49,883 nt of DNA from Thermovirga sp. Lineage in GTDB: Bacteria > Synergistota > Synergistia > Synergistales > Thermovirgaceae. The first letter of the stretch is position 1. Every line of letters begins with the position of its first letter. Below the pieces are notes generated by a model, which made no database searches, was not told where the DNA came from, and saw only the letters and a program-made list of their open reading frames with translations. The stretch covers positions 1 to 49,883 of the forward strand of contig NZ_JACDOB010000012.1 in NCBI RefSeq assembly GCF_017656375.1, written 5' to 3'. Below, piece by piece: positions 1 through 49,883 of the stretch. A program made the position numbers and the translations under genes.

Positions 1-361
1 TTAAAGTGTTCCAGATTTTTGATGTGCTCGTCAAAAATATTCCTATTGCTACGCCTATAAGGGATAAACCCACGATCACTGATGCAAGGGTTTCAAATTT
101 CCCGTGTCCGTAATCGTGGGTTTCGTCCGTGGGCCTTCCCGCTAGCCTGAAAGCCACTATGGCCACGGCATCTGTAACGAGGTCTGAAAAAGAGTGAACT
201 GCATCAGCTGTCATGGCGGAACTATTTCCGAGCAGGCCTGCAACAAACTTAAACACGGTGAGAACAAGGTTTATAGCTAGACCTATCCAAGATGCCCGTA
301 AAGCTTTGTGCTGTCTGTCCACTGTGCCTTTTATTCTTCCTTCCTCCTCGCTTAAGTGCAA
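1..361 (-). CDS. Cation diffusion facilitator family transporter, N-terminal part (cut by window edge)
   Basis: This is the N-terminal part, about 120 codons, of a cation diffusion facilitator, an inner-membrane exporter of divalent metals such as Zn, Fe, Mn or Co. The reading frame continues out of the window at position 1. The diagnostic stretch is ADAVHSFSD, which carries the HxxxD metal-site pair of transmembrane helix 2; it is followed by a basic/polar loop ending DYGHGK and then another hydrophobic helix. It lies 16 bp downstream of trpB on the same strand and may be co-transcribed. The start is uncertain. A TTG at 361 gives the longest plausible product but has a weak ribosome site; a GTG at 322 follows a purine-rich GAGGAGGAAGGA at a rather long distance. 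The family is clear; the metal is not. Confidence 0.85.
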   Translation of the reverse strand, partial: MHLSEEEGRIKGTVDRQHKALRASWIGLAINLVLTVFKFVAGLLGNSSAMTADAVHSFSDLVTDAVAIVAFRLAGRPTDETHDYGHGKFETLASVIVGLSLIGVAIGIFLTSTSKIWNTL

Positions 362-377
362 ATGATTACGGTGACAA

Positions 378-1580
378 TTATAATCCTAAAAGAGGAAGCA
401 CCGTATCCAGGTCTTTATCTCCCCTTCCAGATAAGTTAACAAGCACGGTTTCCTCTTTATCTAAACTAGGCAGTATTTTCAATGCATAAGCTAGGGCGTG
501 AGAGCTTTCTAAGGCAGGAATTATACCTTCAAGCCTGCAGAGCGTTGAAAAGGCACCCAAAGCATCCTGGTCTGTTACGGCCACATATTCGGCTCGCCCT
601 GTTTCTTTGAGGAATGCGTGTTCGGGGCCAACCCCGGGATAGTCTAGCCCCGCTGAAATGGAGTAGACTTCTGCAGGCTCCCCTTTTTCATCGGTCAATA
701 CGTAGCTTTTGAAACCATGAATTATTCCTGGTTTCCCGGCGACCAGGGTAGCAGCATGTTCTTTTGTATTCAGTCCCTTGCCTGCAGGTTCTACGCCTAT
801 TATTTTCACTGAAGAGTTTTCTATAAAGCCGGAGAACAATCCTATTGCGTTACTTCCACCCCCGACACAGGCTATTACATAGTCGGGAAGTTCTCCCTCT
901 CTTTCAAGGAACTGTTTTTTAGCTTCTTCCCCGATGACGCTCTGGAATTTCTTCACTATTGTCGGGTATGGGTGAGGCCCTACAGCGGAGCCTAAAAGAT
1001 AGAAGACATCTGGGTTTTTTATGTATTCTGCGAGGGCAGCGTCAACGGCCTCCTTGAGGGTTTGCTGTCCAAAAGTAACAGGTACGACTTCAGCACCAAG
1101 GACTTTCATGCGCGCTACATTGGGAGCCTGCCTTTTAACGTCTACAGCGCCCATGAAGATGGTGCATTTCAAGCCCAGCAAGGCACAAACGGTCGCTGTC
1201 GCGGTTCCGTGCATTCCTGCTCCAGTTTCAGCAATTACCCTGGTCTTTCCCATTCGCTTCGCTAGGAGAGCCTGGCCCAATGCATTGTTTATCTTGTGAG
1301 CTCCAGTATGGTTGAGATCCTCTCGCTTGAGAAACAGCCGGCCCCCGCCGAGTTTCTGAGAGATGTTTTTGCATTCCGTAATGGCCGAAGGCCTTCCTAC
1401 ATATTCCTTAAGGAGCCTATGAAATTCCTCAAAAAATGACTGGTCAAATATGATATCTTCATACGCCCTCTCTAACTCCAGTAGGCGAGGCTTCAGTTCT
1501 TCGGGAACGAAACTTCCCCCGAATTTCCCATAGAACCCTTTCCTTGCTGCTTCTGCCTGTGCTGTGCTCGTCCTTTTCAT
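378..1580 (-). CDS. trpB: Tryptophan synthase beta chain
   Basis: TrpB condenses indole with L-serine to L-tryptophan using pyridoxal phosphate. At 400 residues it has normal length for the bacterial TrpB1 type. The motif HTGAHKINN (about residues 86-94) carries the PLP-binding lysine, and GGGSNAIG (about 240) is the phosphate-binding glycine loop. The start follows AAGGAGGAAGAAGAG at good spacing. No trpA or other trp gene is adjacent; the downstream neighbour is a metal exporter, so this trpB is detached from the rest of the pathway or serves indole salvage. Its own leader carries a Trp attenuator (1610-1779), which is independent support for a role in Trp supply. Identity is near certain. 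Confidence 0.97.
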
Positions 1581-1609
1581 TCTCTTCTTCCTCCTTGTAT
1601 GTTTAGTGT

Positions 1610-1644
1610 AAAAAATAAGGGGCTTCCCCTTAGGAAAGCCCCTT
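1610..1644 (-). terminator. Intrinsic terminator of the trp attenuator
   Basis: On the minus strand AAGGGGCTTTCC pairs with GGGAAGCCCCTT across a short TAAG loop and is followed at once by ATTTTTT. This is a textbook Rho-independent terminator placed 30 bp before the trpB start. Its left arm is also the right arm of the competing antiterminator at 1637-1665. Confidence 0.9.
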
Positions 1645-1715
1645 AAAGTACAATATTAAGGGGCTGGGGATAAGTTAAATCCCGCAGCCCCGCTAGTACA
1701 AGCTCACGGCTGCGG
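1637..1715 (-). promoter_or_regulatory. Alternative hairpins of the trp attenuator
   Basis: Reading the minus strand 5' to 3', five segments can pair in alternative ways. A (CCGCAGCC) pairs with B (GGCTGCGG), hairpin 1682-1715. B (GGGGCTG) can instead pair with C (CAGCCCC). C (AGCCCCTTAA) pairs with D (TTAAGGGGCT), hairpin 1637-1665. D pairs with E as the terminator. Segment A begins 4 nt after the leader stop codon. A ribosome stalled on the Trp codons leaves A free, so A:B and C:D form and transcription continues. A ribosome reaching the stop codon covers A, so B:C and D:E form and transcription ends. The pairings are visible; the mechanism is inferred from classical trp attenuation. Confidence 0.8.
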
Positions 1716-1719
1716 CGCC

Positions 1720-1779
1720 TTAGCGCCACCACCAGAAATTAACTTTTACATACGTGCTCTTTTGGATTACATTCTTCAC
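1720..1779 (-). CDS. trpL: trp operon leader peptide (19 residues, WWW)
   Basis: A short reading frame starting with GTG, preceded by CGAGGAGA, encodes 19 residues ending NFWWWR and a stop. Three tandem UGG codons in a short frame between a promoter and a terminator, upstream of a tryptophan synthase gene, identify a Trp leader peptide. Its job is to be translated, not to yield a functional protein: stalling on the Trp codons when charged tRNA-Trp is scarce would set the fold of the downstream RNA. The frame is too short for standard gene callers. Proteobacterial leader peptides such as E. coli TrpL carry tandem Trp codons in the same way. Confidence 0.88.
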   Translation of the reverse strand: MKNVIQKSTYVKVNFWWWR

Positions 1780-1806
1780 TTTAGCTCATCTCCTCGTTTG
1801 GCGAAG

Positions 1807-1835
1807 ACTATAGCAAATATCAAAAAATTTTGCAA
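1807..1835 (-). promoter_or_regulatory. trpL-trpB promoter
   Basis: On the minus strand a -35 TTGCAA (1835-1830) and a -10 TATAGT (1812-1807) are separated by exactly 17 bp. The predicted transcript would start about 20 nt before the leader-peptide GTG. Confidence 0.75.
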
Positions 1836-1915
1836 ATGCTTTTTATTTGGAGTAGGGTATAGAAAACGAATTGCTATAATTATATAGCAGAGTAAAGAAA
1901 AAATAGGGGGAAGTT

Positions 1916-2824
1916 GTGATGTTGGGATTTATGCATGTGTGCGAGAAAAGGAGTGCGTGTTTTTGGAAATACAGGACAAAGAGATTGCTTCTTATGTTTC
2001 TTGCAATGGCCTTTTTCGTGGTTCTTTCCCGAGGTCTAGCTGTAGCTTCAGAGGCATGTGCTACTCAGGCAAGCGAGAAGTCCATAAAAATTGTTTGTCC
2101 TACAGCTGGTGATGTGTACAGGGAAGGGGATATTTGTCGTATAAGGTGGGAAGCCAAGGGAGTGGAAAAAGTATCCATCGCTGTAGCTGTCGGAGGAAAA
2201 GATAGGGGGATGCTTGAATCTGATGTTGGTAAAACAGTTTTCGATGCTGAAAAAGGATTCTTTGAATGGAAAATTCCACTCGGCTTTGTGACTTCCTTTG
2301 GGGTGGACAAGAGCGATAACGTAAGGATCATGCTTATGGACGCCGATGACCCCGATCTTTTCGCTGTGAGCGATTCTTTTACAATAGAGGGCCGAGTTAA
2401 GCCTCCAGCTGAATTCCTTGATTTGCACGACAGTTCGGATTTTGAGCATGCTATAAAGGTGTATTATGGACAAATACAAGAGGGCAAATATGCTGAAGCG
2501 TTTAAGTTGTTATCTCCTGAAAAGATAACGATGACGTATGCTGACGGGGCCGCTCAGTCCTTTGGCCCGAGGCCGGATTATTCTGTTTGGTTAAAAGGGG
2601 CCGAGAATATTCGAGGCGTTGAGTTGCTTGAGATAAAGGAAGTGCGTCCACCAGAACGCGAATTGGAGATTTTAGGGATTCGGCTTTTTGAAGTTACATT
2701 GAAAGTGGATCTCGAAGAGGGGAAAAATTGGCCCATGCCTTCCGGGGAGGTTGCATATTTTCTGTATATGGCAAGGGGAAGCGATGGAAAAATTTGGATT
2801 TTGGATATAGGAACGGGTCCTTGA
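1916..2824 (+). CDS. Secreted protein with a Kre9/KNH-like domain and an NTF2-like C-terminal region
   Basis: The 302-residue product begins with a basic stretch and a hydrophobic segment (about residues 22-45, ending LAVASEA), so it is probably exported or anchored. Residues about 57-155 (beginning SIKIVCPTAGDVYREGD, with IRWEAKG and later FTIEG) resemble the beta-sandwich of the Ser-Thr-rich GPI-anchored Kre9/KNH family found on many bacterial surface proteins. The C-terminal half (from about 175, YYGQIQEGKYAEAFKLL) resembles NTF2/SnoaL-like lipoprotein domains. Start is GTG 1916 or the next codon, ATG 1919, behind AGGGGGAAG. A TATAAT at 1875-1880 is a likely -10. It is divergent from trpB and has no obvious partner. 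Function unknown. Confidence 0.7.
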   Translation: MMLGFMHVCEKRSACFWKYRTKRLLLMFLAMAFFVVLSRGLAVASEACATQASEKSIKIVCPTAGDVYREGDICRIRWEAKGVEKVSIAVAVGGKDRGMLESDVGKTVFDAEKGFFEWKIPLGFVTSFGVDKSDNVRIMLMDADDPDLFAVSDSFTIEGRVKPPAEFLDLHDSSDFEHAIKVYYGQIQEGKYAEAFKLLSPEKITMTYADGAAQSFGPRPDYSVWLKGAENIRGVELLEIKEVRPPERELEILGIRLFEVTLKVDLEEGKNWPMPSGEVAYFLYMARGSDGKIWILDIGTGP

Positions 2825-2825
2825 T

Positions 2826-3479
2826 TTAGCAAAGCAATAAGTGCCCATTCGAAAGAATATAGCTTTTGGATGTACATTTTGCGAGGAATGGTTTATCGTG
2901 TGACGCCACTAGAACTGCTTTGCCTGTTTCTAATAGGATTTGTTCTAGCCTGGCTTGAGCTCTTTCATCAAGGCCGCTTGTTGGTTCGTCCAATAAAAGC
3001 AAGTCTGGATCCATGGCCAACACTGCAGCCAATGCTCCCATTCTTTTTTGGCCTTCCGATAACATGTACGGGGGAAGGCCAGCGAGATCTTTGAGTCCAA
3101 CTAGTTCAAGCGTATCCATAGCTTTTTCTCTTGCCTGAGAAGTCGAAAATCCCAGATTGAGAGGGCCGAATGCTACATCTTCTAGGAGAGTGGGGCAGAA
3201 AAGTTGATCCTCGGGGTCTTGAAAAAGGAAACCGACCTTTTCCCGCAGGAAAGCAATTCCCTTTTTGCTGTTTATCGTCTTGCCCATGAAAATTATTTTG
3301 CCTTCATCAGGCTCCAATATTCTCACTATCAGATTGAAGAGTGTGGTTTTGCCGGAGCCGTTTTCCCCCACTATGGCTAACTTCTCGCCATATCTGATTG
3401 AGAGGTTTATATCTTTTAAGACTGGCTTACCTTCATGGTAGCTGAATGATATATTTTGAAGTTCTAGAAGGGGATTCAT
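2826..3479 (-). CDS. nikO: Nickel/cobalt ECF transporter ATPase
   Basis: This is the ATP-binding subunit that powers the ECF-type nickel/cobalt importer. Walker A is GENGSGKT (residues 38-45), the Q-loop is FQDPED near 86, the ABC signature is LSEGQKR near 140 and Walker B is LLLLDEP near 160. The frame runs further upstream, but the ATG at 3479 overlaps the stop of the T-component gene as ATGA, so I take that start (217 residues). It is the last gene of nikKMLQO. Cobalt versus nickel cannot be read from this subunit; the presence of NikK/NikL-type partners and a [NiFe] hydrogenase in the window favour nickel. Confidence 0.92.
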   Translation of the reverse strand: MNPLLELQNISFSYHEGKPVLKDINLSIRYGEKLAIVGENGSGKTTLFNLIVRILEPDEGKIIFMGKTINSKKGIAFLREKVGFLFQDPEDQLFCPTLLEDVAFGPLNLGFSTSQAREKAMDTLELVGLKDLAGLPPYMLSEGQKRMGALAAVLAMDPDLLLLDEPTSGLDERAQARLEQILLETGKAVLVASHDKPFLAKCTSKSYILSNGHLLLC

Positions 3480-4237
3480 CTTGCGATACACCCCACCAAG
3501 AGGGCGCAAAAAGCTGCGCATTTTATTATTTCGTTGAGGGAAATAGCTTTATGCGGTTCGAGCGTTGGGAATGATCCGTTAAACCCTCGAAGTTCCATCG
3601 CGTTTGTTACTCTTTCAGCTCTTTTGAATGCTTTAAGGAAAATTACGCCCATGAAATTACCATAAGATCTCAGAGTGAATAAGTTAAGTTTGGGGTCAAA
3701 ACCTCTGAGCTCCATGGCTTTCTGGACCTTCAATGCCTCTTTTACCAGCACATGTCCGTAGCGATAAGTAAAGTGCAAGAGGAGAATCAATTTTTGGGGG
3801 AAATAGAAAGAACGTAAGGCTTCCAAGTTTTTGTGCATAGGAGTAGTCCCAAGGAGGGCCATGAATCCCAAAAGGGCCGCATTGCTTCTGAGAGTGATTG
3901 CTAAAGCGGTTTTTAGGCCTTCCACATAAATGGGAATGTGTCCTAGATAATATTTCTCGCCTCCATACGTGAGTGGAAGGGTCAGCCAGAGGATTACTAG
4001 GATGCTGTCGAGAGCAGCTAATCGACTTGCTACTTTAGATAATGGCAATTTCCCCCATATGGTTAGAAGCATTGAGGTTCCCATCAAACCTAAAAGAGAG
4101 ATCCAGTTATTTGTTAAAGCTACTGTTGCTGCCAGCACAAAAGATGTTAAAACTTTAAGTCTTGGGTCCATGTTATGCAAGCCAGAGCTGCCTTGTAATA
4201 GATCCCTGTCTTGGGTTATATCAAGATGCTTATTCAT
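3476..4237 (-). CDS. nikQ: Nickel/cobalt ECF transporter transmembrane T component
   Basis: A polytopic CbiQ/NikQ-family protein of 253 residues. The ECF-T hallmarks are the two arginine-containing coupling motifs in the cytoplasmic region, MELRGFDPKL and MELRGFNGSF, which contact the ATPase. Several hydrophobic helices lie in the N-terminal 180 residues. Its start overlaps the end of nikL by 8 bp and its stop overlaps nikO as ATGA, so translation is probably coupled. Confidence 0.92.
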   Translation of the reverse strand: MNKHLDITQDRDLLQGSSGLHNMDPRLKVLTSFVLAATVALTNNWISLLGLMGTSMLLTIWGKLPLSKVASRLAALDSILVILWLTLPLTYGGEKYYLGHIPIYVEGLKTALAITLRSNAALLGFMALLGTTPMHKNLEALRSFYFPQKLILLLHFTYRYGHVLVKEALKVQKAMELRGFDPKLNLFTLRSYGNFMGVIFLKAFKRAERVTNAMELRGFNGSFPTLEPHKAISLNEIIKCAAFCALLVGCIAR

Positions 4238-4832
4238 GCCGCTTCTTCCCTCTTATCCAAAGGGCAAGACCTGTCAAGCCTACTATATAGCCTATGCCCC
4301 CTAGTATTTCTGTTATGCCTGGCTTAGAAAGTTCTAGATTCAATTTTAAGAGTTCGTCAATAACGGGTTTTATTTCTTCCCTAACTACTTTTCGCACAGC
4401 TGTTTCTATTGCTTCTTCAGAAACGCCTTGGAGGGATATTCCTTCAGTTTTATAAGTTTTGGCATTTGCGTCTTTTACTGTTTCGTTCCCTTTTCTTGAA
4501 GTTTCTATGGTGGTTGTCCCTCTATGGCCGGCTCCTCCTTCCACTATTACTTCAAGCCTATTTGGCATGGGAGAGGGCACCTTTAAAGAAAAAAGGCCTT
4601 CCTCATTAGTTTTGCCTTTTACCAATGTTTGATCCTTGTTTACCTTCAGGAAAACAGGGCACCCTTTTGCAGGGGTCCCATCGTTAAAATATGCTTCTCC
4701 ATTTACAGTGTCACCCTCCAGTATAGCAAATACACTAAGGCGATGCGCCATAGCAGAAGGAGGATTAACCGTTAGGACCATACTAACTATTGCTAAAATT
4801 GCAAACATCGATCTTGCCTTCAGTATGGTCAT
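4230..4832 (-). CDS. nikL: Nickel ECF transporter accessory component NikL/CbiL-like
   Basis: A 200-residue protein with a signal peptide-like N-terminus ending near SAMAHRLSV, an exported carboxypeptidase-regulatory-like beta domain (about 30-110, with GEAYFNDGTPAKGCPVF and TNEEGLFSLKVP), an amphipathic region and a C-terminal transmembrane helix before RGKKRHE. This matches the extra components that accompany NikM in nickel ECF systems. The frame is open far upstream, but the ATG at 4832 overlaps the nikM stop as ATGA and starts right at the signal peptide, so it is the better start. The mature N-terminal histidine (AHRL) could bind metal, by analogy with the family. Confidence 0.82.
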   Translation of the reverse strand: MTILKARSMFAILAIVSMVLTVNPPSAMAHRLSVFAILEGDTVNGEAYFNDGTPAKGCPVFLKVNKDQTLVKGKTNEEGLFSLKVPSPMPNRLEVIVEGGAGHRGTTTIETSRKGNETVKDANAKTYKTEGISLQGVSEEAIETAVRKVVREEIKPVIDELLKLNLELSKPGITEILGGIGYIVGLTGLALWIRGKKRHE

Positions 4833-5431
4833 TTTATACCACCCTCCAAAAAAGTTTTGTCCGTCTTTGAAAGATAAGATACGATGAATCCAGTTACTAT
4901 TCCTTCGATAATCATCACAGGCAAATGAGCACTTGTTATCATTACAGCAGAAGTCATGAAGGCTTCGCCGCGGAATAGTAATGAGATAGCTACGCAAGCT
5001 GCGGATCCTAATATACCGAGCAATCCGGAGGTGAAGCCGCATATAAAAGGATTAATGTTTGCTTTTAGCATCGCTCTTCCTATCATACCGGCCAGGATAC
5101 CTGGAAGTGCCATATTTGTAACATTTACACCCAGAACTATCAGGCCGCCAAATTGAAAAAGCACAGCCTGTAATAATAAAGCAACCAAAAAAGCTGGGAA
5201 TAGAGACCAACCCAGTAAAATACCGCCGAGTCCTCCCAGTACAAGATGAACGCTTGTTGCTCCTAGATTTACGTGGATCAAGGAAGCCACAAATAAAGCG
5301 GCGGAGACGATCCCGCAGCGGGGGATCGTCTCAAAGGAAAGTTTTTTTATTCCGTACGCCGTTCCTGCGGTGGCGATAGCAGCACCTGAAACTAAAACTG
5401 GTAAGGAAAGTACTCCTTCAGCAATATGCAT
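4829..5431 (-). CDS. nikM: Nickel-binding S component NikM/CbiM
   Basis: This substrate-specific membrane subunit starts MHIAEGVLS. In the CbiM/NikM family the N-terminal amine and His2 form the metal site, so the ATG at 5431 is fixed by that requirement. The protein has 200 residues and about six to seven hydrophobic helices. It lacks the fused C-terminal domain of longer CbiM proteins; separate NikL and NikK genes flank it on either side. It starts 5 bp after the nikK stop. Confidence 0.93.
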   Translation of the reverse strand: MHIAEGVLSLPVLVSGAAIATAGTAYGIKKLSFETIPRCGIVSAALFVASLIHVNLGATSVHLVLGGLGGILLGWSLFPAFLVALLLQAVLFQFGGLIVLGVNVTNMALPGILAGMIGRAMLKANINPFICGFTSGLLGILGSAACVAISLLFRGEAFMTSAVMITSAHLPVMIIEGIVTGFIVSYLSKTDKTFLEGGIK

Positions 5432-5436
5432 TGCAT

Positions 5437-6225
5437 TTACCTTTCAGATTTCTCGGCGTATACCCATATAAGGGCGCCAATTTCAATGGGCACATCCTCA
5501 CCGGAAGGTGATTTCATTGTCTCTGGAGCGTCAGTCAAAGCGGCAAACCCCCACCAACCGGACCACGGTATAGCATAAGTGAACACTCCGTTCCTATCAG
5601 TTTTTACCACTTGTGTGACGTATGGTGCTTTGGGCGCTTCGACCTGTGAGCTAGTGTTATAATATTCCACCTCTACGTCTGCGTTAGCTACAGGCTTACC
5701 GTCCACAATTACCTTTCCTTGAAAAATGTTACCTGCCCAAAGGCCATAAGGCCTTGTCAGAGGGATAACTTCAGCTCTCAAGCCTACAGGCTCACTCCAT
5801 GCATCTTCCATACCAAATGCGTTTACCACTGTTTTGGTGTAGTGAACTATGTATTTGCCCTCCGCTTTTTCCCAATAGGGTTTGGGTGCCACATAAAATA
5901 CGTGGTCGCCGGGACGTTTTATAGTGTATTTTGTCTTCCAGGCTTTGATTCCTGGGGCAATGTCGTAACTTTTCAAGGTGCCTAAAAGATCTATTTTTTT
6001 GCCCCTTATCATGACACCAAACTCCGAAGGCCTTTCCATGTTCATGGGTTTTTGCTCAAAAGGATGGGTAAAAATTAAATTAAGGTCAATGGTCTTTTCG
6101 TCGTTCTGTTCAATTATATTCTCTTGAGGCATAATCACTTGGAAATGGGCTGATGCAACGCCACTTATACCTAAAACTATAATAGTTACAACAATCACAA
6201 ATAGAGAAAAAGAAAATCTCTTCAT
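5437..6225 (-). CDS. nikK: Nickel ECF accessory protein NikK (DUF4198 family)
   Basis: An exported protein of 262 residues whose signal peptide ends GVASAHFQV, so the mature chain probably starts with a histidine close to the N-terminus. The remainder is a two-part DUF4198 beta-sandwich: an N-terminal region with [12 protein letters not shown] and a C-terminal region with [17 protein letters not shown] and [19 protein letters not shown]. Such proteins are extra components of nickel ECF importers. The start at 6225 follows TGGGGGGAA at 6 bp, far better than the upstream in-frame ATGs. First gene of nikKMLQO, with its own promoter. Confidence 0.88.
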
Positions 6226-6274
6226 AGTGTTTCCCCCCCACTCCGGGAATCTCAATTCAAAGAAAAGCATGCAA

Positions 6275-6288
6275 AACACGCGCGTGTT
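6275..6288. promoter_or_regulatory. Palindromic candidate operator of the nik operon
   Basis: AACACGCGCGTGTT is a perfect 14-bp palindrome placed about 10-25 bp downstream of the predicted transcription start and 50 bp before nikK. Looser inverted flanks (GCAAA and ATTGC) surround it. The position suits a repressor. It does not match the known NikR operator GTATGA-N16-TCATAC. The regulator is unknown. Confidence 0.45.
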
Positions 6289-6304
6289 ACAAAATTGCAA
6301 AAAG

Positions 6305-6332
6305 ATAATACCACAGATCGAAATGCAGTCAA
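6305..6332 (-). promoter_or_regulatory. nikK promoter
   Basis: On the minus strand TTGACT (6332-6327) and TATTAT (6310-6305) are 16 bp apart, a good sigma-70 type promoter that separates the nik operon from the rrf2 gene upstream. Confidence 0.7.
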
Positions 6333-6372
6333 GGCTAGTATTGTAAATTTTTGTAGATGTGCGTTATTAGTT

Positions 6373-6789
6373 TTAAGAAAGCTTGTTCTTTAGATCATAA
6401 AGGGTTGTTTTATCAAGGTACTCCATGAATTGTTGTGTCAGGTCTTCGACTAGGTTCCCGAAAATGCAGGTTCCAAAGGGGCAAGGTGTGCCACTTTGGA
6501 GGAAGCACGTATCTGTTGTAATCTTTCCTTCTATTGCCTTGTATATGTCAAGTAGGGTTATTTCTTCAGGGGATTTTGCCAGCTCAAAGCCCCCCTTAGG
6601 GCCCCTTATAGAGTGTACAAGACCGCTTTTGGCAAGCCTTTGGAAAACCTTGGAAAGGTGTGCCTCTGATGCCTGTGTGATCTCTGCCATTTCCTTGATT
6701 GTTATTCGTCCCGTATCTGATGAAACTAAAATTCCCATGCCATGTAGGGCCAAGGATGTGGCTTCAGATATTTGGATTATTTTCTTCAT
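6373..6789 (-). CDS. Rrf2-family transcriptional regulator with a three-cysteine cluster site
   Basis: A 138-residue Rrf2/IscR/NsrR-type regulator. The N-terminal winged helix includes TIKEMAEITQASEAHLSKVF (recognition region) and RGPKGGFEL (wing). Three cysteines at about 95, 103 and 108 (TCFLQSGTPCPFGTC) are spaced C-x7-C-x4-C, like the Fe-S-binding loop of IscR and NsrR. It lies just downstream of hcp on the same strand. Because Hcp handles nitric oxide and related stress, an NO- or redox-sensing role (NsrR-like) is the natural inference, but the sensor ligand cannot be read from sequence. The start at 6789 has AGGGTGGG upstream and fits family length; the longer frame reads through a palindrome. 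Confidence 0.85.
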   Translation of the reverse strand: MKKIIQISEATSLALHGMGILVSSDTGRITIKEMAEITQASEAHLSKVFQRLAKSGLVHSIRGPKGGFELAKSPEEITLLDIYKAIEGKITTDTCFLQSGTPCPFGTCIFGNLVEDLTQQFMEYLDKTTLYDLKNKLS

Positions 6790-6816
6790 TGTTTGTACCC
6801 ACCCTATTTTTGTTTT

Positions 6817-6840
6817 GCGGCCGGAGTATACTCCGGCCGC
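6817..6840. repeat. 24-bp perfect palindrome between hcp and the Rrf2 gene
   Basis: Each arm is 12 bp, GCGGCCGGAGTA followed by its exact complement. It lies between the hcp stop and the regulator start. In the direction of hcp transcription it is followed by AAAACAAAAATAG, so it lacks the U-tract of an intrinsic terminator. It could be an operator, or an RNA hairpin that reduces read-through. Confidence 0.7.
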
Positions 6841-6851
6841 TCTCAAGGATT

Positions 6852-8498
6852 TTATCCTAATATGGCCTTCAAGTCTTCTTCTGGCGTGGTTATTGGCATG
6901 AGATTGAATTCCTTCTGCAGGAATTCAAACACAGGAGGTTTGACAAATGCTGGAAGTGTTGGGCCAAGGCGCATGTTCTTCACACCTAGATATAGCAGGG
7001 ATAGCAAAATACACACAGCTTTTTGCTCATACCATGACAAGATCAATGAAAGAGGCAAGCTGTTTATATCGGTTTCAAAGGCCTCTGCCAGGGCTTGAGC
7101 TATTTTTACAGCAGAGTAAGCATCGTTGCACTGCCCAACATCTAGCAAGCGAGGTATGCCTTCTATATCCCCGAAATCCAGCTTGTTGAAACGGTATTTC
7201 CCACAGGCCAAGGTAAGGATAACACAATCTTTGGGAACTTGTTTAGCCAAATCTGTGTAATAACTGCGTCCGCTTTTTGCTCCGTCACATCCTCCTATTA
7301 GGAAGAAGTGCCTGATCTTGCCTTCTTTTACCTTCTCTATGATCTGGGGCGCTACCGATAATACGGCATTGTGGCCAAATCCTACCATGATGGTCTTTTC
7401 GGGTGCATCTTCGGTAAATCCTTCTTCTGCCAGAGCTGCTTCTATTACTGGGGTGAAATCTTTATCTGGGCCAATGTGACGAACGCCAGGCCATGCCACT
7501 AAACCCGTCGTGAATATGCGGTGCTTGTATGATTCTTTAGGCCTCTGAATGCAGTTGGTGGTCATAAGTATGGCGCCAGGGAATTCGTCAAATTCCTTCT
7601 GCTGGTCCTGCCATGCGCCGCCGTAGTTGCCCACCAGGTGCGAGTATTTCTTGAGTTCCGGATAGCCGTGGCAGGGGAGCATCTCTCCGTGTGTGTAAAT
7701 GTTTATTCCTTTGCCTTCTGTCTGTTGAAGCAGCAGTTCTAGATCTCTTAAGTCGTGTCCTGAAACCAGGATAGCCTTGCCTTTGACTGGGGTTATGCGC
7801 ACTTTGGTTGGAACTGGATCTCCGTATCCGCCGGTGTTTGCTCTGTCCAGCAGCTCCATGACCCTTATATTCCATTTGCCTGCGTCCAATGCCCTGGCGA
7901 TTAGGTCGTCCAGTTTGAAGGAATCGCTTGAAAGGTAATTGAGGAAATCATGGAAGAACCCGTAAATTTCATCGTCTTCGTGTCCAAGGACGTGGGCGTG
8001 GTCCACATATGCAGCGCTTCCTTTGAGACCGAAGAGGATGAGGTCGTGCATGCCCTGGATGACCTCTCCGTGTTTTTCGGCCCCTTTTGCCGGGGTCACT
8101 TCCTCTCCTTTAGCTACCATCTCTTCCTTAGTACTGCCCGGATCGAAGGTTGCTGGACCCTTCAGTTTCTCAGGTTCTTTACCTGCTTTTTTGCATGAAT
8201 CCTCATACATTTTGCGAGCTTTTTCTCTCAGTTCTACGGCCCTTTTGACCAGGCCTTCCATCCTGTTTTCGTCGAAATTAACGTTTGTAATTGTTGAAAA
8301 AAGAGCTTCAACTACAAAAGTGTCTATCTCGTGGTCCTTTGCCCCTAATTGTCTGGCCCTGTGGGCGTACATGGAAATTCCTTTGGTGATGTGGATTAAA
8401 AGGTCCTGCATATCCGATACTTCGGGGGATTTTCCACAAACTCCTGCCACTGTACAACCTGTTCCTTTTGCTGTTTGTTCACATTGATAACAAAACAT
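6852..8498 (-). CDS. hcp: Hybrid cluster protein (hydroxylamine reductase)
   Basis: Hcp carries a hybrid Fe-S-O cluster and reduces hydroxylamine and, in current views, nitric oxide; it is cytoplasmic. The N-terminal cysteines C3, C6, C15 and C21 (FCYQCEQTAKGTGC) form the C-x2-C-x8-C-x5-C site of the proximal cluster. Further motifs are GHDLRDLE, THGEMLPCHGYPEL, TTNCIQRP, GGCDGAK and LACGKYRFNK, which supply hybrid-cluster ligands. Length 548 is normal. The start follows CAGGAGGGTGAGGCA. The Rrf2 regulator downstream and a TGGTA-N6-TACCA repeat upstream suggest stress-dependent control. Confidence 0.97.
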   Translation of the reverse strand: MFCYQCEQTAKGTGCTVAGVCGKSPEVSDMQDLLIHITKGISMYAHRARQLGAKDHEIDTFVVEALFSTITNVNFDENRMEGLVKRAVELREKARKMYEDSCKKAGKEPEKLKGPATFDPGSTKEEMVAKGEEVTPAKGAEKHGEVIQGMHDLILFGLKGSAAYVDHAHVLGHEDDEIYGFFHDFLNYLSSDSFKLDDLIARALDAGKWNIRVMELLDRANTGGYGDPVPTKVRITPVKGKAILVSGHDLRDLELLLQQTEGKGINIYTHGEMLPCHGYPELKKYSHLVGNYGGAWQDQQKEFDEFPGAILMTTNCIQRPKESYKHRIFTTGLVAWPGVRHIGPDKDFTPVIEAALAEEGFTEDAPEKTIMVGFGHNAVLSVAPQIIEKVKEGKIRHFFLIGGCDGAKSGRSYYTDLAKQVPKDCVILTLACGKYRFNKLDFGDIEGIPRLLDVGQCNDAYSAVKIAQALAEAFETDINSLPLSLILSWYEQKAVCILLSLLYLGVKNMRLGPTLPAFVKPPVFEFLQKEFNLMPITTPEEDLKAILG

Positions 8499-8772
8499 AT
8501 TGCCTCACCCTCCTGGCTGTAGTTGTGATTACACAGATAATGGTACCACAATACCAAAAATATGGAAAGGCTTTTTGCGATTGCGCTTTTAAATTGGGTT
8601 GTAGGCATAACTTTCCACCCCCTTTTGTTTCATAATCTATTTGCAGGGAGTTTTAATTCTCTCCCTTGAGTCCAATAAAGCCAGCAAAACGGTGCAAATT
8701 GGTACTGTTACTGCCGAAGCTAAGGATGTAAACTTTTAGTGATAATAAATATCAACAAAAGAGGGGGATAAT
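8499..8772. other. Divergent intergenic region between hcp and the radical SAM gene
   Basis: This 274-bp gap holds the promoters of two divergent genes and no reading frame I can support. It contains the inverted repeat at 8541-8556 and a small hairpin AGGGAG/CTCCCT (8645-8666). The stretch near 8680-8735 superficially resembles part of a cobalamin riboswitch but lacks its conserved core. Confidence 0.5.
8541..8556. promoter_or_regulatory. Inverted repeat in the hcp leader, candidate operator
   Basis: TGGTA and TACCA flank 6 bp (CCACAA) about 43-58 bp upstream of the hcp start. A plausible binding site for the neighbouring Rrf2 regulator or an FNR-like protein. It does not match the published E. 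coli NsrR consensus as I remember it. Confidence 0.35.
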
Positions 8773-9774
8773 ATGTGTATTTTTGGTCCTGTTCCTTCCA
8801 GAAGGCTCGGCTCAAGTTTGGGTATAAATAATATTCCTTACAAGATATGCACTTACACCTGTGCCTATTGCCAGATAGGGCCAACGTTGCGTTTGGAACT
8901 AGAAAGAAAGCGCTACAGTGATCCCGAAAAAATAGCAAGCTCCGTGAAAAAGCGGCTGCTTTGCCTCGCTGAAAAGGGAGAGAAAGTCGATTACATCACC
9001 CTCGTCCCAGATGGAGAACCTACGCTCGATACAGCTTTGGGAGAGTTGCTGACTGAACTTAGAAAGACGAGCATACCGGTGGCCGTTATCACCAATTCTT
9101 CGCTGATATGGGAATCGCAAGTCAGAGAAGCTCTCATGTTAGCAGATTGGGTTAGCCTCAAGATCGACGCCATATCCGAGGACGTGTGGCGCAGCGTAGA
9201 CCGGCCTCACCCGGCTTTAAAACACGACGAGATACTTGAAGGTATGAAAATCCTCGCGGCTGATTTTACAGGAAAACTCTGCACGGAAACCATGCTCGTA
9301 AGAGACCTCAATGACGTGCCCGAAGAACTCGAAAAGATAGCGGATTTCATCTCAAATTACCTCAATCCCTACACAGCCTATATTTCCGTTCCTACTCGGC
9401 CACCAGCAGCTTCCTGGGTGTTGCCTCCGAAGGAAGAGGCTGTAACTGCAGCTTATGCAATATATAAAAAGAAAGGCTTAACCGTTGAGACACTGACAGG
9501 TTATGAAGGCAACGAGTTCGTCATTACAGATAACCCCGCAGAGGAGATCCTCAATATAACGGCAGTCCATCCAATGAGAAGCGATGCCATAGAGGAAGTC
9601 TTACGGCGTTGGGAAGCAGACGAGCAGATCATAGAAGACCTGGTAGATGAAGGTAAAATAAAGAGAGTAGAATATGAGGGGAACATTTATTACCTGCGAG
9701 TGATGGGCGACCAAAAGGAGAAAAAGGGAGCATTAGCTGATGGCATTGGGAGTCAACCAAGATGTGATAGATAG
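8773..9774 (+). CDS. Radical SAM protein, COG0731 (TYW1-like) type
   Basis: A 333-residue radical SAM enzyme. The N-terminal signature FGPVPSRRLG is typical of a prokaryotic branch related to TYW1. The cluster motif is C26-x3-C30-x2-C33 (CTYTCAYC). GEPT near residue 80 is part of the SAM-binding site. Beyond the barrel, the last ~80 residues (from TAVHPMRSDAIEEVLRR) look like a small winged-helix module, so this is a radical SAM plus DNA/RNA-binding-like tail. The gene overlaps the next one by 35 bp. Substrate unknown; a tRNA-modification role is only suggested by the family name. The start follows AGAGGGGGA. Confidence 0.85.
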   Translation: MCIFGPVPSRRLGSSLGINNIPYKICTYTCAYCQIGPTLRLELERKRYSDPEKIASSVKKRLLCLAEKGEKVDYITLVPDGEPTLDTALGELLTELRKTSIPVAVITNSSLIWESQVREALMLADWVSLKIDAISEDVWRSVDRPHPALKHDEILEGMKILAADFTGKLCTETMLVRDLNDVPEELEKIADFISNYLNPYTAYISVPTRPPAASWVLPPKEEAVTAAYAIYKKKGLTVETLTGYEGNEFVITDNPAEEILNITAVHPMRSDAIEEVLRRWEADEQIIEDLVDEGKIKRVEYEGNIYYLRVMGDQKEKKGALADGIGSQPRCDR

Positions 9775-10693
9775 GGCTCAAGGCTGTTTCTTGGGCCAAA
9801 TAATAGGGGATTTGCTTGGCAGCTTGGTGGAGTTTAAAACACGAGAGGAGATTGAAAGGTTGTTCCCAAGCGGCCTTGAGAATGCCATGAACAGTGGGCA
9901 AGTGAATTTTCTTGCGCTCCAACCCACAGACGATTCAGAGATGGCTCTTGCGCTCGCAAGGGCCTTAATAAAAAAGGGCCGTTACGATAAAGGCTACGTG
10001 CGAGATTCATACGTCAGATGGCTCGATTCTAACCCTCCCGACTACGGGTTCACGGTCGAGGCTGGGTTAAGAGGAACTCCTAACATCAAAAGCCAGGCCA
10101 ATGGGGCGCTGATGAGGATAAGCCCCTTGGGAATCTTCGGGGCAAATCAAAATCTTGAGCTAGTGGCTTCTTGGGCCAGGGAGGATGCGAAGATAACTCA
10201 CCCAAACCCCGTTTGCGTTCAGATCAATGAACTTTTTGCGATGGCCGTAGCTTTTGCCATCAGAAACGGCCCAGATGTTAAGGCTTTATATGATCAGATC
10301 GTACGTTGGGCCGATGAAAGAGATGTAGAACCGATCGTGCGAGATGTCGTAATTGCAGCAGAGAAAAATCCTCCCCAAGATTACATTACCCACCAAGGAT
10401 GGGTGTTGATAGCCTTTCAAAATGCGCTGTGGCAGTTGCTGCATGCTCCAAACTTCAAAGAGGCGATAGTGGATACGATTACGCAAGGTGGGGATGCCGA
10501 CACGAACGCTGCGATATGCGGGGCGCTAGTGGGCGCCGTGTACGGCAAAAGGGCCATTCCTAAAAAATGGATAGATATTATCCTTAACTGTCGAGCTGAA
10601 GATGTAGAGGACCCTGCTGTCAAGGCAAGGCCCAGAGAATATTGGCCTGTGGACGTCATGGATTTGGCTTGGAAACTCCTGATTAATAATTAA
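9740..10693 (+). CDS. ADP-ribosylglycohydrolase family protein
   Basis: A 317-residue member of the ARH/DraG family, which removes ADP-ribose from proteins or nucleic acids using two Mg ions. Metal-site motifs are GCFLGQIIGDLLG (about 15-27), TDDSEM (about 63-68; most relatives have TDDT) and GGDADTNAAICG near 250. The ATG at 9740 follows AAAGGGAGC and lies inside the end of the radical SAM gene, so the two are translationally linked. No ADP-ribosyltransferase or nitrogenase regulation gene is nearby, so the substrate is open; a nucleotide or tRNA-related target would fit the partner. Confidence 0.9.
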   Translation: MALGVNQDVIDRAQGCFLGQIIGDLLGSLVEFKTREEIERLFPSGLENAMNSGQVNFLALQPTDDSEMALALARALIKKGRYDKGYVRDSYVRWLDSNPPDYGFTVEAGLRGTPNIKSQANGALMRISPLGIFGANQNLELVASWAREDAKITHPNPVCVQINELFAMAVAFAIRNGPDVKALYDQIVRWADERDVEPIVRDVVIAAEKNPPQDYITHQGWVLIAFQNALWQLLHAPNFKEAIVDTITQGGDADTNAAICGALVGAVYGKRAIPKKWIDIILNCRAEDVEDPAVKARPREYWPVDVMDLAWKLLINN

Positions 10694-10711
10694 ATTGTTT
10701 TTAGTATAAAA

Positions 10712-11632
10712 TTAACGAGGACTTTTGTCCGGCTTGATAAAAGATAGTGCACGAAAAATCCAGCTTTCCCTGCGGCGCAGAAGTTTCTTTATTTGTGGCA
10801 AATGCTCTTTAGCTGAGTCCATTCCTATTTTGATAAATTTATTGTACTCCGAAAAGTCGGACCAAGGGACATAGGGCAGATGAGGTTTTATTAAGATGTC
10901 TGCCTTTTCTGCCTGAAGTCTGGAAAGCTCAAGGCCCATTATCAGCTGACAGCGTTCTATGATATCTATCATGGCTGGATCCTTTAGTTGTGGAAGGCTA
11001 GAAGGACTGGCGGAAATGGCTATAACCATCTCAGCACCCAGTTTTATGGTGCTTTCCACTGGTATAAGCTGGGTAATTCCTCCGTCAGCAATGAAAAGGT
11101 CTTTTTCTTTCTCCGGCGGTAGAAACCCTGGAACTAAAGAGCTTCGCTTTACAGCCTTTCTGATATCACCCTTGTCGAATATTAAGGTTTTGCCTGAATT
11201 TAGATCCGTTGCTACTGCAGCAAAGGGGATCTTGGTCTCCTCTATTTTCCCTTCTTTAACCAAAAAGTTGACGGCCTCATCCAGAACGTGAGATTTGAAA
11301 AAGGGCCTCCTGGCGCCCAGAGATATGGCATATACGCGCTTTGCCAAAGTTCTTGCTAGCTTGCTAAGGGGGGTAGAGTCCTCTTGTTCATCATTGCCAA
11401 TAATAGGCAGCTCAAGGTTGCCATGCTTTTCAGAGTCAAGGTATGCTTTTACTTTTTTTATAGCTTCTTCAATATTTCCCTGTTGGGCGTAAATGGCGCC
11501 TATTATGGCTCCCATAGAAGTGCCGCAGATGATATCTATAGGTATATTCTCTTCTTCCAGGACTTTTATCACTCCTAGATGGACAAGCCCTCTTGCACCT
11601 CCACCACCTAGGGCTAGGCCTACTGTAGGCAT
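10712..11632 (-). CDS. Patatin-like phospholipase, RssA/YlbK type
   Basis: A 306-residue serine lipid acyl hydrolase with a Ser-Asp dyad. The oxyanion motif is GGGGARG (about 9-15), the nucleophile elbow is GTSMG with Ser39, and the catalytic Asp is in the motif ADGG. There is no signal peptide, so it acts at the inner leaflet or in the cytoplasm. It is the last of three same-strand genes (cupin, polysaccharide deacetylase, patatin), suggesting envelope lipid turnover, but that link is only positional. Start ATG follows GAGGAGGAGAT. Confidence 0.9.
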   Translation of the reverse strand: MPTVGLALGGGGARGLVHLGVIKVLEEENIPIDIICGTSMGAIIGAIYAQQGNIEEAIKKVKAYLDSEKHGNLELPIIGNDEQEDSTPLSKLARTLAKRVYAISLGARRPFFKSHVLDEAVNFLVKEGKIEETKIPFAAVATDLNSGKTLIFDKGDIRKAVKRSSLVPGFLPPEKEKDLFIADGGITQLIPVESTIKLGAEMVIAISASPSSLPQLKDPAMIDIIERCQLIMGLELSRLQAEKADILIKPHLPYVPWSDFSEYNKFIKIGMDSAKEHLPQIKKLLRRRESWIFRALSFIKPDKSPR

Positions 11633-11678
11633 GCAAATCTCCTCCTCATTTTATGTTCATTATACACTTCAGGAGTTG

Positions 11679-12407
11679 TTAGTTGCTATGGGCTAGCGAT
11701 ATGGGTTTTATTGGCTTGTGGAGCATTTGCTCCAGGGTGACGAAAGAGTACCCTTCTTTTCTTAAGGTGTTTATTATCAGGGGCAGGGCTGCCAATGTGA
11801 AGTTGCCTCCGTCATGCAAAAGAACTATTGCACCAGGCGTAGCCCTTCTTATCACTGTTTTGGCAAGGGCTTGGGGGGAATAACTATCAAAGCCAGCGTC
11901 ATATCCGTTGATGGTCCATAAAACTGTCTGCAGCCCTAATTTGTTTGCAATATCCAAAGTCCGGTTATTCCAATTACCCCCTGGGGGACGAAAGAATCGA
12001 GGGGGTGTTTCAGTTATTGCCTTTATTGCCTGATTGCAGAAACGTATTTGTTCTTCTACTTCTTTTCCTTCAAGTTTACTTAAATTTGGGTGACTCCAAG
12101 AGTGGTTTCCCAGTACGTGCCCTCTCTTAACTATGTTCTTGAGTATAAAGGGGTTTTCGGCGGCTTTTACACCTACGACAAAGAACGTTGCTTTTATTTG
12201 AAAGGAATCCAACAGGTCTAGCAATTGGGGAGTATGGAATGGATGAGGCCCATCGTCAAACGTTAGTGCTATAACTTTTGCGAACGTGGGCCCAGAAGTG
12301 ATAGGGGAAAGAGCCAAGGCAAACTTGGGCCTCGCAACTAGCAGCAATGCCGCCGTAATTATCATTAAAATTTGGTTCCATTTACAAAACTTGCTGAAGA
12401 AATTCAT
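11679..12407 (-). CDS. Polysaccharide deacetylase (NodB homology domain)
   Basis: A 242-residue exported deacetylase of the carbohydrate esterase 4 fold, probably acting on peptidoglycan or another N-acetylated polymer. A signal peptide/anchor spans about residues 12-33 (ends FALALSP). Catalytic motifs are TFDDGPHP (metal Asp and base Asp), GNHSWSHP (two metal-binding His), RPPGG and LLHDGG near the C-terminus. It begins 11 bp after the cupin stop. Closest functional type is the PdaA/spore-type deacetylase, but no sporulation gene is seen here. Confidence 0.92.
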   Translation of the reverse strand: MNFFSKFCKWNQILMIITAALLLVARPKFALALSPITSGPTFAKVIALTFDDGPHPFHTPQLLDLLDSFQIKATFFVVGVKAAENPFILKNIVKRGHVLGNHSWSHPNLSKLEGKEVEEQIRFCNQAIKAITETPPRFFRPPGGNWNNRTLDIANKLGLQTVLWTINGYDAGFDSYSPQALAKTVIRRATPGAIVLLHDGGNFTLAALPLIINTLRKEGYSFVTLEQMLHKPIKPISLAHSN

Positions 12408-12418
12408 GGTTTTTATGC

Positions 12419-12784
12419 TTAAGCTTCAGGGTCACCTTTTACGGGAACAGTGCAGAGAAAGTTCAAGGGGCTGTCTCCTAGGTTTTTGAAACAGTGCTTT
12501 TCTCCGGAAGGCACGTAAGCCCAGGAGTGTGCATCCAAAATATATGAGTGATCATTTAACACGAACTCAACCTTACCTGACAGAATTACCACGTAATGCG
12601 GCCAGTCGTGGGTGTGTAAAGGTGTTTGAGCTCCTTTGTCCAACTGAAAGTGTCTCATAACGTAATCTTTCCAGAATCTGCGGGGCCCAAATACGATTTT
12701 CTTTTCTACACCCCAAGCTTCTTTTACGGCAACGGACTCGAGAGACTCAATCGATCCGGCAAAAACATTATCTTCATTAGCCAT
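12419..12784 (-). CDS. Small cupin-domain protein
   Basis: A single-domain cupin of about 121 residues. Cupin motif 1 is seen as HTHDWPHYVVILSGKVEF (two His plus the following acidic/His positions) and motif 2 as PSGEKHCFKNLG. These histidines usually bind a metal. I choose the ATG at 12784, which follows AGGAAGGTAAG, over the upstream ATG at 12805. It heads a tandem with the deacetylase and patatin genes. Enzymatic role unknown; many such proteins are sugar isomerases, dioxygenases or sensors. Confidence 0.8.
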   Translation of the reverse strand: MANEDNVFAGSIESLESVAVKEAWGVEKKIVFGPRRFWKDYVMRHFQLDKGAQTPLHTHDWPHYVVILSGKVEFVLNDHSYILDAHSWAYVPSGEKHCFKNLGDSPLNFLCTVPVKGDPEA

Positions 12785-12973
12785 TTTCTTACCTTCCTTT
12801 CTCATTTGTTTTATACAGCAAAATATTTCATTTGCTTATGATACTACAACTTTAGGAAGAGATAATAGTTTGCATGCAACAGCTTCTAACTGTTGAGAAA
12901 AAATGAGATATGAAGAGATATTTGTAGAAAAATGCCTCAAAAAAAGAATATGCCATATTATTTCTCAACATAT

Positions 12974-13013
12974 ACTGACCTTTACTGACTTTTATATTTG
13001 ACTATTATTGACC
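12974..13013 (-). promoter_or_regulatory. Two CtsR-type operators before hsp20
   Basis: On the minus strand 12997-13013 reads GGTCAATAATAGTCAAA, matching 16 of 17 positions of the CtsR consensus RGTCAAANANRGTCAAA. A second, weaker copy lies at 12974-12990. The TGAC cores are at 12976, 12986, 12999 and 13009, so each pair is spaced one helical turn (10 bp). The better box covers the -35 region of the hsp20 promoter, the expected place for a repressor. Confidence 0.7.
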
Positions 13014-13025
13014 TTATCGTAAAAT
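12998..13025 (+). promoter_or_regulatory. hsp20 promoter
   Basis: TTGACT (12998-13003), 16 bp, TAAAAT (13020-13025). The -35 element is part of the CtsR-like box. Confidence 0.6.
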
Positions 13026-13104
13026 TTGAAGTGCAAATGAGGAACGAGGAAAGAAGGCGCAACAAGAAATAAAAACGTTAGAAATTGGCAGGGGGGTGGA
13101 TAAG

Positions 13105-13539
13105 ATGACTGGAAGGTACATGATGCCTTGGAATGGGACGAGGAGTATTTTTGATGAAATGGATGAATTTTTCCGTGGTTTCTCCGAAGCTCTAAGGCCT
13201 ATGACCAGCAGGTATGCTCCTGTTGAAATGTACGAAGAGGGAAATGAGTTGGTGCTGAAAGTTGATGCGCCCGGCTTTGAACCTTCAGATGTGGAGATAA
13301 AGACCTTTGCCGACAAAGTTTTGATTCAGTCCAAGGTTGAGCAGAAGGAAGAAAAGGAAGAAAAGGGAAAAACTTATTACATCAGGCGCAGGTCTCAGGC
13401 TATGAACTACAGCATCAACCTGCCCTACGAAGTTGATCCCGCTAAGGCTAAAGCTTCCTTCAAGAACGGGGTCATAACTATAAAGTTGCCCAAGAGTGAG
13501 GCCGTAGAAGGCAGGGTAATTCCTATTGAGAAAGAATAA
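13105..13539 (+). CDS. hsp20: Hsp20/alpha-crystallin small heat-shock protein
   Basis: An ATP-independent holdase of 144 residues. The alpha-crystallin domain spans about 40-135 (PVEMYEEGNELVLKVDAPG through FKNGVITIKLPKSE), and VIPIE close to the C-terminus is the I-x-I anchor used for oligomerisation. I take ATG 13105, which sits behind AGGGGGGTGG, over the GTG three codons upstream. It is monocistronic between its promoter and the terminator at 13576. Confidence 0.95.
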   Translation: MTGRYMMPWNGTRSIFDEMDEFFRGFSEALRPMTSRYAPVEMYEEGNELVLKVDAPGFEPSDVEIKTFADKVLIQSKVEQKEEKEEKGKTYYIRRRSQAMNYSINLPYEVDPAKAKASFKNGVITIKLPKSEAVEGRVIPIEKE

Positions 13540-13575
13540 TAACACATGGCCTTTACATTTAACGGAGCTTTCAAG

Positions 13576-13607
13576 AAGGGGGGGACGTAGTAGCCCCCCT
13601 CTTTTTT
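13576..13607 (+). terminator. hsp20 intrinsic terminator
   Basis: A GGGGGG / CCCCCC stem with a 9-11 nt loop, followed by TCTTTTTT. Confidence 0.85.
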
Positions 13608-13687
13608 GTGGCCTCAAAGATAAACATTTATGAAAAAACATGATATAGTTAATAATATCACTAATTGCTTGTAGGGAGGCCACTCAG

Positions 13688-14053
13688 ATGTTTTTAAGTG
13701 AAATTTTGGGTTTGTTGGAAGCAGAAAAGGTTGGAAAGAGTGAACATCTTTCGGTGGAAATTGGCTGTGCATTTGCTTCTGACCTGATGAGCGATGTTTT
13801 GGCCCTTGCTAGCCCAGGCTCTCTTTTAATTACTGGCCTTACTAACATTCAAATAGTTAGGACTGCGAGCATGTTAGATATGCCTGGGGTTGTCTTCGTT
13901 CGTGGCAAAAGGCCGGCCAAGGAGACCGTAGAATTAGCTGATAAAATGGGGCTTCCCATAATATTGACGAACAAGACCATGTTCGAGACCTGCGGAATAC
14001 TATATGCGGCAGGCATTAAATCTTGCTTTTGCCCAAAGAGGAGTGGGCAATGA
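13688..14053 (+). CDS. DRTGG-domain protein
   Basis: A 121-residue protein made almost entirely of a DRTGG domain (named for its motif; also found in phosphotransacetylases and associated with CBS domains). The region SDLMSDVLALASPGSLLITG followed by TNIQIVRTASML is diagnostic. It is the first gene of a five-gene cassette that continues with ATGA overlap into a HATPase gene. Relatives sit in the same order upstream of NADH-linked [FeFe] hydrogenase genes in clostridia and relatives (recalled). Possible nucleotide-sensing role; not demonstrated. Start behind GGGAGGCCACTCAG. Confidence 0.78.
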   Translation: MFLSEILGLLEAEKVGKSEHLSVEIGCAFASDLMSDVLALASPGSLLITGLTNIQIVRTASMLDMPGVVFVRGKRPAKETVELADKMGLPIILTNKTMFETCGILYAAGIKSCFCPKRSGQ

Positions 14054-14496
14054 GCGCAAGAGAACCTTTGATAGTCCAAAGAGAGGTTAAGCCTCTTGAT
14101 TTTTTAGCAGCAGGCGAGACAGCTTCAGAGTTCAAAGAGCTTCTTAAGTCTTTAGGCATACCCACAGATATATGTAGACGAGCCTCTATAGTAACCTATG
14201 AAGCAGAGATGAATACAGTCATCCATGGCGGTGGGGGAGTTATGAGTTTGAGGTTGGAGGATGATGCTATCATAATAGTAGCTGAAGACCAAGGGCCAGG
14301 AATAGCAGATTTGGAGAAGGCCATGCAGGAAGGATATTCGACTGCCCCTGATTTTGTCAGAGAAATGGGTTTTGGTGCAGGAATGGGACTTCCTAATATA
14401 AAGAAATATTCTGATAAACTGGAGATAGATACAAGAGTTGGAGAGGGTACAACGCTAAGGGCCTATATTTTCATTAAAGGCCAACGGGAGGAATAA
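14050..14496 (+). CDS. RsbW-like anti-sigma/HATPase protein
   Basis: A 148-residue ATP-binding protein of the GHKL superfamily without a phospho-accepting histidine domain. The N-box is YEAEMNTVIHG, the G1 box DQGPGI and the G2 box GFGAGMGLPNIKK. This resembles anti-sigma factor kinases such as RsbW/SpoIIAB. It starts by ATGA overlap with the DRTGG gene and is followed after 2 bp by a ferredoxin-hydrogenase-like gene, so the set is clearly one operon. The partner or substrate is unknown; no anti-anti-sigma gene is nearby. Confidence 0.83.
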   Translation: MSAREPLIVQREVKPLDFLAAGETASEFKELLKSLGIPTDICRRASIVTYEAEMNTVIHGGGGVMSLRLEDDAIIIVAEDQGPGIADLEKAMQEGYSTAPDFVREMGFGAGMGLPNIKKYSDKLEIDTRVGEGTTLRAYIFIKGQREE

Positions 14497-14498
14497 AA

Positions 14499-15833
14499 AT
14501 GTCCCATGGAATAAAAATAAATAAAGAAGCATGCAAAGGTTGTGTAAATTGCATAAAGACTTGTCCTACAGAGGCAATGCGAGTAATAGATGGCAAAGTC
14601 CGTATCATGGAAGAGCGGTGTATAGGTTGTGGCGAGTGTCTTAGAAGTTGCAGGCACAGAGCCCTGTCTTTGAAAGAAAACGACTGGGATTTCCTCTCAA
14701 GTAAGCGGTCTTTGGCTGTAGTTGTTGACCCGGCATTGTGTTTCCAATTCCCTTGGAGGCCTTATCCAGATGTTCTGTCTCAGGTGCTGCGGAACATGGG
14801 ATTTGACCCTATTTTCAAAGATGCTGCTTTGGCTTTTGACCTTACAGCTTTGGCTGAAGCAAGATTGCTAGATGGCAATTCAGATAAGCGTGGTCCCATG
14901 ATATCTACCTACTGTCCCGCTGTGGTAAGGCTTATCCAGATGAAGTTTCAGGAACTTATTAAGAATCTGTCGCCTGTTGAAAACCCTCTTGAGATATGTA
15001 TAGACCTGTGGAGAGCAAAGCATGTCAAGCACAATGTCCCTGCTGCATTAGTGGCTCCGTGCCCCGCACGCGTAGCGATGGTTGAGGATCCTGTTGGTAG
15101 AGATGCAAGTTCTGCTGATTATGTTATTTCTGTTACTCGTATGGCAAGAGAAATATTGACAAACAGTAGGAGCGTTGAACATTTGGAGGACTCTGCAAGA
15201 GGCTCTAATTCTCGGTGGGTTAGGTGGGCCTCCTTGGGAGGCGAAACCGCCCATATAAAGGAATTTGCCGAAAAACCCGTTCGCTCTTTGACGGTGTCAG
15301 GGATGCGAAATGTTATTGATTTGTTTCAAGAATTGGAATTGGGGAGACTAAAAGGGATAGATTTCATAGAGGCTAGGGCTTGTAACTTTGGGTGTATAGG
15401 CGGTATAGCCAACGTTGAATCTCGTTTTATAGCCCACCAAAAACTTAAGATGTTAGCTTCCTCAGCGCCAACGGATGAAGAGAAGCTACTTCTAGATGAA
15501 CTTTATGAAACGGGGATATGGAAATTGCAGGAAGAGATAATGCCAGTGGAGCAGGCACCATTAGGAATGGATTTGGCCAAGGCTATGGAAAAGTTGGAAG
15601 AACTTCACTCAGTGTACGCTGAGTTGCCTCATCTGGATTGCGGAACCTGCGGAAGACCCACTTGTAGGGTTATGGCTGAAGATATAGTGAAAGGAAGTGG
15701 ATCCATTGAGGATTGTATTTTCAGGGTGAGAGAAAGAATTGCAGAGCTTTCAGAAGAAATACATGTTTTATCTAAAAAACTGATTCATACTATGACTCCG
15801 GAGGGAGAAAATGAAGATAAGCGAGATATGTAA
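14499..15833 (+). CDS. [FeFe]-hydrogenase-like iron-sulfur protein with degenerate H-cluster motifs
   Basis: A 444-residue protein with two ferredoxin [4Fe-4S] motifs (C12/15/18/22 and C41/44/47/51), a region homologous to the large-subunit C-terminal domain of [FeFe] hydrogenase, and a C-terminal Fe-S domain (HLDCGTCGRPTC ... EDC). The H-cluster motifs are altered: L1 reads STYCPAV instead of TSCCPAW, L2 reads APCPARVAMVED and L3 reads ARACNFGCIGG. One L1 cysteine is lost, so full hydrogenase activity is doubtful and a redox or H2-sensing role is more likely. Context (HATPase, DRTGG and PHP genes) supports signalling. Start behind CGGGAGGAATAAAA. Confidence 0.85.
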   Translation: MSHGIKINKEACKGCVNCIKTCPTEAMRVIDGKVRIMEERCIGCGECLRSCRHRALSLKENDWDFLSSKRSLAVVVDPALCFQFPWRPYPDVLSQVLRNMGFDPIFKDAALAFDLTALAEARLLDGNSDKRGPMISTYCPAVVRLIQMKFQELIKNLSPVENPLEICIDLWRAKHVKHNVPAALVAPCPARVAMVEDPVGRDASSADYVISVTRMAREILTNSRSVEHLEDSARGSNSRWVRWASLGGETAHIKEFAEKPVRSLTVSGMRNVIDLFQELELGRLKGIDFIEARACNFGCIGGIANVESRFIAHQKLKMLASSAPTDEEKLLLDELYETGIWKLQEEIMPVEQAPLGMDLAKAMEKLEELHSVYAELPHLDCGTCGRPTCRVMAEDIVKGSGSIEDCIFRVRERIAELSEEIHVLSKKLIHTMTPEGENEDKRDM

Positions 15834-16158
15834 CAGCTTGGAGCTTAAGGTTTATTGGATGCCAGACGAGGATGTGGATGTTAAAGGTGCAGTAGTTGGA
15901 GATCTTTTGAGCTTCGTCATGGGTAATGCCCCTGCAGGTTGTTTGTGGGTGACTATTCAAAACCATCTCAATGTTGCAGCTGTTGCAGTATTGAAGGAAA
16001 TCCCTCTCGTCATACTCGCTTCAGGAAGGGAACCATCCTCTGAGCTTATCTCCAGATGTGAAAGTGAAAATATAGCATTGGCTTCCACGAGTTTGGATGC
16101 CTACACGATTTGCGGGAAGCTTTATGATTTGGGCATAAGGAACGAGGAACGTATATAA
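15811..16158 (+). CDS. Second DRTGG-domain protein of the cassette
   Basis: A 115-residue protein related to the DRTGG protein at 13688: VVGDLLSFVMGNAPAGCLWVTIQNHLNVAAVA aligns with that domain in shorter pieces. It overlaps the end of the Fe-S protein gene by 23 bp behind CCGGAGGGAGAA, pointing to translational coupling. The two DRTGG proteins may form a heteromer; that is inference. Confidence 0.72.
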   Translation: MKISEICNSLELKVYWMPDEDVDVKGAVVGDLLSFVMGNAPAGCLWVTIQNHLNVAAVAVLKEIPLVILASGREPSSELISRCESENIALASTSLDAYTICGKLYDLGIRNEERI

Positions 16159-16162
16159 AAAA

Positions 16163-16906
16163 ATGAAAATATTTCATATGGATCTTCATGTGCACACGGT
16201 GCTTTCCCCTTGTGCAGAACTTGATATGGGTGCGCCAGACATAGTAGGTAAGTGTATTGAAGAAAGGATAGATATAATCGCTATAACGGACCATAATGCT
16301 GTGGAAAATGCCATGGCGGTGAAAAAAGCTGCTGAGGGTTTGCCCCTAGAAGTTATATATGGGGTGGAAGTTCAGTCCTTTGAAGACGTGCACGTGCTTT
16401 GTTACTTTTCAGAATGGGGGAGAGCAAAGGAATTTCAAGGTTGGCTATGGAACTATTTGCCTCCGATAGGCAATGTGCCTGAAAAATTTGGCGTACAACT
16501 TATAATAGACGAAAAAAACGGCATTATTGGTGAGGTCCCTAGGTTTTTACTTCAAGGCATCAATAAGACGGCAGATGAGATAATTGCAAAAGCGAGATAT
16601 TATGATGGTATTTGCGTTTTGGCCCACGTGGATAGGGATGCGTTTTCATATGTATCTGTTTTGGGCTTTGTGCCGGAAGATTTAGAAATAGGCGCTGTGG
16701 AGGTTTCTAGACATATTTCAAGAAGTGAGGCGCTATGTTGGAAACGAAAGGTTGGGGGGCGCCCTCTAATAAGGTCGTCAGACGCCCATAGATTAGACGA
16801 TCTGAAAAAGGAATATGCAACTCCTGTTTTGCTTGAAAAACCTACCCTTGAAGAAATTACTATGGCGTTTCATGGTGTCAATGGAAGGAAAATCCTCTGG
16901 CCATAA
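16163..16906 (+). CDS. PHP-domain metal-dependent phosphoesterase
   Basis: A 247-residue PHP protein. Metal-binding motifs are DLHVHTVLSPC near the N-terminus, TDHNAV, a glutamate in GVEVQ, the His of AHVDRDAF and SSDAHRLDD near the C-terminus. PHP proteins hydrolyse phosphoesters (nucleotides, polynucleotides or trinucleotide phosphates). It is the last gene of the cassette. ATG 16163 is used although ATG 16178 is also possible. The substrate is unknown; in this context a nucleotide second messenger is an attractive guess only. Confidence 0.85.
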   Translation: MKIFHMDLHVHTVLSPCAELDMGAPDIVGKCIEERIDIIAITDHNAVENAMAVKKAAEGLPLEVIYGVEVQSFEDVHVLCYFSEWGRAKEFQGWLWNYLPPIGNVPEKFGVQLIIDEKNGIIGEVPRFLLQGINKTADEIIAKARYYDGICVLAHVDRDAFSYVSVLGFVPEDLEIGAVEVSRHISRSEALCWKRKVGGRPLIRSSDAHRLDDLKKEYATPVLLEKPTLEEITMAFHGVNGRKILWP

Positions 16907-16924
16907 CCCTCCTTGCTTTGCGGG

Positions 16925-16953
16925 TTGAATTAATTTTTCTCTTTAGGTACTAT
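16925..16953 (+). promoter_or_regulatory. focA-like gene promoter
   Basis: TTGAAT (16925-16930), 17 bp, TACTAT (16948-16953). A small hairpin GGTTT/AAACC (16960-16978) lies at about the transcription start. Confidence 0.6.
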
Positions 16954-17023
16954 TCTTTGGGTTTACGGTAGGGAAACCGATAGTGAGCAAGAGAGACGAT
17001 AAGAGAAAAGGAGGAATTTGGAC

Positions 17024-17848
17024 ATGAGCTTTAAGACGCCGTCGGAACTTGCTAAAGGAGCATGCAGCGCTGCCATTACGAAAAGCAGATGGACAGTGCC
17101 TCAGATGCTCATATTAGGATTCTTTGCAGGGGCGTACATTGCTTTCGCCGGTTTTTTGTATACGGTTGTAACCCAAGATTTGGCTCGCTTTGCGGGGGTT
17201 GGTTTTGCGAAGTTTTTGGGAGGATCTGTTTTTTCGGTTGGCCTGATGTTAGTTGTTATTGCAGGAGGGGAACTTTTTACCGGTAACTGTATGATGCCCA
17301 TGGGTACTTTATCTGGTTGTATATCTGTAGGTGACGTTCTGCGCAATTGGTTTTGGGTGTATTTGGCTAATTTTTTAGGTTCAGTCATAGTGGCCTTTTT
17401 GGTCTTTCATTCAGGCCTTGCAACGGGCCAAGTAGGTGTTAATGCGCTAAAAATAGCGACAGCCAAGATGAATCTCCCTTTCAAGGAAGCTTTAGTAAGG
17501 GGAATTTTATGTAATTGGCTTGTGGTGTTGGCAGTTTGGATGAGCATGGCTGCTACAGACATAACGGGTAAAATCTTTGCTATATTTTTCCCCATAATGG
17601 CGTTTGTCGCTTCAGGCTTTGAACACAGCATAGCTAATATGTACTTTATGTTTCTGGGTATTTTACTGAAAGGCAGCGAAAAACTGGTTGAAGCTGCCAA
17701 TATTTCTGCAGATAAGCTTGCCTCGGTTGGGTGGGGAGGCTTTCTCCATAACCTCGTTCCAGTAACTATTGGGAATGTAATAGGAGGGGTCGTATTCGTG
17801 ACCATTTTGTATTTTTGGGTTTTCAAGGGCAATTTGAAAGAAGATTAG
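17024..17848 (+). CDS. Formate/nitrite transporter (FNT) family channel
   Basis: A 274-residue pentameric channel of the FocA/NirC family with six hydrophobic helices. Family features are FAGAYIAFAGFLYT in helix 1, GGELFTGNCM in helix 2 and the related GFEHSIANMYFM in the second half. FNT channels carry formate, nitrite, lactate or hydrosulfide, and the exact substrate is not readable here. ATG 17024 follows AAAGGAGG at 9 bp. The next gene, mobA, starts 5 bp downstream; a molybdenum cofactor gene beside an FNT channel favours formate. Confidence 0.9.
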   Translation: MSFKTPSELAKGACSAAITKSRWTVPQMLILGFFAGAYIAFAGFLYTVVTQDLARFAGVGFAKFLGGSVFSVGLMLVVIAGGELFTGNCMMPMGTLSGCISVGDVLRNWFWVYLANFLGSVIVAFLVFHSGLATGQVGVNALKIATAKMNLPFKEALVRGILCNWLVVLAVWMSMAATDITGKIFAIFFPIMAFVASGFEHSIANMYFMFLGILLKGSEKLVEAANISADKLASVGWGGFLHNLVPVTIGNVIGGVVFVTILYFWVFKGNLKED

Positions 17849-17853
17849 AAAAG

Positions 17854-18480
17854 ATGAAACAAAACGATCTTTCAGCATCATTGGTCATCCTTGGTGGAGG
17901 AAAGGGCATTAGAATAGGCACTGAAAAGCTGTTTTTGCCTTTAGGAGATTCGTTGCTGATAGAAAAGGTCATTGATAGGACGTCTTCGTGGTTTGAGGAG
18001 ACGATAATTGCCGTAGGAAAGTCTCATGTACCTTTCATGGAGGCTTTTTTGCAGGGAAAAAGTTGCGTTAAGCCTGTTAGGGTAATAGCAGATGAAGTGA
18101 GTAATCGGGGCCCCATAGAGGGGCTCCGATGTGCTTTGAAAGTCTTAAAAACTCAATGGGCTTTTGTGATAGGTTGTGATATGCCTTTTGTAAGGAAAGA
18201 GATAGCCCAGGCATTGTGGCACTTCTGCAATGAAAAGGCAGATGTGGTTTGCGGAAGGCTTAACGGGTTCTTGGAGCCTCTCCATGCTTTTTATTCTGTA
18301 TCATGCTTGCCTGCCATAGAAAAAGCCCTAAAAAGAGGGCATCTTTCCTTAAAGGGTTTTTACAAGGACGTAAAGGTTTTCGTAGTTGAGGAAAGCGTTC
18401 TTTCCGGTTTACCAGGCTACAGACGTTCTTTTGTGGGAATAAATACTAAAGAGGAACTTTTTCAATTAGGGGACGTATAA
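17854..18480 (+). CDS. mobA: Molybdenum cofactor guanylyltransferase
   Basis: MobA transfers GMP from GTP to molybdopterin, giving the MGD cofactor used by formate dehydrogenases and related enzymes. The N-terminal nucleotide loop reads LGGGKGIRIGTEKL (family consensus LAGGxSxRMGxDK), followed by RVIADEVSNRGPIEGL and GCDMPF, where the Asp binds Mg. About 208 residues from the ATG at 17854, close to family length. The GxSxRMG serine and methionine are changed, a mild deviation. No MGD enzyme lies in this window: the NuoG-like HydA has a degenerate molybdopterin domain. Confidence 0.87.
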   Translation: MKQNDLSASLVILGGGKGIRIGTEKLFLPLGDSLLIEKVIDRTSSWFEETIIAVGKSHVPFMEAFLQGKSCVKPVRVIADEVSNRGPIEGLRCALKVLKTQWAFVIGCDMPFVRKEIAQALWHFCNEKADVVCGRLNGFLEPLHAFYSVSCLPAIEKALKRGHLSLKGFYKDVKVFVVEESVLSGLPGYRRSFVGINTKEELFQLGDV

Positions 18481-18725
18481 CCTGTACTAGTTTACTCGCG
18501 GGCACATTCTTAGTTTAAATATCATGCAATCATGCAAATTGTGTTGTATTGCAGGTGCATTTCGGGATGTACCTAAATTAAATACCCCCCAAGTCTATTG
18601 CGACATATACTTTTCAATGTTATAAGAGCTAAAGGTATTGTTTTTTTGTCAATATTTGTGATTGTGCTCACTATGCTGAAGTGGTGCTAATGTGTAGAAA
18701 AAATTGAAAGTAGGTGGTGGTGATA
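18481..18725. other. Intergenic region with the hydrogenase promoter
   Basis: About 245 bp with no supported gene. It is AT-rich and contains a Rex-like palindrome (18656-18673), a tandem CATGCAA repeat near 18523-18538 and a TTGTCA/TATGCT pair (spacing 20 bp, imperfect) overlapping that palindrome. Confidence 0.5.
18656..18673. promoter_or_regulatory. Rex-like or CRP/FNR-like operator before hydC
   Basis: TTGTGA-N6-TCACTA differs at two positions from the Rex half-site pattern TTGTGA-N6-TCACAA. Rex senses NADH/NAD+, a fitting signal for an NADH-oxidising hydrogenase. TGTGA-N6-TCAC is also the CRP/FNR core, so the regulator cannot be decided from sequence. Confidence 0.45.
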
Positions 18726-19196
18726 GTGGTAGTGAAGGCGGCAGAAATAGCGGCGAAGACCAAGGAAATAGTGGAGCCTTGGAAAGGGAAGCATGGTGGC
18801 CTAATTCCTATTCTCCAGGAAATCCAGCATGAGTTTGGTTATTTGCCGGAGGAGGCCTTGGTCACCGTTTCCAAGGAGCTCAAGATTCCAAAGGCGGATA
18901 TTTATGGTGTTGCTACTTTCTATGCCCAGTTTCATTTGAAGCCCAGAGGGAGACACGTCATAAGAGTGTGTAGGGGAACTGCGTGTCACGTAAGGGGTAG
19001 CCTCAAGATTATGGAAAAGATAAAGCAGATCTTGAATGTGAATGAGAACGATACTACTGAGGATTTGCGGTTTACTCTAGAGCCTGTGGCTTGCCTTGGA
19101 GCCTGTGGCCTTGCGCCTGTTCTTATGGTTGATGATGATACTCATGGAAGATTGACTCCAGACAAGGTGCAATCCATTTTAGATAAGTACGAGTAA
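18726..19196 (+). CDS. hydC: Bifurcating [NiFe] hydrogenase subunit HydC (NuoE-like)
   Basis: A NuoE/24-kDa type subunit with a thioredoxin-like fold holding one [2Fe-2S] cluster. Ligands are in CRGTACHVRGS (C-x4-C) and CLGACGLAP (C-x3-C). It passes electrons near the flavin of HydB. Several GTG codons lie at the start (18714 to 18732); I choose 18726, about 8 bp after AGGTGG. It opens a tightly packed operon hydC, HATPase, [2Fe-2S] protein, hydB, hydA, hydS, hydL and maturation protease. Confidence 0.93.
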   Translation: MVVKAAEIAAKTKEIVEPWKGKHGGLIPILQEIQHEFGYLPEEALVTVSKELKIPKADIYGVATFYAQFHLKPRGRHVIRVCRGTACHVRGSLKIMEKIKQILNVNENDTTEDLRFTLEPVACLGACGLAPVLMVDDDTHGRLTPDKVQSILDKYE

Positions 19197-19201
19197 TTAC
19201 A

Positions 19202-19759
19202 ATGTTGCAGGACCTATCTCAGTACGTACTGGACATATCGGAAAATTCATTGAAGGCTGGAGCATCCAGGGTAGAGATAGAGTTGTGCGTGGATGAGCAA
19301 AAAGACCTTGTGAGCTTAACCGTCACAGATAATGGCCCAGGTATGGATGAAGAGCTTTTAAGCATGGTGGTTGATCCCTTTTGCACGACCAGGCGGGAGA
19401 GAAAAGTGGGATTAGGTATCCCTTTCCTAAAGCAGGCAGCTGAAACATGCGAAGGCTTCTTGAGAATTGACTCAGGGAAAGGAGAGGGAACTAAGGTCAA
19501 TGTCTTATTAAGGAAAAGCCATATTGATTGTCCGCCAATGGGCGATGTTGCATCTACTGTGGTTGCGTTGATGGTAGGTTGGCCAGATAGGTCTTTTGTG
19601 TTTAGGTATGCAGTTGATGGCAAGACGTTGGATCTAAGTACTGATCAGCTTTTGGAGATTCTTGAGGATAGGAATCTTTTAGTATTGCCAGAAGTGGCTG
19701 TGTGGTTAAGAAAGTACTTAAGTGAGCAGATAGAAAAACTCCATATGGGGAGGAAGTGA
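19202..19759 (+). CDS. HATPase-domain protein in the hydrogenase operon
   Basis: A 185-residue GHKL ATPase without a histidine phospho-acceptor domain. N-box: ENSLKAGASRVEI; G1: DNGPGM; F-box region PFCTTR; G2: GLGIPFLKQ. The last ~80 residues form an uncharacterised tail. It sits between hydC and hydB, where structural subunits are expected, so it is co-expressed with the enzyme. It may be a kinase or assembly factor. It is the second stand-alone HATPase in 6 kb, the other being at 14050. It overlaps the next gene as GTGA. Confidence 0.85.
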   Translation: MLQDLSQYVLDISENSLKAGASRVEIELCVDEQKDLVSLTVTDNGPGMDEELLSMVVDPFCTTRRERKVGLGIPFLKQAAETCEGFLRIDSGKGEGTKVNVLLRKSHIDCPPMGDVASTVVALMVGWPDRSFVFRYAVDGKTLDLSTDQLLEILEDRNLLVLPEVAVWLRKYLSEQIEKLHMGRK

Positions 19760-20136
19760 TTGAATTGCCGAAAATTACCAGTTTGGAAGATTTGAGGAAA
19801 ATAAAGGAACAGGCTAGAGATTTAACTGCTGCTCGAAGTGGTGGTAAGGTAAAGATAATAATCGGTATGGGTACCTGCGGTATAGCAGCAGGAGCCAGGG
19901 AGATCATGACAGCGGTCTTAGAGGAATTGGACAAAAGAGGCCTTAGAGACGTTGTTGTGGAGACCACGGGTTGTATAGGCATGTGTCAAAAGGAGCCTTT
20001 GCTAGACGTCATAAGGCCCGGGGAACCCCGCATTACTTATGGCAATGTTAGAGTGGAAGATGTACCCATGATAATTGCCGAGCACGTCGTAAACGGCAGG
20101 GTTGTTGAAGAAAAAGTTGTAGGAAGAACGGAATAG
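19756..20136 (+). CDS. Thioredoxin-like [2Fe-2S] ferredoxin (HndB-like)
   Basis: A 126-residue protein with the fold of NuoE-type ferredoxins. Cluster ligands are expected in MGTCGIAAGA and GCIGMCQKEP. Such proteins (HndB-like) accompany NADH- or NADP-linked multimeric hydrogenases. The gene starts GTG at 19756 within a GTGA overlap with the HATPase gene; a TTG nine bases on is an alternative. It is not one of the five named subunits of the purified NiFe enzyme as I remember it, so it may be a loosely bound or regulatory partner. Confidence 0.85.
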   Translation: MIELPKITSLEDLRKIKEQARDLTAARSGGKVKIIIGMGTCGIAAGAREIMTAVLEELDKRGLRDVVVETTGCIGMCQKEPLLDVIRPGEPRITYGNVRVEDVPMIIAEHVVNGRVVEEKVVGRTE

Positions 20137-20149
20137 GGGGGCAAAGAAG

Positions 20150-21943
20150 ATGTCCATGTATCGTGCTCACGTACTAGTTTGTAAGGGAACAGGATGTACC
20201 GCAAGTGGCTCTCCTTCTGTTTTCAGCGCTTTCAAGGAAGAGCTTGCAAAACGCAAGCTGGATAACGAAGTAATGCTGGTGGAAACGGGATGCCACGGAA
20301 TGTGTGAAATGGGGCCCATAGTGGTTATATATCCTGAGGGTGCGTTCTATTGTCGGGTTACTGCAGAAGATGTTCCAGAGATAGTTGAGGAGCATCTCTA
20401 CAAAGGCAGGATAGTAGAGAGATTGCTTTATACTATACCCACCGATATGACCAAAGTGCCTCATTACAAGGATATACCTTTTTACAGCAAACAGCACAGG
20501 ATAGTGCTTAAAAACTGCGGTTACATAAACCCTGATCACATAGAGGAGTATATTGCAAGAGATGGTTATCAAGCTTTGGCCAAGGCTTTGACTCAGATGT
20601 CCCCAGAAGAGGTTCTGGAAGAGGTCAAACGTTCAGGGCTTAGAGGAAGAGGAGGAGCTGGTTTCCCTACGGGACTTAAATGGGAGTTTGCGAGAAAGGC
20701 TGCAGGCGACAAGAAGTATATAATTTGTAACGCTGACGAAGGAGACCCAGGAGCGTTCATGGATCGCTCAGTCCTTGAAGGCGATCCTCACGCAGTTATA
20801 GAGGGAATGCTTCTTGGAGCATATGCCATTGGTGCTGATGAAGGTTACATCTACTGTCGAGCGGAATATCCCCTTGCCATAAAGAGGCTTAAGAATGCCA
20901 TAAGTCAGGCAGAGGAGTATGGGCTTCTTGGGAACAACATAATGGATACAGATTTCTCCTTCCATCTTCACGTTAAAGAAGGAGCAGGAGCTTTCGTATG
21001 TGGAGAAGAGACGGCACTCATGGCCTCCATAGAGGGTAAAAGGGGTATGCCTCGTCCAAGGCCTCCATTCCCCGCTCAGGCCGGGTTATGGGGCAAGCCC
21101 ACTAATATAAACAACGTGGAGACGTGGGCCAACGTACCTCAAATAATATTGAACGGTGCCGATTGGTACAGCTCTATAGGAACGGAAACCTCCAAGGGTA
21201 CCAAGGTGTTCGCCTTAACAGGTAAAGTAAAAAATACTGGCCTTATAGAGGTCCCGATGGGGATTACTATAAGGGAGATAGTATTCGAACTCGGAGGCGG
21301 TATTCTTGGCGATAAGGAATTCAAGGCAGTTCAAATAGGTGGGCCTTCGGGAGGATGCTTGACCAAAGAACACCTGGATCTTCCAGTAGATTATGAGTCC
21401 CTGACAGGTGCTGGAGCCATAATGGGATCGGGTGGCCTTGTGGTAATGGACGAGGATACCTGTATGGTGGACGTCGCCAAGTTCTTCCTGGAGTTTACTC
21501 AGAGAGAGTCTTGCGGGAAGTGTGTTCCTTGTAGGGAAGGGACGAAACAGATGCTTCTTCTGTTGGAGAAAATAACCAACGGAGAAGGCACAATGGAAGA
21601 CCTTAACACCCTTGAGGAACTTGCCCACATGGTCAAGAGAATGTCTCTCTGTGGTTTGGGCCAGACGGCTCCTAACCCGGTACTTACTACCCTCAAGTAT
21701 TTCCGCCATGAATACGAGGCTCATATAAAGGACAAAAAGTGTCCGGCTAAGGTTTGCACAGCTTTGATAACTTACAATATAGATAGTGAAAAGTGCCGCA
21801 AATGTGGGCTCTGTGCCAAAAATTGTCCGGTCGATTGCATTTCTGGTGATAGGCAGACACCATATAAGATTGATCAAGAGCGCTGCATAAAGTGCGGCAC
21901 GTGTCTAGAGGTTTGCCCGTTCAATGCGGTATATAAAGACTGA
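20150..21943 (+). CDS. hydB: Bifurcating [NiFe] hydrogenase subunit HydB (NuoF-like, FMN and NAD site)
   Basis: A 597-residue diaphorase subunit. N-terminal thioredoxin-like [2Fe-2S] domain (about 1-115, CKGTGC and GCHGMCEMGP). NuoF core (about 125-540) with RGRGGAGFPTGLKWEF (NADH/FMN loop) and NADEGDPGAFMDRS, then the SLBB domain and the [4Fe-4S] motif SCGKCVPC with its distal Cys in CGLGQTAPNP. A C-terminal two-cluster ferredoxin (CRKCGLCAKNC and CIKCGTCLEVC) completes it. The FMN is the likely bifurcation or electron-splitting site. The order and domains match bifurcating HydB. Confidence 0.95.
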   Translation: MSMYRAHVLVCKGTGCTASGSPSVFSAFKEELAKRKLDNEVMLVETGCHGMCEMGPIVVIYPEGAFYCRVTAEDVPEIVEEHLYKGRIVERLLYTIPTDMTKVPHYKDIPFYSKQHRIVLKNCGYINPDHIEEYIARDGYQALAKALTQMSPEEVLEEVKRSGLRGRGGAGFPTGLKWEFARKAAGDKKYIICNADEGDPGAFMDRSVLEGDPHAVIEGMLLGAYAIGADEGYIYCRAEYPLAIKRLKNAISQAEEYGLLGNNIMDTDFSFHLHVKEGAGAFVCGEETALMASIEGKRGMPRPRPPFPAQAGLWGKPTNINNVETWANVPQIILNGADWYSSIGTETSKGTKVFALTGKVKNTGLIEVPMGITIREIVFELGGGILGDKEFKAVQIGGPSGGCLTKEHLDLPVDYESLTGAGAIMGSGGLVVMDEDTCMVDVAKFFLEFTQRESCGKCVPCREGTKQMLLLLEKITNGEGTMEDLNTLEELAHMVKRMSLCGLGQTAPNPVLTTLKYFRHEYEAHIKDKKCPAKVCTALITYNIDSEKCRKCGLCAKNCPVDCISGDRQTPYKIDQERCIKCGTCLEVCPFNAVYKD

Positions 21944-21964
21944 GGCAGCGGGGAGGAAGAAATA

Positions 21965-24037
21965 ATGAAAGAGATTACTTTAACCATAGATGGAAAGGTT
22001 TGCAAAGGTTCCCATGGGGATACTATCCTTACGGTTGCCAGGAAAAATGATATCTATATACCCACACTTTGTTACCTGGAGGGATTAACTCCTATTGGTT
22101 CGTGTAGAATGTGTGTCGTAGAAGTTGAGAACAATCCGAAACTTCTCACTGCATGTACTACTCCCGCTCAAGACGGGATGGTAGTGCACACCAAGACAGA
22201 AACTCTTCACAACTACAGAAAACAAGTCCTTGAATTACTTTTTGCTGGCAGGAACCATTTCTGTATGTACTGCTCCCAGAGTGGCGACTGTGAGCTGCAG
22301 CGTTTGGCAATAGAGCACGGCATGGATCATGTCAGGTATCCTTTCCTTTACTCGGATTTTGAGAACGACGCGACCCACCCCGAGTACCAGGTGGATCACA
22401 ATCGTTGCATCCTGTGTTTGCGCTGTATAAGGGTATGTGCAGAAAAAGTGGGAGCCCATACGTTGGACCTCAAGGATCGTGGCTGGAATGCCAAGGTAAT
22501 ATCCGATTTGGGCAAAAAACTTGGAGAAAGCGATACATGCGTAAGTTGCGGAGCGTGTGCCCAGGTTTGCCCCACAGGAACTATTACCATAAGGGAGTTT
22601 GCATATAGGGGACGTCGTAGCGACTGTGATGATGTAGTGGAAAGTGTATGCCCTCTTTGCGGGGTAGGCTGTAAGATAAAAGCATATGTTAGAACTGGCA
22701 GCATAGTTCGTGTGGAAGGTACCACTACCGATCAGCCAGATGGAGGGCAGCTTTGCTACAGAGGTAGATTGGAACTTCCTAGATCTACAGAAAGAGACAG
22801 AGTACACGTTCCCATGATAAGAGAAGGGGTTTATTACAGGGAAGCTACATGGGAAGAAGCATTATCCTTGATAGCGGAGAACTTTAAGACGGCCAAAGAA
22901 GCTGATAAAGCCGGTGCTTTGGTTTCCAGTATATGCACTGATGAAGAGCTATCCGTGTTCAGCGCACTTTTCAAGGACTCTCTTGGAATGAGAAGATTGG
23001 ATACTTTTGATGGAGACATATTAAGGGGATTCAGAAAGGGTTTTGAGCCATTCAGGCAACAAGGGGTAAGGCCATTTACCGCGGCGCACAATATTTTGAA
23101 AAGCGACTGTATAGTGAACCTCTGCGCTGATCCAGATGAGGAAGCACCAGTTGTTGCTAGCTACATGAGAGTGGCTGCCCTCAGGAATGAGGCATCCCTT
23201 ATTAATGTCTCAAGTGGTAAGAATCCATTTGAAGGCATAACCGATGTTGATATAAGATTGTTGTCGCCATGTGGTGATCCTTGCCTGCTTGATAGCATAA
23301 CTAAGGTTATAACCTCGTTGAGGATGTCTGAAGAAGACCTCGGCAAAGGCACTGAAGCACTAAACGATTACCGCAACTACCTGGAGAAGACTGCCGCTTT
23401 GGTCAATATGAGCGTAGAGGAAGTGGAGCAAGTTATATTGAAACTTGCTAATGCTAAAAAGCCTATATTTGTCTTGGGAAGCAACGTATCGAAGAATCCA
23501 GCAGTAGTCCAGGCAGGAGTAAACCTTGCAATAGCTAGCAGGGCATTCTTCGAGGATGGCATAGGTATCGTACCTCTAGTGGTAAGCAGCAACAGCTTAG
23601 GTACTGTGAACACTGTTTTGGCTGAGGAACCATGGCTTGGCAAGGAAGATTTGGATTTTCTCTATGTCTTCTCGACGGGCATGATCCCGGAGGACGAGGA
23701 ATCCCTTTCGGCGATATCCAGAACCAAGTTTGTGGTGGTTCAGACACCTTATTTGGTACATCCTCTGGTGAACATGGCAGATGTGTTGCTTCCGGCTCCA
23801 GCATGGTATGAGAGAAGTGGGCATTTCTGCACGATAGAGGGAGAGAGAAGAAGGCTGAATGTGGTTGTACCGCCTAAGGGAGAAGTCAAAGGACTCGCCT
23901 CGGTTATTCAAGAATTTGCTTCGGCCCTTGGCGTAGAGTTGGGCAGCCCTAAGGCTGTTCCGTGTGAGCAACTTTTTGGGAGCGAAAAAGCTCCTGAGAC
24001 CGCCCAAATGGTCGAGCTGGAGGAGGTGTCTTTGTAA
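21965..24037 (+). CDS. hydA: Bifurcating [NiFe] hydrogenase subunit HydA (NuoG-like)
   Basis: A 690-residue electron-wiring subunit. N-terminal [2Fe-2S] domain (PIGSCRMCVVEVE), His-Cys3 [4Fe-4S] site (HFCMYCSQSGDC), two [4Fe-4S] clusters (CILCLRCIRVC and CVSCGACAQVC) and a further Cys set CPLCGVGC as in NuoG and formate dehydrogenases. The rest (about 290-680) is a molybdopterin-enzyme-like fold with no Mo-ligating Cys/Sec that I can identify, so it is probably structural. There is no [FeFe] H-cluster domain; catalysis is supplied by HydS/HydL instead. Its stop overlaps hydS as TAATG. Confidence 0.93.
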   Translation: MKEITLTIDGKVCKGSHGDTILTVARKNDIYIPTLCYLEGLTPIGSCRMCVVEVENNPKLLTACTTPAQDGMVVHTKTETLHNYRKQVLELLFAGRNHFCMYCSQSGDCELQRLAIEHGMDHVRYPFLYSDFENDATHPEYQVDHNRCILCLRCIRVCAEKVGAHTLDLKDRGWNAKVISDLGKKLGESDTCVSCGACAQVCPTGTITIREFAYRGRRSDCDDVVESVCPLCGVGCKIKAYVRTGSIVRVEGTTTDQPDGGQLCYRGRLELPRSTERDRVHVPMIREGVYYREATWEEALSLIAENFKTAKEADKAGALVSSICTDEELSVFSALFKDSLGMRRLDTFDGDILRGFRKGFEPFRQQGVRPFTAAHNILKSDCIVNLCADPDEEAPVVASYMRVAALRNEASLINVSSGKNPFEGITDVDIRLLSPCGDPCLLDSITKVITSLRMSEEDLGKGTEALNDYRNYLEKTAALVNMSVEEVEQVILKLANAKKPIFVLGSNVSKNPAVVQAGVNLAIASRAFFEDGIGIVPLVVSSNSLGTVNTVLAEEPWLGKEDLDFLYVFSTGMIPEDEESLSAISRTKFVVVQTPYLVHPLVNMADVLLPAPAWYERSGHFCTIEGERRRLNVVVPPKGEVKGLASVIQEFASALGVELGSPKAVPCEQLFGSEKAPETAQMVELEEVSL

Positions 24038-24576
24038 TGGCCAAGGTTAAACTTGCCACTGTGTGGCTGGAAGCCTGTGCGGGCTGCCATATGTCTTTCC
24101 TCGATATTGATGATAGGATACTGGGCTTGTTGGAGAAAGTTGACATAATGTATTCCCCTGTGGTAGATGCCAAGGAAATACCAAAAGTTGACATAGGTGT
24201 TATTTCCGGAGCGTTGGGGAACGACGAGGAAGTTCATCTGGCGAAGAAGATGCGAGAACAGTGCGATATTCTGATCGCATGGGGAGATTGTGCTGTTTTT
24301 GGGGGCATAAACAGCATGCGTAACTTTATGCCTGCAGAGGAAGCGCTTAAAAAGGCATATGTAGATACTGTGAGCACTGTGAATCCTGAAGGAATAATTC
24401 CAGGAGAGGACATTCCTCAATTGCTGCCTAAGGCTATACCAGTGGATCAGGTCGTAAAGGTAGATGTTTACGTTCCTGGATGTCCGCCAGATGCAGACAC
24501 TATATTGTGGGTTTTCCAGGAATTGCTTGAAGGAAGGATTCCTAAAGTTCCCGCTGAAATGATGCGGTATGACTAA
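24037..24576 (+). CDS. hydS: [NiFe] hydrogenase small subunit HydS (HoxY-like)
   Basis: A 179-residue short small subunit, as in group 3 cytoplasmic hydrogenases. Proximal [4Fe-4S] ligands: EACAGCHMSFL near residue 12-15, GDCAVFGG and GCPPDADTI. It has no Tat signal peptide and no medial or distal cluster domain, which agrees with a soluble enzyme. The ATG is fused to the hydA stop (TAATG). Confidence 0.95.
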   Translation: MAKVKLATVWLEACAGCHMSFLDIDDRILGLLEKVDIMYSPVVDAKEIPKVDIGVISGALGNDEEVHLAKKMREQCDILIAWGDCAVFGGINSMRNFMPAEEALKKAYVDTVSTVNPEGIIPGEDIPQLLPKAIPVDQVVKVDVYVPGCPPDADTILWVFQELLEGRIPKVPAEMMRYD

Positions 24577-24589
24577 GGGGGGCTATAAA

Positions 24590-26017
24590 ATGGGTACGGT
24601 TCGTAAAATAGAGGTTAATCCCATTACGAGGATAGAAGGACACGGCAAGATCACGGTACATCTCGACGAGAATGGAACCGTTTCTGAAGCCCGTTTTCAC
24701 GTCACTCAGTTCAGGGGGTTTGAGGCCTTTACTAAGGGACGTGATTTTAGGGAGATGCCGGAGATAACGCCTAGAATATGCGGGATATGCCCGGTTAGCC
24801 ACCATCTTGCTTCCGCTAAAGCCTGTGATGCTATTCTTGGCGTACAGATAACCCCAACTGCTCACAAGCTCAGGGAATTGCTTCATATGGGACAGTTCGT
24901 TCAGTCTCATGCGTTGAGCTTTTTTCACCTTTCCAGCCCGGATCTGCTCTTTGGCTTTGATGCTGATCCTGCCATAAGAAATATTGTAGGTGTTGCTGCC
25001 AAATTTCCTGAGATCGCTACCAAAGGCATAATGTTGAGAAAATTTGGGCAGGAGATAATAAAGACTCTGGGAGGCAAGAAGGTACATCCTTGGCACAGCA
25101 TCCCAGGAGGGGTAAATAGGAGCATTAAAGAAAGTGAAAGGGATTCCTATCTTAAGGAAATTCCCACAATGAAGGGATACGTTAAAGATGCCTTGGAACT
25201 CGTAAAAGGCTATTTACAAGAACACAAAGATGAAGTTTCCACATTTGCGCCTATGAAAACTTCCTATATGGGACTTGTAGCCGATGGCTTCCTGGAACTT
25301 TACGATGGGGACATCAGGCTTAGGGGGGCAAGAGGCAGGATTATCGACGAATTTCCTGATTGGGCATATGCAGACTACATAGGGGAGCATGTTGAACCAT
25401 GGAGCTACCTCAAGTTCCCATTCTATCGTCCCCTAGGATATCCAAACGGAAGTTATAGAGTAGGGCCTCTTGGAAGGCTTAACGCGTGCGATGATATATC
25501 CACTCCGGAGGCCTCAGAGGAGTTGAAGCTTTACAGACAGGCGGGAGAAGAAGGCATAGTACACGATGTCCTCTATTACCACTACGCAAGGCTTATAGAA
25601 GCGCTCTACGGAGTTGAGCGTATAGAGCAACTCTTGGAAGATCCGGATATAACAGGAAGCGATCTTAGGATAACTTCCAATGAACTTTACCCTGAAGGTA
25701 TAGGTGTCATAGAGGCGCCCAGGGGAACGTTGATTCACCACTACAAAGTCGACGAGAGTGGTGCCATAACGGACGTTAACCTTATAGTAGCCACAGGACA
25801 CAACAATTTTGCTATGAACAAGGGAGTAGAGGCCATAGCGAAGGCGTACATCAAAGGAGACGACGTACCTGAAGGGGTCATGAACAGGATGGAACACCTT
25901 ATCAGGTGTTACGACCCATGCCTTTCGTGTTCGACTCATGCTGTAGGCAAGATGCCTTTGGAGTTGTCCATAGTGGACAACAGCGGAGAGATTCTCCGTA
26001 AGATCTACAAGGATTAG
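24590..26017 (+). CDS. hydL: [NiFe] hydrogenase large subunit HydL (HoxH-like), catalytic
   Basis: The H2-activating subunit. The four active-site cysteines are C64 and C67 (RICGICPVSH, L1) and C444 and C447 (DPCLSCSTH, L2), with no selenocysteine. After His450 a C-terminal extension of 25 residues follows (AVGKMPLEL...), which the specific endopeptidase must remove after nickel insertion; that protease is the next gene. I choose ATG 24590 behind AAGGGGGG, giving 475 residues and the classical N-terminus ending IEGHGK. The nickel comes plausibly from NikKMLQO. Confidence 0.96.
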   Translation: MGTVRKIEVNPITRIEGHGKITVHLDENGTVSEARFHVTQFRGFEAFTKGRDFREMPEITPRICGICPVSHHLASAKACDAILGVQITPTAHKLRELLHMGQFVQSHALSFFHLSSPDLLFGFDADPAIRNIVGVAAKFPEIATKGIMLRKFGQEIIKTLGGKKVHPWHSIPGGVNRSIKESERDSYLKEIPTMKGYVKDALELVKGYLQEHKDEVSTFAPMKTSYMGLVADGFLELYDGDIRLRGARGRIIDEFPDWAYADYIGEHVEPWSYLKFPFYRPLGYPNGSYRVGPLGRLNACDDISTPEASEELKLYRQAGEEGIVHDVLYYHYARLIEALYGVERIEQLLEDPDITGSDLRITSNELYPEGIGVIEAPRGTLIHHYKVDESGAITDVNLIVATGHNNFAMNKGVEAIAKAYIKGDDVPEGVMNRMEHLIRCYDPCLSCSTHAVGKMPLELSIVDNSGEILRKIYKD

Positions 26018-26029
26018 TCTGAGGCTAAG

Positions 26030-26494
26030 ATGAAAGCTTTTGTCCTGGGATATGGAAACGTTTCCAGGCAGGATGATGGGGCGGGCCACTTGCTTGCAGG
26101 GCTTGTGGCCCGCATTATCAGAAAGAGCGGGGCTGAAGTTGAGCTTTGGAGAGGGCATCAGTTGGTGCCAGAAGTTCTTCTAGATATAAAAGGATATCAA
26201 GTCCTGTTTTTTTGTGATGCATCATTAAAGCCTTATCCTGAGGGTTTTCTCATAGAGAAGGTAAATCCAGGAGATATGAAGACAGAAGGGCTAAACATGC
26301 ATACCTTTGGCCCTGCAAACGTGTTATCTTTAGCTGAGCAACTCACGGGAGAGGTTCCTGACGCATGGTTGATATCTGTTACGGGGGAATCTTTCGATTT
26401 TTCTCATCGTCTAACTCCTCAGTGCAAGACGAGAATAAAAAGCGCGGCTAGAGCATTCCGTTCTTTTTGGAAACATCTTTCTGAGGGGCTTTAA
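26030..26494 (+). CDS. Hydrogenase maturation protease (HycI/HyaD/HoxW family)
   Basis: A 154-residue endopeptidase that trims the C-terminus of the large subunit. It has the family motif LGYGNVSRQDDGAG near the N-terminus (Ni-sensing Asp in the DDG) and a second metal-binding position in FFCDAS followed by MHTFGP (His). It starts 12 bp after hydL, closing the operon, and its end lies inside the long palindrome 26473-26517. HoxW is the functional analogue; I leave the symbol blank. Confidence 0.92.
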   Translation: MKAFVLGYGNVSRQDDGAGHLLAGLVARIIRKSGAEVELWRGHQLVPEVLLDIKGYQVLFFCDASLKPYPEGFLIEKVNPGDMKTEGLNMHTFGPANVLSLAEQLTGEVPDAWLISVTGESFDFSHRLTPQCKTRIKSAARAFRSFWKHLSEGL

Positions 26495-26517
26495 GTTAAA
26501 GCCCCTCAGAAAGATGT
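26473..26517. terminator. 45-bp perfect palindrome at the end of the hydrogenase operon
   Basis: Two exact 22-bp arms flank a single G at 26495 and contain the stop codon of the maturation protease. The RNA would form a very stable hairpin and probably ends the operon. It is followed by ATAATAAAC with no U-run, so Rho-independent function is not certain; mRNA 3'-end protection is another option. Confidence 0.7.
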
Positions 26518-26602
26518 ATAATAAACTATCCATTCATTCAATTGTTTGTTTCCTTTTTTGTTCTTAATAATGCAGAATAATTTCTGAAAGGAGGTTCCTT
26601 TC

Positions 26603-26857
26603 TTGAGTAGGGCTTTTGTAAAGGATGATGAAGATGCTGAGAGAATAAAGGAACTGTTTGAGCAGGAAAAGAAACTTTTGGATTGGTTGAATATCCAGAA
26701 GAAAAAGCTTTCTGTGCTTGAATCTGGAGAAAAAGCAGGTACCATTGATGAAGTTAAGAGGAAGCAATGGATAATAAAAACGAAAAAAGATATAGAGGAT
26801 ACGGAAAAAACCCTAGAGAGATTGCGCGAGGAGATAAAAGGGCTTCAAAAAGGATAG
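26603..26857 (+). CDS. Small coiled-coil protein of unknown function
   Basis: An 84-residue, highly charged, helical protein (for example RIKELFEQEKKLLDWLN and IKTKKDIEDTEKTLERLREE), almost certainly a coiled coil. TTG start at 26603 behind a strong AAAGGAGG at 8 bp. It is followed 18 bp later by a membrane-bound J-domain gene, so the two may work together. I do not recognise the family. Confidence 0.72.
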   Translation: MSRAFVKDDEDAERIKELFEQEKKLLDWLNIQKKKLSVLESGEKAGTIDEVKRKQWIIKTKKDIEDTEKTLERLREEIKGLQKG

Positions 26858-26875
26858 TGTTCGGAGGGGTAGGGG

Positions 26876-27262
26876 ATGCTTTTTGTTCTACGGTTGTTGA
26901 GGTTTGCTTTTCCTATTTTGATAATGTTTTTGGGATTTAAGTTGCTGTATTTTTTCTTGAAGCAAGCCAAGGTTCATGCTGGAAGAGCTTATAACGAGAC
27001 TTGGGAAAAGGATTATCGCCAGGAAAACAAAAACCGCAGTGAGAGAAGTTATTCTTTCAAGGATCCTTATAAGGTGCTCGGGCTTTCTAGAAGTGCCGAT
27101 GAAGAGACAATAAAAAGGCGCTACAGGGAGCTTGTGGCCAAGTATCACCCTGATAAATTCATAGGTCAGAATTTGGATAAAGAATTTATTGATCTTGCCA
27201 CGAAAAAGTTTCAGGAAATCCAGGAAGCCTATGATAAGATACGAAAAGAGAGGCACTTTTAA
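26876..27262 (+). CDS. Membrane-anchored J-domain protein
   Basis: A 128-residue protein with one N-terminal transmembrane helix (about 5-27) and a C-terminal J domain (about 65-128: DPYKVLGLSRSADEETIK, then the HPD motif in KYHPDKF). The J domain activates Hsp70/DnaK. Membrane-anchored J proteins of the DjlA type recruit DnaK to the membrane, and dnaK lies at 37 kb. No TerB domain is present. Start ATG at 26876 in a TAGGGG-rich context. Confidence 0.88.
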   Translation: MLFVLRLLRFAFPILIMFLGFKLLYFFLKQAKVHAGRAYNETWEKDYRQENKNRSERSYSFKDPYKVLGLSRSADEETIKRRYRELVAKYHPDKFIGQNLDKEFIDLATKKFQEIQEAYDKIRKERHF

Positions 27263-27292
27263 CAGATTTAAGAAAGAGGGGCTAGGTACTCT

Positions 27293-27646
27293 ATGAAGTT
27301 GAAGTTGGTCGTATTGGTAATTGCCTATATTCTTGCCACAGCGGTTTCCTCCATGGCTGAAGGAGTTGTCTTTTCAGCCGAAGCCAGAAAAGAAATGGCC
27401 AAAATGGGCAATGAAGGTTATATAAGCATACAGAAGATAGGTTCTGGCTGAAGGGCAAATTATATAGCCCTCGTGCAGGGCGGCAAGCCCGAAGACCTGG
27501 AGAATTATTATCTTGTATCGACGGAAGGTATAAATTTGTGGGTACAAAAAAACCTTGAATATGAAGGGGATGCCCTCCACATTGATAAAGTGCTTACTAC
27601 TTTAGGTTATCTGCTATTAGGTGTAAACGCCCATATGAGGTTCTAA
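27293..27646 (+). CDS. Probable HesB/IscA-like selenoprotein with in-frame UGA (Sec53)
   Basis: The frame ATG 27293 to TAA 27646 is interrupted only by UGA at 27449-27451 (codon 53). Translated through it, the product has 117 residues: a signal-like N-terminus (about 1-22, ending SSMAEG), FSAEARKEM, IGSG-U-RANYIALVQGG and a conserved-looking end. The UGA sits where IscA/HesB proteins have their first cluster-binding Cys, a known Sec position in HesB-like selenoproteins (recalled). Two hairpins follow UGA at bacterial SECIS distance. The frame after UGA reads smoothly to a stop that overlaps the dodecin stop by 3 bp. An alternative is a one-base pseudogene. Standard calling would lose or shorten this gene. 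Confidence 0.7.
27467..27490 (+). promoter_or_regulatory. Candidate bacterial SECIS element
   Basis: Two overlapping stems follow the UGA. GCCCT/AGGGC with loop CGTGC begins its loop 20 nt after UGA; GGGC/GCCC with loop GGCAA begins its loop 30 nt after UGA. Both have a G among the first two loop bases and lie in the 16-37 nt window used for bacterial SECIS prediction. The elements share bases, so only one forms at a time. Confidence 0.5.
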
Positions 27647-27846
27647 TGATATTTGAAGGAGAGTTTTATTTTAACTCTGTATTGGTCAATTTTCCCATCC
27701 TTTATTGTCACATCTTGTTCTACGACTTCTGCTACTCGTAAGTCCTGAAGAGTTTTGGAGGCTGTTTCTACCGCATTTTTGACGGCTTCTTCCCAGGATG
27801 TATCACTACACCCTATTATCTCTATTACTTTATAGACTCCGCTCAT
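27643..27846 (-). CDS. Dodecin (flavin storage protein)
   Basis: A 67-residue dodecin, a dodecameric flavin-binding and storage protein. Typical sequence: MSGVYKVIEIIGCSD, then SWEEAVKNAVETASKTL and the DGKIDQYRVKIKLSF end strand. Convergent to the UGA-containing gene, with stop codons overlapping by 3 bp. Confidence 0.92.
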   Translation of the reverse strand: MSGVYKVIEIIGCSDTSWEEAVKNAVETASKTLQDLRVAEVVEQDVTIKDGKIDQYRVKIKLSFKYH

Positions 27847-27947
27847 GGAAATCTACCTCCTCTCAACTTTAAATCTAATTACCAAACAAGATAAAGTGTT
27901 ACATTGTTAGTATATACCCTGAAGGGGCAATAGACAATGCCTGATTA

Positions 27948-27976
27948 TTGAGATGATAAGTGTGGTAGAATACTCT
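27948..27976 (+). promoter_or_regulatory. Promoter of the 28003 gene
   Basis: TTGAGA (27948-27953), 17 bp, TACTCT (27971-27976). A 14-bp palindrome CCATGTAAACATGG (27979-27992) lies at the start of the transcript and partly overlaps the ribosome site of the gene. Confidence 0.45.
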
Positions 27977-28002
27977 AACCATGTAAACATGGAGGGATTG
28001 GA

Positions 28003-28464
28003 ATGGAAGAGCGAACATATAGCCAGAGCGGATGGGGGCTTAGGTTTGTCCTTGTACTTGTTTTTGCTGCCATAGCAGTCCAGGTCTGGGCATTGAAAAC
28101 GCCTGGGAGCATGTCTCATATGGTTTTAGTAGTCTCTGCAGTTTTGTTAGGCTTTACCCTAGTGTTTTTTACCTCCATTAAGGTGACTTTGACGGGGGAT
28201 AAGCTTGTTGTGAGCATGGGGCCGGGGTTAGTAAGGAGAACTCTGCCTATCTCAGATATTCAATCGGTTTCTTTTACGAAGGTCCCTTGGCATTCAGTGG
28301 GACTAAAACGCATATATAAGGGCTGGCTTTATAGTGTAGGTGTAACTGACGCGTTAGATATTAGGATGGTAGATGGGAAGCGCTACATAATAGGCATAAA
28401 AGATGCCAAAGCCATAGGAGAAATCCTTCAAGATCGAATGAAGATGACCCCTAGCAACAAATAA
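28003..28464 (+). CDS. Membrane protein with two helices and a PH-like domain
   Basis: A 153-residue protein with two N-terminal hydrophobic helices (about 12-32 and 38-58) followed by a beta-rich region (about 60-145: KVTLTGDKLVVSMGPGLV, LPISDIQSVSF, DIRMVDGKRYIIGIKDA) that resembles bacterial PH-like domains (YdbS/YdbT type). Start behind GGAGGGATTGGA. Function unknown; PH-like membrane proteins of this kind often associate with membrane stress regulation. Confidence 0.65.
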   Translation: MEERTYSQSGWGLRFVLVLVFAAIAVQVWALKTPGSMSHMVLVVSAVLLGFTLVFFTSIKVTLTGDKLVVSMGPGLVRRTLPISDIQSVSFTKVPWHSVGLKRIYKGWLYSVGVTDALDIRMVDGKRYIIGIKDAKAIGEILQDRMKMTPSNK

Positions 28465-28559
28465 TAGGTTATTTTTATGTGAGACCTTGACAGCTACAAT
28501 TTGGGAATGGCTCGTTAAAATGGTTACTGTGAGAAATTTTCTTTGGAAGGGTGATTTCA

Positions 28560-29744
28560 TTGAAGGCTTTAGAAGGCATTAGAGTGCTTGATTTCACACG
28601 AGTTTTGGCCGGTCCATTCTGCACCATGGTTTTAGCTGATCTAGGTGCAGAAGTGGTGAAAGTAGAGCGCCCTGGGGTAGGCGACGATTCTAGGGCCTTC
28701 GGGCCATTCATTGGTCAGGAAAGTGCCTATTTTATGAGTATAAACAGAAACAAAAAGAGCATAACCTTAAACTTGAAAGACCAAAGGGCTGTGGAAATAG
28801 TCAAGAAGATGATACCTCATTTCGACGTGGTAGTTGAAAACTTTAGACCGGGCGTGATGGATAGGTTAGGATTAGGTTATGAAAGCTTGAAAGAGCTCAA
28901 CCCGAGGCTTATTTATGCTTCTTCCAGTGGCTTTGGCCATACAGGACCCTATTCTCAACTTCCAGCATATGATCTGATAGTCCAGGGTATGGGTGGCATC
29001 ATGAGTATTACAGGGCCTGATGAACAACATCCAACTAAAGTGGGAAGCTCCATTGCCGACATTTTTGCTGGAGTCTTTTGTGCCATAGGCATTCTGGCTG
29101 CACTCAATCATCGGGAAAAGACAGGAGAGGGCCAGAAGGTGGATGTCTCCATGTTGGATTGCCAGGTGGCTATACTGGAAAATGCCATATCTCGCTATTT
29201 CGTGACAGGGAAGATACCTACTCCCATAGGAAACAGGCATCCGTCCATAGCCCCTTTCGCTACATTCAAGACGCAGGATGGTTTTATAAATATAGCCATA
29301 GGGAATGATTTTATCTGGAATCGATTCTGCAACCTTGTAGGCCGTCCAGAGCTAGCCGAAGATAGCCGTTTCATTAGTAACGAGGCAAGAAATAACAACT
29401 GGGAAGAATTGGAGCCGATTCTAGAGGAAATCATGGCAAAGGATAACACTGCGGCATGGATAGAGAAACTGCGTTCTGTAGGAGTGCCTTGCGGTCCAAT
29501 TAACAATATAGAACAGCTTGTGAATGATCCACAGGTTCTAGAGAGAGAAATGATTGTCGAAGTAGAACATCCTGTGGCAGGGAACCTCAAGATGCCTGGA
29601 TGTCCCATTAAAATGTCCAAGACACCAGGTAAGATAGAAAAGCCGGCTCCACTTCTTGGCGGGGATAATGAAGAAATTTTGACCCGATTTGCGGGGCTAT
29701 CCAAAGAAGAGCTTAAGACCCTTCAGGAAGAAGAGGTTATCTAA
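28560..29744 (+). CDS. Family III CoA transferase (CaiB/BaiF type)
   Basis: A CoA transferase of about 394 residues. Typical family features: LEGIRVLDFTRVLAGPFC at the N-terminus, LGAEVVKVERPGVGDDSR (CoA binding), FRPGVMDRLGLGYE, PAYDLIVQGMGG (catalytic Asp) and VPCGPINNI toward the C-terminus. I take TTG 28560 because GGAAGGGTG lies 6 bp upstream; the GTG at 28551 is too near the ribosome site. It is followed by a terminator, then a short-chain carboxylate transporter, so an organic acid is a likely substrate. Confidence 0.92.
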   Translation: MKALEGIRVLDFTRVLAGPFCTMVLADLGAEVVKVERPGVGDDSRAFGPFIGQESAYFMSINRNKKSITLNLKDQRAVEIVKKMIPHFDVVVENFRPGVMDRLGLGYESLKELNPRLIYASSSGFGHTGPYSQLPAYDLIVQGMGGIMSITGPDEQHPTKVGSSIADIFAGVFCAIGILAALNHREKTGEGQKVDVSMLDCQVAILENAISRYFVTGKIPTPIGNRHPSIAPFATFKTQDGFINIAIGNDFIWNRFCNLVGRPELAEDSRFISNEARNNNWEELEPILEEIMAKDNTAAWIEKLRSVGVPCGPINNIEQLVNDPQVLEREMIVEVEHPVAGNLKMPGCPIKMSKTPGKIEKPAPLLGGDNEEILTRFAGLSKEELKTLQEEEVI

Positions 29745-30041
29745 CAAGGCAATCCCTCCAAAAAATTCTTTGTCCGCAGTGAGGGCAGGATTGACACTAA
29801 AAAACAATCCTGCCCTTGTGTTTTATTCATGTCAACCAACATCACAATAAATAGGGTTTGAACATGTCAAAGAATGACAATTCTTTAAGTCCTATACGTC
29901 AGTAGAATGAAATTGCAAGTTTCTGTTTATTTGCGCAAAAAAGAACAAACCGGAAAGGAGGGCTAAAAGGAGAAAGTCCATAGGGGAAGGTTGCGGCTTA
30001 GGGCATGGGATCAACTTATTAAATGGAGGTGTGGTTTTGTC
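29745..30041. other. Intergenic region between the CoA transferase and the AtoE-type carrier
   Basis: It contains the CoA transferase terminator (29782-29827), a tandem ATGTCAA sequence (near 29828 and 29865), a weak hairpin AAAGAA/TTCTTT and a purine-rich leader with GGAGG sites. I see no supported gene. Confidence 0.5.
29782..29827 (+). terminator. CoA transferase terminator
   Basis: A 12-bp perfect stem, AGGGCAGGATTG / CAATCCTGCCCT, loop of 11 nt, followed by TGTGTTTTATT. Confidence 0.85.
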
Positions 30042-31394
30042 ATGATTAAGAAGCTAGGAGATGTGCTAGCAAGACTTTCTATGAAATATCTTCCCGACCC
30101 GTTTATTTTTGCGGTGATATTGACATTTATTTCGTTTATTTTAGGGGTAACCATAACCCATCAATCAGTAATGCAGATGGTAATAAATTGGTACAAGGGC
30201 TTTTGGAGTTTATTGCCTTTCTCAATGCAGATGTGCCTTATGGTCATTACACCAGCGGCTCTCGTTGCTGCGCCTGGTGTTCATAAATTTGTGGACACCT
30301 TGGCTGATAAACCTAAAGATGGAAAATCCGGTGCTTTTTGGGTTGCCATGCTGGCTTGTGTCTCCGCTATGATACATTGGGGTCTTTCTTTGATTCTTGC
30401 TTCCATATTTGCTAGAGAGGTAGCTAAAAAACTCTATGCTAAGGGTGTTAAGTTTAGCTACGGTCTTTTAGGTGCAGCGGCATATTTGGGACAGATGGTT
30501 TGGCATGCTGGTTTTTCTGGCTCAGTTCAGCTCCTTATAGCTACACCAGGTCATTTCCTCGAAAAAGAAATTGGTGTCATTCCTGTATCTGAGAGCATAC
30601 TCACGCCTATGAATTTGTTTGTGATGCTTTTAACTGCAGTCCTTCCTGCCTTTTTCATAGCAAAGATGGCACCAAAGGAAGAAGAGCTTCAGGAATTGGA
30701 TCCTGAAATTGTAGAGTTTCTTAAAAATCAGCACGTTGCCCACGTAAAGAGACCCGAGAATCCCACTATAGGAGACCGCTTAAACCACAGCATTATAGTA
30801 AACTACCTTATTTGTGCAATGGGGGTGGCATACATAATCTATCATTTTGCCACCAAAGGCTTTGACTTAAACCTGAACATAGTTAACGCCATATTCTTGT
30901 TCCTTGGCATGATTCTCCACAAGACTGTGGCCAGTTACGTAAAGGCCGTATCAGATTCCGCCAAGAGTGTCGCAGGAATTATTTTGCAGTTCCCATTCTA
31001 CGCGGGAATCATGGGTATGATCCGTCACAGTGGCCTTGTTGATGTATTTGCAGGCTGGATAGTTTCCTTCTCCACTGTCAAGACCTTGCCCATGTGGACG
31101 TTCATAACCTCATCTATAGTAAACCTCTTCGTGCCCAGCGGTGGTGGACAGTGGGCAGTACAGGGGCCAATAGCTGTAAAATCGGCACAAATGATGGGCG
31201 TTAACGTCATTAAAGTGGCAACAGCTCAAGCCTGGGGTAACTGTTGGTCTAACATGCTTCAGCCTTTCTGGGCCATAGCCTTGTTGGGAATTACAGGTCT
31301 AAAGGCGAGAGACATTATAGGTTATTCAACGGCAGTCATGTTAGTAACAGGAATTATATACATAATCGGATCATTCTTGCCGGTTAGCTTCTAA
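30042..31394 (+). CDS. Short-chain fatty acid transporter, AtoE family
   Basis: A 450-residue polytopic permease of the AtoE family (short-chain fatty acid:cation symport or efflux). Family signatures include the hydrophobic N-terminus LPDPFIFAVILTFISF, the membrane motif IHWGLSLILAS and the conserved VPSGGGQWAVQGP and QAWGNCWSNMLQPFWA. I chose ATG 30042 behind GGAGGTG; an in-frame upstream ATG lacks that site. Downstream a nitrilase follows and a CoA transferase precedes, suggesting organic acid uptake linked to amide or carbamoyl turnover. Confidence 0.92.
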   Translation: MIKKLGDVLARLSMKYLPDPFIFAVILTFISFILGVTITHQSVMQMVINWYKGFWSLLPFSMQMCLMVITPAALVAAPGVHKFVDTLADKPKDGKSGAFWVAMLACVSAMIHWGLSLILASIFAREVAKKLYAKGVKFSYGLLGAAAYLGQMVWHAGFSGSVQLLIATPGHFLEKEIGVIPVSESILTPMNLFVMLLTAVLPAFFIAKMAPKEEELQELDPEIVEFLKNQHVAHVKRPENPTIGDRLNHSIIVNYLICAMGVAYIIYHFATKGFDLNLNIVNAIFLFLGMILHKTVASYVKAVSDSAKSVAGIILQFPFYAGIMGMIRHSGLVDVFAGWIVSFSTVKTLPMWTFITSSIVNLFVPSGGGQWAVQGPIAVKSAQMMGVNVIKVATAQAWGNCWSNMLQPFWAIALLGITGLKARDIIGYSTAVMLVTGIIYIIGSFLPVSF

Positions 31395-31443
31395 TAGTAA
31401 TCTAAAATACAGTAGATCGTGATACTGAGGGGAGGAATAATGA

Positions 31444-32367
31444 GTGAAGGAATTTATAGTTGCAGGTTGCCAGTTCACAATAAAACCAATGGATGTAAAG
31501 GCCAATATAGAAAAAGCTTTGGTATTTCTCGAGAAGGCCGCAAAAGAGCATGAAGCTGATTTAGTGGTCTTTCCTGAGACCATAACGACTGGGTTTACTC
31601 CTCTCTCGAAGGCAACCCAGGAAGAGACCATTGAATCCTTGTGGGAAGCGGTAAGCGAAGTCCCAGGCCCCATAACAGAACCCATTCAAGATGCAGCGGC
31701 AAAATTAGGTGTCCATGTAATATGGCCTACTTATCGTCGAGGTCCTTCAAAGGATATCGTTTACAACTCCTGCATGGTTATAGACGACAATGGAGACATA
31801 ATAGGCGACATTTATAATAAGACCCACCCATTCCCAACGGAGAGAAAAGAAGGAGGCGGGTGGACTACTGCTGGAGATAAACCAGTGGTAGTAGAGACTA
31901 AGCTTGCTAAAATAGGGCTTACTATATGTTACGATGGCGATTTCCCAGATTTGGCCACGACAGAAACTTTGATGGGGGCTGAGGTCATAGTGAGACCTTC
32001 TGCGTTACTTCGTACTTACGACATTTGGCAGTTTGTAAACCAGGCAAGGGCCTATGATAACCACGTATATTATGTTGCGATAAACTCAGTAGGAGTGGAC
32101 GGTTCAGGTAACAGTTTCTTTGGAAGCTCCATGATAATAGATCCCACAGGGTGGAAGTTGGCCCAGGCCAGGGGCAATGATGAGATAATTTCCGCAAAGT
32201 TAGATCCAGATCCCATAAAATATGTGAGCCATGGCACCAAGTCACCTATGATCTTTGACCACATTGAGGATAGAAATGTAGGTGTATACAAGGATTGGAT
32301 ATTGAAGGAAGGAAAATGTCCTTTCGAACCCGCAAAACGAATCCCCTATAAGAAAAAAAGTTCCTAA
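31444..32367 (+). CDS. Carbon-nitrogen hydrolase (nitrilase superfamily)
   Basis: A 307-residue amidase or ureidohydrolase. The catalytic triad is visible: Glu45 (FPETITTG), Lys126 (YNKTHPF) and Cys162 (TICYDGDFPD). GTG start behind GGGGAGGAATAAT. Specific substrate cannot be fixed; N-carbamoyl amino acids, ureidopropionate or an aliphatic amide fit. A PucR regulator downstream (often linked with purine or ureide use) weakly favours an N-carbamoyl substrate. Confidence 0.88.
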   Translation: MKEFIVAGCQFTIKPMDVKANIEKALVFLEKAAKEHEADLVVFPETITTGFTPLSKATQEETIESLWEAVSEVPGPITEPIQDAAAKLGVHVIWPTYRRGPSKDIVYNSCMVIDDNGDIIGDIYNKTHPFPTERKEGGGWTTAGDKPVVVETKLAKIGLTICYDGDFPDLATTETLMGAEVIVRPSALLRTYDIWQFVNQARAYDNHVYYVAINSVGVDGSGNSFFGSSMIIDPTGWKLAQARGNDEIISAKLDPDPIKYVSHGTKSPMIFDHIEDRNVGVYKDWILKEGKCPFEPAKRIPYKKKSS

Positions 32368-32369
32368 AT

Positions 32370-32395
32370 AAAAAGGGGGCTATAGCCCCCTTTTT
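32370..32395. terminator. Bidirectional terminator between nitrilase and pucR
   Basis: AAAAAGGGGGCTATAGCCCCCTTTTT is a perfect palindrome, with a T-run on either side for the convergent genes. Confidence 0.9.
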
Positions 32396-32419
32396 GCTTG
32401 TCCTTCAATTCTAAAGTTT

Positions 32420-33985
32420 CTATATATCCCAAGATGTGTTGTCTCGCAAAATGTGTACGTAATAGCTTAAAGTTATAGCCAATCTATGCAGTCTATTGTT
32501 GAGATCTATCTGTAGGACGCCTTCCAGCTCCCTTACGTAGTTTCGTACTGTGTTATAATGAAGGTGTAAAGATTTGGCGCACTCTTTTATGTTGAAGTCG
32601 GAGGATATGAGAGCTTTTGCTACTTCTCCTAAGGGTACTGCCCTTCTTGTAGAGTTTTCGTAAAGGACAGGGGCCCAATAGCGTTTCCAAAGCCCTTTTG
32701 CCTCGGGAAGAGTCGCTAGTTTATTTAGCAAAGTATGCATAGCTAGTTCCCCATATCTATAAATTCCAGGAGTGGGCCTAAATTTTCTCAGCCAATCAAG
32801 AGCTCTTTTGGCTTCGTCATATGATATTTTTATATTCTCCCAATTTTTTACTGTGCTTCCTACAGCAATCCACAACTTTTCATCTTTGGCAGTTTTAAGC
32901 AGGTCTGTGTAGTGGGACTTGTAATCTGCAGAGCTTGCAATGCTAATCCATTGATTGGCGTGCTTGTAACTCAAAGAGAAGGGAGGTCTCCAAAGCGGCG
33001 GGGCGTATGTATCTTTGGTTGAGCATGTCAGAAGCACTATAGTCTCCTCAGGTATATTTATGTTGAGTTCTTTCGCCCTTTGCGTAACCATTTCTTCGTT
33101 GTTGTACGTGCCAAGGCATAAGTTTTGCAAGAATTGGTCCCTTTGGGCTGCAAGAGCGTTATTTAACAATTTTGCCTCGAAGTTGCTTCCCCTCAATATA
33201 CCCAAGGCCCTTATGGTCATTCTTTCTTGCTTTATGGATGGGTATTGTTCACCTGGAGGCAGCACTAAAGCTATCTCCAACGGTGGTTGTGCCTTTAAAG
33301 CATATATGCTTACGTATCTTTTTTCCCCATGCAGTAAGGTTTCTCTTACATGAATAGTTATGGCACCACAGGATGGCATCTCTTTTTCACTTAAAGCAGG
33401 AAGGAATAATATTTCTTCAGCTTCCGTTGAATCTAGTACAGTTCCATCAATTTCATAGTAATTGTTTATCGCGAGGTCTGGAGCTCTGACGGCCAAAGGG
33501 CATCTAATACTGGAAGCTAGATGTGCTAATAGCATGTGGTTATCCCAATTTTCGTTGAATATGTCTTGCAGCACTGGTCTACTATAGTTTTTACCAAACT
33601 CTCTTTCCCTCAAGAGCCACCCATAAACTATTTCGTTTATGTCTATCCACCTATATTTTAAGGGGATTTCTATTAGAGGAAGTCCTAATTTATCCGATTC
33701 TTTGATGCAACTTTCTGGAATTTGAGAGTGGTACCTGTCTATTTTGATGCCCAGAGCAGCTATCTCTCTTCCTGCCACCAAGCGTAAGAATTCTGCCATG
33801 CTGTCGGGATCTTCTTTGAATATGTAGCCACTTCCTATTAGGAACTCCCCGCCTCGCATCCATCTAAACACATCTGGAGAGTCTATAACAGACACAGAAG
33901 TTATTTCTCTTGAGACTCCCTCGGCTCCAGCTATGAGGCGGAAATCTGGGAATACGGTTTTTTTAAAAAGATCGGCTACTTTCAT
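32420..33985 (-). CDS. PucR-family transcriptional regulator
   Basis: A 521-residue regulator. The N-terminal PucR domain spans about 1-125 (KVADLFKKTVFPDFRLIAGAEG, with VSVIDSPDVFRWMRGGEFLI); a middle GGDEF-related region follows; the C-terminal helix-turn-helix (about 450-515) contains IKECAKSLHLHYNTVRNYVREL. Start behind GAGGTGCAAAA. PucR-type proteins regulate purine, ureide or amino acid catabolism. Convergent to the nitrilase operon, so it may regulate it, but the target is not proven. Confidence 0.88.
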   Translation of the reverse strand: MKVADLFKKTVFPDFRLIAGAEGVSREITSVSVIDSPDVFRWMRGGEFLIGSGYIFKEDPDSMAEFLRLVAGREIAALGIKIDRYHSQIPESCIKESDKLGLPLIEIPLKYRWIDINEIVYGWLLREREFGKNYSRPVLQDIFNENWDNHMLLAHLASSIRCPLAVRAPDLAINNYYEIDGTVLDSTEAEEILFLPALSEKEMPSCGAITIHVRETLLHGEKRYVSIYALKAQPPLEIALVLPPGEQYPSIKQERMTIRALGILRGSNFEAKLLNNALAAQRDQFLQNLCLGTYNNEEMVTQRAKELNINIPEETIVLLTCSTKDTYAPPLWRPPFSLSYKHANQWISIASSADYKSHYTDLLKTAKDEKLWIAVGSTVKNWENIKISYDEAKRALDWLRKFRPTPGIYRYGELAMHTLLNKLATLPEAKGLWKRYWAPVLYENSTRRAVPLGEVAKALISSDFNIKECAKSLHLHYNTVRNYVRELEGVLQIDLNNRLHRLAITLSYYVHILRDNTSWDI

Positions 33986-34049
33986 TTTTGCACCTCGTTA
34001 GGGAGTTTTTAATCATATATATTTATATTATACATTATCCGAATACAAG

Positions 34050-34559
34050 TTATCTTCTGCCTTTAGAGGCTTTTGTGTACCATTCTTTTAGGAAGGCTAT
34101 TATGTCAGGGTAGAGATGGTAATTTAGTTTATTAGTAAATGGAAAAGTCGCTGCGATCTTTCCTATGTAATAAGGGTCTCTCCCAAGGGGGAGAAAGGGG
34201 CCTCTATATATTACGTAGTCGTCGTATATGATCCATTCAAGAAGTCCAGGGGTTAGTTCCTCCTCTGATTCAAGGGTAAGATCAGAATTGAACTTAAATA
34301 CTTTTTCTCCCCCCTTTGTGTTTCCCGATATTATGAAGGCCTCTTTCGATTCTTTGATGCACACTAGGGCGTGATTGAGATCGCTGTCCACAAAAATATC
34401 GTGAAATCCCCAAAAGGGAGGATTGAAGACCAAAATTCTTTTGTTTTTGCTCCATTGGATGTATTTATCAAGGCTTGGAGCCCTGTCCATTATGTCCTTG
34501 GGTGTTATCGGTAATTTTTTTCGTTTGAACAATTTGCCTAAAAAAGCCAAAGGATCCAT
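34050..34559 (-). CDS. Hypothetical protein, unknown family
   Basis: A 169-residue soluble protein without a signal peptide or obvious helix bundle. Aromatic-rich strands such as ILVFNPPFWGFHDIFVD, EWIIYDDYVIYRGPFLPLG and PDIIAFLKEWYTKAS suggest an alpha/beta fold. Start ATG 34559 behind GAGGTAAACTT. It is divergent from the prolyl-tRNA synthetase-like gene. I do not recognise the family. Confidence 0.7.
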   Translation of the reverse strand: MDPLAFLGKLFKRKKLPITPKDIMDRAPSLDKYIQWSKNKRILVFNPPFWGFHDIFVDSDLNHALVCIKESKEAFIISGNTKGGEKVFKFNSDLTLESEEELTPGLLEWIIYDDYVIYRGPFLPLGRDPYYIGKIAATFPFTNKLNYHLYPDIIAFLKEWYTKASKGRR

Positions 34560-34650
34560 AAGTTTACCTCGCTTAAGAAAGATAGAATATGCCCCTGCTT
34601 TTAGCAGGTTACTATTTAAATTTATTTAGTGCAAGTTATTTAAGGGGGCT

Positions 34651-34678
34651 TTGAACAAAGCATCGAGTGTTGTATACT
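34651..34678 (+). promoter_or_regulatory. Promoter of the ProRS-like gene
   Basis: TTGAAC (34651-34656), 16 bp, TATACT (34673-34678). Confidence 0.6.
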
Positions 34679-34736
34679 ACATCAAAATATCTGTCTTGTC
34701 GACGATGGATAAGCCAAATTGCTGGAGGGATAATAA

Positions 34737-36290
34737 ATGAAGATGTCTAATCTTTTTGCGCCGACAATCAAAGAGGCGCCGAAGGGGATTGTGGATCAAG
34801 GGATTTTGCGACTTATAAGAGGGGCTTTTGTTAATAGAGCCTCTAGCCAATCCTCTCTAGGGCTTTTACCTCTTGGGGTTGCCTTATTTGAACGAGTCTC
34901 AGGTAAAGTAGAGGAGCTATTTGATGCAAGTGCGTTTCAGCAGGTTGATTTTTACGATTTTTTTGGCCAGGCACTAGAAGTCGCTTCGGGTTTTGTGAAA
35001 AGCTATAGACAGCTGCCGTTGACGTTCTATCAGAAGAAAAACAGAGTGTACGAAGTGCTAGGTTTCACAGAGTTGCAAGAGCAGGCAGAGGAACTGATAG
35101 GTAATTTTTGTGAAAAATTTTCCGAGTCCTTCTTGAAGTTAGGGTTTTCTGTGAAGAAGAAGGTTTCTCTTAACGATGGATTTGAAAGCCTTGATTTGGT
35201 AACTTTTGTTGAGAAAAGCTTCCCATATGCGGAAAGTGCATATTACTGTACGAATTGCAGCTGGTGTGGATGGGAGGATTCACCTGTAAAACAGGAGGTA
35301 GCGTCACAGGATGAAGAGCCTAAAGACCTTGAAGTTGTGGACACACCTGGAGCAGATACAATAGTGGAATTGTGTAATCAACTGGGTGTATCTCCCGAAA
35401 ACACCATAAAGACTATGTTCTATGTAGCTGAGGGCGAAGATAAGAAAGAGGTTTTTGTCGTTCTGGTAAGAGGCGATCACAAGATCAGCGAGGAAAAGGT
35501 GAAAAGAGCGATTGGATGTTCTGCCATTCGTTTTGCTGATCCACTTGAGATAAAGGAAACAGTGGGAGATCTAGCAGGTTACCTGGGGCCTGTGGGACTT
35601 CCCAAAAAGCTTAAGGTAATAGCAGATTTTCATGTGAGGGGCATTATAAACGCCGTGGTAGGAGCCAACCAGCCGGAAAAGCACATGTTGAACGCTTGTT
35701 GGGGAAGGGATTTTACGGCCACGCAAGTGGAAGATCTAATAATTTATGAGAGGAAGATGAAGTGCCCCATATGCTCTTCTGATTTGGATGTTAGGCCCTT
35801 TGCCAAGGTGGCATCTTTTTCTAGTGACGCCGGTTACCTGACTAATGGAAAGGGTATTTCCTATCAGGGGAAACAGGGCAAAGTGGAAGAAGCCCATTTG
35901 TGGAAGGGTGAAATTTACCTGGAGCCACTGGCTTTAAGTTTGGTGAAACCTAATGGGCCTTTGCCTTTTGGGGTAGCACCCTTTGATGTCAGTATAATAG
36001 TGCCCTCAGTAAGGAATAAGGAAGCTTTGGCCCTGGGCGGGAAGTTGGAAGAAGCCCTTGACAATGAAGGGTTCAATGTTTTGCTTGATGATCGTGATGA
36101 AAGGGCAGGGGTAAAGTTCTCGGATGCAGAACTTCTTGGCTCGCCAGTGACAGTAATATGTGGCAAGATGTCTGCTGAGGGCATTGTGGAACTGTCCTAT
36201 CCTGACGGATCGAAAAGAGAATGTAAAGTTGAGGACGTAGTAAAGGAAGTAAGGAATGTTATCTGTACGAAATGTGGAGAGGACAAGTAG
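34737..36290 (+). CDS. Prolyl-tRNA synthetase paralogue with editing domain but no catalytic motifs
   Basis: A 517-residue protein shaped like bacterial ProRS. Residues 1-170 keep scattered synthetase sequence (LFAPTIKEAPKGI, LLPLGVALFERVSGKVEEL, SYRQLPLTFYQ). The editing (YbaK/INS) domain at about 195-335 is intact, with Lys225 in IKTMFYV and GPVGLP. The C-terminus (about 412-517) is the anticodon-binding domain (FGVAPFDVSIIVP ... DDRDERAGVKF). Motif 1 lacks its proline, motif 2 (FRDE...RGREF) is missing and motif 3 (GIGVSRL) is replaced by SLVKPNG. Aminoacylation is therefore unlikely and trans-editing of mischarged tRNA-Pro is the best guess. Cys pairs (C171/174/177, C343/346, CTKC near the end) may bind zinc. 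GenBank-style naming as proline tRNA ligase would mislead. Confidence 0.85.
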   Translation: MKMSNLFAPTIKEAPKGIVDQGILRLIRGAFVNRASSQSSLGLLPLGVALFERVSGKVEELFDASAFQQVDFYDFFGQALEVASGFVKSYRQLPLTFYQKKNRVYEVLGFTELQEQAEELIGNFCEKFSESFLKLGFSVKKKVSLNDGFESLDLVTFVEKSFPYAESAYYCTNCSWCGWEDSPVKQEVASQDEEPKDLEVVDTPGADTIVELCNQLGVSPENTIKTMFYVAEGEDKKEVFVVLVRGDHKISEEKVKRAIGCSAIRFADPLEIKETVGDLAGYLGPVGLPKKLKVIADFHVRGIINAVVGANQPEKHMLNACWGRDFTATQVEDLIIYERKMKCPICSSDLDVRPFAKVASFSSDAGYLTNGKGISYQGKQGKVEEAHLWKGEIYLEPLALSLVKPNGPLPFGVAPFDVSIIVPSVRNKEALALGGKLEEALDNEGFNVLLDDRDERAGVKFSDAELLGSPVTVICGKMSAEGIVELSYPDGSKRECKVEDVVKEVRNVICTKCGEDK

Positions 36291-36362
36291 GTAGATTTAC
36301 TCATGCCTCCCTGCGGTATTGTTTTTACAATACTATTAGAAAGAAAAGAGAGGTGCAATAAC

Positions 36363-36767
36363 ATGAGTAAAAAGATTATTGTTTTGCTAGCTTTTGTAGG
36401 CATTTTGGCAGTAGCAGGGGTGGCTTTTGCCCATTGGGGTGGTGGCCCTGGCCCACGGCGCTGGGTGGGAAACCAGCAGTTAGTTGGATGTTGGGCTGAA
36501 AGCATGGGTAGGATGGCGTTCGGTGGAGGATATTTACGAGGCGCGCCTGTCAGAAGAGGAGACCTAAGCATCTATCCAGAGGAAATAGTCGATAAAATGA
36601 ACGAACTGCACAGGGCTAATTTGGAGCTTCGCCTAGCCATGATTGAAAACAAACCAGACGAGCAAAAAATCAGAAGCCTCTTCGAAAAGTCAGAGCAGCT
36701 TAGGAAGGAAATTCGAAGTTGGAGGTTCGAGCAGTTTTTAAAAGCACGGACCCAAAGCGGCCAGTAA
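36363..36767 (+). CDS. Small exported ZraP/CpxP-like protein
   Basis: A 134-residue protein with a signal peptide (about 1-22, ending VAFAHWGGG) and a helical hairpin (about 75-130: YPEEIVDKMNELHRANLELRL, then KIRSLFEKSEQLRKEI), as in the ZraP/CpxP/Spy group of periplasmic chaperones and metal sensors. ATG 36363 is preceded by AGAGAGGTG. Monocistronic, with a strong terminator at 36804. Confidence 0.75.
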   Translation: MSKKIIVLLAFVGILAVAGVAFAHWGGGPGPRRWVGNQQLVGCWAESMGRMAFGGGYLRGAPVRRGDLSIYPEEIVDKMNELHRANLELRLAMIENKPDEQKIRSLFEKSEQLRKEIRSWRFEQFLKARTQSGQ

Positions 36768-36803
36768 GCCGGATTTGAGGGTTACACAATTGGTCAAATA
36801 GGG

Positions 36804-36841
36804 ACGAAGAGGGAAAGGTGTGCCTTTCCCTCTTCGTTATT
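36804..36841 (+). terminator. Intrinsic terminator of the ZraP-like gene
   Basis: A 15-bp perfect stem, ACGAAGAGGGAAAGG / CCTTTCCCTCTTCGT, with a 4-nt loop and TATTATG after it. Confidence 0.8.
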
Positions 36842-36926
36842 ATGTAAATTGCGAAAAATATAGAAAAATCGATAAAAAGCATATTTATGAGACCTATAAG
36901 GATATATATAGTATTATTTTGCCTTA

Positions 36927-36999
36927 TTTGACTTATTTTGACTTGCGAATCGGGATTTCTGTTATATAATAACCATCGCAAAGGTCAAATAAAGTCAAA
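36927..36999. promoter_or_regulatory. Paired CtsR-type operators around the dnaK promoter
   Basis: 36983-36999 reads GGTCAAATAAAGTCAAA, a perfect match to RGTCAAANANRGTCAAA. 36927-36943 is the inverted counterpart (TTTGACTTATTTTGACT, one mismatch). The two boxes face each other around the promoter, so a repressor could block both sides. There is no CIRCE (TTAGCACTC) here. Confidence 0.75.
36943..36970 (+). promoter_or_regulatory. dnaK promoter
   Basis: TTGCGA (36943-36948), 16 bp, TATAAT (36965-36970). Confidence 0.65.
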
Positions 37000-37041
37000 T
37001 TGTTTGATAGTTTTGGGATAAATAGAAGAGGGGGGATTTAA

Positions 37042-38931
37042 ATGGGGCGTGTAGTTGGAATAGACCTTGGAACAACTAACTCGGTTATTGCATTTATAGA
37101 GGGAGGACAGCCTACAGTTATACCCAACGCTGAAGGAGGTAGGACGACCCCGTCAGTGGTGGCTTTTACTAAGAACGGGGAGCGCCTTGTAGGTGCTTTG
37201 GCTAAAAGACAGGCAGTTCTGAACCCGGAAGGGACAATTTACTCAATAAAGAGGTTTATGGGGCGCAACTATAGCGAAGTTGCCGAAGAGATGAAGATGG
37301 TGCCTTATAAAGTTGTGGAAGGGCCTCATAACTCTGTAAGGGTAGTAGTAGGCGATAAGCAATATGCACCAGAAGAGATAAGTGCAATGATCTTGAGAAA
37401 GCTTGTTCAGGATGCTGAGGCATTTTTGGGCGAAAAGATAACTGACGCGGTTATTACCGTGCCTGCATACTTCAATGATGCTCAGAGGCAAGCAACTAAA
37501 AATGCCGGTAAAATAGCGGGTTTGAATGTCTTAAGGGTTGTCAATGAGCCCACTGCCGCGGCTCTGGCATACGGCATGGATAAAAAAGAGAACGAGATAA
37601 TAATGGTGTTTGACCTTGGTGGAGGTACCTTTGATGTTTCTATATTGGAAGTAGGGGATGGCCTTTGTGAGGTTAGGGCCACTGCAGGGGATACTCATCT
37701 AGGTGGCGACAATTTTGATAAATGCATAGTCGACTGGATGGCAGAGGAGTTCCTCAAAGACCAAGGCATTGATTTGAGAAAAGATAGGCAAGCACTGCAG
37801 CGTCTATATGAAGCTGCAGAGAAAGCCAAGTGCGAGCTGTCCTCAAGGACAAGTACAGATATTAGTTTGCCTTTTATAACTGCTGATGCTAGTGGGCCTA
37901 AACATCTGAATATGACTTTGACAAGGGCTAAGTTTGAGCAGCTTACGGAGCATCTTGTGAAACGCTGTGTGGGCCCTGTGCAGCAGGCATTGAAGGATGC
38001 CAAGCTAAAACCTGAAGATATTGCAGAAGTTATTTTGGTTGGTGGATCAACAAGAATGCCGGCCATTCATAAGTTAGTGGAAGAGTTTACTGGTGGTAAA
38101 AAGATAAACATGAGCGTCAATCCTGATGAAGTGGTGGCCATGGGCGCGGCTGTACAGGCTGGCATAATCAAAGGAGAAGTAAAGGACGTACTGCTTTTGG
38201 ATGTTACGCCGCTCTCCTTGGGAATAGAAACTCTAGGTGGTGTTATGACAAAGATGATAGAAAGAAACACCACAATACCATGCAAGAAGTCGCAAATCTT
38301 TACCACTGCTGAGGACAACCAGCCAGCCGTCGAGATTGTGGTACTGCAGGGAGAGCGTGAGATGGCTAAAGACAACAGAGTGCTTGGCACCTTTAAGCTG
38401 GATGGCATTAGGCCAGCTCCTAGAGGAGTGCCTCAGATAGAGGTAACCTTTGACATCGATGCTAATGGCATATTGAACGTATCTGCGAAGGACAAGGATA
38501 CTGGTAAAGAACAAAAGATAGTTATCTCTAACTCCACTAATTTAACCGACGATGAGATAGAGAGAATGATTAAGGAAGCAGAGCTTCATGCTGAGGAGGA
38601 TAGGAAAAAGAAAGAGTGGGTAGAATCTCGTAACGAGCTAGAAAATGCCATCTATCAGGTGGAAAAGAAATTGTCGGAAGTAAAGGAAACTGTCCCAGTA
38701 GAGGAAAAGGGTACAGCTGAAAGAGTAGTAGAAGAGGCCAAGGAAGCTATTAAGAAAGAAGAGCCAAAAGAAAGGTTGCAAGATCTCACTAAGCAATTGC
38801 TGGAGATTTTAGGTAAATTGGCAAGCTTCGGTAGTACTGCTTCTTCAGGAGGCGGGACATCTTCACAGGAATCAGGGACATCAAATGCTTCTGATGAAGA
38901 TGTAATAGACGCAGATTTTAATGAGGGTTGA
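37042..38931 (+). CDS. dnaK: Chaperone DnaK (Hsp70)
   Basis: 629 residues, ATPase domain (about 1-380) with [21 protein letters not shown] and VGGSTRMP, then the substrate-binding domain and a lid, with a Gly/Ser-rich tail ending near [12 protein letters not shown] (compare EEVD-like ends). Start behind GAGGGGGGATTTAA. It heads dnaK-dnaJ-clpB; grpE and hrcA are not in this operon. Confidence 0.98.
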
Positions 38932-38943
38932 GGATCCTGCTAA

Positions 38944-38993
38944 GATGCCGTGGGCATCACAAGATGATAAGAGCCCCCCTTTCAGGGGGGCTC
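38944..38993 (+). other. Two tandem hairpins between dnaK and dnaJ
   Basis: GATGCC/GGCATC (38944-38958) and GAGCCCCCC/GGGGGGCTC (38971-38993). No U-tract follows, so they probably tune read-through or protect the dnaK mRNA, as dnaK is usually needed in excess over dnaJ. Confidence 0.6.
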
Positions 38994-39044
38994 AGTTATG
39001 AAGGCCAAGAAACATGAGGGCCATGGAAAAGGAGGCGATGGCCT

Positions 39045-39965
39045 GTGGAGTATAAAGATTATTACAAAATACTCGGTGTGGATAGAAATGCCACAATAGA
39101 GGAAATACAAAAGGCTTACCGGAAGTTGGCTAGGAAGTATCATCCGGACGCCAATAAAGACCCTGCTGCTACCGAAAAGTTTAAAGAAATAAACGAAGCA
39201 TATGAAGTTCTTAGGGATCCGGAGAAAAGAAAGAAATATGATGCTTTAGGTAGTGGTTGGCAGCATGGACAGGAGTTTACGCCTCCGCCTGGCTGGGAAG
39301 AGATATTCAACTTTGGAACTAGAAGAAGCTCCAAGGGAAGAGACACTTTTTTCAGTGATTTCTTTGAGGCTTTTTTCGGTGATTCGGCTTTCTTTTCCCA
39401 ATCACCTTTTAGAGGTAGGACGAACGCAACTGTTAAAGGCCAGGATGTTGAGGCTCCGTTGGAGTTGACTTTGAACGAGGTAATTAATGGTGGGAAGAAA
39501 AAGATTACCTTAAACATAGGAGGCCAACAGAAAAGCTTAGAAGTAAATATTCCAAAGGGAGTAACAGATGGATCAAGATTGCGTCTTGCGTCCCAGGGAG
39601 CGCCTTCACCTACAGGTGGTCCAGCTGGCGATCTGTATTTGAGGGTTCATATTAAGCCTGACCCAAGGTTTGGAATCAATGGGCACGATTTGACTATGAG
39701 ATTGGATCTGGCACCCTGGGAGGCAGCTTTGGGAAGTACAGTAACTATCCCTACGCTGACGGGACCGGTACAGTTGAAAGTGCCACCTGGCACTCAAAGT
39801 GGCCAAGTTTTGAGGTTGAGAGGGAAAGGCTTGCCAAAGAGGACAGGGGGCAATGGGGACCTTTTAGCGACTGTGAGGATAGTGGTTCCCAAGAATTTAA
39901 CGGAAAAGGAAAGAGCTCTTTTTGAGGAGTTGGCGAAAGAATCGCCATTTAATCCCAGGGCTTGA
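39045..39965 (+). CDS. DnaJ-family co-chaperone without zinc finger (CbpA-like)
   Basis: A 306-residue J protein. N-terminal J domain (1-70) with YHPDAN (HPD) motif, Gly/Phe-rich linker ([13 protein letters not shown]) and two C-terminal beta domains (from about 125). The four CxxCxGxG zinc repeats of classic DnaJ are absent, so it is CbpA-like. GTG start behind AAAGGAGG. Confidence 0.93.
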
Positions 39966-39983
39966 AGTAAGGGGGGATAAAAC

Positions 39984-42593
39984 ATGGATATGAACAGATT
40001 GACGCAGAAGTCACAAGAAGCGTTAGCAGATGCACAGAAGGAAGCCATACAGAGAGGACATAGAGAAGTAGATAATGAGCACCTGCTTCTTGCTTTGCTT
40101 AAGCAGGAAAACGGGCTTATACCTAAATTGATGACAAAAATGGATGTACCTGTAGATGCCTTGGTCGCTGCAGTGGAAAAAGAATTGGCCAGGAGACCCT
40201 CTGTTGCAGGGGCTTCTGTGGAAGCAGGAAAAATTTATATTTCTAACAGATTAGGGGCTGTTCTCATAGCGGCCGAAGAGAAAGCAAAGAAATTAAAGGA
40301 TGAGTATGTGTCAGTAGAGCATCTTTTTAGTGCTCTCTTAGAGGAACCTGATCCCAACTCTGCATCCAGGAAAATATTGACTGATTTTGGTGTTGACGAA
40401 GGTAAATTTTTTAAGGCTTTACAGGAGGTAAGGGGTAATCAGCGGGTTCAAAGTGCTGATCCCGAGAACACCTATGAGGCTTTAGAAAAATACGGTAGAG
40501 ATCTCGTTGCACTGGCAAGAGCAGGCAAACTTGATCCTGTGATAGGGAGAGATGAAGAAGTTAGGCGGGTTATAAGAATTCTAAGTAGAAGGACCAAAAA
40601 TAACCCGGTACTGATAGGCGAGCCTGGAGTAGGTAAGACCGCCATAGTCGAAGGGCTTGCCCAGCGAATAGTGAGAGGTGATGTGCCTGAGGGCCTAAAA
40701 GACAAGAGCATCGTGGCTCTTGATATGGGTGCCTTAGTAGCTGGCGCAAAATATAGGGGAGAGTTTGAAGAACGCCTCAAGGCTGTCTTGAATGAGGTCA
40801 AGGAGAGCGAAGGCAGGATCATCTTGTTTATAGATGAGATTCACACTATTGTGGGGGCAGGCAAGGCAGAAGGTGCCATGGACGCAGGTAACATGCTGAA
40901 GCCCATGCTTGCGAGAGGGGAACTTCACTGTATAGGAGCTACTACCCTTGATGAGTACAGAAAATACATAGAAAAGGATGCGGCATTGGAGCGGAGGTTC
41001 CAGCCTGTTTTTGTCGATCAGCCCACGGTAGAGGATACTATATCGATACTGAGGGGTTTGAAAGAGCGGTTTGAGGTCCACCATGGTGTGCGAATTCAAG
41101 ACAATGCCCTTGTCGCCGCTGCTGTGTTGTCACACCGCTACATAACTGATAGGTTCTTGCCTGATAAGGCCATTGACCTTGTAGATGAGGCATGTTCCAT
41201 GATAAGGACTGAGATCGACTCTATGCCTGCTGAGCTTGACGCAGTAATGCGCAGGGTTATGCAGCTTGAGATCGAAGAAGCAGCTCTTAAAAAGGAGACT
41301 GATAAGGCAAGCCAGCAGAGGCTTGAGAATTTGAGGAAAGAGCTTCAGGAGGCCAGGGAGAAAGCCGATGCCCTCAAGGCTCAGTACGAAATAGAGAAAA
41401 AGCTCATTGCAGAGGTTCAAAGCCTAAGGGAAGAGATAGAAAAGATCAAACATGAGATAGAAAAAGCTGAAAGGGAATATGACCTCAATAAGGCTGCGGA
41501 ACTGAAGCATGGCAAGCTTCCTGAGTTGGAGAAGAAGCTTCAGGAAGCACAACAACGTATAGAAGAGAGTAATACTGGGGAAAGGCTCTTGAGGGAAGAG
41601 GTAACGGAGGAAGAAATAGCCAAGGTGGTCTCCATGTGGACAGGCATACCCGTGAGTCGCCTTATGGAAGGCGAAAGGGAAAAGCTGTTGAAACTTGACC
41701 AGGTGCTTCATCAAAGGGTAGTTGGCCAAGATGAGGCGGTACAGCTTGTAGCCGATGCAGTACTCAGGGCCAGGTCTGGAATAAAGGACCCCAGAAGGCC
41801 CATAGGTTCCTTTATATTCCTTGGGCCAACGGGGGTTGGTAAGACTGAGCTCGCCAAGACGCTGGCCGAAGCTTTGTTCGACAGCGAGGAAAACCTTATA
41901 AGAATTGACATGTCTGAGTACATGGAGAAGCATGCTGTTTCCAGGTTGATAGGTGCCCCGCCGGGATATGTGGGATATGAAGAAGGTGGGCAGTTGACCG
42001 AAAGAGTTAGAAGGAAACCTTATTCCGTCATACTTTTCGATGAGATAGAAAAGGCTCATCAGGATGTCTTTAACATCCTCCTTCAGATACTGGATGATGG
42101 GCGTCTTACGGATAGCCATGGAAGGACCGTTGATTTTCGTAACACCATAATTATCATGACTAGCAATATTGGAGCTACTGCCCTGATGGAAGGCATTACC
42201 GATAAAGGGGAGATAACCGAGGAAGCACGCAATGAAGTTATGAGACAGCTAAGGCTCCACTTTAGGCCAGAGTTTCTCAACAGGGTTGATGACGTAGTGT
42301 TGTTCAAGCCATTGAGGGATGAAGAACTGGAGAGGATTGTCGACCTGTTGACCGTGGACCTGAAGAGAAGGCTAGAAGAGCGTTCTATAACCCTTGAGCT
42401 AACCAGGAACGCTAAACGGTTCATAGCTAAAGAGGGTAGCGATCCTGTCTATGGAGCCAGGCCTTTGAAGCGTTTCATAGCTCACGAGGTGGAGACTAAG
42501 ATAGCGAGAATGATATTGAGTGGACAGTTGTATGAAGGCAAGAAGCTGTTAATTGATTCAGATGGAAAGAAACTTACTTTTGCCGTATCCTAA
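39984..42593 (+). CDS. clpB: Disaggregase ClpB
   Basis: 869 residues. N domain (about 1-145), AAA1 with GEPGVGKT, a coiled-coil M domain (about 410-520) rich in Glu/Lys/Ala, AAA2 with GPTGVGKT and C-terminal region. The M domain distinguishes ClpB from ClpA/ClpC. It extracts aggregates with DnaK/DnaJ, consistent with co-transcription. Starts 18 bp after the dnaJ-like gene behind AAGGGGGG. Confidence 0.97.
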
Positions 42594-42594
42594 A

Positions 42595-42637
42595 AACGAA
42601 AAAGGGGCGTAATTTGAGATTGCGCCCCTTTTTCGTT
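42595..42637. terminator. Bidirectional terminator after clpB
   Basis: A perfect 15-bp stem, AACGAAAAAGGGGCG and its complement, 13-nt loop. The T-run serves both clpB and the convergent symporter gene. Confidence 0.9.
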
Positions 42638-42641
42638 GTAG

Positions 42642-44093
42642 CTATGCCTCATTATCCATTAAAGGAATTTTGCTAAAGGCCTTCTCAAGAGTCATGAAGA
42701 AACCAAAGCCCAACATGGAACAGGCGATTCCTACAAAGAAGGGATGTATGCTGCCTATGATTCCTGGGGCGCTGAGATTCATGATTTTCTGAGATGTGGG
42801 GGCGAAAGCTAAAGCGTACCACGCTAAAGCTGGTGCCAACCCACTCAAAGAGGTTCCCCAGAAGGTTAATTTCTTTAAGTTGTCCCCAAAAATTAGTAAT
42901 GCGAGGTACGGAATGAGAATAGCAGAGGCCAGAAGGGTCCAGCTGGTTGTGCAAATCATAGCTATGATTTGAGAATTTTTTGTAGCGAAGATGCCAGAAA
43001 GGATCGCACAGGAAGCCACTAAGGCTTTCCATATTAGATTGTTGGGACGTCTGTGCAAGATGTCGTTAGTTATTGCTGCTGCAACGATATGAAGCAATGC
43101 AGAGGCTGTTGATAAAGATGCTGAGACTATAGCTATGGCGAATATTTGCCCTCCCACCTTAGGAAGGAGCCTTGAGACCAAAAGGGGGATTACTGAATCT
43201 ACTGATTTTACTTCTGGTCCTAGAACCAATCTTGAGAGAGCGCCAGCGAAATATGCTCCTCCTACAACTATTCCTATGCTGAGCATGGCAAAGGGGATTA
43301 CCCTTTTTGCTTCTTTAGGGCTTTTTAGGGCAAAATGCCTTTGTATAAGCTGAGGTTGAGCCCAGACTCCTATGGATGTGACGGAAACCAGAGAGAATAT
43401 AAAAAGCCCTCCTTGGCCGGAGCTTAAAGCCGTAAAACCGTTGGTTGCATGTTGGGTAGCATCTAGTGATGCTAGGCTTGTTATCCCTTCTATAGGGCCT
43501 CCTACTGCGCGTAATGTAGCAAAAAGCAAGGCAAGGACTCCTACAAGCATTATTCCTCCCTGAAGGGCCTCGGTGTATAGGACGCCTCTTAACCCACCCC
43601 AGGATACACTTAAGGCTACTACCAGAATCAAACTCCAAAGGCAGATGGTGACCGATAGCCCCGTAACTCCTGATAACATGTATGCGGCTCCCTTGAATAC
43701 CGCCGATGCATATACTATGAGTAAGGCACTGGATAAGCCGCCCAAGTAAATTCTAAAGAGCTTGGAATCAGCTGCAGTACCTAACATTTCTGCTGGGGTG
43801 CGGGCTTTCAGTTTCCGTTGCCATAATCTGGTGGGCCAGGCCAGGAAGCGATATACAAACCATGTTCCAAGCCACATGTTACCTGCTGCTATAAGCAACA
43901 TTTGCAAGCCATACCTGTAGCATAAGCCAGAGAAGCCAACAAGCGCTACAGCTGAGACGTAAGTTGCCACATATGCAAGAGCCTGTATTAAAACGCCTAC
44001 CTTTCCTGGCAATAATACGTCGTGTCCCTTGGACCATCGGGCTAGAAACACTAAAGCAATTCCGTAAATCAGCCATATTGAAAGGTTAATCAT
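42642..44093 (-). CDS. Sodium:solute symporter family (SSS) transporter, probably for tyrosine/aromatic amino acids
   Basis: A 483-residue permease with about 12-13 hydrophobic helices. SSS features are YGIALVFLARW in the first helix, a region GFSGLCYRYGLQM and the conserved SVSWGGLRGVLYTEALQGG, with Na+-binding-like SASLSTASALLHIVAAA. Substrate is not readable from the fold; the upstream leader peptide with five Tyr codons makes tyrosine or an aromatic amino acid the best guess. ATGA overlap with the preceding 34-residue gene shows coupled translation. Confidence 0.9.
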   Translation of the reverse strand: MINLSIWLIYGIALVFLARWSKGHDVLLPGKVGVLIQALAYVATYVSAVALVGFSGLCYRYGLQMLLIAAGNMWLGTWFVYRFLAWPTRLWQRKLKARTPAEMLGTAADSKLFRIYLGGLSSALLIVYASAVFKGAAYMLSGVTGLSVTICLWSLILVVALSVSWGGLRGVLYTEALQGGIMLVGVLALLFATLRAVGGPIEGITSLASLDATQHATNGFTALSSGQGGLFIFSLVSVTSIGVWAQPQLIQRHFALKSPKEAKRVIPFAMLSIGIVVGGAYFAGALSRLVLGPEVKSVDSVIPLLVSRLLPKVGGQIFAIAIVSASLSTASALLHIVAAAITNDILHRRPNNLIWKALVASCAILSGIFATKNSQIIAMICTTSWTLLASAILIPYLALLIFGDNLKKLTFWGTSLSGLAPALAWYALAFAPTSQKIMNLSAPGIIGSIHPFFVGIACSMLGFGFFMTLEKAFSKIPLMDNEA

Positions 44094-44194
44094 GACTTAT
44101 CCCCCCTGTCTGAAATGAGCATCCAAATGGGTAAAAGTATCCCTGCTGCAATGGCGGCCATTGAAAAAATAATGAAGCTATCAATTTGATGCAT
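44090..44194 (-). CDS. 34-residue single-helix membrane protein, probable symporter accessory subunit
   Basis: A short frame behind an ideal GGAGGTGA at 5 bp encodes 34 residues: polar start MHQIDSF, one transmembrane helix (about 7-27, IIFSMAAIAAGILLPIWMLI) and a charged end SDRGDKS. Its stop is fused to the symporter start as ATGA. Position, strong ribosome site and a single helix match the small accessory subunits found beside some SSS and NSS transporters. It is too short for most gene callers. Confidence 0.82.
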   Translation of the reverse strand: MHQIDSFIIFSMAAIAAGILLPIWMLISDRGDKS

Positions 44195-44215
44195 GCCTGT
44201 CACCTCCATTAAGAT

Positions 44216-44250
44216 AAAAAAATCCGCCTCCCCGATCGGGAAGGCGGATT
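44216..44250 (-). terminator. Intrinsic terminator of the Tyr attenuator
   Basis: On the minus strand AATCCGCCTTCCC pairs with GGGGAGGCGGATT, followed by TTTTT. It lies between the leader peptide and the small membrane protein gene and so would stop transcription of both downstream genes. Confidence 0.9.
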
Positions 44251-44329
44251 TGAAAGCTGTAGGTGTTTTCTTGCACTTACCCTGCTTTCATGCAACAGCC
44301 AACCTCGCCCGAATCGGTTCGATGCGGGG
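44221..44329 (-). promoter_or_regulatory. Competing hairpins of the Tyr attenuator
   Basis: Numbered from the leader ATG, segment 1 (CCCCGCATCGAA, 53-64) pairs with segment 2 (TTCGGGCGAGG, 69-79), hairpin 44303-44329. Segment 2 (TCGGG, AGG, GG) can instead pair with segment 3 (CC, CCT, CCCGA at 135-146), which is the left terminator arm. A ribosome stalled at the Tyr codons covers segment 1, frees segment 2 and so prevents the terminator. A ribosome that goes on lets 1:2 reform behind it and the terminator folds. The pairing is seen; the outcome is inferred. Confidence 0.75.
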
Positions 44330-44381
44330 TAAAGTACAAGTAATAATAGTAATTAAAAACGAAAGCTTGCGAAGTGGCCAT
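44277..44381 (-). CDS. Tyrosine-rich leader peptide (34 residues)
   Basis: The frame ATG 44381 to TAA 44277, behind CGGAGG at 5 bp, starts about 40 bp downstream of a promoter. Residues 7-17 read FVFNYYYYLYF: four tandem Tyr codons, a fifth, and three Phe. This is the pattern of an amino acid attenuation peptide. A longer frame starts upstream of the promoter and is not the right start. It controls the small membrane protein and the SSS transporter, so a role in Tyr (perhaps also Phe) uptake is likely. Unlike the classical pheA/trp leaders, the controlled gene is a transporter. Confidence 0.82.
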   Translation of the reverse strand: MATSQAFVFNYYYYLYFTPHRTDSGEVGCCMKAG

Positions 44382-44421
44382 TTTGTCCTCCGTGCTCATA
44401 TTGTATGTTAAATTACAAAGC

Positions 44422-44450
44422 AGACTATCATCTGTGTCCTCATTTGTCAA
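44422..44450 (-). promoter_or_regulatory. Promoter of the Tyr leader and symporter operon
   Basis: Minus strand TTGACA (44450-44445), 17 bp, TAGTCT (44427-44422). The -35 element is a full consensus match, the -10 weak but in the right place. Confidence 0.7.
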
Positions 44451-44503
44451 CGTGTAAATTTGCATTTGTTGTAGAAGGGCCTATATTTCGTTTCTTTTGG
44501 CTT

Positions 44504-46384
44504 TTATGCTGCGCTTTCTTGGCTTTTTGCCCTTTTCGAAGCTTTTTTCCTAGCTTCGTGGTTCAGTATGTTTTTCCTAACCCTCACGGAAAGTGGGGTT
44601 ACTTCCACTAGCTCATCTTCCGCTATCCACTCTAAGGCCGCGTCAAGGGTTAGTTTTCTGGGTACGTCCAGGATAACGGTATTGTCCTTTGTGGAGGAGC
44701 GATGGTTAGTGACGTGTTTTTTCTTTGTTGGGTTGCAAGGAAGGTCGTTGGCTCTTGAATGTTCTCCTATGACCATACCTTCGTAGACTTTATCCATAGG
44801 TGATATGAAAAGAGTTCCTCTCTGCTGTAAGTTCTCGAGCTGGTAGCTTGTAGCTTCACCGTTATCCATGCTTACCATTGAGCCTCTGTTTCTTCCCGAT
44901 ATTTCACCTCGCCACAGGTCATAGCCTATGAAACGAGAGGACATTATTCCAAGGCCGCGGGTGTCTGTCAGAAACTCCGTTCGATAACCTATAAGGCCTC
45001 TGGTAGGGATGTTAAATTCTAGTCTCATGAGGCCTGTCCCTAAGTTATGAGCGCTTGTAAATTCCCCTTTGCGTCTGGAAATTTTTTCTATAACCGCGCC
45101 CTGGTATTCCTCTGGGACATCTATTATCAGCTGCTCCATGGGTTCCAATAGGTTCCCATTTTCGTCCCGTTTTGTTATTACTTCTGGCCTTGACACGCAG
45201 AGCTCCATGCCTTCTCTTCGCATTTCCTCTATGAGAATGGCAAGATGTAATTCCCCTCGACCTGACACTTTCAATCCATCTGGCCTTCCAATATCCTCTA
45301 CTTTTAAGGCCACGTTTACCCTGGCTTCCTGCATGAGGCGTTCTTTTATTTGTCTTAACGTGACAGCTCTGCCTTCTTTGCCCGCGAAGGGGCCATTGTT
45401 TACCAAAAAGAACATGGAAACTGTTGGTTCTTCTATTTCTAGAGGATGAAGAGGAAGGTTAGCGTTCTCTTCGAATGAGAGAGTGTCTCCTATGGATATG
45501 TCCTCTGGACCAGCTATCCACACAACGTCACCTGCAGAGGCTTCTTCTACTTCAGTTAGTTTGAAGCCTTTTGTCAGCCACAGGTGGGTGATCTTTGCCT
45601 TTTCCTGAGCGGTTATCTCCCATTGGGTTTTATCTATATCCTTCCAGGCCGTGCTGGTCCTTATTATTACGTCGCCCTTTTTGATCTTTCCTTGGACTAT
45701 CCTTCCGCACCCTACCCGGCCTATGTAATCATTCCATGTTATGCTTGTGGCCTGCATGAGAAAAGGCTTATTGATGTCACCCTGTGGGGGAGGTACGAAG
45801 TTTATTATGGTTTCAAATAAGGCGTCCATGCCTTCGGGGTTGTCTTTCTCCAAATCCCTCACGAACCAGCCGTGAAGTCCTGAGCCGTACAGGACGGGGA
45901 AGTCTGCCTGCTCTTCAGTGGCGCCTAGTTCGAGAAAAAGATCGAAAGTGGCGTTCAATGCTTCATTTATAGCTGCATTTGGACGGTCCACCTTGTTCAC
46001 TACAACTATGGGCCTTAGCCCTGCTTTTAGGGCTCGCATTAGTACGTAACGGGTTTGAGGCATAGGCCCCTCGTTGGCATCTACCAAAAGCAAGGCAGAA
46101 TCAACCATAGATATAATGCGTTCTACCTCTCCTGAGAAGTCAGCATGTCCAGGAGTATCAATTATGTTTATGAGGTAGTCTTTCCATTCTACGGAGCAGT
46201 GCTTTGCCCGTATTGTTATGCCCCTTTCCCGTTCCAGGACGTTGTTGTCCATGATGCGCTCTTCTACTCTGGCGTTGTCTCGAAAGAGCTTAGCTGCTTT
46301 GAAGACTGAGTCCAACAATGTAGTTTTGCCATGATCAATGTGGGCTATTATGGCGACATTCCTTATTTTAGATATATCTCTCAT
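44504..46384 (-). CDS. typA: Ribosome-associated GTPase TypA/BipA
   Basis: A 626-residue translational GTPase. G1 is AHIDHGKT, then RGITI (switch I), DTPGHADF (G3), NKVDRP (G4), followed by elongation factor-like domains and the typical BipA C-terminus. It acts in ribosome assembly and stress adaptation. Start behind AAGGAAGGAACTG. Confidence 0.97.
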
Positions 46385-46642
46385 TCAGTTCCTTCCTTCC
46401 TGATGGTGTAACTTGCAAGTTTATGGCCCATCGTAAAGCCAAACAAACCAAACAAAGGTGTATTATACTGCAATTTTCAGAAAAAGCCATAATATACGGT
46501 ATTTGCAGCCAATTGCCCCCACTTCCACAACGTAGCATTTCTTGGAGAGGGGTGTGGAATGTTGAGTTACAATGAGGTATACTTTGTCGTTGAACATTTT
46601 GGTTATTTGGCGAAAGCGTTAGCAAGAAAAGGAAGTGATAAA

Positions 46643-47449
46643 GTGCATATTGCTGTTTTGGTAAAGCAGGTTCCCGATTCGGATGAAGTAAAGATGGATG
46701 AAGAGAAAGGGACGATGGTCAGATCAGGAGTTGGGGCTATCATCAATCCTCTTGACCTTCATGCCATTGAGTGTGCATTAGATTTGAGAAAAAAACATGG
46801 AGGCAAGGTGAGAGTTTTTTCTATGGGACCCCCTCAGGCTGAAGAAGCTCTAAGAGAGGCGGTGGCCCTTGGAGTCGATGAAGTTTTCTTGCTTACGGAC
46901 CCTTGTTTCGCGGCAGCCGATACCTGGGCTACTGCTAAGACCCTCGCGGCGGCTTTAAGTAAGGCAGGCCCTCATGATCTTATCCTTGCAGGCGAAAAGG
47001 CAACTGACGGTGAAACAGGGCAGGTAGGCCCGGAGGTTGCAGTTATGCTAGGGTTGCCTTTCAGCACTTATGTTAGCCGTCTGGCCATCGAAAAAGATTT
47101 TGCTGTAGTACACAGAACAGTGGAGGATGGTGTGGAGATTCAGAGGCTCCCTTTACCCTGCCTCTTGACGGTCCTAAGAGATCTCAATGAACCTTCAATG
47201 CCGACCTTAAGTGGGAAGAAAAAAGCTCGAAGATTTAATGTCGTTAAGTGGAGTCATGAAGAAATAGACTTGTCTCCTTTGGAGGTGGGACTTTCGGGTT
47301 CACCGACGAGAGTAGTGAAAATTTTCTATCCTAAAGTAACCAGAGAAGGTGCTTTTTACAAAGGCAAAGATTTGGATAAGGGCATAGAACATCTTTTGGA
47401 GGAGCTTCACTCCAGGGGCCTCTTGGATGGAGGAAAGGGCAATGCATAG
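46643..47449 (+). CDS. etfB: Electron transfer flavoprotein beta subunit (bifurcating type)
   Basis: A 268-residue EtfB. I choose GTG 46643, preceded by GGAAGTGA, giving the canonical MHIAVLVKQVPDSDEVKM start; the frame is open 84 bp further. The motif GEKATDGETGQVGP matches the NAD-binding loop of bifurcating ETFs (GxxAxDGDTxQVGP). NPLDLHAIE is also typical. It forms a heterodimer with EtfA. Confidence 0.93.
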   Translation: MHIAVLVKQVPDSDEVKMDEEKGTMVRSGVGAIINPLDLHAIECALDLRKKHGGKVRVFSMGPPQAEEALREAVALGVDEVFLLTDPCFAAADTWATAKTLAAALSKAGPHDLILAGEKATDGETGQVGPEVAVMLGLPFSTYVSRLAIEKDFAVVHRTVEDGVEIQRLPLPCLLTVLRDLNEPSMPTLSGKKKARRFNVVKWSHEEIDLSPLEVGLSGSPTRVVKIFYPKVTREGAFYKGKDLDKGIEHLLEELHSRGLLDGGKGNA

Positions 47450-48458
47450 GAATAATTCTTCCAGCGAAATTTTAGTAGTAGGAGAAGTCAGGGGAGGAAT
47501 CCTTCATTCCGCGACAATAGAGCTCACGGCCAAGGCAAGGAAGCTGGCAGATATTTTGGGCGCCAAGGTTACAACTTTGTTGATGTATAACCATGTAGAT
47601 CGTTCCGTGGAGGACCTTTCATGGTGGGGAGCAGACGTAGTCTTATGTGCCGTTGGGGAGGAGTTTGAGTCTTTTAATCAAGAGATATATACAAATATTA
47701 TAAGCTATTTGATAGAACAGAGGAAGCCTCAGATAGTCTTAGCTCCAGCCACAACCTCGGGTAGAACTTACATGCCTGCTGTGGCAGCTAAAATACATAC
47801 GGGCCTTACGGCGGACTGTACTGGCCTTGATATAGACAAAGATACCGGTCTTCTCCTTCAGACAAGGCCGGCAATTGGCGGAAACATCATGGCTACGATT
47901 CAAACGCCAAATCACATGCCGCAAATGGCTACGGTCAGGCCCAGGACGTTTCCTGTCCCCAAGCCTGATAAGAGACGTAAAGCACAAGTAAAGTATCTAA
48001 CTCTTCCAGAAGAGCTTCTAAAGAGCTCTATTGAGATTGTGGGGAAAGAAGTTCAGGAAGGGTTGGACGTTAATATACAGGATTTGGATGTTGTAGTTTC
48101 TGGAGGTAAAGGGCTCAAAAAGGCAGAAAATTTCAAGCTATTGGAGGAATTGGCCTTTGTACTTGGTGGAGGAGTTGGAGCGAGTCGTGCAGCCGTGGAC
48201 AATAAGTGGATAAGCTATCCTCACCAGGTGGGATTGAGCGGTAAGGTGGTTTCTCCAAAGGTTTATTTTGCTATAGGGATTTCTGGCTCGGTGCAGCATC
48301 TTGCTGGAATGCAGACAGCAGATTTTATAGTGGCCATAAATAAAGATCCAGAGGCTCCCATTTTCAGGGTGGCTGATATAGCCTTTTGTGGCGACCTTTT
48401 CGATATAGTCCCCAGGTTAATAGAGAAAATAAAGGCAGAAGGGGGAAAAGAGCAGTGA
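47442..48458 (+). CDS. etfA: Electron transfer flavoprotein alpha subunit
   Basis: A 338-residue EtfA. Start ATG 47442 overlaps the etfB stop by 8 bp behind TGGAGGAAAGGG. FAD-binding features are in the C-terminal part: VVSGGKGL, GGGVGASRAAVD, HQVGLSGKVVSPK and YFAIGISGSVQHLAGM. It has no N-terminal ferredoxin domain, unlike EtfA subunits of some bifurcating enzymes. Confidence 0.94.
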   Translation: MHRNNSSSEILVVGEVRGGILHSATIELTAKARKLADILGAKVTTLLMYNHVDRSVEDLSWWGADVVLCAVGEEFESFNQEIYTNIISYLIEQRKPQIVLAPATTSGRTYMPAVAAKIHTGLTADCTGLDIDKDTGLLLQTRPAIGGNIMATIQTPNHMPQMATVRPRTFPVPKPDKRRKAQVKYLTLPEELLKSSIEIVGKEVQEGLDVNIQDLDVVVSGGKGLKKAENFKLLEELAFVLGGGVGASRAAVDNKWISYPHQVGLSGKVVSPKVYFAIGISGSVQHLAGMQTADFIVAINKDPEAPIFRVADIAFCGDLFDIVPRLIEKIKAEGGKEQ

Positions 48459-49870
48459 CTACGTTCATGCCTGTGACAGATAAGGTAATAGAGGACCTAC
48501 GTGCAATTGTGGGTTCCCATAATGTATCTACAGATGAAGAAAAAAGGCTCACATATTCTAGGGACGAGGTGGGAGTGCAGTTCTGGGATCGGGAATATTG
48601 TGCCGATGTAGTAGTTTTCCCAGAGAGCACAGAGCACGTTTCCAAGATCATGGCTTACGCAAACGAGAATATTATTCCTGTGACTCCCAGAGGGGCTGGT
48701 ACTGGGCTTTCAGGAGGTGCTGTTCCTGCTTATGGTGGGATAATTATGTCTTTTGAAAAGATGAATCGGATTCTGGAATTAGACTTAGAAAACCTTACCG
48801 TTACGGTGGAGCCTGGTGTTGTAACTTCAGAGATTCAGGTGGCAGCCATGAAGCATTCTCTGCAGTATGCAGGTGACCCTTGTAGTGGAGATGCATCCTT
48901 CATAGGAGGCAATGTGGCAGAGAATGCTGGAGGTAATAAGGTCATAAAGTATGGAACCACTGGAGCCAACGTGTTGGGCCTTGAGGTGGTTTTGCCCTCT
49001 GGTGAAGTTACATGGTTTGGAGGGAAGAGACGAAAGGATGTTACTGGGTTGGACCTAGTACATCTTATGGTGGGCTCAGAAGGCACCTTGGGTGTAGTGA
49101 CCAAGATCATACTTAAACTTGTCCCTTTGCAGGATAGGATAGTGGATCTTTTAGTCCCCTTTGAAAAAGTGGAGGACGCTATATCCTTTGTGCCAAAAGT
49201 TATAACTGAGGCAAAAATAGTTCCTGTGGCATTGGAATTCATGGACAGAAGAGCACTAAAGATAGTGTCCAGATATCTTGGAAGTTCTCTTCCATTTGAT
49301 GATGCCGGAGCCCATCTGATAATACAGTTAGAAGGAAGGGATCCTGAGGTTTTGGCTGATGAATATGAGAAAGTTGGAGATATGTGTCTGGGAAACGGAG
49401 CCTTGGAAGTTTTTGTTGCAGATAATCGTAATTTCAGGGAAAAGCTGTGGAAAGCTAGAAAGGGTATAGCGGAAGCGGTTATGGCTTTTTATACCAAGTA
49501 CGCAAAAGAGGATATTTCTGTGCCAATACGGGAAGTCCCTGCACTAATAAAGGCAGTGGATGAGGTTTGCCAAAAGTGGAACCTTGAGGCTGCAAATTAT
49601 GGCCATGCTGGAGATGGCAATGTTCACATCAATCTTCTGGCCGGTGAAGACCGAGCAGATTGGCATGAAGCTATAGAAGGAGCCAGGGTAGATCTTTATG
49701 AAGCAACAAAAAAGCTTGGCGGAACCCTTTCTGGGGAACATGGCATAGGACTCAAGCGAAAAAAGTATATAGGCATGTTCCTTGATGAAGCGCAAATAAG
49801 GCTTATAAAGGGCATAAAGAAAGTTTTCGATCCTAAAGGGATATTGAATCCTGGTAAATTGGTTGACTGA
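48455..49870 (+). CDS. FAD-linked 2-hydroxyacid dehydrogenase (GlcD/LctD-like)
   Basis: A ~471-residue FAD oxidase of the glycolate/lactate dehydrogenase family. FAD-binding region (about 40-215) with TPRGAGTGLSGGAVP and DPCSGDASFIGGNVAENAGG; C-terminal FAD-oxidase region with EAANYGHAGDGNVHINL and SGEHGIGLKRKKY. I take GTG 48455 (GTGA overlap with etfA) behind AGGGGGAAAAG; a later ATG at 48467 is possible. etfB-etfA-glcD resembles the LctBCD bifurcating lactate dehydrogenase arrangement. Substrate (lactate, glycolate or other 2-hydroxyacid) not decided. Confidence 0.92.
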   Translation: MTTFMPVTDKVIEDLRAIVGSHNVSTDEEKRLTYSRDEVGVQFWDREYCADVVVFPESTEHVSKIMAYANENIIPVTPRGAGTGLSGGAVPAYGGIIMSFEKMNRILELDLENLTVTVEPGVVTSEIQVAAMKHSLQYAGDPCSGDASFIGGNVAENAGGNKVIKYGTTGANVLGLEVVLPSGEVTWFGGKRRKDVTGLDLVHLMVGSEGTLGVVTKIILKLVPLQDRIVDLLVPFEKVEDAISFVPKVITEAKIVPVALEFMDRRALKIVSRYLGSSLPFDDAGAHLIIQLEGRDPEVLADEYEKVGDMCLGNGALEVFVADNRNFREKLWKARKGIAEAVMAFYTKYAKEDISVPIREVPALIKAVDEVCQKWNLEAANYGHAGDGNVHINLLAGEDRADWHEAIEGARVDLYEATKKLGGTLSGEHGIGLKRKKYIGMFLDEAQIRLIKGIKKVFDPKGILNPGKLVD

Positions 49871-49883
49871 TGCGTTTTTAATT

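Follow-up and report, generated by a model that had tools for sequence, protein, structure and literature searches.

At positions 27293-27646 of the window, the whole 49,883-nt stretch of Thermovirga sp. DNA analysed here, a reading frame is interrupted by a UGA codon. This locus raises the question of whether the UGA ends a short gene or is read as selenocysteine (Sec). An initial annotation had proposed a new, exported, HesB/IscA-like selenoprotein. The best explanation of the evidence as a whole, with a probability of about 0.85 on sequence comparison, is that the frame encodes an exported selenoprotein of the CC/Se motif family with an IscA/SufA-like fold. The features of the locus are collected in Table 1.

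Table 1. Features at and around the candidate selenoprotein gene, with their positions in the window.
Feature	Position	Strand	Evidence
[NiFe] hydrogenase large subunit (Vhu-like), upstream neighbour	24569..26017	+	PF00374, NF041785
Hydrogenase maturation protease	26030..26494	+	TIGR00072, 65.7 bits; also upstream in G001 and G004
Charged coiled-coil-like protein, 84 aa, first of a conserved triplet	26603..26857	+	Order kept in orthologous loci
Membrane-anchored J-domain protein, 128 aa	26876..27262	+	PF00226, E 1.1e-15; C-terminal part of DjlA, E 1.6e-24
Predicted exported IscA-fold selenoprotein gene, 117 aa including Sec53	27293..27646	+	Single in-frame TGA; orthologues, paralogues and dN/dS; NF041239, E 1.4e-7
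Probable signal peptide, residues 1-22 (MKLK, hydrophobic core, SMA|EG)	27293..27358	+	Hydrophobicity, pattern in orthologues
UGA codon, predicted Sec53	27449..27451	+	TGA in the same column of paralogues and relatives; Cys there in others
Candidate SECIS hairpin GCCCU-CGUGC-AGGGC (GCCCTCGTGCAGGGC), G at loop position 2	27467..27481	+	Pairing in 59 relatives versus null
Second hairpin of the initial annotation (GGGCGGCAAGCCC), weakly supported as SECIS	27478..27490	+	Near null in the exported group
Dodecin gene, convergent	27643..27846	-	PF07311, E 3.2e-28; same place in G001 and G004

The reading frame on both sides of the UGA codon

The frame described in the initial annotation, running from ATG to TAA and broken only by UGA, was confirmed as a single frame of 117 residues whose sole in-frame TGA is codon 53. 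It starts 30 nt after the J-domain gene, and its 3' end shares 4 nt with the dodecin gene, an overlap that had also been noticed. Under the standard code, without recoding, the frame shrinks to a 52-aa ORF, as the annotation had pointed out, and this small gene has been missed because of its internal UGA.

A gene caller would see this same 52-aa ORF if the UGA were a true stop, in which case the locus would hold just a 52-codon peptide, or a pseudogene undergoing decay, and the downstream homology would be a relic. However, the coding signature claimed for both sides of the UGA is borne out by comparison with the orthologue of a congener (G001a, 68% protein identity), which has TGA at the same codon. 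By the Nei–Gojobori method, dN is 0.238 both upstream and downstream of the UGA, with dS values of 1.90 and 2.26, respectively, which are close to saturation. The dN/dS ratio is ~0.1 on both sides, and hence the amino acids after the UGA are selected as strongly as those before it.

This conservation extends well beyond the congener. Relatives of the readthrough protein were found in 30 of the 41 genomes searched, and the genome containing the window encodes three paralogues, at 34%, 35% and 25% identity, with one TGA apiece in the same column. Scanning 183 genomes of the order with the family model NF041239 gave 63 matches in 48 genomes, 56 with exactly one TGA and seven with none. The UGA is thus kept in most of these matches, with the frame intact after it, and the hairpin described below is also conserved. 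Purifying selection downstream of the UGA and conservation across genomes refute the true stop, which is considered exceedingly improbable.

A sequencing or assembly error in a gene encoding Cys or Trp at this codon might be suspected, given that the window is one contig of an 85-contig assembly. Against this, the same TGA is present in the congener orthologue, which lies on a 1.97 Mb contig of a two-contig genome, and in orthologue G004a (43% identity), which comes from a separate MAG (the only one recovered when genome contigs were scanned with three orthologues). The three paralogues with TGA at this codon lie on other contigs. The independent genomes refute such an error, whose probability is close to nil.

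Not every member of the family retains the UGA. Looking for Cys or Sec at this position in homologues had been suggested as a check, and both were found: Cys occupies the Sec column in G128b, G012 (found in the readthrough-protein search of 41 genomes), G109, G115 and G116. G128b is the Cys copy of a tandem pair (L085, contig 2136737-2137451) whose other copy has UGA. In two further members the column holds Trp (G003b, TGG) or Ser (G006b, TCC), with the frame intact. After this loss of Sec, G003b and G006b are still constrained (dN 0.18, dS 0.67, dN/dS ~0.27), which argues that Sec is dispensable for the protein's role there. Judged by these substitution rates, the protein still serves a role once Sec is lost, at least in the genus of G003b and G006b. 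Both genomes also carry a second family member in which the UGA is retained.

A SECIS hairpin and the decoding machinery

The initial annotation had named two possible SECIS hairpins, of which the nearer has been supported by covariation in 59 relatives with TGA and the farther is not well supported. The nearer hairpin begins 16 nt after the UGA and has the loop CGUGC. Its stem is paired in 281 of 295 cells (95%), compared with 198.3 ± 6.7 cells (67%) under a synonymous-codon null whose maximum in 2000 redraws was 221, so that the null lies ~12 s.d. below the observed value. A fully paired stem is found in 47 of the 59 relatives versus 6.8 ± 2.4 under the null, and among exported orthologues with UGA all 35 of 35 cells are paired. 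When every 5-bp stem in the region was scanned, this one ranked first.

The hairpin segment, of 5-6 bp and 16 nt downstream, lies at a constant distance from the UGA in the 59 TGA members, and in most of them it encodes Ala-Leu-Val-x-Gly/Ser. Changes at the wobble position of the Ala codon go with changes at the first base of the opposite Gly, Ser or Arg codon (C-G in 29, T-A in 25 and G-C in 2). The loop follows the pattern [C/G]GU.., so that one of its first two positions is G. Four members without TGA were also examined: the stem is kept in G006b and G128b, as expected of a recent Sec loss, retains four of its five pairs in G003b and is lost in G012.

Minimum free energy folding of single sequences is ambiguous, with competing hairpins formed in the window sequence, and the choice among them was settled by the family-wide pair test. 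The farther hairpin is moderately above expectation in the whole family (145/236 cells versus a null of 116 ± 6) and not clearly so in the exported group (22/28 versus 19.4 ± 1.8). A third candidate, immediately after the UGA (AGGGC...GCCCT, 27452-27471), was rejected as a SECIS since its pairing is at the null expectation. An Rfam search of the window at gathering thresholds gave no match.

The genome containing the window (1.80 Mb, 99% complete) was searched for sel genes, another check suggested at the outset, and selA, selB, selC and selD were all found. The tRNA-Sec gene selC matches Rfam RF01852 with 78.9 bits, the next tRNA scoring far lower at 44.6 bits, and is called by ARAGORN as tRNA-SeC with anticodon tca. 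The selA (578 bits) and selB (383.7 bits) genes adjoin each other. The selD gene (348.9 bits) has its own in-frame TGA and represents a further selenoprotein of this genome (L031, G000 C19:12138-13067).

Reading of the UGA as Trp, or by a near-cognate tRNA, with no selenium involved, is suggested by the TGG codon that orthologue G003b carries at this position. Nevertheless, it is at odds with the full set of sel genes, with the Cys found at this column in five relatives, with selection on the SECIS-like hairpin and with the paralogue G000c, which terminates at TGA in the same genome; such readthrough is very improbable. The comparative evidence for UGA as a Sec codon is very strong, and every comparative test marks 27293-27646 as a real selenoprotein gene. 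On this comparative evidence, codon 53 would be decoded as Sec by the host SelA/B/C/D system, and insertion would be directed by the hairpin at 27467-27481.

Family membership and predicted fold

The only family model matched by the window protein is NF041239 (31.5 bits over residues 27-99), the CC/Se family model Moor_selen_rel, whose cut-off of 40 bits it misses; one of its paralogues in this genome scores 42.5 bits, and all 35 of 35 aligned relatives match. In the alignment, the Sec of the window protein sits in the Sec column of this family, with which it also shares the domain. In contrast, the CC/UC motif is absent from the window protein, which has UR instead (the second Cys is also missing in many relatives), a signal-peptide-like N-terminus is present and the score stays below the cut-off. 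NF041239 has been listed as a known selenoprotein family, apart from the HesB-like family TIGR01911 (2026 review, PMC13188914).

Given this match and this listing, the verdict is of a branch and not of a wholly new family. The "new selenoprotein" of the initial annotation is, by sequence comparison, a selenoprotein and an exported variant within a known family. It is assigned to a divergent branch of the CC/Se family, below the model cut-off; what appears as new is this exported, Cys-free branch, as the parent family is already catalogued.

The "HesB/IscA-like" label likewise stands for the fold, on Foldseek and profile comparison, and fails for the HesB-like selenoprotein family. The models of the latter, TIGR01911 and NF038090, do not match the window protein even at E values as high as 10, and NF038090 (IscA_HesB_Se) matches only 2 of the 35 relatives, with a best E of 0.039. 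HesB-like selenoproteins are also small, Sec-containing and distant kin of IscA. However, the UxGP motif given for that family (PMC13188914) is missing in the window protein, which has URAN.

Several lines of evidence relate the protein to IscA. The Fe-S_biosyn model PF01521 matches four family members (best E 2.3e-5) and gave no match to the window protein itself, and a PDB sequence search returned nothing notable. An AlphaFold2 model built from the 35-row alignment has a pLDDT of 86 and a pTM of 0.73, and its seven best Foldseek matches in the PDB are all SufA, IscA or AQ_1857 (probability 0.96-1.00), with modest TM scores of 0.37-0.51 and a best E-value of 1.6e-3. Profile-based comparison to the E. 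coli proteins IscA, SufA and ErpA gave P 8.2e-7 and placed Sec53 onto IscA Cys35, in agreement with the annotation's claim that the UGA falls at the first conserved Cys of IscA/HesB proteins. The predicted fold is the IscA/SufA-like beta fold, with Sec modelled where IscA has its first cluster-binding Cys, and the whole CC/Se family seems to be an outlying branch of the A-type carrier superfamily.

Fold and alignment could also point to a classical A-type carrier (IscA/HesB) holding an Fe-S cluster by Sec and C-terminal Cys, the more so as some cytosolic relatives and paralogues end in GGC, CGC or GCSGC. The likeness to the carriers IscA, SufA and ErpA (PF01521) comprises the predicted fold and the position of the first Cys, whereas the window protein is distant in sequence, has a signal-peptide-like N-terminus and lacks the C-terminal CGC. 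It has zero Cys, and outside the Sec column the only Cys among its orthologues is a C-terminal one in G001a, most of the exported ones being free of Cys altogether. Because the C-terminal IscA cysteines are missing, classical Fe-S scaffold chemistry would not be expected, and a carrier of this type is quite improbable. The product is very probably, as far as sequence can tell, an exported, Cys-free, Se-containing relative of iron-sulphur assembly proteins.

Probable export and the neighbouring J-domain protein

The signal-peptide-like N-terminus noticed in the initial annotation recurs in orthologues. N-terminal hydrophobicity is bimodal among relatives, at 2.7-4.1 in the exported ones and no higher than 1.75 in the others, which are cytosolic, and the window protein has 3.2. 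Judged by pattern and hydrophobicity only, the N-terminus is a probable signal peptide, with cleavage-site patterns SMA|EG in the window protein, VLA|QE in the congener and AAA|ME in G004. The mature protein would thus comprise ~95 residues and be periplasmic, with one selenolate and no thiol.

Two other exported sets have been found in the order: one in G017, G026, G021 and G051, and one with Sec in G065 and G056 and Cys in G109, G115 and G116. In the tree, the G017 set stands apart and the G065 set groups weakly with the window's group; the tree gives two changes for the exported character, and a single change is obtained in 55% of bootstraps. In G017 (L076) and G026 (L077/L062), tandem pairs of exported UGA-containing genes lie between fumarylacetoacetate hydrolase-like and AddB-like genes. 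Members of the G065 set in G056 (L110, Sec) and G109 (L112, Cys) are near genes for an apparently exported protein of ~1270 aa and an exported protein of ~120 aa.

The J-protein is encoded directly upstream in the same orientation, with an N-terminal hydrophobic segment and a C-terminal DnaJ domain that contains HPD. HMM searches gave no confident family for the 84-aa coiled-coil-like protein. The order coiled-coil protein (84-96 aa), J-protein and selenoprotein is found in the window and in G001, G004, G007, G002, G009, G008 and G003; no J-protein was recovered at the G006 locus, where the sequence has N. Ahead of the triplet the loci differ: the window, G001 and G004 have hydrogenase and maturation protease genes, whereas in six genomes of the same taxonomic family (G002, G003 and G006-G009; L105-L108, L117 and L118) an Hsp90 (HtpG) gene directly precedes the triplet, with HtpG identity checked by HMM in G008 and by eye in G002, G003, G006, G007 and G009. 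As these upstream genes vary, the conserved partner is the J-protein and not the hydrogenase.

It could be that the selenoprotein is real but stays anchored in the membrane by an uncleaved hydrophobic N-terminus. Its IscA-like domain would then lie outside, or inside by the J-domain if the N-terminus is out, and would function in Fe-S or hydrogenase maturation. The upstream J-protein is itself membrane-anchored, J-proteins (HscB) serve Fe-S biogenesis, and in three genomes the genes upstream include those of a hydrogenase and its maturation protease. However, the short n-region with K, the h-region and the small-residue c-region suit a cleavable signal, six genomes have the Hsp90-type gene instead of adjoining hydrogenase genes, and the CGC terminus of IscA is missing. 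An anchored maturation factor is therefore unlikely, and the exported selenoprotein with a cleavable signal is preferred.

For this exported protein, it may be speculated that the lone selenolate binds a metal or metalloid, or serves in redox chemistry as a nucleophile that a partner or a second protomer resolves, and that its envelope function could be linked to the membrane J-protein encoded just upstream, a link that rests on synteny within one taxonomic family. A tentative possibility is that the periplasmic IscA-fold protein, in which the lone Sec is the sole chalcogen side chain besides methionine, the membrane J-protein and the coiled-coil partner form an unrecognised envelope system of this Synergistales family, with roles in metal or metalloid handling or in repair of oxidised proteins, from which Sec can be lost without loss of the gene.

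These results place the CC/Se family in the IscA/HesB fold and add an exported, Cys-free branch, overlooked by the NF041239 cut-off and by ordinary gene callers, to a selenoprotein family lacking an assigned function. The order-wide set, in which a single column holds Sec, Cys, Trp or Ser and the SECIS covaries, offers a clean system for studying the gain and loss of Sec, and also lends itself to asking how a lone selenolate acts when carried by an IscA scaffold.
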